The notes beneath the pieces are model-generated. The model was given only the letters and a program-made list of their open reading frames with translations. It had not been told where the DNA came from and made no database searches. Both the position numbers and the translations under genes were made by a program. A stretch of 32,238 nt of DNA. It comes from Nitrospirales bacterium. Its GTDB lineage: Bacteria > Nitrospirota > Nitrospiria > Nitrospirales > UBA8639. The DNA is taken from NCBI GenBank assembly GCA_021604105.1, contig BQIW01000054.1, positions 1-32,238 on the forward strand, read 5' to 3'. Below, one piece after another: positions 1 to 32,238 of the stretch. Positions within the stretch are counted from its first letter, which is position 1. Each line of letters begins with the position of its first letter.

Positions 1-684
1 CCACCCAGACTCACGCGCCACACGAGGATAGAGCGGTTTGGTCGAGGCGACAATTCTCGGTTTGGACGTTGAGGATCCGGCTGCCATCGCCGGCGGAGTT
101 TTTAATGCCGGACGAGCCGACGGGTTTGGCGGGGGAGGCAGCGTGTGCTGCACTCTTGGTTGACGATTGTTCATGTGCATGGGTGTCCTGGCGGGGGGGT
201 GTTCCCGCTGTGGTGTCGCTGGTGAAAGCTGAGGTCTTTGCCGGTGTTGAGGAGGAACGGCCATTTTCATCATCTGACGACTCTGTGCCTGCACCGTTCG
301 TGTGTCTTTAAGCATGGGCTTTGCCTGAGGAAGAGGCGGCGGCGGAGCCAGGGGTTTGGATGGTGTCGGTTTGATCGATGCCTGCATCGGTGGCGCCGCC
401 ATAGACGGCGTAGGCTGGGTCCGGGGAGACGGTGGCGTGGGTTGTGCGAAATCCGGTTGGGGAGGTGTCAGAGGTTTCGTGGGCGGTTGTGGGGGACTGA
501 TCTCCTGGAGAGCCGGAACCAATGTCACCTGGACCGTTGGGGTGGGGTCTTTAACTGCAGGGGGACTTGGCATATACGTCAGGGCGGCAAGAATCCCTGC
601 ATGAAGAATAACGCTTCCCAAAGCGCTCAGGAGAAAAATCCGATTATTGAAATTGGAAGAGGAATCTTCAAACGTGGAGTTCAC
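1..684 (-). CDS. TonB-family energy transducer, C-terminus cut by window edge
   Basis: The minus strand is open from 684 to the window edge (228 codons, no stop). A short N-terminus is followed by one hydrophobic segment (about residues 16-39), then about 150 residues very rich in Pro, Gln, Thr and Lys. The last visible residues, KPLYPRVARESGW, are the start of a TonB C-terminal domain; the same motif (RPLYPRMAREQGW) occurs in the neighbour at 1769-2410. Known family role: an inner-membrane anchor with a Pro-rich periplasmic spacer that passes proton-motive energy from ExbB/ExbD to outer-membrane receptors. The start is a GTG that overlaps the stop of the TPR gene (GTGA), so translation is probably coupled. 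The missing C-terminus means the receptor-contacting part cannot be judged. Confidence 0.85.
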   Translation of the reverse strand, partial: MNSTFEDSSSNFNNRIFLLSALGSVILHAGILAALTYMPSPPAVKDPTPTVQVTLVPALQEISPPQPPTKPLTPPQPDFAQPTPPSPRTQPTPSMAAPPMQASIKPTPSKPLAPPPPLPQAKPMLKDTRTVQAQSRQMMKMAVPPQHRQRPQLSPATPQREHPPARTPMHMNNRQPRVQHTLPPPPNPSARPALKTPPAMAAGSSTSKPRIVASTKPLYPRVARESGW

Positions 685-1733
685 GATTTGCTCCGTTGTA
701 ATAATGTTTGAATTCGCTCGTCCTGGCCCCCAAGCTTCAAGAATTCTTCATAGTGCTTGAGAGCTTTTTGCGGAGCATCGCGATGAAATTCATACAACAT
801 GCCAAGATTATAGTGGGCTTCGGCCAATTTATCATTCAAAGATAAGGCTGTTTGATATTCTTCTTCGGCTTGATCAATTTTGGACAGAGCCGCATACACG
901 ACTCCCAGATTGACATGAGCTTCCGCATTGTTTGTATCGAGAGCGGTGACGTGTTCAAATGCTTGAGCCGCCTCCTTGAAGGCTTCCTTTTGCCGGTACA
1001 GGATGCCTAAATTGAAATAGGCGCTGGCTAAATCATTGTTTAATTTTACGGCATGTTGGTAGGCCTGAATGGCGTTGTCCACGTGATCAGATTGTTGAGC
1101 GAGTGATCCGGCCATCAACCATCCATTGACATACGTGGGATGGAGGGAGACCAGTTGGTCGACGTAACGCTGGGCTTCATCAGTCTTTTGTTCCTGAGCC
1201 AGCCAAAACGCGATGCCGTATAACGAATCGACCCGATCAGGCTCGAGTTCCAAGACGGCCTGATGGGCTTTGATGGCTTGCTGCGCTTGTTGTTGTTGAT
1301 CAAACAACGCCGCCAAGGCGATGCGGGCCTCCGTAAACTTGGGATAGGCCTTCAAAGCAAGATTGAACGATTGCTCGGCTTTGGGGAACTGGGCCTGTTG
1401 CTGGTAGAGCGAGCCAAGATCGACATAGGCTTGAGCAAATTTGGGATAGGCCTCCACCGCCCGTTGCAACTCCATGATGGCTTTATCCGGTTGTTCAAGA
1501 TTGTTGAGGATTAATCCCAACAGATGGTGCGCCTCAGCGTATCCCGGGTACAAGGCCAGCGCGCGCTCTAAGGGTGCAATGGCCGAAGTCCATTGTTGTT
1601 GTTCATAAGACGAAAAGGCTTGGGAAAGAAGGTCCTGGGCATCTCCTGCCTGACTTGAGGTGTTCCCCATGAAGACGGGTGTGAGGAGGAGTATAAACGG
1701 GATGAATCTGATTTTGGAAAAAAGAGGTGTCAT
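681..1733 (-). CDS. Exported TPR-repeat protein (nine TPRs)
   Basis: This is a 350-residue protein. Residues 1-29 look like a signal peptide (basic residues, a hydrophobic run, likely cleavage after SQA). From about residue 32 to 337 the protein is nine back-to-back 34-residue tetratricopeptide repeats, each with the usual small residue at position 8 and Pro near position 32 (for example ALYPGY, EAYPKF, KAYPKF, ELEPDR). TPR arrays are protein-protein scaffolds; no catalytic domain is present. It sits 35 bases after a TonB-C protein and overlaps the next TonB gene by four bases, so it is probably a periplasmic partner or scaffold for a TonB-linked envelope system. The partner is unknown. The ATG at 1733 has a weak AAGG upstream. 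Confidence 0.9.
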   Translation of the reverse strand: MTPLFSKIRFIPFILLLTPVFMGNTSSQAGDAQDLLSQAFSSYEQQQWTSAIAPLERALALYPGYAEAHHLLGLILNNLEQPDKAIMELQRAVEAYPKFAQAYVDLGSLYQQQAQFPKAEQSFNLALKAYPKFTEARIALAALFDQQQQAQQAIKAHQAVLELEPDRVDSLYGIAFWLAQEQKTDEAQRYVDQLVSLHPTYVNGWLMAGSLAQQSDHVDNAIQAYQHAVKLNNDLASAYFNLGILYRQKEAFKEAAQAFEHVTALDTNNAEAHVNLGVVYAALSKIDQAEEEYQTALSLNDKLAEAHYNLGMLYEFHRDAPQKALKHYEEFLKLGGQDERIQTLLQRSKS

Positions 1734-1768
1734 GGGCTAACCTTATTGATATTGGCAATTCCTGATGT

Positions 1769-2410
1769 TTATTGAAGCAAATCAAATCGAATGGGCAGGT
1801 CCACGGTGGATGCAACTGCGAATTCTCCATTTTTCGCTGGTTCAAAGGACCAGCCTTTGACCGATTGTACGGCACTTTCGTCCAGGAGAGAAAATCCCGA
1901 ACTTTCCTGAACGGTGGCACTTGTGACCGTGCCTTCGGCACTTATGTGCGTCCGTAGGACCACCTTCCCATGCCAGCCTTGCTCTCTGGCCATTCTGGGG
2001 TAGAGGGGCCGTTCGGTTTTCAGGGGTTTGACCCTTTTCAATCGCCCGCGTGTCGTTCCGATCCGGTCTAGGAAAATACGGGGCATGGGCGGTTGTGGGA
2101 GATTGCCGATACCAAGGTCGGGAACCCCAAGGTCCTGAAATGTCGTTGACGGCCATGGGCGGTCAATCGTGGGCAACGGAAATGAAAATGTTCTCCTGGT
2201 TTTTGTCACCGTTGTCCCAGTCACTTCAATGACGTCTAAGGTTTCTATGGGTTCAGTGCTATCATCGGGGTTTCCCGCCAAAGAAGTTTGGTTGGAGGCC
2301 AAAGTGCACCATAAAGATAAAAAAATAAAGAACATCAGATTGTGTTGACGTACCAAAAGAGCTTTTCCCCTTTTGTAACCTGACGACCGGTCGTGTTGAA
2401 TCAAATCCAC
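1769..2410 (-). CDS. TonB C-terminal-domain protein with TonB-box-like N-terminal segment
   Basis: The longest frame gives 213 residues from a GTG at 2410. A better start may be the ATG at 2333-2335 (residue 26), which begins directly with a signal-peptide-like MFFIFLSLWCTLAS. The putative promoter at 2419-2447 would put the transcript start almost on the GTG, which also favours the internal start. After the export signal comes an acidic stretch ending in ETLDVIEVTGT, which looks like the TonB box of outer-membrane receptors, then a Pro-rich linker. Residues of about 130-213 form a clear TonB-C domain: RPLYPRMAREQGW, then alternating strand residues through AVQSVKGWSFEPA to a terminal LPIRFDL. 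It is first in a probable operon with the TPR gene and a second TonB. A soluble or cleaved TonB-like periplasmic protein is plausible; its role is unknown. Confidence 0.85.
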   Translation of the reverse strand: MDLIQHDRSSGYKRGKALLVRQHNLMFFIFLSLWCTLASNQTSLAGNPDDSTEPIETLDVIEVTGTTVTKTRRTFSFPLPTIDRPWPSTTFQDLGVPDLGIGNLPQPPMPRIFLDRIGTTRGRLKRVKPLKTERPLYPRMAREQGWHGKVVLRTHISAEGTVTSATVQESSGFSLLDESAVQSVKGWSFEPAKNGEFAVASTVDLPIRFDLLQ

Positions 2411-2418
2411 TGGTTGTT

Positions 2419-2447
2419 TTTCTAGGCTGCGGGTAACGGCATATCAA
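2419..2447 (-). promoter_or_regulatory. Candidate sigma70 promoter for the TonB/TPR operon
   Basis: Read on the minus strand there is TTGATA (2447-2442), a 17-base spacer and TAGAAA (2424-2419). The -35 matches 5 of 6 consensus bases and the -10 matches 4 of 6. Predicted initiation near 2412 makes the GTG at 2410 essentially leaderless or not used. Confidence 0.4.
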
Positions 2448-2625
2448 ACCGGCTGGCATCTTTGACGTTAAGAAACTCACTGCACCTTAAAGAGGTTGCC
2501 CCCTAGTTCGGTTTCTCCTGTCAGGAAGATGTCGGCTGTCCCCTCCTCTGACCGCGCGTTTTGAGGCCGTTCCCGAACTCAACTCGTTATGGCGAAAGCG
2601 GTTTGGGAACCAAGCTTCGGATGAT

Positions 2626-2919
2626 TTATCGAGGAGGAGCCCTGGTTGGAAGAAAATGAATGGAAATGAGAGTAGGGACTTTAGGAATCGGATACTCCAT
2701 AATGGCAAGGAGTTGGAAGCTAGGGGAAATTTCCTGGTTATCCCCGGAAATTGTTTGTGCCGCCGCGCACATCCAGGAACAGATTGCCGTGCTGTGCATG
2801 GCCGATGTGTGGTGATGGGTATGTTCCGTAATATGCGAAGCGTAGGTCCGATGCATGCTCCCCATGATGAGGAAGAGCATCAGAATGAGTACAACGGTGA
2901 GACTTTTTCGATATGGCAT
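2626..2919 (-). CDS. Small secreted His/Cys-rich hypothetical protein
   Basis: This is a 97-residue ORF. Residues 1-27 are a convincing signal peptide (MPYRKS, then a Leu/Ile/Val run, then a YAS end). The mature part begins with a His cluster (HITEHTHHHTSAMH), followed by ICSWMCAAAQ, with two cysteines three residues apart. The C-terminus is short and ends RAPPR. Small exported proteins of this style (signal peptide, His cluster, CxWMC, terminal Arg/Pro-rich end) recall DUF2946-like proteins of metal-handling loci, but I cannot assign a family. A good promoter (TTGACA-18-TAGCAT) lies about 44 bases upstream, which supports a real gene. No clear Shine-Dalgarno sequence is visible. It may be cotranscribed with the TonB operon 215 bases downstream. 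Metal binding is inference. Confidence 0.6.
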   Translation of the reverse strand: MPYRKSLTVVLILMLFLIMGSMHRTYASHITEHTHHHTSAMHSTAICSWMCAAAQTISGDNQEISPSFQLLAIMEYPIPKVPTLISIHFLPTRAPPR

Positions 2920-2969
2920 GTTATCTACGGACCAGAAATGTTCAAAACCCTGAATAATAAAGGAAGCTT

Positions 2970-2999
2970 ATGCTAGGGAAACCCGAAAGATTCTGTCAA
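2970..2999 (-). promoter_or_regulatory. Candidate sigma70 promoter for the small His/Cys protein
   Basis: On the minus strand a perfect TTGACA (2999-2994) is followed by an 18-base spacer and TAGCAT (2975-2970; 4 of 6). It points away from secA, so the 2920-3189 gap is a divergent promoter region. Confidence 0.5.
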
Positions 3000-3040
3000 G
3001 CAAATGGCTGTCCTTTGTTTCGTGTCATCGTCTGTCACAG

Positions 3041-3057
3041 GATGGCGCTTTGCCATC
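3041..3057. other. Perfect 6-bp inverted repeat in the secA upstream region
   Basis: GATGGC (3041-3046), a GCTTT loop and GCCATC (3052-3057) form a perfect small hairpin. It lies between the two divergent promoters, about 20 bases upstream of the secA -35. It could be an operator or chance; there is no T-tract, so a terminator is unlikely. Confidence 0.3.
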
Positions 3058-3077
3058 ATGAATCCTTTTCCTGTGAG

Positions 3078-3105
3078 TTGATTCCCACCGGTAATTCGGT
3101 ATACT
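3078..3105 (+). promoter_or_regulatory. Candidate sigma70 promoter of secA
   Basis: TTGATT (3078-3083), a 16-base spacer and TATACT (3100-3105; 5 of 6). Transcription would start near 3112, giving a leader of about 78 bases before the secA ATG. Confidence 0.5.
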
Positions 3106-3189
3106 AGGAACTGTATGGTTTGAAAGGTGTGTCTAGCCCTCATTCCCTATCCATTATGATTTTCTCCCACCCTATTTCGTAAGGTCGAC

Positions 3190-5910
3190 ATGTTTGTTCG
3201 TCTATTAAATATTCTCTTTGGTAGCAAAAATGATCGAGAGCTGAAGCGGCTCAGACCACAAGTGATTCGAGCCAATGAATTTGAGGCTTCCTTGCAACCC
3301 CTTGATGACGAGGGATTAGCGGCAAAGACCCCAATCTTTAAAAAAAGACTGGAAGCTGGAGAGTCTTTGGATGATTTGCTCCCTGAGGCGTTTGCCGTAT
3401 GCCGGGAAATGTCCAAGCGCCAGCTTGGCATGCGCCACTTTGATGTACAGTTGTTAGGGGGAATGGTCTTGCACCAGGGACGTATTGCCGAAATGCGCAC
3501 AGGTGAAGGAAAAACTCTTGTCGCCACTCTCCCGGTCTATTTGAATGCGTTGGAGGGAAAAGGGGTTCATCTGGTGACCGTGAACGATTATCTGGCGAAG
3601 CGCGATGCCCAGTGGATGGGACCGCTCTACCATGGTTTAGGCTTATCCGTCGGGACCATTCAACATGACGCCTCCTTTTTATTTGATCCAACCTATGATG
3701 CCCCGGATAAACGGTTGCAATTTCTTCGGCCATGTTCTCGACGTGAGGCCTATGGGGCCGATATTACCTACGGGACCAATAATGAATTTGGGTTCGATTA
3801 TTTACGGGATAATCTCGTGGTCACGGACTTGAGCCAGGGGGTTCAGCGGGAATTGAATTTTGCCATTGTCGATGAAGTTGACAGCATTCTCATCGACGAA
3901 GCTCGCACGCCTCTGATTATTTCCGGACCCGCCGAACAAAGCACAGACCTTTATTTCCAGGTGGATCGGATCATTCCTCACCTCAAACGGGAAGAGGATT
4001 ATACGATTGAAGAGAAAACAAAAACGGTATCTCTGACCGATGAAGGCAATGCGCATGTCGAGAAATTGTTGGGAGTCGATAATCTCTATGACTTGAAACA
4101 CCTGAGTTTGGTGCATCACGTCATTAAAGCTCTCCAAGCCCATGTGCTCTATCATCGGGATGTTGAGTATGTAGTGAAAGATGGCGAGGTGATGATTGTT
4201 GATGAGTTTACCGGTCGATTAATGCCGGGACGGCGCTGGAGTGATGGGCTCCATCAGGCTGTGGAGGCCAAAGAAGGGGTGAAGATTGCCAACGAAAATC
4301 AAACTCTGGCATCCGTGACGTTCCAGAATTATTTCCGTATGTATAATAAACTGGCGGGCATGACCGGAACCGCGGACACCGAAGCCGCGGAATTCGCGAA
4401 AATTTACAACCTGGAAGTGAATGTGGTGCCCACCAATAGCAAAATGATTCGAATAGATAATCCGGATGTGGTCTACCGGACCGAAAAGGAGAAATTTGAG
4501 GCCATTGCAGACGAGATCAAAGAGTATCATGAGAAGGGACAACCGGTTCTTATTGGCACGATTTCTATTGAAAAATCGGAACGTCTTGCGGCGTTATTGA
4601 AGCATCGAGGCGTAAAACATCATGTCTTGAATGCCAAGTTTCATGAAAAAGAAGCAGAAATTATTGCCCAAGCCGGGCAAAAGGGTTCGGTGACCATTGC
4701 CACGAACATGGCCGGCCGCGGTACCGATATTTTATTGGGAGGCAATGCTGAAGCGCTCTTCAAACAACAGGTTATTTATCGGGGGGAAGATCTGACAGAA
4801 GAGGAGCAAAATAAAGCGAACGCCACAATTAAAACCGCCTGTGATGAGAATAAGAAAGAAGTCCTGGAAGCCGGAGGTTTGCACATTGTCGGGACTGAAC
4901 GTCATGAGAGCCGCCGGATCGACAATCAGCTGAGAGGGCGGGCGGGACGGCAGGGAGATCCTGGCTCCTCGCGCTTTTTCCTTTCCTTGGAAGATGACTT
5001 GCTTCGCATTTTTGCGTCCGAACGGGTTTCAAACCTCATGCTCAAGCTCGGCATGGAAGAAGGTGTGCCCATTGAGCACAGGATGGTCACTAAATCCATT
5101 GAAAATGCCCAAAAAAAAGTCGAAGGCCATAATTTTGAAATTCGCAAACATCTTCTTGAATATGATGATGTGATGAGTAAGCAGCGGGAGGTGATATATA
5201 AACATCGGCAGAATGTATTACATGCGACCGATGTGACGGAAGACGTTCTGGGCATGATTGAGGAAGTGGGCGAACGCTTGGTCGATGTGTATTGTCCTGA
5301 GGAGCAGTACGCCGAGGAATGGAATGTTGCGGGGTTAGCGGAATCAGTGCAGGGACAATTTGGCGTTGATGTGATTCAAGCGGAGGAGATCAAAGACATC
5401 GGTCGAGACGCGCTCAAGGAAGAAGTTCCAGAAAAGTTAAAGCAGGCCTACCGGGACAAAGTCCAAGGACTCATCCAGGAGCATGGGGCCACCGAGGATT
5501 TAGTGCATTATGTGGAACGCACGATTCTGCTTCAAATGATTGACCATCATTGGAAGGATCACTTGTGGGGAATGGACCAGTTGAAGGATGGAATCGGCCT
5601 GCGCGGGTATGGGCAAAAGGATCCACTCGCAGAATATAAGCGTGAAGGCTATGACATGTTTGCCGGAATGATGGAACGGATTAAAAATGATACCTTAGAA
5701 CGGCTCTTTAAATTTCAATTGGTTCGCGGTGAACGGCCTGAGCCTGAGCGGGAAGCGCCTCGACCGGCACAATTAAATCTGAACCGGGGAGGTGAGTCCG
5801 CTTCCACTCCCCAACAACGCACCGTTCAACGTGCCGAAGAGAAAGTTGGTCGAAACGATCCCTGCCCATGTGGGAGCGGGAAAAAATACAAAAAATGCCA
5901 TGGGACCTGA
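3190..5910 (+). CDS. secA: SecA, preprotein translocase ATPase
   Basis: This 906-residue protein is full length for the family (E. coli 901). It is the ATP-driven motor that pushes unfolded preproteins through SecYEG at the inner membrane. Visible landmarks are the N-terminal hydrophobic residues, Walker A MRTGEGKT (residues 102-109), Walker B DEVD (228-231) followed by [15 protein letters not shown], the second-motor motifs [10 protein letters not shown] and [23 protein letters not shown], and the helical-wing region. A C-terminal tail ([19 protein letters not shown]) has the C-x-C-x8-CH zinc site that binds SecB and phospholipid. The ATG start has AAGG eight bases upstream. It appears monocistronic, with its own promoter at 3078-3105 and a 236-base gap before the next gene. 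Nothing is missing or unusual in the protein. Confidence 0.98.
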
Positions 5911-6070
5911 CACCTGAAAGGCCTGCCCTGCTCCTCTAATTGACGCGAGTACCGTTGTCACCCCACCCTCTTTCGGTTTGCCACTCACCTACCTTCCTCT
6001 CCTGATTAGGTTCTTGTTCATAACGTGTTGAATCTATTGTTTTTTATTGCCATAAAAAGTGCGAAATTGC

Positions 6071-6100
6071 TTGACTTGGTTGAAGGTAGGCCGTTATCGT
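6071..6100 (+). promoter_or_regulatory. Candidate promoter for the methyltransferase-nuo operon
   Basis: TTGACT (6071-6076; 5 of 6) is followed by 18 bases and TATCGT (6095-6100; 4 of 6). The position is 47 bases before the GTG of the first gene. No other good promoter was seen between secA and nuoN, so it may drive the whole 16-kb unit. Confidence 0.4.
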
Positions 6101-6146
6101 AACCGATTCTCAATGGGCATATTGCAGGAGGGACCATAGTCCATTC

Positions 6147-7349
6147 GTGCCATTAGATCATCAGAAAGTACAGGGTAATCCAGGCCTTATCGAGAAGATT
6201 CTGTTGGAAATTGACCTTAATGGGCCCATGAGTTTTGCGCGTTTCATGGAATTGGCGCTCTACGATGTTCCACATGGATATTATATGACCAAAAAGGTTG
6301 AACCTGATCTCCCTTCCTCAGACCGAATCGGATGGGGTGGTGATTTCTATACGGCACCGGAACTTTCCCCTATTCTGGCGAAAACCTTGGTTCGTCAGAT
6401 TTTGGCTATCGATGACCAGTTAGGACATCCCGCTCAGTTTACTTTTATGGAAATTGGTGCAGGGAACGGAACTTTTGCCTTCGATTTCATTCAAGAATGC
6501 CGATCGATCAATTCTGATTTTTATCATCGCCTTTCTTATCAAATCATCGAGCGGAGTCCCCATCTCCAATCGCGTCAGGCAGCCAAGCTCAGCGAGATAG
6601 GGGAGGGATGGGGAAACAATCATCTGAGTTGGAAGTCTTCGTTAGAGAGCGTTGACTCGGATTCGGTGACCGGTGTTGTCTTTTCCAACGAATTAGTTGA
6701 TGCTTTACCCGTCCATCGAGTCCGAATGGCTGACCACCGCCTTCATGAAATGTGTGTGGCTTACAAAGGCGGGCATTTTGTTGAATGTCTGGATCATAGG
6801 CTCTCTCCGAACCTGATCGACTACATCGAGACTCATAAGGTGGCCTTGAGTGAAGGCCAAACTTCAGAACTCCATCTTGCCGCTGAGATTTGGATGAAGC
6901 ATGTGGCTCGTCTTCTCCGTCGCGGTGTCGTGGTGACTGTCGACTATGGTCATACGCGCAGTGATTATTATCGATCCGACCGAAAGGACGGGACCTTCTT
7001 GTGTTATTATCGGCATGCCATTTCGACCGATCCGTATTCAAGGGTTGGAGAGCAGGATATGACAGCTCATGTCAATTTTTCCGCTTTGGCGAGCGTCGGA
7101 ACGACCAGCGGGTTGGACCTCATCGGGTTCACAACGATGGCTAATTGGCTGATCGGATTAGGGGTAGAAGAATTGGTGCGAGACCAGGACCAAGAGTCTG
7201 AGGATGTAAGGGCGTTGACGCAATTATTGCGTCCCCATGGGATGGGGACAACATTTAAGGTTCTCGCTCAGCGAAAAGGAATGGAGCCTTTCCCCCTTCA
7301 AGGTTTGCGTTATCGGGCTTTTTTCGATGACGCGGTGTCCTCATATTGA
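6147..7349 (+). CDS. NDUFAF7/MidA-family SAM-dependent methyltransferase
   Basis: This 400-residue protein belongs to the DUF185/COG1565 group. Seen directly: near the N-terminus GPMSFARFMELALYD and PHGYY, then GGDFYTAPELSP, then the SAM-binding loop MEIGAGNGTF (residues 101-110), later FSNELVDALPVHRV and VVVTVDYGH. All are hallmarks of this family. The mitochondrial member, NDUFAF7, symmetrically dimethylates Arg85 (mature numbering) of NDUFS2, the NuoD homologue, and is needed for complex I assembly. Here the gene lies 69 bases upstream of nuoA on the same strand, and the matching arginine is present in NuoCD (R238), so modification of complex I is a strong inference. The start is GTG; an AGGAGG (6126-6131) is 15 bases upstream, a long spacing, but no closer in-frame start exists. 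Confidence 0.9.
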   Translation: MPLDHQKVQGNPGLIEKILLEIDLNGPMSFARFMELALYDVPHGYYMTKKVEPDLPSSDRIGWGGDFYTAPELSPILAKTLVRQILAIDDQLGHPAQFTFMEIGAGNGTFAFDFIQECRSINSDFYHRLSYQIIERSPHLQSRQAAKLSEIGEGWGNNHLSWKSSLESVDSDSVTGVVFSNELVDALPVHRVRMADHRLHEMCVAYKGGHFVECLDHRLSPNLIDYIETHKVALSEGQTSELHLAAEIWMKHVARLLRRGVVVTVDYGHTRSDYYRSDRKDGTFLCYYRHAISTDPYSRVGEQDMTAHVNFSALASVGTTSGLDLIGFTTMANWLIGLGVEELVRDQDQESEDVRALTQLLRPHGMGTTFKVLAQRKGMEPFPLQGLRYRAFFDDAVSSY

Positions 7350-7418
7350 GAATGAAAGAAATTTTGTAATCCGAGATGAGTGTCGTGAGTATGAATCATT
7401 CTGAAATGAGAGTAATCC

Positions 7419-7790
7419 ATGGGTAGTGAACCGGTTCCTTTTAATTATCTCCCCATCATCATCTTCATGGTTCTTGGGACACTCTTTGGAGTTGGGTCAT
7501 TTGTTGTGGGGTGGATTATCCGTCCCAGCCGGCCCTATCGGGCGAAACTGCTTCCTTATGAAAGCGGCGCTCCGTTGTTTATGGACGCGAGGGTTCAGTT
7601 CCCGATGCGCTACTATATTATTGCCATGCTCTTTGTCATTTTTGATATTGAGGTGGTGTTCTTATTTCCGTGGGCGGTGGTGTTTAAAAAACTGGGTCTC
7701 CTGGGTCTCGTTGAAATGGGAGTGTTCCTGGCCATTCTCATTGTGGGATTTTGGTATGCCTGGAAAAAAGGTGCGTTAGATTGGGATTAA
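7419..7790 (+). CDS. nuoA: NADH-quinone oxidoreductase subunit A
   Basis: This 123-residue protein has three membrane helices (about 9-33, 63-84 and 92-113). It carries the family signatures LLPYESG in the first loop and MRYYIIAMLFVIFDIEVVF leading into FPWA. NuoA, with NuoH and NuoJ, forms the membrane part next to the quinone-binding cavity. It is the first nuo gene after the methyltransferase. The ATG at 7419 has a weak TGAGAG upstream. Length and motifs are ordinary. The 117-base gap after it is the longest inside the nuo cluster and contains two inverted repeats. Confidence 0.97.
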   Translation: MGSEPVPFNYLPIIIFMVLGTLFGVGSFVVGWIIRPSRPYRAKLLPYESGAPLFMDARVQFPMRYYIIAMLFVIFDIEVVFLFPWAVVFKKLGLLGLVEMGVFLAILIVGFWYAWKKGALDWD

Positions 7791-7801
7791 AAACATCGTT
7801 C

Positions 7802-7818
7802 TTTTTTCCTGGAAAAAA
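7802..7818. other. Perfect 17-base palindrome just after nuoA
   Basis: TTTTTTCC (7802-7809), a single central T, and GGAAAAAA (7811-7818) form an exact dyad starting 12 bases after the nuoA stop. It could be a protein-binding dyad or a weak RNA hairpin affecting nuoA/nuoB expression. Function is unknown. Confidence 0.4.
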
Positions 7819-7841
7819 CCGGAGTCCACCCAGTACAATGG

Positions 7842-7862
7842 CACCCCCATCTTTTGTGGGTG
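7842..7862 (+). other. RNA hairpin candidate in the nuoA-nuoB spacer
   Basis: CACCCCCA (7842-7849), a TCTTT loop and TGTGGGTG (7855-7862) pair over eight positions with one C-U mismatch. No T-tract follows, so it is more likely an mRNA-stability or processing element than a terminator. Confidence 0.35.
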
Positions 7863-7907
7863 GGCCCCGAGTTCCATACAGAACATTGAGGTACCCAGGG
7901 TAATTTT

Positions 7908-8387
7908 ATGGGCATGCTTGAACGACAACTTGAACCGAATATTATTACAACCAACCTGGACTATTGTATTGCCTGGTGTCGGAAGTCAGCTCTTTGGCCG
8001 ATGACCTTCGGGTTAGCCTGTTGTGCAATTGAAATGATCGCCTCGGTGTCTTCCAAGTATGACATCGATCGGTTTGGGGCCGGGGTATTTCGTGCATCAC
8101 CGCGTCAGTCTGATTTAATGATTGTGGCTGGGACGGTCTGTCGGAAGATGGCACCGGTGATCCGTCGAATTTATGATCAAATGGCGGAGCCCAGATATGT
8201 GATCTCCATGGGATCCTGCGCGACATCCGGGAATCATTACAATAGTTACAGTGTCGTTCAGGGTGTGGATCAAATTGTCCCTGTGGATGTTTATATCGCA
8301 GGTTGTCCACCAAGACCTGAGGCACTCATGGATGGTCTCATTAAACTCCAAGAAAAAATTCAGAAAGAAAAATACTTCGTGAAATAG
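7908..8387 (+). CDS. nuoB: NADH-quinone oxidoreductase subunit B (N2 cluster)
   Basis: This 159-residue protein is typical for NuoB. It holds the terminal [4Fe-4S] cluster N2, which reduces quinone. The four ligands are visible: tandem C38-C39 in [10 protein letters not shown]104 in MGSCATSG and C133 in AGCPPRP. The [16 protein letters not shown] segment is also conserved. Three further cysteines, C20, C24 and C78, lie in positions that are usually not cysteine in the homologues I know (for example NWARKGS in place of the region around AWCRKSA). The gene is followed by a 59-base gap and then nuoCD. The ATG at 7908 is preceded by CCAGGGTAA, a weak ribosome-binding site. Confidence 0.97.
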
Positions 8388-8446
8388 CCCTGAAATTTGT
8401 GTAGACGGTCTTTCGATATTCCTCGATTTAGCAACAGATCCGATTT

Positions 8447-10198
8447 ATGCATGTTTTTCTCGAATCCCTGATTAACCGATTTCCTCAGGCTGTGCTGACG
8501 GCACAGCAGGATCCGGTGCGTCTGGACTTGTGGGCACAGGTACGGGCCGATCATTGGCTGGAAATTGCGCAATTTCTCCATGAGGACCCCGTGATGGCGT
8601 TGGATCATATTACCGATATCTGTTCGGCGGATTATCCTGATGCCCTCGAACGATTTGAAGTCATTTATCACTTTCTCTCCCTTCCGCATCGAACACGCAT
8701 CCGAATTAAAGCGCGGGTGACAGAGGATCATCCGGAGATTGCCTCAATCAGTGGGATCTGGAAAGGGGCGAATTTTCTAGAACGTGAAGTGTACGACTTG
8801 ATGGGCATCCGCTTTAGCGGGCATCCCGACCTTCGTCGAATTTTGATGCCTGATGATTATGATGAAGGGTATCCGCTACGAAAAGATTTTCCGGCCGAAG
8901 GCAAAGGGTGGCGGAGTCGCTTTGAATTTCTTCCCAGGTTGGATGAACCGATCGGCAAATGGTCGGAATCCGAGGTGTCCGATGATCAGCGGCATCAATT
9001 CATGGCGGATGATCATCCAGGTGACACCAAACGTACAACCGAAATGCTGCTCAATATGGGTCCCCAGCATCCCAGTACGCATGGCGTGCTTCGAGTCGTG
9101 TTGGAATTGGATGGTGAGCGGGTCAGCAAGGCCACGCCCGATCTTGGCTACTTGCACCGGGGAGTGGAAAAACTGGCTGAAGGTCTGACGTATATGCAAA
9201 TGGTCCCGCATACCGATCGCTTGGACTATGTCTGTGCCATGACCAATAACTATGCCTATGTGCGGGCTGTGGAAAAACTGATAGATATGACCGTTCCGGA
9301 ACGGGCGGAATATGTGCGGACTATCGTTGCCGAAATGCAACGTATCATTGGCCATTTATTCTGGCTGGGGACACAAGCCCTGGATATCGGGGCGATGACC
9401 GTGTTTTTCTGGACCTTCCGTGAACGTGAAATCTTGTTAGATATGTTTGAGAAATTGTGTGGTGCTCGTCTGACATTGAATTATTATCGGATCGGAGGCG
9501 TGGATGCGGATCTCACGCCGGAAATTATTACGACTCTCCGGGGTTTTTTGAAAACATTTCCTGAACACATTCGGGAATACGACACGCTCCTGCAAAAAAA
9601 TAGAATTTGGGTTGCCCGTACAAAAGGCGTGGCCCTTCTTTCTGCGGAGGATGCCATTAATTTCGGATGCACAGGGCCGGTATTGCGGGGGTCTGGAGTG
9701 TCCTATGATATTCGAAAGTTGGAGCCGTATGGCGTGTATGATCGTGTGAATTGGGAAGTGCCCCTTGGAAAAGACGGGGATACCTATGACCGGTACTGGA
9801 TCCGAATGGAAGAAATGTGGCAGAGCGCTCGTATCATTGAACAATGCCTCAATCAAATGCCTGAGGGACCGGTCATGGCCGTCGATGCTCAAGCCATTCC
9901 TCCTCCAAAACCGGAAGTGATGAGGGATATGCAAAGTCTCATTCATCATTTCATTATCTTTACCCAAGGGTTTAAGCCCCCGAAGGGCGAAACGTATTGT
10001 GCGACGGAGGTTCCTAAAGGTGAATTGGGATTTTTTATCATTAGTGACGGGAGTTCGCGTCCCTATCGGTTGAAAATCCGATCTCCTTCCTTTATTCATA
10101 TGGGCGCTTTTGATCATATGGCGCGTGGATATTTGATTTCGGATATCGTCACGATTTTCGGAACGTACGATATTGTGATGGGGGAGTGTGATCGATAA
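8447..10198 (+). CDS. nuoCD: Fused NADH-quinone oxidoreductase subunits C and D
   Basis: This 583-residue fusion has NuoC in residues 1 to about 190. The 30-kDa signature is EREVYDLMGIRF-SGHP-DLRRILMP. NuoD runs from about residue 200 (MLLNMGPQHPSTHGVLR) to the end (DIVMGECDR). The quinone-site histidine region THGVLR and RLDYV are present. R238 in LHRGVEKL corresponds to the arginine methylated in mitochondrial NDUFS2. The fusion is known in E. coli and several other lineages. Together with NuoB and NuoI it forms the connecting Q module. The linker (about 180-199) is short and charged. The start ATG at 8447 lacks a good Shine-Dalgarno sequence. An 86-base spacer with a small inverted repeat separates it from nuoE. 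Confidence 0.97.
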   Translation: MHVFLESLINRFPQAVLTAQQDPVRLDLWAQVRADHWLEIAQFLHEDPVMALDHITDICSADYPDALERFEVIYHFLSLPHRTRIRIKARVTEDHPEIASISGIWKGANFLEREVYDLMGIRFSGHPDLRRILMPDDYDEGYPLRKDFPAEGKGWRSRFEFLPRLDEPIGKWSESEVSDDQRHQFMADDHPGDTKRTTEMLLNMGPQHPSTHGVLRVVLELDGERVSKATPDLGYLHRGVEKLAEGLTYMQMVPHTDRLDYVCAMTNNYAYVRAVEKLIDMTVPERAEYVRTIVAEMQRIIGHLFWLGTQALDIGAMTVFFWTFREREILLDMFEKLCGARLTLNYYRIGGVDADLTPEIITTLRGFLKTFPEHIREYDTLLQKNRIWVARTKGVALLSAEDAINFGCTGPVLRGSGVSYDIRKLEPYGVYDRVNWEVPLGKDGDTYDRYWIRMEEMWQSARIIEQCLNQMPEGPVMAVDAQAIPPPKPEVMRDMQSLIHHFIIFTQGFKPPKGETYCATEVPKGELGFFIISDGSSRPYRLKIRSPSFIHMGAFDHMARGYLISDIVTIFGTYDIVMGECDR

Positions 10199-10208
10199 CA
10201 TGGAGAAC

Positions 10209-10239
10209 GGTGTCAGGGAGTTTCGGGTTTACGGACACC
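10209..10239 (+). other. Inverted repeat between nuoCD and nuoE
   Basis: GGTGTC (10209-10214) and GACACC (10234-10239) are exact complements separated by 19 bases, starting 11 bases after the nuoCD stop. This may be an intercistronic RNA stem; evidence is limited to the pairing. Confidence 0.25.
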
Positions 10240-10284
10240 ATGGCCCTTGGGCGATGACTGTTCGCCTCAAATCACGAGTCTTCT

Positions 10285-10809
10285 ATGCTCATTGACCGAT
10301 TCAAAAACGAGGTTGAAGACATTCTCTCCCGCTATCCCGTCAAGCGGTCGGCATTGCTGCCGTTATTGAATTTGGCGCAGCGGGAAGAAGGGTTTGTGAG
10401 TGAATCGGCCATGAAGGAAATTGCCAAAGTTTTGGGTTTGACTCCGGCACAGGTGTTTGAGACCGTCACCTTTTATACCATGTTCAATCTCAAGCCGATC
10501 GGGAAATTTCACCTTCAAGTCTGCAAATCGCTTATGTGCGCGTTGGTCGGATCTGATGAGGTGGTGGTATGGATTCAGAAAAAACTCGGCATTGCACAAG
10601 GTCAGACAACAGCAGATAACCTTTTTACCCTCAGCGTGGTGGAGTGTCTTGGGTCCTGTGGTACAGGTCCCATGATGCAAGTGAATGATGATTATTACGA
10701 GCAATTATCCGAAGAAAAGGTCGGACGTGTTCTGGACGATTTGAAACGAGACGGAACCTGTTCGCTTAAAACAGGACCCTTCATGTATCCTCAGCCCCTG
10801 GCTAAATGA
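10285..10809 (+). CDS. nuoE: NADH-quinone oxidoreductase subunit E ([2Fe-2S] N1a)
   Basis: This 174-residue thioredoxin-like ferredoxin subunit has four cluster ligands in the expected C-x4-C and C-x3-C pairs: C80 and C85 (VCKSLMCALVG) and C121 and C125 (VECLGSCGTGP). The N-terminal helical bundle includes the family motif VFETVTFYTMF. NuoE, with NuoF and NuoG, makes the NADH-oxidising module, so this complex I should use NADH and is not the ferredoxin-only, EFG-less type. The ATG at 10285 follows CACGAGTCTTCT, a weak ribosome-binding site. Spacing to nuoF is 80 bases. Confidence 0.97.
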   Translation: MLIDRFKNEVEDILSRYPVKRSALLPLLNLAQREEGFVSESAMKEIAKVLGLTPAQVFETVTFYTMFNLKPIGKFHLQVCKSLMCALVGSDEVVVWIQKKLGIAQGQTTADNLFTLSVVECLGSCGTGPMMQVNDDYYEQLSEEKVGRVLDDLKRDGTCSLKTGPFMYPQPLAK

Positions 10810-10889
10810 CAGAAGTCTTTGGAGGGAATAGGCGTGGATAAGCAATTCATGGGTTATCAATAACTGCCCGTTCACGAATCAGTGGGTAT

Positions 10890-12197
10890 ATGGCCACATA
10901 CGAAAAAATCTTATTAAAGAATATGGAGCAACCCGGGTACACCGGTTCGTTGGCCGACTATGAGGGGACCGGTGGGTATCGAGCTCTTCGGACGGTTCTC
11001 AGGGATATGCAACCCGATCAGGTCATTGAGGTGGTGAAAAAGTCAGGCCTCCGCGGTCGTGGGGGAGCCGGGTTTCCCACCGGCGTGAAGTGGGGATTCA
11101 TTCCGAAGAATCATCCTGGTCCGAAATATCTGTGCTGTAACGCGGATGAAAGCGAGCCGGGAACATTTAAAGACCGGCAACTTATGGAACGTGATCCCCA
11201 TCAAATGCTGGAAGGGATGGCCATTACCTGTTTTGCTATCGGCGCACAAACGGCCTACATCTACATTCGGGGAGAATTTCGTCTCGGCGCGAAGATTTTG
11301 GAGCAGGCTCTTCAGGAGGCCTATGCGGCCGGGTATCTGGGCAACAACATTCTCGGGAGCGGGTTGACGATCAATATCTATGTCCACCTTGGTGCCGGAG
11401 CCTACATTTGTGGGGAAGAGACGGCACTTCTCGAATCATTAGAAGGCAAACGGGGCATGCCTCGCTTTAAACCGCCGTTTCCTGCGACGCATGGATTGTA
11501 TCAAAACCCCACTGTGGTGAATAACGTCGAGACAATGGCGAATATTCCTCATATTATCAATCGAGGGGGAGAGTGGTATGCATCGATTGGCTCGCCACCT
11601 AAAAGCTGCGGAACGCGGGTATTTTGTTTAAGCGGACATGTGAAGCGGCCTGGAAATTATGAGACCCCTATGGGCATCACCTTTCGTGAGTTGATTTATG
11701 ATTTGGGCGGGGGTATGCGATCGGATAAGCCCCTCAAGGCCTTTATCCCTGGGGGAGCGTCGGCTCCATTTCTGACGCCTGACCATTTAGATGTGAAAAT
11801 GGATTTTGAGTCAGTGGCTTTGGCGGGGTCTATGCTGGGATCCGGTGGCGTTACGGTGATGGAAGAGGGCACGAATATGGTTTGGGCCGCTCTGCGATTG
11901 ATGGAGTTTTTCTATCATGAATCCTGTGGGAAATGTACACCCTGCCGGGAAGGCACTTCCTGGCTGGTTCAGACTCTTCAGCGAATCTGGAACAAACGAG
12001 GGCGACCTGAAGATGTTGGGGTTCTTGATGAACTCTGCGGAAATATCCCCGGTCGGACGGTCTGTGCGTTTGGTGATGCGGCAGTGTCTCCGATAGTGAG
12101 CACCCTTCTCCACTGGCGGGGGGAGTATGAAGCCCTTATTCGTGAGGCTCAAGAAACGATGCCTCGTAACAAGGAAATTCCGGTTTTCACCCCTTGA
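10890..12197 (+). CDS. nuoF: NADH-quinone oxidoreductase subunit F (FMN, NADH site)
   Basis: This 435-residue flavoprotein oxidises NADH at FMN and passes electrons to cluster N3. The FMN/NADH loop GLRGRGGAGFPTGVKW lies at about residues 53-68, and YLCCNADESEPGTFKDR and GAGAYICGEETAL follow. The N3 [4Fe-4S] ligands are C346, C349 and C352 (SCGKCTPCREG) plus C392 (TVCAFGDAA). Length and motifs are canonical. The TGA stop overlaps a possible TTG start of nuoG (TTGA), which suggests translational coupling if that start is used. Confidence 0.98.
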   Translation: MATYEKILLKNMEQPGYTGSLADYEGTGGYRALRTVLRDMQPDQVIEVVKKSGLRGRGGAGFPTGVKWGFIPKNHPGPKYLCCNADESEPGTFKDRQLMERDPHQMLEGMAITCFAIGAQTAYIYIRGEFRLGAKILEQALQEAYAAGYLGNNILGSGLTINIYVHLGAGAYICGEETALLESLEGKRGMPRFKPPFPATHGLYQNPTVVNNVETMANIPHIINRGGEWYASIGSPPKSCGTRVFCLSGHVKRPGNYETPMGITFRELIYDLGGGMRSDKPLKAFIPGGASAPFLTPDHLDVKMDFESVALAGSMLGSGGVTVMEEGTNMVWAALRLMEFFYHESCGKCTPCREGTSWLVQTLQRIWNKRGRPEDVGVLDELCGNIPGRTVCAFGDAAVSPIVSTLLHWRGEYEALIREAQETMPRNKEIPVFTP

Positions 12198-14899
12198 GTG
12201 TAATCGAAATGGCCATAACTCCAACCACGACTACGGACATGATTACGCTGACGATCGATGGAAAATCGGCGACGGTTGCCAAAGGGACGCTGGTCATTGA
12301 GGCGGCGCGTCAGGTCGGCGTCATGGTGCCGCACTTTTGCTATCACCCGAAACTGACGCCTGACGCCAATTGCCGGATGTGTTTAGTGGAAATTGAAAAA
12401 ATGCCCCGGTTGCAAACCTCCTGTAGTACGCAAGTGGCGGAAGGTATGGTCGTGAAATCGGCTTCTTCCTCGGTGGTGCAGGACGCCCGCAAATCGGTGT
12501 TGGATTTTATTTTGGCTAATCACCCGTTGGATTGTCCCGTCTGCGATCAAGGTGGGCGGTGTGACCTTCAGGACTTTTCCCATGAATATACCGCGACGAC
12601 CAGCGGATTTAAGGAACTCAAACGGGTCTTTCCGAAGGAGTATTTCAGCCCGCTGATTGAAACGCAGATGAACCGGTGTGTCCAATGTTTGCGATGCGTA
12701 CGCTATTGTGACCAGGTCATGGATGTGAAAGCCCTGGCGCCTATGGGACGCGGCACCATGACGGAAATTAAAGCCTTCGGGGCCCATGAACTGGATTGTG
12801 AGTTTTGTGGTGGATGTATCCAGATTTGTCCGGTGGGAGCCATTACCAGTCGAGTCTCTATGTATGAATTTCGTCCATGGATGCTCAAGCGGACGGAGTC
12901 CGTTTGTGGCTATTGTGGGGATGGGTGTCAAATTACCTTTCAAACGAAGAATAATGATTTAATCGAAGTGAATTCCACTCACGGGGCCGGCCGCAATAAT
13001 GGTGATCTCTGTGCCCGAGGCTACTTTGGCTACCATGTCAGTGTTCATCCCGATCGGCTGACGTCGCCCCTTATCCGTCGAGGGGAAGCCTTTCAACCTG
13101 TGCAATGGGAAGAGGCTTTGGAGTTGGTAGGGCAACGTTTATTGGAAATAAAAACCAAGTACGGTCCCGATGCGATTGGCGGGTTAATTACGGGAAGATG
13201 TACGAATGAAGATATCTATATTTTTCAGAAATTCATGCGTGGCGTGGTAGGGACCAATCGGATTGATAGCAGTGTGCGATATGGCCACCTGAATGCGATG
13301 CATGCCATGCAACGAGTGCAAGGCACTCATCGTTGGGCGGTGAACTTTGACGATATTCTTTCCGCAGATACTCTCTTGCTTATCGGAACCAATATTACGG
13401 AAACCAATCCGATTACAGGGCTGAAGGTCAAAGAAGCGGTGAAGCGGCGAGGGGCGAAGCTCATCACCATTGAAGCGTTAGAGCCTGCAATCGGGAGCAT
13501 CAGCAATATTGTGAATCTGGCCCACCATCATCTGGGCGTTAAGCCGACCGCCTATGCGGGGGCGGTTTTGGGCATGCTGAAAGCTGTGGTTGATCAGCAA
13601 ATGGTGGATCCGGATATTCAAATAACCGCCCAGTCTTATGCTCACGACATAACCGCCGTTTTGACATCCCTGTCCTGGGATGCGATTCAAGCGCAAACCG
13701 GACTGGCTTCGGATGTGTTTATTCAGGCCGCCCAGGTGTTTGCCAAAGGACAGAAGGTCGTTATTCTTGTCGGACCGGGAGTCCTGCGATCGGTGGGTGG
13801 ATTCGGAATGACCATGAATTTGTTGGATCTGTTATTGGTCACGGGGAAACTTACCAAGCCCGGCTGTGGCCTTGCTCCCTTGGCGGAAGAAAATAATGAT
13901 CAAGGAGCTTTTGAGATGGGGGGAACCGGGTCGATATTGCCTGGTGGACAATCCCTGGGTGACCCGGACGTGCGGAAACGCCTGGCGCAAGCGTGGGGTC
14001 GGCCAATTCCCGATACACCAGGCTCTTCACTCCCCCAGATGATTGAAGATGCACAACACGGCAAACTCAAAGCCTTGTTTGTGGTTGGTGAAAATCCCCT
14101 GGCCTCCCTGCCGCCGTCATCGGGTATTCATTCGGCATTGGAGAAGCTTGAGTTTCTGGTGTGTCAGGAATTGTTTCTCACCGAAACGGCCCAGCAAGCT
14201 CATGTCATTCTGCCAGCCTGTTCCTATGCTGAAAAGGACGGAACGTTTACCAACACGGAAGGGCATATTCAGTCGGTACGAAAAGCCATTGATCTGGTTG
14301 GGGAAAGCCGACCGGACTGGGAAGTGTTTTCCGCACTGTCGGTCATGATGAATGATCCGATGGAATATGGAGACGTCAAGGACATTGGCAAAGAGATCCA
14401 TAATCTTCTCCCCGGTACCCGTACCTTGGGTCCTGCCCCCTTTCCCACACAACCGGATTCGACGGTCATCGCCCGATACCTTAAGACTGATTATCAGCGG
14501 GATATCGCTACACGGTATCAATTGCCGGTAGAGGATGCCGTTGCTGGTGCGGAAGACATGATCATGCAGGTCTCACAATCCCTGTTTCATTCCGGGAAAT
14601 TTTCCCGAAAAGCCAAAGGCTTACTGCAAGTCGAACCAGCCGGCAAAATCCATTTGCATCCGGAAGACGCCGCTCGACGTGGCATTGGTGAAGGGGACAT
14701 CGTGAAGGTGAGTAATCGTTTGGGTGAGGTGATCATCCCGGTCGGGCTTCGTGAGCGCATCCCGCGAGGGGTCGTGATGTTTCCCGAGCATTTTGATGAA
14801 GAGGTGCGCCGTCTCTTGCCGTATCGTGTTGATTCGGAAACGCAGGTGCCCTATTGCAAGGTGGGTCGGGTTCGGGTTGAAAAGATGGTGGGAACATGA
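12194..14899 (+). CDS. nuoG: NADH-quinone oxidoreductase subunit G, formate-dehydrogenase-like
   Basis: This is 901 residues from a TTG at 12194; ATG starts at 12209 or 12239 (MITLTIDGK) are equally possible and none has a clear ribosome-binding site. Cluster ligands (numbered from the TTG): N1b C49, C60, C63, C77; N5 H110, C114, C117, C123; N4-type motif C162, C165, C168; N7 C238, C241, C245, C273. Unusually there is a second full ferredoxin motif, C202-x2-C205-x2-C208-x3-C212-P, paired with C172, as in NAD-dependent formate dehydrogenases and iron-only hydrogenases; the E. coli and Thermus NuoG lack it. A molybdopterin-oxidoreductase fold follows, including a C-terminal dinucleotide-binding-like domain. 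The usual Cys/Sec metal-ligand position reads Gly (SSVRYGHLNA), so formate oxidation is not expected. Electron transfer within the NADH module is the likely role. Confidence 0.95.
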   Translation: MSVIEMAITPTTTTDMITLTIDGKSATVAKGTLVIEAARQVGVMVPHFCYHPKLTPDANCRMCLVEIEKMPRLQTSCSTQVAEGMVVKSASSSVVQDARKSVLDFILANHPLDCPVCDQGGRCDLQDFSHEYTATTSGFKELKRVFPKEYFSPLIETQMNRCVQCLRCVRYCDQVMDVKALAPMGRGTMTEIKAFGAHELDCEFCGGCIQICPVGAITSRVSMYEFRPWMLKRTESVCGYCGDGCQITFQTKNNDLIEVNSTHGAGRNNGDLCARGYFGYHVSVHPDRLTSPLIRRGEAFQPVQWEEALELVGQRLLEIKTKYGPDAIGGLITGRCTNEDIYIFQKFMRGVVGTNRIDSSVRYGHLNAMHAMQRVQGTHRWAVNFDDILSADTLLLIGTNITETNPITGLKVKEAVKRRGAKLITIEALEPAIGSISNIVNLAHHHLGVKPTAYAGAVLGMLKAVVDQQMVDPDIQITAQSYAHDITAVLTSLSWDAIQAQTGLASDVFIQAAQVFAKGQKVVILVGPGVLRSVGGFGMTMNLLDLLLVTGKLTKPGCGLAPLAEENNDQGAFEMGGTGSILPGGQSLGDPDVRKRLAQAWGRPIPDTPGSSLPQMIEDAQHGKLKALFVVGENPLASLPPSSGIHSALEKLEFLVCQELFLTETAQQAHVILPACSYAEKDGTFTNTEGHIQSVRKAIDLVGESRPDWEVFSALSVMMNDPMEYGDVKDIGKEIHNLLPGTRTLGPAPFPTQPDSTVIARYLKTDYQRDIATRYQLPVEDAVAGAEDMIMQVSQSLFHSGKFSRKAKGLLQVEPAGKIHLHPEDAARRGIGEGDIVKVSNRLGEVIIPVGLRERIPRGVVMFPEHFDEEVRRLLPYRVDSETQVPYCKVGRVRVEKMVGT

Positions 14900-14950
14900 G
14901 GCGGTTCTCAGCATGTGGGTCGGTATATAGAGGAGAGGAGTGAATCCGGC

Positions 14951-16012
14951 ATGGATATGGGAATTCGATTAGCCTTAACGTTAACCCAAATTGGTGTGGT
15001 GATGGTGGCAGTGCTTCTGACCGTCGCAGTACTCACTCTCCTGGAGCGAAAGGTATTGGGTTGGATGCAGGATCGGATGGGACCAATGGAAGTCGGGCCT
15101 TATGGCATTCTGCAACCGGTCGCGGACGGGTTAAAGCTCTTTTTTAAAGAAGATATCATTCCGGCCGGAGCGAATAAGTTCATGTTTAGCATGGCGCCGG
15201 TGTTGTCATTAGTTCCTGCCCTCATCGGATTCGCGGTGATTCCGTTTGGCCCGGATTGGACGGTGGATGTTGGCGGCGTCAACTTTAAACCCTTTGTGAT
15301 TACCGACATCAATATCGGCGTTCTCTATATCCTGGCGTTTGCTTCAATCGGTGCATACGGCATTATCTTGGGCGGGTGGTCATCAAACAGTAAGTATTCC
15401 CTTCTGGGAGGCCTGCGGTCTGCGGCCCAGTTGATTAGTTACGAATTGAATGTGGGGCTTTCAATTGTCGGCGTGTTGCTCCTTTCAAGCTCTCTGAGTC
15501 TCGTGACGATTACCAATGCACAAGCAGGAGGATTTTGGAACTGGTACTTTTTCGGGGGAGGGGGGTTCCCTCAAGCCGTGGCGTTCATCGTGTTTATTAT
15601 TTCTGCGGTCGCGGAAACAAATCGAACTCCGTTTGATTTGCCCGAAGCGGAAAGTGAATTGGTCGCCGGGTTCTTTACGGAATATAGCGGCATGCGATTC
15701 GCCTTCTTTTTTCTGGCCGAATACGGCAATATGATTTTGGTGTCTTGCATGGCGACTGTCTTGTTTTTCGGCGGATGGTACGCTCCCTTTGAGTTTTTAC
15801 AAGGTCCGGAATCCATCCATTGGTTGACGGGTATATTTTGGTTTGTATTGAAAGTTTCGAGTTTCTTGTTTTTATTCTTTTGGTTACGTGCCACGTTACC
15901 GCGATTACGATATGACCAGCTCATGCGGTTCGGGTGGAAGGTCCTCCTTCCCATTGCGTTGGCTAATATTGTGTTGACGTCGATCGTTGCATTTCTCTTC
16001 CCTGGGAACTAA
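14951..16012 (+). CDS. nuoH: NADH-quinone oxidoreductase subunit H
   Basis: This 353-residue membrane protein has eight or nine helices and forms the quinone-entry channel and link to the proton-pumping arm. The invariant segment [14 protein letters not shown] and [21 protein letters not shown] are present, as are [30 protein letters not shown] and TEYSGMRF. I chose the ATG at 14951 because AGGAGAGGAG (14931-14940) lies ten bases upstream; a GTG at 14915 in frame would add 12 residues that do not look like NuoH. It starts 51 bases after nuoG. Confidence 0.96.
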
Positions 16013-16026
16013 GAAGGTTGAATGGT

Positions 16027-16566
16027 ATGAAAATCAAGGAGTGGGTCAAAACGCTTCTATTTTATGAGATTGCGTTAGGGATGAAGGCCACCTTATCCCA
16101 TTTCCTTCGTTATAAGCCAATTACCGTACAATACCCGCATGAGAAGAAACAGTTGCCGTCCAATTATCGCGGCATGCTGGCCTTACTGCGCTATGATGAT
16201 GGAACGGAAAAGTGTGTGGGATGTGATTTATGTGAGGCGGCTTGCCCCTCACGAGTCATCCGCGTGGTGAGTGCCGAGGTGCCGGGGGAACCTACGAAGC
16301 GGTATTCCAAGGAATATTATATGGACATGACCCGCTGCTTGTTTTGCGGATTGTGCGTGAAGGCATGTCCGGTTGATGCGTTGGGCATGACTCAGGAGTA
16401 TGAATGGGCGGTGTATGATAAGCGGCAGCTTCAATTAAATAAGGAACAGCTTCTGGCTATTGGTGATCGCAACTTTCCAGTTCGGGAAAAGCGACTCGAA
16501 TTTCAACACCCCAATGTGGCCTATTTTAACGTAGGGTTTAAAGAGATTCCTCAAAAAGAACTGTAG
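16027..16566 (+). CDS. nuoI: NADH-quinone oxidoreductase subunit I (clusters N6a, N6b)
   Basis: This 179-residue 8Fe ferredoxin-type subunit bridges NuoG and NuoB. Two CxxCxxCxxxCP motifs are seen: C63, C66, C69, C73 (CVGCDLCEAACP) and C104, C107, C110, C114 (CLFCGLCVKACP). The N-terminal amphipathic helix (KEWVKTLLFYEIALGMKATL) sits on the membrane arm. The ATG at 16027 is favoured over a TTG at 16018 because AAGAAGG (16011-16017) is nine bases upstream. It follows nuoH by 14 bases. Confidence 0.97.
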   Translation: MKIKEWVKTLLFYEIALGMKATLSHFLRYKPITVQYPHEKKQLPSNYRGMLALLRYDDGTEKCVGCDLCEAACPSRVIRVVSAEVPGEPTKRYSKEYYMDMTRCLFCGLCVKACPVDALGMTQEYEWAVYDKRQLQLNKEQLLAIGDRNFPVREKRLEFQHPNVAYFNVGFKEIPQKEL

Positions 16567-16640
16567 CCGTATTGTCTGGCGATGCACTCGGTCCATATGC
16601 CGGCCAAGGAATATCGCCAAAATTATTGAACGAACCGGTG

Positions 16641-17162
16641 ATGGAAACGATTGTTTTTTTCTATTTTGCCAGTGTGATTGTGGTCACGGCCGCTCTCGTC
16701 GTGGGCCTGAGAAGCCCGGTATTTAGTGCCCTAGCCCTCCTGGTCATGTTCTTCCACGTTGCGGGGCTCTTTGTCACGTTGCATGCGGAATTCCTGGCGG
16801 TGATTCAAATCCTGGTGTATGCGGGTGCCATTCTGGTGCTTTATCTTTTTGTGGTGATGTTACTCAATTTGAAGGGTGAGGTCCGTTTTCATCACCAATT
16901 GACCGTAGGCCTCTTTCTGGGATGTATGGTCTTTGCAGAGGCGGTTCTGTTGGTGGTGAAAGGTGACACGTCGTCCTTGGGGCAAAATTTTTCCCCTTCC
17001 AGGGAGCCCGCTCAGCTGATGCAGGGCAATACGGAATCGATCGGGGAGCTTCTGTATTCCACGTATCTGTTCCCATTTGAAATTGCGTCTCTCATTCTCT
17101 TAGTGGCGATGGTGGGTGCGGTCATCCTCACGAAAAAAGGGATACTGGAGGCCAAAAGTTAA
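16641..17162 (+). CDS. nuoJ: NADH-quinone oxidoreductase subunit J
   Basis: This 173-residue protein has five hydrophobic helices. The family segment [21 protein letters not shown] contains the pi-bulge helix (YAGAI) involved in coupling. It starts METIVFFYF, as NuoJ proteins do, so the ATG at 16641 is preferred over a TTG at 16572 that would add 23 atypical residues; no clear ribosome-binding site decides this. The stop codon overlaps the nuoK start (TAATG), which suggests translational coupling. The periplasmic loop after helix 4 (about residues 108-137) is longer and more polar than in short NuoJ forms. Confidence 0.95.
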
Positions 17163-17467
17163 TGGACGTTCCGGTGAGCTATTATCTGATACTGAGCGGT
17201 ATCGTATTCTCAATCGGGTTGGTGGGAGTGCTCATTCGACGCAATATCATCATCATTCTGTTATCAATTGAATTGATGTTGAATGCCACAAATATTAATT
17301 TTGTGGCCTTCTCTTCCTATTTGGGTAATCTTTCCGGGCAGGTGTTCGTGTTTTTTGCGCTTACCGTGGCTGCGGCGGAGGTTGCGGTGGGGCTGGCGAT
17401 TATCATCGCACTCTATCGGCATTCGGCCAGTACCAACATTGACGACTTCCGGTTGCTGAAATGGTAA
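17162..17467 (+). CDS. nuoK: NADH-quinone oxidoreductase subunit K
   Basis: This 101-residue protein with three helices is a MrpC-like proton-channel subunit. The two membrane glutamates essential for pumping are present: E37 in [12 protein letters not shown] and E73 in [12 protein letters not shown]. The ATG shares one base with the nuoJ stop, and nuoL begins four bases after its own stop. It is ordinary in length and sequence. Confidence 0.97.
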
Positions 17468-17471
17468 GGCG

Positions 17472-19373
17472 ATGCTCTACGCCTTAATCCCTCTCCTCCC
17501 ACTCCTGGCCTTTGTCATCCTTGGGCTGTTCGGCCATTGGATCAAAGACCGAAGCCATTGGGTGGCCGTGCCTGCCGTCCTAGGGTCGTTCCTTCTTTCC
17601 ATCATGGCGCTTGCCGACGTGGCGAGTGGTCAGGCGCTGCAGATTCCTCTTTATACGTGGGCCGATTCGGGAAACCTTCATATTGCCTTAGGGTTATTCA
17701 TCGATCAGCTTACGGTCGCGATGTTGTTGCTTGTCACCATTGTAAGTTCGTTGGTCCATGTCTATACGATCGGCTACATGCATGGAGAGCCGGGTTACGC
17801 CAGGTTTTTTAGCAATATCGCGCTCTTTACCTTTTCCATGTTGATGTTGGTGATGTCCGATAATTTCCTTCAACTGTTTGTCTTTTGGGAAGCCGTGGGT
17901 CTTTGCTCCTACCTGTTAATCGGTCACTGGTATGAACGCGAGTCAGCCAGGGCAGCGGCCACCAAAGCGTTTCTGGTGAATCGAGTCGGAGATTTCGGGT
18001 TCATGTTGGGAATTCTGCTGGTCTTTGTCACCTTCGGCAGTTTGCACTATCAGGAGGTGTTTTCTCAGTTGGACCAAAAGTCTGGTGACCTGGTGAATCT
18101 TCTTGGTTCTGTCGGAGGACATTGGGAAATATCGGTGATGACCTTGATCTGCCTTTTGTTATTCGTTGGGGCGGTCGGAAAATCTGCCCAAGTGCCTCTG
18201 CATGTGTGGTTGCCGGATGCAATGGAAGGTCCCACTCCGATATCAGCCCTCATTCATGCCGCGACGATGGTGACGGCAGGAGTCTTTATGGTTGCTAGAT
18301 TAGCTCCGGTATTTAACCTATCCCCTGTGGCCATGGATGTGGTGGCAGTGGTGGGTGGAGCCACCATGTTTATTGGCGCGACCATTGCCTTGACGCAAAC
18401 CGATATCAAACGGGTTGTGGCCTACTCCACACTCAGTCAACTGGGCTATATGATGATGGCTTGTGGGTTGGGTGGCTATATTGCCGGAATGTATCACCTT
18501 CTGACCCACGGAGCATTTAAGGCCTTGTTATTCCTCGGGTGTGGATCGGTGATTATTGCTCTTCATCATGAACAAGATATGAAACATATGGGTGGACTCA
18601 AGGATAAGCTGCCTGTGACCTATTGGACTTTTCTCATTGGGGCTCTGGCATTGTCCGGATTTCCTCTCACGGCGGGATATTTCAGTAAAGATGAATTACT
18701 TCTGGCGGCCTGGATGTCCAGTGGCCTGGGGAAAGTTCTGGCCGTCCTGGGATTGCTGACGGCTCTCATGACAGCTTTTTACAGCTTTCGGTTAGTGTTC
18801 GTGACATTTTGGGGAGAATCACGAGTGGATCCTCAGCATGCCAAGCATGTGCATGAACCGTCAAAAGCGATGACGTTTCCTCTTCTGATTCTTGCCGTCC
18901 TGAGTATTCTCGCAGGATATATCGGAATTCCGGAATTTTTGGCCCCCGCATTTCCTGCATCCGGGAGTGGTGGAGGTCATCATGAAGGATCTGCGGCCAT
19001 GGGCATTATGCTGACGGCCACCTTAATGGGTTTGCTAGGGATTACCGGGGCCTATTGGGTCTATGTCAAGTCGCCAGACTTGCCGGACCGTTTGGCGAGT
19101 CAGTGGCGATCGCTATATCAGTTTTCCTTGAATAAATGGTTTGTGGATGAGGCCTATGACCGGACCGTGGTCATGCCAACATTGAATCTGGCGGATCGGT
19201 TATGGAAACGGGTGGATATTGCGGTGATTGATGGTGCGGTCAATGGAGTGGCGCGAGCCGTGGCCTGGGGAGGATGGGTGACGCGAAGACTTCAAAGCGG
19301 ACAAGCACAGAATTATGCGCTGGCCATGACTGTCGGGGCGGCGGTTATTTTAGGTGCGATGCTCTTTTATTAG
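17472..19373 (+). CDS. nuoL: NADH-quinone oxidoreductase subunit L
   Basis: This 633-residue antiporter-like subunit sits at the distal end of the membrane arm. The key ion-pair residues are E140 (VFWEAVGLCSYLLIG) and K237 (VGKSAQVPLHVWLPDA), and the family motif GPTPISALIHAATMVTAGV follows. About fourteen core helices are followed by a Gly/His-rich loop (SGSGGGHHEG) and the C-terminal lateral helix region ending in a last transmembrane helix, so the piston-like arm is intact. ATG at 17472 with TAAGGCG upstream. Confidence 0.97.
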   Translation: MLYALIPLLPLLAFVILGLFGHWIKDRSHWVAVPAVLGSFLLSIMALADVASGQALQIPLYTWADSGNLHIALGLFIDQLTVAMLLLVTIVSSLVHVYTIGYMHGEPGYARFFSNIALFTFSMLMLVMSDNFLQLFVFWEAVGLCSYLLIGHWYERESARAAATKAFLVNRVGDFGFMLGILLVFVTFGSLHYQEVFSQLDQKSGDLVNLLGSVGGHWEISVMTLICLLLFVGAVGKSAQVPLHVWLPDAMEGPTPISALIHAATMVTAGVFMVARLAPVFNLSPVAMDVVAVVGGATMFIGATIALTQTDIKRVVAYSTLSQLGYMMMACGLGGYIAGMYHLLTHGAFKALLFLGCGSVIIALHHEQDMKHMGGLKDKLPVTYWTFLIGALALSGFPLTAGYFSKDELLLAAWMSSGLGKVLAVLGLLTALMTAFYSFRLVFVTFWGESRVDPQHAKHVHEPSKAMTFPLLILAVLSILAGYIGIPEFLAPAFPASGSGGGHHEGSAAMGIMLTATLMGLLGITGAYWVYVKSPDLPDRLASQWRSLYQFSLNKWFVDEAYDRTVVMPTLNLADRLWKRVDIAVIDGAVNGVARAVAWGGWVTRRLQSGQAQNYALAMTVGAAVILGAMLFY

Positions 19374-19427
19374 TGTGGCTGGCCCAACGTATGATGGGAT
19401 ACTCGTGATGGTTCAACAGACAACGGT

Positions 19428-21032
19428 ATGGCAGGAGATCTTTCAATCGTGACTGAGATGGTCATTCCCACAGGGGGGATTCCCTGGCTCACGATCGTAC
19501 TGATCCTCCCGCTGCTCGGAGTGGTCGCGGTCTTGCTCGCTCATGAGGCACTTTCACGGGCTATTGCGTTGACGGTCTCCATCCTGACCTTGCTGGTCTC
19601 ATTGCCTCTGTGGGTTGCGTTCGACAATGCGCATGCCGGCATGCAATTTGTGGAAAAGCATCTTTGGATCAATTCCCCCGCGATTCATTATTCCCTGGGT
19701 GTGGATGGGATCAGCATGCCGCTTGTCCTCTTAACCACTTTTCTCACTCCCCTGTGTATCCTCGTCTCCTGGACCTCGGTTCAAACCAGAATGAAAGAAT
19801 TCCTGATCAGTCTGTTGGTGATGGAGACCGCGACGATCGGCGTGTTTGCGGCTTTGGATTTTGTGCTGTTTTATGTGTTTTGGGAAACCATGCTGATTCC
19901 CATGTATCTCCTGATTGGCGTCTGGGGTGGGCCGAACCGGGTCTATGCGGCGATCAAGTTTTTCCTGTATACCCTGGCCGGGAGTATCCTGCTGCTGGTC
20001 GCGATTCTGGTGCTGTTTTTTGAAGGTGGGCGAACCTTTGATATCTTGGCTTTAACGCACGCGTCCTATGCCCCAGGGTTGCAATCCCTCTTGTTCTGGG
20101 CCTTCTTTGCCGCGTTTGCGGTGAAAGTCCCCATGTTTCCCTTTCATACGTGGCTCCCGGACGCCCACGTGGAGGCACCTACTGCCGGGAGCATCATTCT
20201 CGCAAGTGTCCTGCTCAAGATGGGAACCTATGGATTTTTACGCTTTTCATTGCCCATGTTGCCTGATGCCTCGGTTGCGTATACCCCGTTCATCATGACC
20301 CTGTCGGTCATCGCCATTATTTATGGCGCCTATATGGCATTAGCGCAAGCGGACCTCAAGAAACTTATTGCCTATTCCAGTGTCAGTCATATGGGGTTTG
20401 TCACCCTGGGGATATTTGCGTTAAATGCCCAGGGAATTGAAGGGGCGATCCTTCAGATGATCAACCATGGCATTACGACCGGCGCTCTCTTTATGTGTGT
20501 GGGCATTATTTACGAACGGACCCATAGCCGGCAAATTACGGATAATGGCGGGTTGGCGAACGCGATGCCAAAATACGCGACATTTTTTGTGATTTTTGCG
20601 TTGTCGTCGGTTGGCCTTCCAGGCATGAACAGTTTTGTCGGAGAATTTTTAGTCCTGATTGGGACTTTTGCCTGGAGCAAACTGACAGGGACGCTGGCGG
20701 CTTTAGGAATTATTTTGGCTGCCGTCTATATTTTATATTTGGTGCAACGGATGATCTATGGGCCAGCCTCTCCGCAGATGCTTCCCAAATTAACTGATTT
20801 GAATGTTCGTGAATTCGGCATGCTGGTTCCGTTGGTGGTGTTGGTGTTTTGGATCGGTCTCCATCCGAAACCGTTGCTGGATGTGATGCATGCAAGCGTG
20901 GCGCGGGTCATCGCGTCCCAATCCACCCCGGTCATGGTTCAGCAGGGAGGGGATGGCCGTGGTCACACCCTGGCGATGACGGCCGAGCCATCCGGGGATC
21001 GGCTCATCATGAAGGGTGTTGTCGCCCCATGA
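19428..21032 (+). CDS. nuoM: NADH-quinone oxidoreductase subunit M
   Basis: Up to 534 residues. This is an antiporter-like proton-pumping subunit with about 14 helices. E153 (YVFWETMLIPMYLLIG) and K233 (FAVKVPMFPFHTWLPDAH) are the conserved pumping residues (numbered from 19428). The downstream motifs EAPTAGSIILASVLLKMG and SVSHMGFV are present. The ATG at 19428 has no ribosome-binding site, whereas AGGAGA (19433-19438) is ten bases before a GTG at 19449, which may be the true start (seven residues shorter). The stop overlaps the nuoN start (ATGA). Only one nuoM is present, so this locus does not encode the two-NuoM variant. Confidence 0.96.
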   Translation: MAGDLSIVTEMVIPTGGIPWLTIVLILPLLGVVAVLLAHEALSRAIALTVSILTLLVSLPLWVAFDNAHAGMQFVEKHLWINSPAIHYSLGVDGISMPLVLLTTFLTPLCILVSWTSVQTRMKEFLISLLVMETATIGVFAALDFVLFYVFWETMLIPMYLLIGVWGGPNRVYAAIKFFLYTLAGSILLLVAILVLFFEGGRTFDILALTHASYAPGLQSLLFWAFFAAFAVKVPMFPFHTWLPDAHVEAPTAGSIILASVLLKMGTYGFLRFSLPMLPDASVAYTPFIMTLSVIAIIYGAYMALAQADLKKLIAYSSVSHMGFVTLGIFALNAQGIEGAILQMINHGITTGALFMCVGIIYERTHSRQITDNGGLANAMPKYATFFVIFALSSVGLPGMNSFVGEFLVLIGTFAWSKLTGTLAALGIILAAVYILYLVQRMIYGPASPQMLPKLTDLNVREFGMLVPLVVLVFWIGLHPKPLLDVMHASVARVIASQSTPVMVQQGGDGRGHTLAMTAEPSGDRLIMKGVVAP

Positions 21033-22510
21033 CGCTTCCTCTCGCCGATCTTGTGCTCATTCTTCCCGAATTGCTCATCGTAGGTATGGCGTGTCTGATT
21101 CTCGTTCTCGATCCCATTACCCCTGCACACAAAAAAGATCTCCTGGCGTGGATGAGTCTCGGCATTCTCCTTGTCGGGAGCGTGGTGACGGTAAGCGGAT
21201 TTGGTGAGCGGGTGATGGCCTTTAGTGATTTAGTGGTCGTGGATTCGTATGCCGTATTTTGGAAAATGTTGCTGTACCTTGTGAGTGGTCTGACCATTTT
21301 ATTGTCAATGGGGTACCTCCAGGAGGAAAAGATCCAGCTCGCGGAATACTATGCATTTGTTCTCTTGGCATTGACCGGAATGATGGTGATGGTATCGGGG
21401 GCTGATTTGCTCACGATCTATCTGGGGATCGAATTGATGTCGATTACCCTCTATATTATGGCCGGGTTCAAGCGATTTGAGCGGCGTTCAATCGAATCTT
21501 CGGCTAAATATTTTGTGTTGGGGGCCTTTTCCTCAGGAATTTTGCTCTATGGGATTTCGATTATTTTCGGAGTCACCGGAAGTACAAGGCTTGTGGAAAT
21601 TGCCGCCGTGGTCAATGGGCGTGGGATTGATGATCCGTTAGTGTTTATTTCGCTCATGCTGCTGATTGTGGGATTTGGATTTAAAGTGGCGGCAGTACCC
21701 TTTCATATGTGGACGCCTGATGTGTATGAAGGGGCTCCGACGTCCGTGACGGCGTTTATGGCGGTGGCCTCAAAGGCGGCCAGCTTTGCCGCGTTCCTTC
21801 GTGTTCTTCTGGAAGCCTTCGGTGGAATTAAGCCCGACTGGAATCTGTTGATCCTGGTCATGTGTATTATCACGGTGGCCCTTGGCAACCTTGTGGCCAT
21901 TGTTCAGACCAATGTGAAACGGATGCTGGCCTATTCCAGTATTGCCCATGCGGGTTATGCGTTGATTGGGGTTGTGGTCGCCGGGTGGGGTGGCACAGGG
22001 GCGGCAGTTTCGTCTCAGGGCGTTTCGAGCCTGATGCTCTATCTGGCCATTTATTCGTTTATGACGATAGGGGCATTTTCCATGGTGGCCATTTTGCGGA
22101 AGGGTGGTCTGGAAGGTGAGGAGATAGAAGATTTTACCGGATTGGCCAAGCGACATAAGGGTGGGGCATTTCTCATGTTGGTGTTTATGGTGTCGTTGGC
22201 AGGTATTCCTCCTACTGCCGGGTTCATTGGGAAATTGTATCTTTTCATGGCCGCGGTCAATGCGGGGTTGGCATGGCTGGCAATCATTGGATTGATCTTT
22301 GCCGCCATATCAGCTTTTTTCTATTTGCGCATCGTTATGGTGATGTATATGCGTGAGCCATCCTCCGAACAGGACTTGCATACCCGTCTGGTTCTTTCTC
22401 CCCAGGTATCGTTTGTCCTGGCTTGCGCGGTTGCCGGAGTGGTTTTACTCGGCATTTTTCCAGGTCCGCTGGTCTCGGTGGCAGACCTTTCCTCTCTCCC
22501 TCTTCAATAA
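21029..22510 (+). CDS. nuoN: NADH-quinone oxidoreductase subunit N
   Basis: This 493-residue antiporter-like subunit is the last gene of the cluster. The conserved charged residues are E135 (YLGIELMSITLYIM) and K219 (GFGFKVAAVPFHMWTPDVYEG). APTSVTAFMAVASK and AYSSIAHAGY are typical. I start it at the ATG overlapping the nuoM stop (ATGA). A longer in-frame opening from 20849 would add 60 Arg/Pro-rich residues that are only the out-of-frame reading of nuoM. It converges on the minus-strand transporter gene 55 bases away. Confidence 0.97.
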   Translation: MTLPLADLVLILPELLIVGMACLILVLDPITPAHKKDLLAWMSLGILLVGSVVTVSGFGERVMAFSDLVVVDSYAVFWKMLLYLVSGLTILLSMGYLQEEKIQLAEYYAFVLLALTGMMVMVSGADLLTIYLGIELMSITLYIMAGFKRFERRSIESSAKYFVLGAFSSGILLYGISIIFGVTGSTRLVEIAAVVNGRGIDDPLVFISLMLLIVGFGFKVAAVPFHMWTPDVYEGAPTSVTAFMAVASKAASFAAFLRVLLEAFGGIKPDWNLLILVMCIITVALGNLVAIVQTNVKRMLAYSSIAHAGYALIGVVVAGWGGTGAAVSSQGVSSLMLYLAIYSFMTIGAFSMVAILRKGGLEGEEIEDFTGLAKRHKGGAFLMLVFMVSLAGIPPTAGFIGKLYLFMAAVNAGLAWLAIIGLIFAAISAFFYLRIVMVMYMREPSSEQDLHTRLVLSPQVSFVLACAVAGVVLLGIFPGPLVSVADLSSLPLQ

Positions 22511-22546
22511 CTTCCTGCAGGTCTTTTCAACATCTGTCTTTGGGTT

Positions 22547-22599
22547 GGTTGTCGGGCTGAAAAGGTTATTTCGGTTGTCCGAAACCTAACACGACAACC
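22547..22599. terminator. Nested inverted repeat between convergent genes, possible two-way terminator
   Basis: An outer exact repeat, GGTTGTCG (22547-22554) with CGACAACC (22592-22599), encloses an inner hairpin TTTCGG-TTGT-CCGAAA (22569-22584). It covers the 3' end of the transporter gene (stop at 22566) and lies 37 bases after nuoN. There is no T-tract, so intrinsic termination is uncertain. Confidence 0.35.
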
Positions 22600-23444
22600 C
22601 CGATCACCATCAAGACCGCCCCAACCAACCGTGCTCCTACGTATTTTTCCTTCAAAAATATCCATCCCCACATGACGGCGAAGAGAATACTCGATCGCTT
22701 TATAGCGATGACGGAGGGAACCGGTCCTAAACCGAGAGCGGTATTGTGAACGAGGAGGCCTATGGTCTGAAACAGGCCGACGAGCAAAAGGATGCCGAGG
22801 GTGGTCGGGTGAGGAGCGGCAATATTCTGTGCCGGAAGGAATCGTAGCAAGAACACAAACCCGATGGTCATCACGCCGGAAATGGAGAGGCTCCAAAAGA
22901 GGGGAGAGGAATTCTGCACACCGATTTTGTCGAAATTCGATGTAAAGCTATAAATGAACGCCACGGAAAGCATTCGCCGGGGACCCGGTTCCCGGAAGAT
23001 GGCGAACAATGGCGCAAGAAGACCCTGATGGACTGACTGAATGTGCAGGACATATGCTCCACCCACAATACAGATGATGCCCACGATATCCTGTGTCGTT
23101 GGCATATCCCCGACAAGGAAGGGTGAGGTGATCAATAAAAAAAGAGGTGTAAAAGAAACAAAGGGAATGGACAGGGAAAGATCGGAACTTTGTAAGGCTC
23201 TCATGAATTGAAACATAGCCAGAATATTCAATGTTCCTCCAATGAGTAGTGCCCACCCATACCCCGGGCCCAGCAAAGGAACCGCATCCGTGAACAGCAC
23301 AATGCCCAGAAGGATTGGAATGGGAGTCGCACCGGCCGCTAACGCCGCCAGTTGAGGTGAGACGGATCGCAGCCCCTGCTTACTCAATAGGTCTTTCAGG
23401 GATTCGCTGAGCGCAGCTAAAAGAGCGAAATACATCCAGCTCAT
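22566..23444 (-). CDS. EamA/DMT-family transporter
   Basis: This 292-residue protein has about ten hydrophobic segments in two halves of similar design, as in the EamA drug/metabolite transporter family. Typical features are an N-terminal helix (MSWMYFALLAALSESLKDLLSK), QFMRALQSSDLSLSIPF at the end of the first half, and a second half ending with FAVMWGWIFLKEKY and a Gly-rich last helix. The substrate cannot be read from sequence. I chose the ATG at 23444, which has GGGGA seven bases upstream, over a TTG at 23450. It is convergent with nuoN and appears to be transcribed alone. Confidence 0.85.
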   Translation of the reverse strand: MSWMYFALLAALSESLKDLLSKQGLRSVSPQLAALAAGATPIPILLGIVLFTDAVPLLGPGYGWALLIGGTLNILAMFQFMRALQSSDLSLSIPFVSFTPLFLLITSPFLVGDMPTTQDIVGIICIVGGAYVLHIQSVHQGLLAPLFAIFREPGPRRMLSVAFIYSFTSNFDKIGVQNSSPLFWSLSISGVMTIGFVFLLRFLPAQNIAAPHPTTLGILLLVGLFQTIGLLVHNTALGLGPVPSVIAIKRSSILFAVMWGWIFLKEKYVGARLVGAVLMVIGVVVLGFGQPK

Positions 23445-23640
23445 GCACAAATCCCCAATTCAAACCGTGTCGACGTGAAATAATTGATCACAAATTTTGT
23501 CTGAATGCAGGTTTTTAGAAATGCGTGCCAAGGATCTTACAATGAATATCTGGATGCCTCCAGTGGTTTCATCTGAAGTTCATGGGAAAATGCGAAGAGG
23601 AATTAGAAAGGGGACAGAGCCAGGGGTTTACGGGGAAAAG

Positions 23641-24426
23641 TTAGGAAGCCAGAGGAGTTGGACAGTGCTGGAGGACTTCCTGGAGAGCCGCATACAGTTG
23701 ACCGAATGTGGCAGATGAGGAGCTTTGAAGCGGTTGTGAGGGAAGAGAGCAGGTGGCACCACGTGACAGCAGATAGTGGGTCAGATCCCGTTGGCCGGAA
23801 AGGGCGGCAGAATGGAGGGGCGTGATGCCAATGGTATTGGTGGCATCGATTGGCGCGCCGGAGTCCAGCAGGAGGCGAGTCATGTCGGTATCTCCAGTTT
23901 GTGCGGCAACGTGCAGCGCAGTCCAGCCTTCCTTAAATGAGGATTGGACCGTTGCGCCGTGAGCTAACAGAAAAGCTGCCATCCGTCGGTGATGTTCTTG
24001 CACGGCAATGTGAAGTGGTGTGATGTTTCCTTTAAAACCATCCACCGGCGCACCGTGTTGAAGGAGGAGGTCGGCGATATCCACATGTCCCCCTTTCGCG
24101 GCGAAATGGAGAGGCGTCCATTCGGACTGATAAATCGCCTCAGGGTCCGCTCCTTTTTGTAACAGAAGACGAGTCATCGTAAATTGCCCGGATCTTGCAG
24201 AAAAATGAAGAGGCGTCGCTCCCTGTCTGGTGCGCTGATTGACATCGGATCCTTGGACGACCAGCTTCTGAACCAGGGGTACGTTGCGATTTTGGATGGC
24301 TTGAATCAGATCTGGATCTTGGGAGAAGAAGATGGTGTTCCACTCTGAAGCTAATGCATAGGAAAAAAAAATGCCAATACATACCACCAGATATTTGACC
24401 ATGGTGAATTCACGTGATTGGGGCAT
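23641..24426 (-). CDS. Exported ankyrin-repeat protein
   Basis: Up to 261 residues. An N-terminal signal-peptide-like segment (VKYLVVCIGIFFSYALAS) is followed by about six ankyrin repeats with the standard TPLHxAA...G...LL..GA pattern: GATPLHFSARSGQ, WTPLHFAAKGGH, ITPLHIAVQEHH, WTALHVAAQTGD and ITPLHSAALSGQ. The C-terminus is short and Ser-rich with two Cys. Ankyrin arrays bind proteins; no enzyme domain is seen. The ATG at 24402 (residue 9) would give a cleaner signal peptide, but neither start has a convincing ribosome-binding site. It is flanked by 196- and 555-base gaps, so it is probably a single gene. Confidence 0.85.
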   Translation of the reverse strand: MPQSREFTMVKYLVVCIGIFFSYALASEWNTIFFSQDPDLIQAIQNRNVPLVQKLVVQGSDVNQRTRQGATPLHFSARSGQFTMTRLLLQKGADPEAIYQSEWTPLHFAAKGGHVDIADLLLQHGAPVDGFKGNITPLHIAVQEHHRRMAAFLLAHGATVQSSFKEGWTALHVAAQTGDTDMTRLLLDSGAPIDATNTIGITPLHSAALSGQRDLTHYLLSRGATCSLPSQPLQSSSSATFGQLYAALQEVLQHCPTPLAS

Positions 24427-24981
24427 GAGAAAAGGCGTTCCTTGTTTGAAAGATGAATGCGTCCCGCATCAGGAGTGTGTCCAATATCAAGATGTAGCGA
24501 ACGTCAAAGCGGTGGCCTGCACCATTCCCCATTTGAAGGGGAGCGCTTCTTGCATCTTTTTGGGTGTACCTGGGGATGGCGTGGGTAAGCTATGCCGAAA
24601 AATTACCAGGGGAGTGTTGAATAATAAGGATGTTCAAGGGCAAATTTGCGCAGGATAAGATTACTCATCAAAGGCTCCGGGTCGGTTCAAAAAAGTCCGT
24701 CCAGTAAGGCCGCAGCCGTTTTTACGCGCGGAGCGTACGCTTCGTACGTGAGCACGGGAAAATGGCGAGAACGCCGCTGGTGGCTTTTTTCAACAGACCC
24801 ACCAGAGATTCGTGGAAACGCTGAAAGAACCGGGAAGGGCAGGCCCGACATTCACGAATGGGTGGGGACCCTGAAAACTATGAATGTTCCTGACGGACGC
24901 AAAAATGAAAAGTTAAGGGGAGTAGAGAAGAGAGGAGCCCTGTAGTCCTGGGTTAGTGCCGGTGAAAGAGAAGCGCGGAAT
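24427..24981. other. Intergenic region, 555 bases, with one repeat element
   Basis: No credible gene was seen. It holds the upstream region of the ankyrin gene, a small palindrome ATGCG-TCC-CGCAT (24457-24469) and the inverted-repeat element at 24684-24799. The plus-strand open frame 24646-24945 is a product of that repeat. Confidence 0.5.
24684..24799. repeat. MITE-like or REP-like inverted-repeat element
   Basis: The left end (24686-24704: TTCAAAAAAG then TCCGTCCAG) and the reverse complement of the right end (24777-24794: TTGAAAAAAG then CCACCAG) are imperfect terminal inverted repeats. The centre holds CGTACG-CTT-CGTACG (24734-24748). The element is about 115 bases and non-coding. Its style resembles interspersed repeats I recall from Nitrospira genomes; that link is from memory and unverified. 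Confidence 0.5.
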
Positions 24982-25638
24982 CTATGAGGCTGCGTTTGTT
25001 AAAGCAGGGTTCTTTGTCGGCTGTTCTGTGGCCTCTTGGTCTGGTTCCGTCTGAAGACACGCGAGTTGGTCGGCTTGGAGGAGCAGTCCATCTAGAACCT
25101 TGTGCCAATGTGTTGCCGTCCCTAAGGATTTTTCAAAGAGAATGCCCCCTTCTTTGGTTTCCATATTGAGAAAATTGACAACATGGAAGGGTTCGTCCTC
25201 ATCGTGGATCCACACAATGAGGTCGATTCGCTGGTTGTCTTTTTGGGAAGATACAGTCTGCCAACTTTTGATCAATCTTTCTGCGTTTGCCTCCATAAGT
25301 TTTTGAAATAATAAGATGGTTTTTGGGCCAGTTCGTAAGGTTTCTTTAAGGACTTCTCCATTTTTCACTAAGAACGAACCAATCAGGCTTGAAATATGAA
25401 TCAATCGTGGTGGGACCGTAGGACTCTGTAAGAGGCAAATTTTGAGAGTCTGATCATTGACTGCAATGCCTCCAGCCCCATCGGTCCCCATAAACATTTG
25501 TGATGGAATGAAGTTTGTCCCCTGGATCCGGCTTTCCTCCTTTTTATTCTTCGTTGGGTGACTCAGGCTCACTGTGAGCAATATGGCACCAAGAGCAAGA
25601 CATACCAACAACACAACGAACATCAGGGTGAAATCCAT
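24982..25638 (-). CDS. Unrecognised membrane-anchored protein
   Basis: This 218-residue protein belongs to no family I recognise. Residues 1 to about 27 are a single hydrophobic helix with no obvious cleavage site, followed by a basic stretch (HPTKNKKEESR), so an N-in anchor with a soluble domain is likely. The soluble part contains GGIAVNDQTLKICLL (a probable beta-hairpin), an amphipathic region around LLFQKLMEANAERLIKSW, and a strand-rich section with DEDEPFHVVNFL. The tail is polar and looks disordered. The ATG at 25638 has AGGA seven bases upstream and is preferred to a TTG one codon earlier. It is divergent from purH across a 562-base gap. No function is proposed. Confidence 0.7.
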   Translation of the reverse strand: MDFTLMFVVLLVCLALGAILLTVSLSHPTKNKKEESRIQGTNFIPSQMFMGTDGAGGIAVNDQTLKICLLQSPTVPPRLIHISSLIGSFLVKNGEVLKETLRTGPKTILLFQKLMEANAERLIKSWQTVSSQKDNQRIDLIVWIHDEDEPFHVVNFLNMETKEGGILFEKSLGTATHWHKVLDGLLLQADQLACLQTEPDQEATEQPTKNPALTNAAS

Positions 25639-26200
25639 CAATGAATCCTTATGACCATGAGAGTCTTTACAGTGTTGGACAATGATCGAAACGGGATATG
25701 ACTCGTGAGTATTGTGAAATTCTGGTTGTCATCTTAGACCGGAGGTTTTTTGCCGGCCGGAATACGGCAGAACATGCAACAATCCCCTGATACTCATTGC
25801 TCTTATTTGCGCGTACCATGTGAGTAGAAAATGTTGGTGCCGAAATTAAAGGGACAGAGGGGGTGTCCCATATGATGGCACTGCTATTTTTCGGACCGGC
25901 TTTCAATGTATTATTTCGGCAGAATCCGAATTTGGCTTTATGGGGGTATGAAGAAATATATGGTGAATAAAAATCAGCTTCTCCCTGATACGAGGTTTGA
26001 AAGGAAAATAAAGGTGCTGAAAACCAATACGTTAAGATTAACAAAGGAAAATGTCGATGGTGTTGAATAAGGAAACAAGCCGGCATAGGGTGCTGGTCTT
26101 TGGGGCATGAGATGCAGGATTCGTTGAAGTTCATCAGGTCATTTGCTAAGCTGACTTTCCGTTTTTTACCCATCAACAAAGACACGTGGCAGGAGAACAC
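25639..26200. other. Divergent intergenic region, 562 bases
   Basis: This is the upstream region of both the membrane-anchored protein and purH. I see no convincing gene or strong promoter. The best purH promoter candidate is weak (TTGAAG at 26124, 17 bases, TAAGCT at 26147). The minus-strand open frame 25667-26200 is low in plausibility. Confidence 0.4.
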
Positions 26201-27757
26201 ATGGCGAAATTAGGAAAGGCGCTGATCAGCGTATCCGATAAAACCGGTCTAGAAAAAATGGCCAAGGGGTTGGCGGCACTTGATGCGGATATATTGTCGA
26301 CAGGTGGAACCGCCAAGATGCTCCGGGACGCCGGGGTTGCCGTGACCGAGGTGGCAGATTACACCGGGTTTCCTGAGATCTTGAACGGACGGGTGAAAAC
26401 GTTACATCCCAAGATTCATGGTGGGTTATTAGGGCGGCGTTCGGTGGATGCGCATGTGCGGCAAATGCAAGAGCAGGGAATTGAGCCCATTGATGTCGTG
26501 GTCGTGAATCTCTATCCATTTGAAGCGACCATTGCGAAGCCTGGGTGTACGTTTGAAGAAGCCATTGAAAACATTGATATCGGGGGGCCGTCCATGCTCC
26601 GATCAGCGGCCAAGAACCATGAGGATGTCCTGGTGGTGGTCGATCCTCAGGATTATGAGCGGGTTTTGGAGGGCTTGCAGTCCGGAACGGTCTCCTTAGG
26701 GTTGCGACGTGAGTTAGCCAAAAAGGTCTTTGACCATACCGCCAGGTATGACAGCCTGATCGCCAATTATCTCACCTCCAAGTTAGCCGACACCTCAGAG
26801 CAAAAATTCCCCTCGTTGTTGTGCCTGTCGTATGAAAAGGTCGATGATCTTCGGTATGGAGAGAATCCGCATCAGGCCGGTGCGGTCTATCGGGATCGAC
26901 AGACCAAGGAAGCCTCGCTTTGTCAGGCCCAACAACTTCATGGCAAAGCCATGTCCTATAATAATTACTTAGATGCGAATGCGGCGTTGGAACTTGTGAA
27001 GGAGTTTGATGATACGGCGGTGGTCATCGTCAAACACAATAATCCTTGCGGAGTCGCCATTGGGGATATGCCGGTGGAGGCCTATGCCCGGGCACGGGAA
27101 ACAGATCCGGTCTCGGCCTTTGGCGGGGTCATTGCCTGTAATCGAAATGTCGATCTGGCCATGGCTAAGGAAATCACCTCCACGTTTGTGGAGGTATTGA
27201 TTGCGCCGGCGTTTTCGGAAGAGGCTTTGGCAGAACTTCAACGAAAAAAGGATTTGAGGCTGTTAGCGGTGGGTGGCTTGGAGGGTGCTCAACGGGATGC
27301 GTTGGACATGAAAAAAATAGTGGGCGGGATCTTAGTGCAGGACCGTGATCTGGGGTCGTTACGTGAGATGGGAGACCTATCCATGCCGAGTGCCCGGCAG
27401 CCGACCGACTACGAGTATCAAGCCTGCGATTTTGCCTGGAAAGTCTGCAAGCACGTCAAATCCAATGCGATTGTTTTTGCCACGTCGACGCAAACCGTCG
27501 GTATTGGCGCCGGCCAAATGAGCCGGGTAGATTCGGTAAAACTGGCTCAAATGAAAGCGAATCTTCCCATCAAAGGGTGCGTGATGGCTTCCGATGCCTT
27601 TTTCCCATTTCGTGATGGCATTGATGCCGCCGCCGGCGCAGGGATCACCGCCGTGATTCAGCCGGGAGGGTCTATTCGGGATAAGGAGATTATCCTGGCG
27701 GTTGATGAGCATAAAATGGCCATGATTATGACGGGCATGCGCCACTTCCGTCATTAA
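26201..27757 (+). CDS. purH: Bifunctional AICAR formyltransferase/IMP cyclohydrolase
   Basis: This 518-residue enzyme catalyses the last two steps of purine synthesis to IMP. The N-terminal MGS-like cyclohydrolase domain (about 1-195) shows [37 protein letters not shown] and [16 protein letters not shown]. The C-terminal formyltransferase domain shows [10 protein letters not shown], the catalytic [27 protein letters not shown] and [13 protein letters not shown] chose the ATG at 26201 because AGGAGA (26191-26196) is immediately upstream; an upstream in-frame GTG at 26186 lies across that ribosome-binding site. It is 224 bases upstream of purD on the same strand. Confidence 0.98.
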
Positions 27758-27923
27758 CAGGTCCAACCCTCGACATTTTTCACCATCTTCCCTGGTTCAA
27801 TTGTTCCGGTTTATTCGTGGTGCTATTTCGCTGTTTCCCAATCGTGGCAACTTTCTGGGTTGGTGAGTGAATAGGGGTGGAAAAGTATATCAGAGCATAC
27901 CCTGGGTGAACGTAAGAAGACTC

Positions 27924-27940
27924 GGGCAATGTTCCTGCCC
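27924..27940 (+). other. Small hairpin in the purH-purD gap
   Basis: GGGCA (27924-27928), a seven-base loop and TGCCC (27936-27940) lie 42 bases before the purD start. This is a minor stem; no riboswitch fold was recognised around it. Confidence 0.2.
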
Positions 27941-27981
27941 TTCATGGTATGGAGGGATGACGGGAGGCACAAGTTTTTCGG

Positions 27982-29256
27982 GTGAACATATTAATCATAG
28001 GCAACGGGGGCCGGGAGCATGCTCTGGTATGGAAGCTTGCGCAATCCCCTCGCGTAAGGAAACTCTTTTGCGCCCCCGGTAATGCGGGGATCGCCCAGAT
28101 AGCCGAATGTGTGCCACTTCAAGCCGATGACATTGGAGGTCTCAAGGATTTTGTACAATCCCATGAGATCAATCTGACAGTGGTCGGACCCGAGTTGCCG
28201 CTCTCCCTGGGCATCGCCGACGAATTCCGAAAATCACACTTGCGGATTTTTGGTCCCACTCGCAATGCGGCTCTTATTGAATCCAGCAAATCGTTTGCCA
28301 AAGAACTCATGGTGCGGGAAAACATTCCCACTCCTTCCTCCCGCACGTTTGACCGACTGGAGCCGGCTTTAACCTGGCTCGAATCCTGCCCGATCCCGAT
28401 CGTCGTGAAAGCCGATGGCCTGGCGCAAGGGAAGGGGGTCATCATCTGTGCGACCAGGGCGGATGCCCGTGAAGCGGTTCGCAGCATGCTGGAAGAGCAG
28501 CGATTTGGAGTCGCCGGCGCCCGGGTGGTGCTGGAAGAATTTCTTGATGGAGAAGAACTCACCGTTATGGCCTTTGCCGATGGCCGAACCGTCATCCCCA
28601 TGATCCCCGCCCAGGATCATAAGCGAATCGGTGAAGGGGATACGGGTCTGAATACCGGAGGAATGGGGGCCTATGCGCCGGCACCATTAGGAACACCGGA
28701 ACTCCGGCAACGTATTCTTGATGAAGTGCTGTCTCCGGCAGTCACAGGGTTGTCCCGGGTGGGGAGTCCATTTTACGGCGTGTTATACGCGGGGATTATA
28801 GTGAAGGATGGCAAACCCTATGTATTGGAATTTAACGCTCGCTTTGGCGATCCCGAAACCCAGGTGGTCCTGCCACTTTTAAAAACAGATTTATTGGATG
28901 TGCTTGAAGCCGTGGTCGAACATCGTTTGGACCAACTGCATGTGGAGTGGCACAATCAGGCAGCGGTGTGCGTGGTATTGACCTCCGGTGGATATCCCGG
29001 GTCCTACCAAACGGGATTGCCGATCACCGGCCTGCCGGAAAACGAGTCGAAGTCGGTCATGGTCTTTCACGCCGGGACCTCCTATGCTAATGAAACGATT
29101 GTCACGAATGGGGGAAGAGTTTTAGGAGTGACCGGGATTGATTCGACCCTGGCCGGAGCCAGAGATCATGCTCATCAGGCGCTCGTCCCGATTCAGTTTG
29201 AAGGCCGGTATTTCCGTTCAGACATCGGCCACCGCGTGCTGCAGGTTCCATCCTGA
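27982..29256 (+). CDS. purD: Phosphoribosylamine-glycine ligase (GAR synthetase)
   Basis: This 424-residue ATP-grasp enzyme joins phosphoribosylamine and glycine in purine synthesis. Seen: the N-terminal Rossmann segment ILIIGNGGREHALVWKL, the ATP-grasp loop VVKADGLAQGKGV, GEELTVMAFADG, GDTGLNTGGMGAYAPAP, and the metal-binding FNARFGDPETQ. The start is GTG at 27982. GGGAGG (27962-27967) is 14 bases upstream, a long spacing, but no better start aligns with the family N-terminus. Together with purH it makes a purine-synthesis pair; the downstream gene follows after 17 bases. Confidence 0.97.
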   Translation: MNILIIGNGGREHALVWKLAQSPRVRKLFCAPGNAGIAQIAECVPLQADDIGGLKDFVQSHEINLTVVGPELPLSLGIADEFRKSHLRIFGPTRNAALIESSKSFAKELMVRENIPTPSSRTFDRLEPALTWLESCPIPIVVKADGLAQGKGVIICATRADAREAVRSMLEEQRFGVAGARVVLEEFLDGEELTVMAFADGRTVIPMIPAQDHKRIGEGDTGLNTGGMGAYAPAPLGTPELRQRILDEVLSPAVTGLSRVGSPFYGVLYAGIIVKDGKPYVLEFNARFGDPETQVVLPLLKTDLLDVLEAVVEHRLDQLHVEWHNQAAVCVVLTSGGYPGSYQTGLPITGLPENESKSVMVFHAGTSYANETIVTNGGRVLGVTGIDSTLAGARDHAHQALVPIQFEGRYFRSDIGHRVLQVPS

Positions 29257-29273
29257 TTCAAGGGCCCTCTGTC

Positions 29274-29921
29274 GTGGCCACCGTTCTCCCACTCAATTCC
29301 CTTCCATCGCCTCAACTGATTCATCAGGTTGCGCAATGTCTGCAGGGTGGCGGAGTCTTGGCTGTGCCAACCGACAGCTTTTACGCGCTGTCGGTGAGTC
29401 CCCTCAATGAAATGGCATTAAAGCGGCTGATGGATATCAAAGGCGAACGCAGCCACAAACCCTTTCCCGTGTTAGTGGGTGACCCTTCTCAACTGAATCA
29501 ACTGACGGAAGATATCCCCGATATCGCTCGAACACTTATGGAAGAGTTCTGGCCGGGTTTGCTCACGTTGGTATTGCAGGCTCGTTCCACTCTTTCACCC
29601 ATCCTAACCGGCGGACAGGGAACCGTTGGTGTCCGGCAACCGAATGATCCACGAGTTTGCGCACTCATGACCCACATCGGGCCGATGACCGGCACCAGCG
29701 CCAATCGAAGCGGACAGCCGCCGGCGCAATCCGCGAGAGAGGTGATGGAACAATTAGGATCGGTGGTTGATGTGATTGTCGATGGTGGACCTGCGCCGGG
29801 AGGTCAACCCTCCACGGTGCTACAACTTGAGAGTGGCCTTCGTATCCTCAGAGATGGTGCAGTCACCCGAAAGCAACTTGAAGTGGTTCTTGGCCAACCT
29901 TCTTTATGGCTCCGTGAATAA
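29274..29921 (+). CDS. tsaC: L-threonylcarbamoyladenylate synthase (YrdC/Sua5 domain)
   Basis: This 215-residue protein has a YrdC fold and lacks the extra C-terminal Sua5 domain. It makes threonylcarbamoyl-AMP for the t6A37 modification of ANN-decoding tRNAs. Motifs: VLAVPTDSFYALS (usually PTDTVYGL), DIKGERSHKPFPVLV (the K-x-R and KPF substrate site), GTVGVRQPND and TGTSANRSGQPP. The start is GTG at 29274, 17 bases after purD, so it is probably cotranscribed. The next gene on this strand belongs to the unrelated repeat region. Confidence 0.92.
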   Translation: MATVLPLNSLPSPQLIHQVAQCLQGGGVLAVPTDSFYALSVSPLNEMALKRLMDIKGERSHKPFPVLVGDPSQLNQLTEDIPDIARTLMEEFWPGLLTLVLQARSTLSPILTGGQGTVGVRQPNDPRVCALMTHIGPMTGTSANRSGQPPAQSAREVMEQLGSVVDVIVDGGPAPGGQPSTVLQLESGLRILRDGAVTRKQLEVVLGQPSLWLRE

Positions 29922-30058
29922 TGAGATAAAAATGTTCAAACATTGTGATAAATCTTAAAGATCAAAGATTTCAGGAAGATTGGTGACGTTCAATCCTGAA
30001 TTTAATTCTTTACCCTTGCGCTGTATTATTCAGAATGCAATTTAAGGAATGATAACCA

Positions 30059-30490
30059 GTGGGCTTTCTTGATTTTTTGATTAACAAATTTGCAGGAAAT
30101 GAAATTCAAATTACTCTGAATAAGGACGTTGTTGCTTTCCGATCGGGAGACGCAAGCTTACATCTGAAACCTGTTGTATATCTGGCAGCCGAATCCAGCA
30201 ATCCTCGAGTCCTTTCAATTGGTAATTCCACTGATCCAATCGAACCTTTTGAACGCATTGATCTCTTTGATGGTAACCGAATCCTAGTCAAGGGTTTGGA
30301 CAAAACTAATGCTTTGGAAATGTTTTTACATTTTGGCTTCACCCAATTAGCGGGTCGCCTGGCTTTAGTCCGACCTAGGGTGAAATTTATCCTTGGGAAC
30401 CCATTATCAGAGATTTTCGGGGGATATGAGCGTGTGGTGCTCATGCAAGCCGCGGCAAATGCCGGGGCGCGGGAAGTGGTTTTAGAATAA
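30059..30490 (+). CDS. MreB-like subdomain-I-only protein, copy 1
   Basis: This 143-residue protein reads like the N-terminal actin half (subdomains IA/IB) of MreB. The start MGFLDFLINKFAGNEIQITL matches the MreB opening (FxxxFxNDLxIDLG). LKPVVYLAAE matches LNEPSVVAI, NPRVLSIGN matches the KVLAVG strand, and RPRVKFILGNPLSEIFGGYERVV then AGAREVVLE matches PRVxxxVPxGxTxxERRxx...AGAREVYLIEEP. The phosphate loop DLGTANT is replaced by TLNKDVV, and the protein stops exactly where the catalytic EPMAAAIG helix would begin, so ATP binding is unlikely. The start is GTG with AAGGA ten bases upstream. Differences from copy 2 are spread over third positions and include an in-frame six-base indel, which supports a real coding sequence. 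Function is unknown. Confidence 0.7.
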   Translation: MGFLDFLINKFAGNEIQITLNKDVVAFRSGDASLHLKPVVYLAAESSNPRVLSIGNSTDPIEPFERIDLFDGNRILVKGLDKTNALEMFLHFGFTQLAGRLALVRPRVKFILGNPLSEIFGGYERVVLMQAAANAGAREVVLE

Positions 30491-30671
30491 AAATGAAACT
30501 ACCTCAAACTGAAAACTTAAAGAGCCGAGGTTCCTTTGGCTAGGTTCATGGCCGTGGTCAGGTCTTACCATACGATATTCAGCAAGTATAGCCCCATAGG
30601 AACGAAGTCATTTCTCCGCATGGCATTTCCATTCTCCGAAATGTGTTGTGGTGTGACCATAGCGTTTGAAA

Positions 30672-30822
30672 AAAACGGGTTTCGCCCCGGCAGGCGAGGC
30701 CCTTTTGTTTCGGCAAAAGGACCCAAAACCATTTTCACCCAGGTCGGCCAGATTGAATCGTGCTGACGAAAGTGATGGAGGGGCGGCCCAACTCGCCAGG
30801 CTCAGACAAGGTCCGCTCCTGA
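30672..30822. repeat. 150-base interspersed element inserted in unit 1
   Basis: This segment is absent from unit 2, where GCGTTTGAAA runs directly into TTTGACCGTCAG. It contains a perfect hairpin CCTTTTG-TTTCGG-CAAAAGG (30701-30720). The minus-strand reading (GENGFGSFCRNKRASPAGAKP) resembles spurious peptides I recall from dispersed repeats in many proteobacterial and Nitrospira genomes. That recollection is unverified. Confidence 0.55.
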
Positions 30823-30856
30823 TTTGAGCGTCAGCCCGGTTGGCCGACCTGCAGGT

Positions 30857-30885
30857 GGGGTGGGGTAATGCGATTGGGGGCGGGG
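30857..30885 (+). other. G-quadruplex candidate in unit 1
   Basis: Four G-runs (30857-30860, 30862-30865, 30876-30880, 30882-30885) have loops of 1, 10 and 1 bases. The same place in unit 2 has lost the runs, so it is not a conserved feature of the repeat. Confidence 0.3.
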
Positions 30886-31005
30886 TAGGTCTAGTAAGAA
30901 GACCGTGGATTGGCATGCGGTGGTGCAGATGAGTGAAGACGGGTTTAGGGGCAAGTCTGTTGTTGAGAGTTTAATCAATACTCATGCCTGACCCCAATTC
31001 TTAAT

Positions 31006-31905
31006 TCTGTTAAACCTTAAAAATCCAAGATTGCAGGAAGTTTGGTTAAATTCAATTCTGAAATTAATTTTTAAATTACCCTTGCTTTAGGCCATATGAA
31101 TATATTTAAGGAATGAAAGACAATGGGCCTTCTTGATTTTTTGATTTACAAATTCGCAGCAAATGAAGTTAAAATTACTTTAAACAAAGACGTTGTAAAT
31201 TTTCGATCTGGAGACAAAAGCTTAAGTCTTGAACCTGTGGTATATCTGGCAGTCGACTCTACTCGAGTTCTTTCATTTGGTAATTCCACTGATCTCACCG
31301 AACCCTTTGAACGCATTAACCTCTTTGATGGTAAACGAATTCAAATCAAGGGAGTAGACAAAGCGGATGCTTTAGCAGGGTTTTTACAATTTGGATTCAC
31401 TCAATTAGCAGATCGGCGGGCTTGGGTCCGACCGAGGGCGATAATTGTTCTTGGGAACCCATTATCAGAGATTTTCGGAGGATATGAGCGTGTGGTGCTC
31501 ATGCAAACAGCGGCAAATGCCGGGGCGCGCGAAGTGGTTTTAGAATAAAAATGAAAATACCTCGAAACTGAAAACTTAAGGAGCCGAGGTTCCTTTGGCT
31601 AGGTTCATGGCCGTGGTCAGGTCTTACTATACGATATTTAGCAAGTATAGCCCCATAGGAGAGAAGTCATTTCTCGACATGGCATTTTCATTCTCAGAAA
31701 TGTGTTGTGGCGTGACCATAGCGTTTGAAATTTGACCGTCAGTCCGGCTGGCCGACCAGAAGGTGGGTGAGGAATACGATAGGGTTTAGGAAAGGTATAG
31801 CAAGAAGACCGTAAATTGGCATGCGGGGGTGCAGATGAGTGCAGACGGGTTTAGGGGCAAGTCTGTTGTTAAAAGTTTAAATAATATCGATGCCTGACCC
31901 CCAAT
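31006..31905 (+). repeat. Tandem repeat unit 2 (about 900 bases)
   Basis: This is the second copy of the unit at 29944-31005, without the 150-base insertion. By hand alignment the coding part is about 84% identical and the block just after the stop about 93% identical. It ends near the TGCCTGACC at 31891-31899. Confidence 0.85.
31123..31548 (+). CDS. MreB-like subdomain-I-only protein, copy 2
   Basis: This 141-residue paralogue of the protein at 30059-30490 is two residues shorter after the ST/SSNP position. It has the same landmarks: FLIYKFAANEVKITL, LEPVVYLAVDS, RVLSFGN, FERINLFDG, LGNPLSEIFGGYERVV and the terminal AGAREVVLE. It also lacks the DLGTANT phosphate loop and everything C-terminal to the first actin half. 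It begins with ATG and AAGGA is ten bases upstream, so both copies keep the same ribosome-binding arrangement. The last 100 bases are nearly identical to copy 1 and the middle is more diverged, which hints at gene conversion or strong constraint at the 3' end. Function is unknown; interaction with a full-length MreB is a testable guess. Confidence 0.7.
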   Translation: MGLLDFLIYKFAANEVKITLNKDVVNFRSGDKSLSLEPVVYLAVDSTRVLSFGNSTDLTEPFERINLFDGKRIQIKGVDKADALAGFLQFGFTQLADRRAWVRPRAIIVLGNPLSEIFGGYERVVLMQTAANAGAREVVLE

Positions 31906-32002
31906 CACAGCCTTCGACCATTGGACAGCGAGTAATCGCCGTCTCTAGTCGGACTTTGATGCAAATTAAGGAATCGGTGTTGTGCCGATCCGCCTAGGAG
32001 GT

Positions 32003-32011
32003 TGTTATAAT
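32003..32011 (+). promoter_or_regulatory. Extended -10 promoter candidate
   Basis: TGTTATAAT is a perfect extended -10 (TG, one base, TATAAT). No -35 at normal spacing is visible. Transcription would run rightward, antisense to the transposase remnant. Its purpose is unknown. Confidence 0.3.
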
Positions 32012-32060
32012 CCGCCCCATAAACAGCAGCGCACTCACATTGCTGGGATTTCAGCGGATT
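32009..32060. other. Symmetric nested inverted-repeat site
   Basis: Outer arms AATCCGC (32009-32015) and GCGGATT (32054-32060) and inner arms CAGCA (32024-32028) and TGCTG (32041-32045) are arranged with equal eight-base gaps on both sides. It could be a recombination or protein-binding site, or a folded RNA. It sits between the repeat units and the IS end. Confidence 0.35.
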
Positions 32061-32132
32061 GTGTAGGTGAATCGATGGCGTTTTATGTTGACCGAAAAGA
32101 GCTATTGTCAAATCTGGTGTCTGAGGCGTTGG

Positions 32133-32237
32133 TTACGCGGCGACGGGTTCGTTCATTGTGACTTCTATTCCATCTGTAAATTGCACCCCCTTAATCACCA
32201 AAGCCAACTGCCGGAATCCTCTCAGTCGTCGCCAGGT
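32133..32237 (-). CDS. IS256-family transposase, C-terminal end only
   Basis: On the minus strand the window edge opens into 34 residues before a TAA at 32133-32135. They begin TWRRLRGFRQLALVIKGVQF and continue TDGIEV, the typical C-terminus of IS256/mutator-type DDE transposases (A-W-R-x-L-x-G-x-x-Q-L-x-x-V-I-x-G-V-x-F-x-D-G-I). The catalytic DDE region lies outside the window. The element's outer end is probably just left of the stop; GAGCTATTGTCAAATCTGG near 32099-32117 is a possible terminal repeat, which cannot be confirmed without the other end. Confidence 0.6.
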   Translation of the reverse strand, partial: TWRRLRGFRQLALVIKGVQFTDGIEVTMNEPVAA

Positions 32238-32238
32238 T

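What the first reader, a model, noticed from the sequence alone, without database searches (positions are those of the whole stretch)
12194..14899. NuoG has an extra ferredoxin-type 4Fe-4S motif and formate-dehydrogenase style
In addition to the N1b, N5, N4 and N7 motifs, the protein has C202-C205-C208-C212 paired with C172, giving a two-cluster ferredoxin domain like NAD-dependent formate dehydrogenases. Its molybdopterin domain keeps formate-dehydrogenase-like phrases (HPDRLTSPLI, SGKFSRKAKGL), but the catalytic Cys/Sec position is Gly. It may be a recent recruit from a formate dehydrogenase, with one more electron carrier, possibly an entry or exit point for ferredoxin.
Basis: partly seen in the sequence, partly recalled or inferred. 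Interest (0 to 1): 0.55.

Follow-up and report, generated by a model that had tools for sequence, protein, structure and literature searches.

The report
Complex I subunit keeping ancestral iron-sulfur cluster
A relative of nitrite-oxidizing bacteria carries a respiratory complex I whose NuoG subunit still has an extra iron-sulfur cluster site, inherited from the common ancestor with formate dehydrogenases rather than newly borrowed, and already predicted in complex I of a few other bacteria.

Summary
The window holds a nuo operon (nuoCD fused, nuoE and nuoF intact) from an inferred Nitrospirales genome. NuoG has the N1b, N5, N4 and N7 ligands plus C172/C202/C205/C208, a second [4Fe-4S] site. 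It matches formate dehydrogenase FdsA over nearly its full length; there the cluster A2 links the chain to the N7 equivalent. The catalytic Cys/Sec is Gly364 and the catalytic Arg is Ala564. By the ferredoxin pattern C212 belongs to N4, not to the extra site.

The "recent recruit" reading fails. In 185 aligned relatives the four ligands come and go together (143 all, 41 none, 1 exception). On a hydrogenase-rooted tree, catalytic formate dehydrogenases lie outside the complex I NuoGs, and canonical NuoG, which lacks the site, nests among forms that have it; grouping this NuoG with FDH is rejected (AU p 0.006). The site is ancestral, lost in canonical NuoG, and known in kind (predicted for Campylobacter, Helicobacter and Aquifex; described for Nitrospina NuoG2).

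Most likely role: a short, mainly structural cluster branch. A ferredoxin port is possible but has no direct evidence. Both structure models failed over the cluster domain.

The parts
12194..14899 (+). nuoG, 901 aa, long FdsA-like form with extra [4Fe-4S] site
   Evidence: TIGR01973 477.3 bits, cutoff 470.05
12338..12424 (+). N1b [2Fe-2S] ligands C49/C60/C63/C77
12521..12562 (+). N5 ligands H110/C114/C117/C123 (NADH-G_4Fe-4S_3)
12677..12709 (+). first half of the dicluster ferredoxin domain: C162/C165/C168 (N4) and C172 (extra cluster)
12797..12829 (+). second half: C202/C205/C208 (extra cluster, equivalent of FdsA A2) and C212 (N4)
12905..13012 (+). N7 ligands C238/C241/C245/C273 (equivalent of FdsA cluster A1)
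13049..14878 (+). FDH-like molybdopterin domain without the catalytic Cys/Sec and Arg
13283..13285 (+). Gly364 in place of the Cys/Sec Mo ligand
   Evidence: invariant in the 50 NuoGs
13883..13885 (+). Ala564 in place of the FDH catalytic Arg (R. capsulatus Arg587)
   Evidence: Arg in 0 of 27 rows of the clade
10890..12197 (+). nuoF, with FMN domain and 4Fe-4S (N3) region
10285..10809 (+). nuoE, thioredoxin-like [2Fe-2S] (N1a)
8447..10198 (+). nuoCD fusion
7908..8387 (+). nuoB (N2)
7419..7790 (+). probable nuoA, by position only
   Evidence: no family search run
14915..16012 (+). nuoH
16018..16566 (+). nuoI (N6a, N6b)
16572..17162 (+). nuoJ
   Evidence: best E 7e-42, below every model's curated cutoff
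17162..17467 (+). probable nuoK, by position only
   Evidence: no family search run
17472..19373 (+). nuoL
19428..21032 (+). nuoM (single copy)
20849..22510 (+). nuoN ORF; homology starts about 60 residues in, so the real start is further downstream

Best explanation
This is the NuoG subunit of an NADH-linked complex I that kept the ancestral FdsA-like architecture. Besides N1b, N5, N4 and N7 it binds a fifth cluster, the equivalent of FdsA cluster A2, through C172/C202/C205/C208. That cluster sits between N4 and N7, so N7, which is electrically isolated in Thermus complex I, becomes wired to the main chain. The old bis-MGD site has lost its metal ligand and catalytic Arg, so the branch ends blind. 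Electrons still enter or leave by NADH at NuoF; the A2-N7 branch mainly stabilises the NuoEFG module and may hold an electron. Shown: sequence, operon, phylogeny, ligand co-conservation, loss of the catalytic Cys/Sec and Arg. Inferred: cluster occupancy, distances, the structural role.
For: Ligand co-variation: of 185 rows, 143 have all four extra ligands, 41 none, 1 (L170) only C172. Match to FdsA 6tg9 over residues 10-895, E 5e-130. In FdsA, A2 couples A1 (= N7) to the chain (PMC7171172 passages). Tree: complex I NuoGs in one 75-row clade (94/88, not starred; it also holds L165, seen only beside nuoF), canonical NuoG inside a 68-row clade with forms that have the site (99/95), one change of state. 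Catalytic Cys/Sec 0/27 and Arg 0/27. Constraint: in the window clade residues 101-230 are 72% identical on average and 421-720 46%; in FDHs 47% and 53% (plain pairwise means). NuoE, NuoF, NuoI and NuoB keep Cys patterns for their clusters (assignment recalled). Precedents: in StnC two side-branch clusters of a dead FdhF domain are called a remnant for electron transfer, yet their Cys are needed for tetramer formation (PMC10482914 section 8; that they correspond to A2 and N7 is my inference); in E. coli N7 serves stability, not activity (PMC5123574 passages).
Against: No usable model of the cluster domain: pLDDT under 50 in both predictions, so ligand geometry rests on homology. The Mo domain is not simply decaying: FDH-invariant columns stay more conserved in the window clade than the other columns (0.75 against 0.56; 0.73 against 0.53 in the other extra-cluster NuoG group, 0.54 against 0.46 in canonical NuoG), with four newly fixed residues G364, N405, L639, G690. 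The catalytic His is still present in the window (H365) and in 46 of 61 loci. A purely structural role does not explain why canonical NuoG could lose the cluster.
Confidence: 0.6

Rival explanations
1. Second electron port: the extra cluster and N7 form a working side branch through which ferredoxin (or another carrier docking on the altered Mo domain) is reduced during reverse electron flow, to feed the reductive TCA cycle.
For: The extra cluster would connect N7 to the chain as in FdsA. The genome has three matches above the cutoff of PF01855, a domain of 2-oxoacid:ferredoxin oxidoreductases, and one below it. FDH-invariant columns of the Mo domain stay conserved with a fixed new signature (not mapped onto the pocket except G364). 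Lucker et al. proposed ferredoxin reduction for Nitrospina NUO-2, whose NuoG2 has one additional [4Fe-4S] cluster (PMC3578206 passages).
Against: NuoE and NuoF are intact, so an NADH port exists. The same genome has a 2M complex I (two NuoM) with no nuoE or nuoF found beside it, the form for which ferredoxin reduction was proposed in Nitrospira (PMC6606698 passages). No other Fer4 or Fer2 gene was found on this contig: Fer4 matches are in nuoI and nuoG only, Fer2 has none. The site is also kept in a Sinorhizobium nuo operon (L117). StnC precedent says remnant.
Confidence: 0.2
2. Recent recruit: the NuoG gene, or its C-terminal part, was taken from a formate dehydrogenase.
For: Best solved-structure and fold matches are FDH alpha subunits; TIGR01591 462 bits against TIGR01973 477.
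Against: N-terminal tree, AU p 0.006 and Mo-domain tree place it with other NuoGs, apart from catalytic FDHs; its 27-row clade (100/100) shares the form throughout.
Confidence: 0.05
3. The motif is an unoccupied relic: the cysteines are present but hold no cluster.
For: No structural test was possible.
Against: All four ligands are invariant in the 50 NuoGs and, where lost elsewhere, are lost together in 41 of 42 rows, which a relic would not do.
Confidence: 0.07

Closest known systems
FdsA, alpha subunit of NAD-dependent formate dehydrogenase (R. capsulatus, 6tg9/6tga)
   Same: Same order of N1b, N5, N4, extra (A2) and N7 (A1) ligands and same overall domains; NuoE/NuoF-like partner subunits
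   Different: Catalytic Cys386 and Arg587 are Gly and Ala here; part of a complex I operon; FdsA-type rows lie apart on both trees
[quoted passage not shown]
   Same: Complex I NuoG with a predicted extra cluster at the A2 position
   Different: Sequences not compared here. The atypical complex of epsilon-proteobacteria is thought to take electrons from ferredoxin or flavodoxin (PMC11238625 passage); here nuoE and nuoF are intact
Nitrospina NuoG2 and the Kuenenia homologue (PMC3578206)
   Same: N1b, N4, N5, N7 plus one additional [4Fe-4S]
   Different: There NuoF2 is said to lack the FMN site and carry extra clusters; here NuoF is canonical. Sequences not compared here
NuoG of the 2M complex I in the same genome (C80, L006)
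   Same: Same ligand set, Gly at the Mo position, 39-40% identity
   Different: No nuoE or nuoF found beside it, two NuoM subunits
StnC, NuoG-like domain of the Stn transhydrogenase
   Same: Catalytically inactive FdhF domain with two side-branch clusters
   Different: Soluble bifurcating enzyme with a GltD domain

Membership tests
NuoG of respiratory complex I | encoded inside a nuo operon with nuoB,CD,E,F,H,I,J,L,M,N | tested here: met
   (nuoA and nuoK by position only)
NuoG of respiratory complex I | N1b, N5, N4 ligands and TIGR01973 above cutoff | tested here: met
   477.3 against 470.05 bits; ligands
NuoG of respiratory complex I | falls with complex I NuoGs on a tree | tested here: met
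   75-row clade 94/88 (unstarred; includes L165); window clade 27 rows 100/100
NAD-dependent formate dehydrogenase (FdsA/FdhA) | Cys/Sec Mo ligand and catalytic Arg | tested here: not met
   Gly364, Ala564; 0 of 27 in the clade. The neighbouring catalytic His is present (H365)
NAD-dependent formate dehydrogenase (FdsA/FdhA) | TIGR01591 equivalog cutoff 666.25 | tested here: not met
   462.4 bits
NAD-dependent formate dehydrogenase (FdsA/FdhA) | one clade with catalytic FDHs | tested here: not met
   AU p 0.006 against the 12-row FDH clade
A2-type extra cluster | CxxCxxCxxxC twice, with a Cys at 172 | tested here: met
A2-type extra cluster | cluster bound, within transfer distance of N4 and N7 | not testable with these tools
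   models fail in this region
2M complex I | two NuoM subunits, no nuoE/F/H in operon | tested here: not met
   one nuoM, and nuoE, F, H present in the window
[FeFe] hydrogenase HydA | H-cluster domain after the ferredoxin domain | tested here: not met
   the hydrogenase models listed match only about residues 16-225

The most novel reading that the evidence does not exclude
In Nitrospiria the NADH-linked complex I has a working three-way junction: the A2-equivalent cluster wires N7 to the chain, and the altered but conserved Mo domain (fixed G364, N405, L639, G690) is a docking or exit site for a low-potential carrier, so one complex can send reverse-flow electrons to NAD+ or to ferredoxin.
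Probability: 0.12. Interest if true: 0.75.

Novelty: new member of a known kind. Interest (0 to 1): 0.3.

Why it matters
It indicates, with a tested tree, that the extra cluster is an ancestral feature shared with formate dehydrogenase and hydrogenase and lost on the canonical NuoG line, and that Nitrospirota hold several stages of NuoG side by side (catalytic FDH with selenocysteine, dead FDH domain with extra cluster, canonical without it). That makes the question of how NuoG lost its enzyme activity, and what N7 is for, testable in one phylum. How nitrite oxidizers make reduced ferredoxin is an open question that this protein could touch.

Tried and rejected
Full-length AlphaFold model: good Mo domain but pLDDT under 50 over 101-268; a second model of residues 1-290 was no better (mean 50.3). 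So there is no cluster geometry, and I ran no fold search on the second model. The Foldseek matches carry rmsd 15-17 A for the five top FDH chains because of that region, and weigh little beyond the Mo domain.

Recent recruitment rejected by trees. Weak points of the trees: FDHs do not form one clade on the N-terminal tree (two groups, with a ~675-residue NuoG-like group between them; node 90/22); the sister place of canonical NuoG to the window clade is 81/71; the 75-row clade is unstarred; the AU groups were chosen after the tree had been seen; the second AU test (canonical NuoG branching off first with HydA) is only p 0.03. The 110 tree rows were picked by hand from 185, almost all Nitrospirota; other phyla enter only through plasmid records and two Sumerlaeota rows (L128, L133). 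The Mo-domain tree is a quick tree of 67 hand-thinned rows without canonical NuoG, the short forms and HydA; one FDH-like row with Cys (L203) branches next to the NuoG group there.

Rows dropped before the 185: ORFs under 550 aa, matches under 100 bits, matches starting after query residue 60, and repeats of the same last 300 residues. Of the 78 loci, 61 were counted; L086 is in the set as L128, and several others as their whole-genome copies. L203 was left out of the FDH set; L159, L160 and L127 were left out of the 27-row clade because the tree puts them elsewhere. Group names inside my scripts that look like class names were guesses. FDH-invariant columns were not mapped onto the bis-MGD pocket. 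Whether the four Cys could bind zinc instead was not tested. Chadwick et al. 2018 could not be read; Smith 2000 and Efremov and Sazanov 2012 are known to me here only as cited by PMC7171172. Full-text searches: 9, 19, 44, 47, 48, 62, 63, 80, 100; in their listings I saw no paper on this cluster in Nitrospira's NADH-linked NuoG, but the library is partial and I opened only seven papers.

Full report
What is there. The window is contig C54 of an unnamed 4.9 Mb assembly. Its relatives are Nitrospirota, mostly labelled Nitrospirales or Nitrospira; the nearest named one is 97% identical in NuoG (Nitrospiria bacterium Co_bin.365). The window holds a nuo operon: probable nuoA, then nuoB, nuoCD (fused), nuoE, nuoF, nuoG, nuoH, nuoI, nuoJ, probable nuoK, nuoL, nuoM, nuoN (A and K by position only). 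NuoE, NuoF, NuoI and NuoB keep Cys patterns for N1a, N3, N6a/N6b and N2 (assignments recalled). With NuoG this gives ten expected clusters.

The observation. NuoG (12194-14899) has the ligands of N1b, N5, N4 and N7 and a complete second ferredoxin half. All eight ferredoxin Cys align with FdsA of R. capsulatus. The FDH-like Mo domain is confirmed by Pfam, by matches to FdsA over residues 9-896 (9wxb and 6tg9, E 3e-133 and 5e-130; the best NuoG, 8e9g, 6e-91) and by Foldseek.

Is it more than chance? Of 185 aligned NuoG, FdhA, HydA and related proteins, 143 have C172 and the three motif Cys, 41 have none of the four, and 1 (L170) has C172 alone. The 37 canonical NuoGs have Tyr at 172 and NSL, SSL or SAL at the motif. 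In 50 Nitrospirota NuoGs all ligands and Gly364 are invariant. This tight coupling is the best sequence evidence that the four residues bind one cluster.

Origin. A tree of the N-terminal region (110 hand-picked rows, 265 columns, the four trait columns removed, rooted on two HydA-type rows) puts the formate dehydrogenases outside in two groups, then most of the NuoG-like proteins seen beside nuoE and nuoF alone, then the complex I NuoGs (75 rows, 94/88). The canonical NuoGs lie inside a 68-row clade with forms that have the site (99/95). The state changes once. Forcing the window's 27-row clade with the 12-row FDH clade is rejected (AU p 0.006), and so is canonical NuoG branching off first with HydA (p 0.03). 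A quick tree of the Mo domain (67 rows, canonical NuoG left out) puts the complex I NuoGs and L165 on one 43-row branch (96), apart from the catalytic FDHs. So the site is ancestral and was lost on the canonical line. Limits: nearly all rows are Nitrospirota, the groups were named after the tree was seen, and the sister of canonical NuoG is weakly supported (81/71).

Mo domain. The Cys/Sec ligand is kept in 0 of 27 and the catalytic Arg (R. capsulatus Arg587) in 0 of 27 rows of the clade; the adjacent His is kept here (H365) but variable (46 H, 7 Q, 6 Y, 1 A, 1 gap of 61). FDH activity is therefore very unlikely. 62% of FDH-invariant columns are kept on average, against 34% in canonical NuoG. 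Constraint is higher in the cluster domain (72% mean identity over 101-230, 46% over 421-720; FDHs 47% and 53%). Still, FDH-invariant columns remain more conserved than the rest in the clade (0.75 against 0.56) with four newly fixed residues, so the domain is not free to drift.

Function. In FdsA, cluster A2 couples A1 (equivalent to N7) to the chain, while in Thermus complex I N7 is disconnected and regarded as a remnant; the same paper says an A2-like cluster was predicted from sequence in complex I of C. jejuni, H. pylori and A. aeolicus but not resolved (PMC7171172, passages). By homology the window's NuoG has N7 wired in. What the branch does is open. In StnC, a NuoG-like protein with an inactive FdhF domain, the side-branch clusters are called a remnant for electron transfer, yet Cys exchanges stop tetramer formation and their exact role is left open (PMC10482914, section 8). 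In E. coli N7 is needed for stability, not activity, and NuoG is said to carry three to five clusters (PMC5123574, passages). I therefore favour a mainly structural branch that may store an electron.

The ferredoxin port has circumstantial support only: the genome has three PF01855 matches above cutoff, and a ferredoxin role was proposed for Nitrospina NUO-2, whose NuoG2 has one additional [4Fe-4S] (PMC3578206, passages). But NuoF and NuoE are intact here; on this contig Fer4 matches fall only in nuoI and nuoG, and Fer2 has none. The genome also has a 2M complex I on C80 with two NuoM (533.0 and 418.2 bits, cutoff 263.8) and no nuoE or nuoF found beside it, the form proposed for ferredoxin in Nitrospira (PMC6606698, passages); its NuoG has the same site.

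Verdict. A real feature, known in kind; the claim of recent recruitment fails. Structure prediction could not test the cluster.

Noticed in passing
G000:C80 (L006 1540-15148): Second complex I of the 2M type in the same genome (two NuoM above cutoff; no nuoE/F found), with its own long NuoG carrying the same extra site.
   Followed up: partly
G000:C13:12820-14352 (L213 1450-3102): Stand-alone NuoF-like gene (43% identical) directly followed by a small Fer2 ferredoxin gene (PF00111, 49.5 bits), like the nuoF-ferredoxin cluster reported in N. moscoviensis.
   Followed up: partly
   Followed up: partly
L164, L166, L170, L182, L126: Short NuoG-like proteins (637-736 aa), four of the five beside nuoCD and nuoI (L126: nuoF and nuoI seen), that lost the extra motif (SST) and are sister to canonical NuoG on the tree; L170 still has C172.
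   Followed up: no
L117, L118: Plasmid-borne nuo operon of Sinorhizobium medicae (and nuo genes of Ensifer adhaerens) has the same extra-cluster NuoG, with Ser at the Mo-ligand position.
   Followed up: no
window 23641-24426 (-): Ankyrin-repeat protein downstream of the nuo operon.
   Followed up: no

Follow-up and report, generated by a model that had tools for sequence, protein, structure and literature searches.

Gene conversion between bacterial paralogues is established, and a genome-wide survey has treated whole-gene cases such as tufA/tufB (PMC6053082). The tandem gene pair described here shows the same homogenisation as tufA/tufB-type concerted evolution, in which paralogues are more alike than orthologues, but its breakpoint lies inside the gene. 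Whereas the surveyed cases are whole-gene and long-lasting, the present one covers the last 100 bases of an open reading frame (ORF) and its flank, in a tandem pair found in one genome so far. A second point of comparison is given by REP/REPIN- or MITE-like repeats, which share with the repeat at this locus that they are non-coding, palindromic, present in tens of copies and inserted beside genes; the repeat here differs in having a ~183 bp core, extensions to ~0.5 kb and variable ends. The third is MreB, the bacterial actin, which is ~335 aa long as against ~143 aa for the protein found here, the likeness consisting of a weak profile trace and best fold matches.

The window, that is, the whole stretch of DNA analysed, comprises 32,238 nucleotides (contig C54 of genome G000) from a Nitrospirales bacterium, whose 4.9 Mb draft genome is divided among 217 contigs with an estimated contamination of 4.37%. 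It contains two tandem units of ~1.06 kb each, in which a spacer leads to a small MreB-like gene that is followed by the inserted repeat element, and the contig stops ~700 bases past the stop of the second gene, gene B. The features of the two units, A and B, are as follows.

30059 to 30490, forward strand: unit A gene, encoding an MreB-like protein of 143 aa; its head groups with the orthologues in genomes G029 and G033.
31123 to 31548, forward strand: unit B gene, encoding 141 aa; its head groups with the orthologue in genome G036, and its last ~100 bases are A-like (recombinant).
30391 to 30671, forward strand: unit A copy of the homogenised tract, made up of 100 bases at the ORF end and 181 bases of flank.
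31450 to 31730, forward strand: homogenised tract, unit B copy, placed by the A/B alignment and its change point.
30516 to 30671, forward strand: the block of unit A, 5′ part of the inserted repeat element, placed by the empty site in G029/G033 versus the G036 insertion and by gene-free copies.
31575 to 31730, forward strand: the block of unit B, part of the inserted element, placed by copy searches.
30677 to 30859, forward strand: dispersed palindromic repeat (~183 bp) whose helices covary; unit B has lost most of it.
30860 to 30995, forward strand: distal tail of unit A, 3′ of the repeat, containing GGCAAGTCTGTTGTTGAGAGTTTAA ... TGCCTGACCCC.
31731 to 31903, forward strand: the end of the repeat that is left in unit B, together with the distal tail of that unit, placed by the A/B alignment and repeat matches.

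Neither the 143 aa nor the 141 aa protein matched Pfam or PHROG. Copy B carried a weak trace of the NCBIfam MreB profile (TIGR00904, E 0.097), and the best fold match to a predicted model of copy A (mean pLDDT 55.9, low confidence) was MreB (2wus, E 7e-4). The protein is possibly a stand-alone actin-subdomain protein.

The distribution of the gene was investigated in a family-wide search of 48 genomes. High-identity matches comprised the two copies in the window's own genome and one each in G029, G033 and G036, and G039 contained one weak partial match. The strong cases all share one locus, after sua5; contigs that extend far enough also show purH and purD upstream of it, and the flanking gene order is common to the window's genome, G029 and G036. 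Other genes follow sua5 in G030, G042 and G047. The site after sua5 (after 29921 in the window; L063, L064, L066, L027 and L029) varies within the genus and looks like an insertion hot spot. With gene names assigned by eye, an AbrB-like and PIN-like pair was seen downstream of sua5 in G030, G042 and G047, and in G029 and G033 the MreB-like gene is followed by other unrelated genes. Sequences ending in GTTAGGCGTC or ATTAGACC lie 3′ of the G029 gene (L027, ~10255–10365 and 10615–10690) and looked attC-like; the likeness of the G029/G033 flank to integron attC sites is an impression by eye.

The initial annotation of this DNA had noted that the 3′ flank of the two units is more alike than the gene, had treated this as a contrast between non-coding and coding DNA, and had proposed a functional RNA, a recombination site or a target of gene conversion as explanations. 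The computed alignment agreed with the first of these statements: units A and B are identical at 359/426 positions of the whole ORF (30059–30490; 84.3%) and at 169/180 positions of the flank (30491–30671; 93.9%; Fisher p = 8.5e-4), so that the equal divergence of gene and flank that would have spoken against the observation was not seen. The mismatches do not divide at the stop codon, however. When one change point was fitted to the series of A/B mismatches, the best place for it was window position 30391, with 91/443 mismatches to the left and 15/279 to the right, a split reached by 0/5000 permutations. Identity is 81.0% in the ORF head (30059–30390) and 95.0% in the final 100 ORF bases, which is where the near-identity had been said to begin. 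Since the step lies ~100 bases inside the ORF, the contrast is not one of coding versus non-coding DNA, and it is instead a ~280-base tract that stands out from all its surroundings. Within the tract, 264/280 bases are the same in A and B (94.3%), compared with 81.0% on its left (p 7e-7) and 82.5% on its right, beyond the repeat (30823–30990; p = 1.3e-4 versus the tract). Paralogue identity therefore exceeds that of both flanks, as is looked for in a converted segment. Further out, the spacer between sua5 and the gene (29921–30058) is 69–75.9% identical between units in pairwise alignments, and the distal tails are 76.3–87.8% identical.

Comparison with the orthologues located the origin of the non-coding flank. 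In G029 and G033 the flank has a different sequence from ~25 bases beyond the stop onwards. Aligned with G036, the flank of G029 falls into two pieces that are adjacent in the query (bases 2–25 and 26–108) and ~511 bp apart in G036, where the intervening DNA holds, in order, the block, the ~183 bp repeat and the tail. Because the pieces are adjacent in one genome and split in the other, G029 represents the empty site and the block forms the 5′ portion of the inserted DNA. Searches with the block alone showed that the window's own genome has two copies and no more, and that copies without the gene occur elsewhere (G033:C602 and G035:C328, with a partial copy in G042:C58); the copy in G033:C602 runs directly on into the repeat (81% identity across 334 bases). 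Plasmid searches with the block gave no match. The flank is thus not a conserved part of the gene, nor of its regulatory apparatus, but the edge of an inserted genomic repeat. A tail motif, GGGGTCAGGCATGAGTATTG, was considered as a genome-wide REP and rejected, having only two sites in the genome.

These observations bear on a possible role of the flank as functional RNA or as a regulatory element held by selection in both copies. The 93.9% identity outside coding sequence would fit such a role, as would a short hairpin at the start of the block, which retains its pairs in almost all of the five copies, but selection on an element serving this gene is hard to reconcile with the empty site that follows the orthologue in G029 and G033, and with block copies that lie elsewhere without the gene. 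The block had no Rfam match at the gathering threshold or at E up to 1. Its folding z-scores on the two strands (−0.48 and 0.02) are no better than those of shuffled sequence, and the covariation term of the five-copy alignment is unfavourable (+0.56), so the block resembles an Rfam-type RNA neither by family membership nor by stability or covariation. Nor is it unusually conserved between genomes, with 88.5% identity between A and G036 versus a background of 91.2% in the neighbouring purD–sua5 genes (p = 0.24). We regard a functional RNA as very improbable, and this part of the initial proposal is not supported. No tRNA or tmRNA attachment site was found within the window, and a role for the block as a site-specific recombination site was not demonstrated.

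Sequence affinities among the five gene copies changed abruptly at 30391. In the head, B is 95.4% identical to G036, A is 88–89% identical to G029 and G033, and A and B share 81%. At 25 sites B and G036 share a base that sets them apart from A, G029 and G033, all of them within 30116–30386 and none after 30391, and sites at which B agrees with G036 but not with A fall from 53 in the head to 3 in 30391–30515. Significant jumps in identity from head to tail were confined to pairs containing B: A–B rises from 81 to 95% and B–G033 from 79 to 91%, while B–G036 drops from 95.4 to 84.0%. Pairs containing A are flat (head/tail 81.6/81.0 with G036, 88.0/87.9 with G029 and 89.2/87.0 with G033), which indicates that the ORF tail is under no special constraint and that the segment is not intrinsically conserved among orthologues. 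Tree tests were in conflict across the same point. For the head, trees grouping A and B were rejected by the AU test (p-AU < 1e-7), and for the ORF tail, trees grouping B and G036 were rejected marginally (p-AU 0.037 and 0.040), the tail test being marginal alone since it covers 100 bases and five close gene copies are known. Position 30391 is therefore a recombination breakpoint at which B switches affinity, and B, whose ORF end is A-like, is the recombinant partner there.

A comparable comparison for the block was limited to three sequences (A, B and G036). A and G036 agree against B at 8 block sites and B and G036 agree against A at 1, which makes B appear the derived copy; the donor of the non-coding part is judged from these three sequences because G029 and G033 carry no block.

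We consider it probable that an A-type segment was copied over unit B, whether through gene conversion or through a double crossover to the same effect, the flank being the edge of the inserted repeat. The two gene heads would represent old, diverged types, an A-type shared with G029 and G033 and a B-type shared with G036. RecA-type homologous recombination between the tandem copies would then have allowed the A-type segment to overwrite unit B from ~30391 to at least 30671, covering 100 ORF bases and ~180 bases of flank, and most of the repeat may have been deleted from B after or during the exchange. Unit B lacks ~150 bases of the repeat (30672–30822), between short TTTGA matches. The flank would seem more conserved than the gene because it was the latest part to be reached by recombination. 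One point against this reading is that G036, which has a B-type head, carries the block too, so that the block may first have been inserted beside a B-type gene. Of the mechanisms offered initially, gene conversion is thus the one favoured by the tree conflict and by the switch in affinity of B.

A later exchange of the gene head was also weighed, in which the units were a recent duplicate with ~94% likeness over their whole length until an allele from a G036-like relative took the place of the head of B, so that the flank shows the true age of the duplication. The head of B is indeed closer to G036 (95.4%) than the own-genome–G036 background of 91.2% in purD–sua5 (p = 0.009), but background windows of 326 bases reach 96.6%, and such a value need not mean import. 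Moreover, the spacer and distal tail of B are not G036-like (75.4% and 73.3%) and have diverged from A too (75.9% and 76.3–87.8%); a single import therefore does not account for these zones of low identity. Import of the head, which also places recombination at the same point, explains less than copying of A over B, and we judge it unlikely.

Conversion was also set against an assembly artefact, in which the tandem or a mosaic arose from two strains' alleles joined in the draft assembly. The fragmentation of the draft into 217 contigs and the end of the contig shortly after unit B led us to count strain mixing or tandem mis-assembly against the conversion reading, and the estimated contamination of 4.37% points the same way. 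However, the tracts differ at 16/280 bases and the repeat is intact in A and mostly deleted in B, so there is no obvious identical stretch at which a collapse or chimera could have formed, and G029 and G036 share the order of the flanking genes. An artefact has, in our estimate, only a slight chance of accounting for the locus.

The repeat that follows the block is dispersed well beyond this locus. BLAST-type searches, on which the copy counts are based, listed 46 matches in the window's own genome outside units A and B, for ~50 copies (e.g., L036, L037 and L050), and several of these reach part way into the block. It was present in 20/20 genus members searched, with shorter matching parts in other genera of the family, and in 39/269 genomes of the class, a search in which few candidates were scored per genome and which hence reports presence, not copy number. 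It is palindromic, dispersed and multicopy, as REP/REPIN sequences are. An alignment of 30 copies supported a long palindromic fold, in which 19/36 pairs show compensatory changes; this count, taken without a shuffled or slid control, is suggestive of selection on the fold. No match was found among plasmids or in Rfam (gathering threshold and E up to 1), and a literature search for the exact hairpin sequence returned one paper, on Treponema, which was taken as irrelevant. With regard to the terminal inverted repeats and target-site duplication of MITEs, TTAA was seen close to each end of the insertion in G036 and also at the empty site, but the surrounding sequence is A+T-rich and the ends differ between copies. 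A RAYT was considered as resident mobiliser and found no clear support, the genome holding a single Y1_Tnp match interrupted by one internal stop. Tentatively, and with considerable doubt, the repeat, whose longer form supplies the flank, might be an undescribed family of structured mobile elements in Nitrospiraceae, or the transcript of one, with its fold kept by selection and its copies seeding recombination and gene conversion near genes.

The covarying palindromic repeat, which recurs tens of times per genome throughout one genus and has no counterpart in Rfam, could merit annotation as a new family. As for the tandem pair itself, the case most likely represents ordinary genome evolution and not a hidden functional RNA. 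A non-coding flank that is more conserved than its gene between paralogues of the same genome need not mean function, and it is the orthologues that tell gene conversion from selection.
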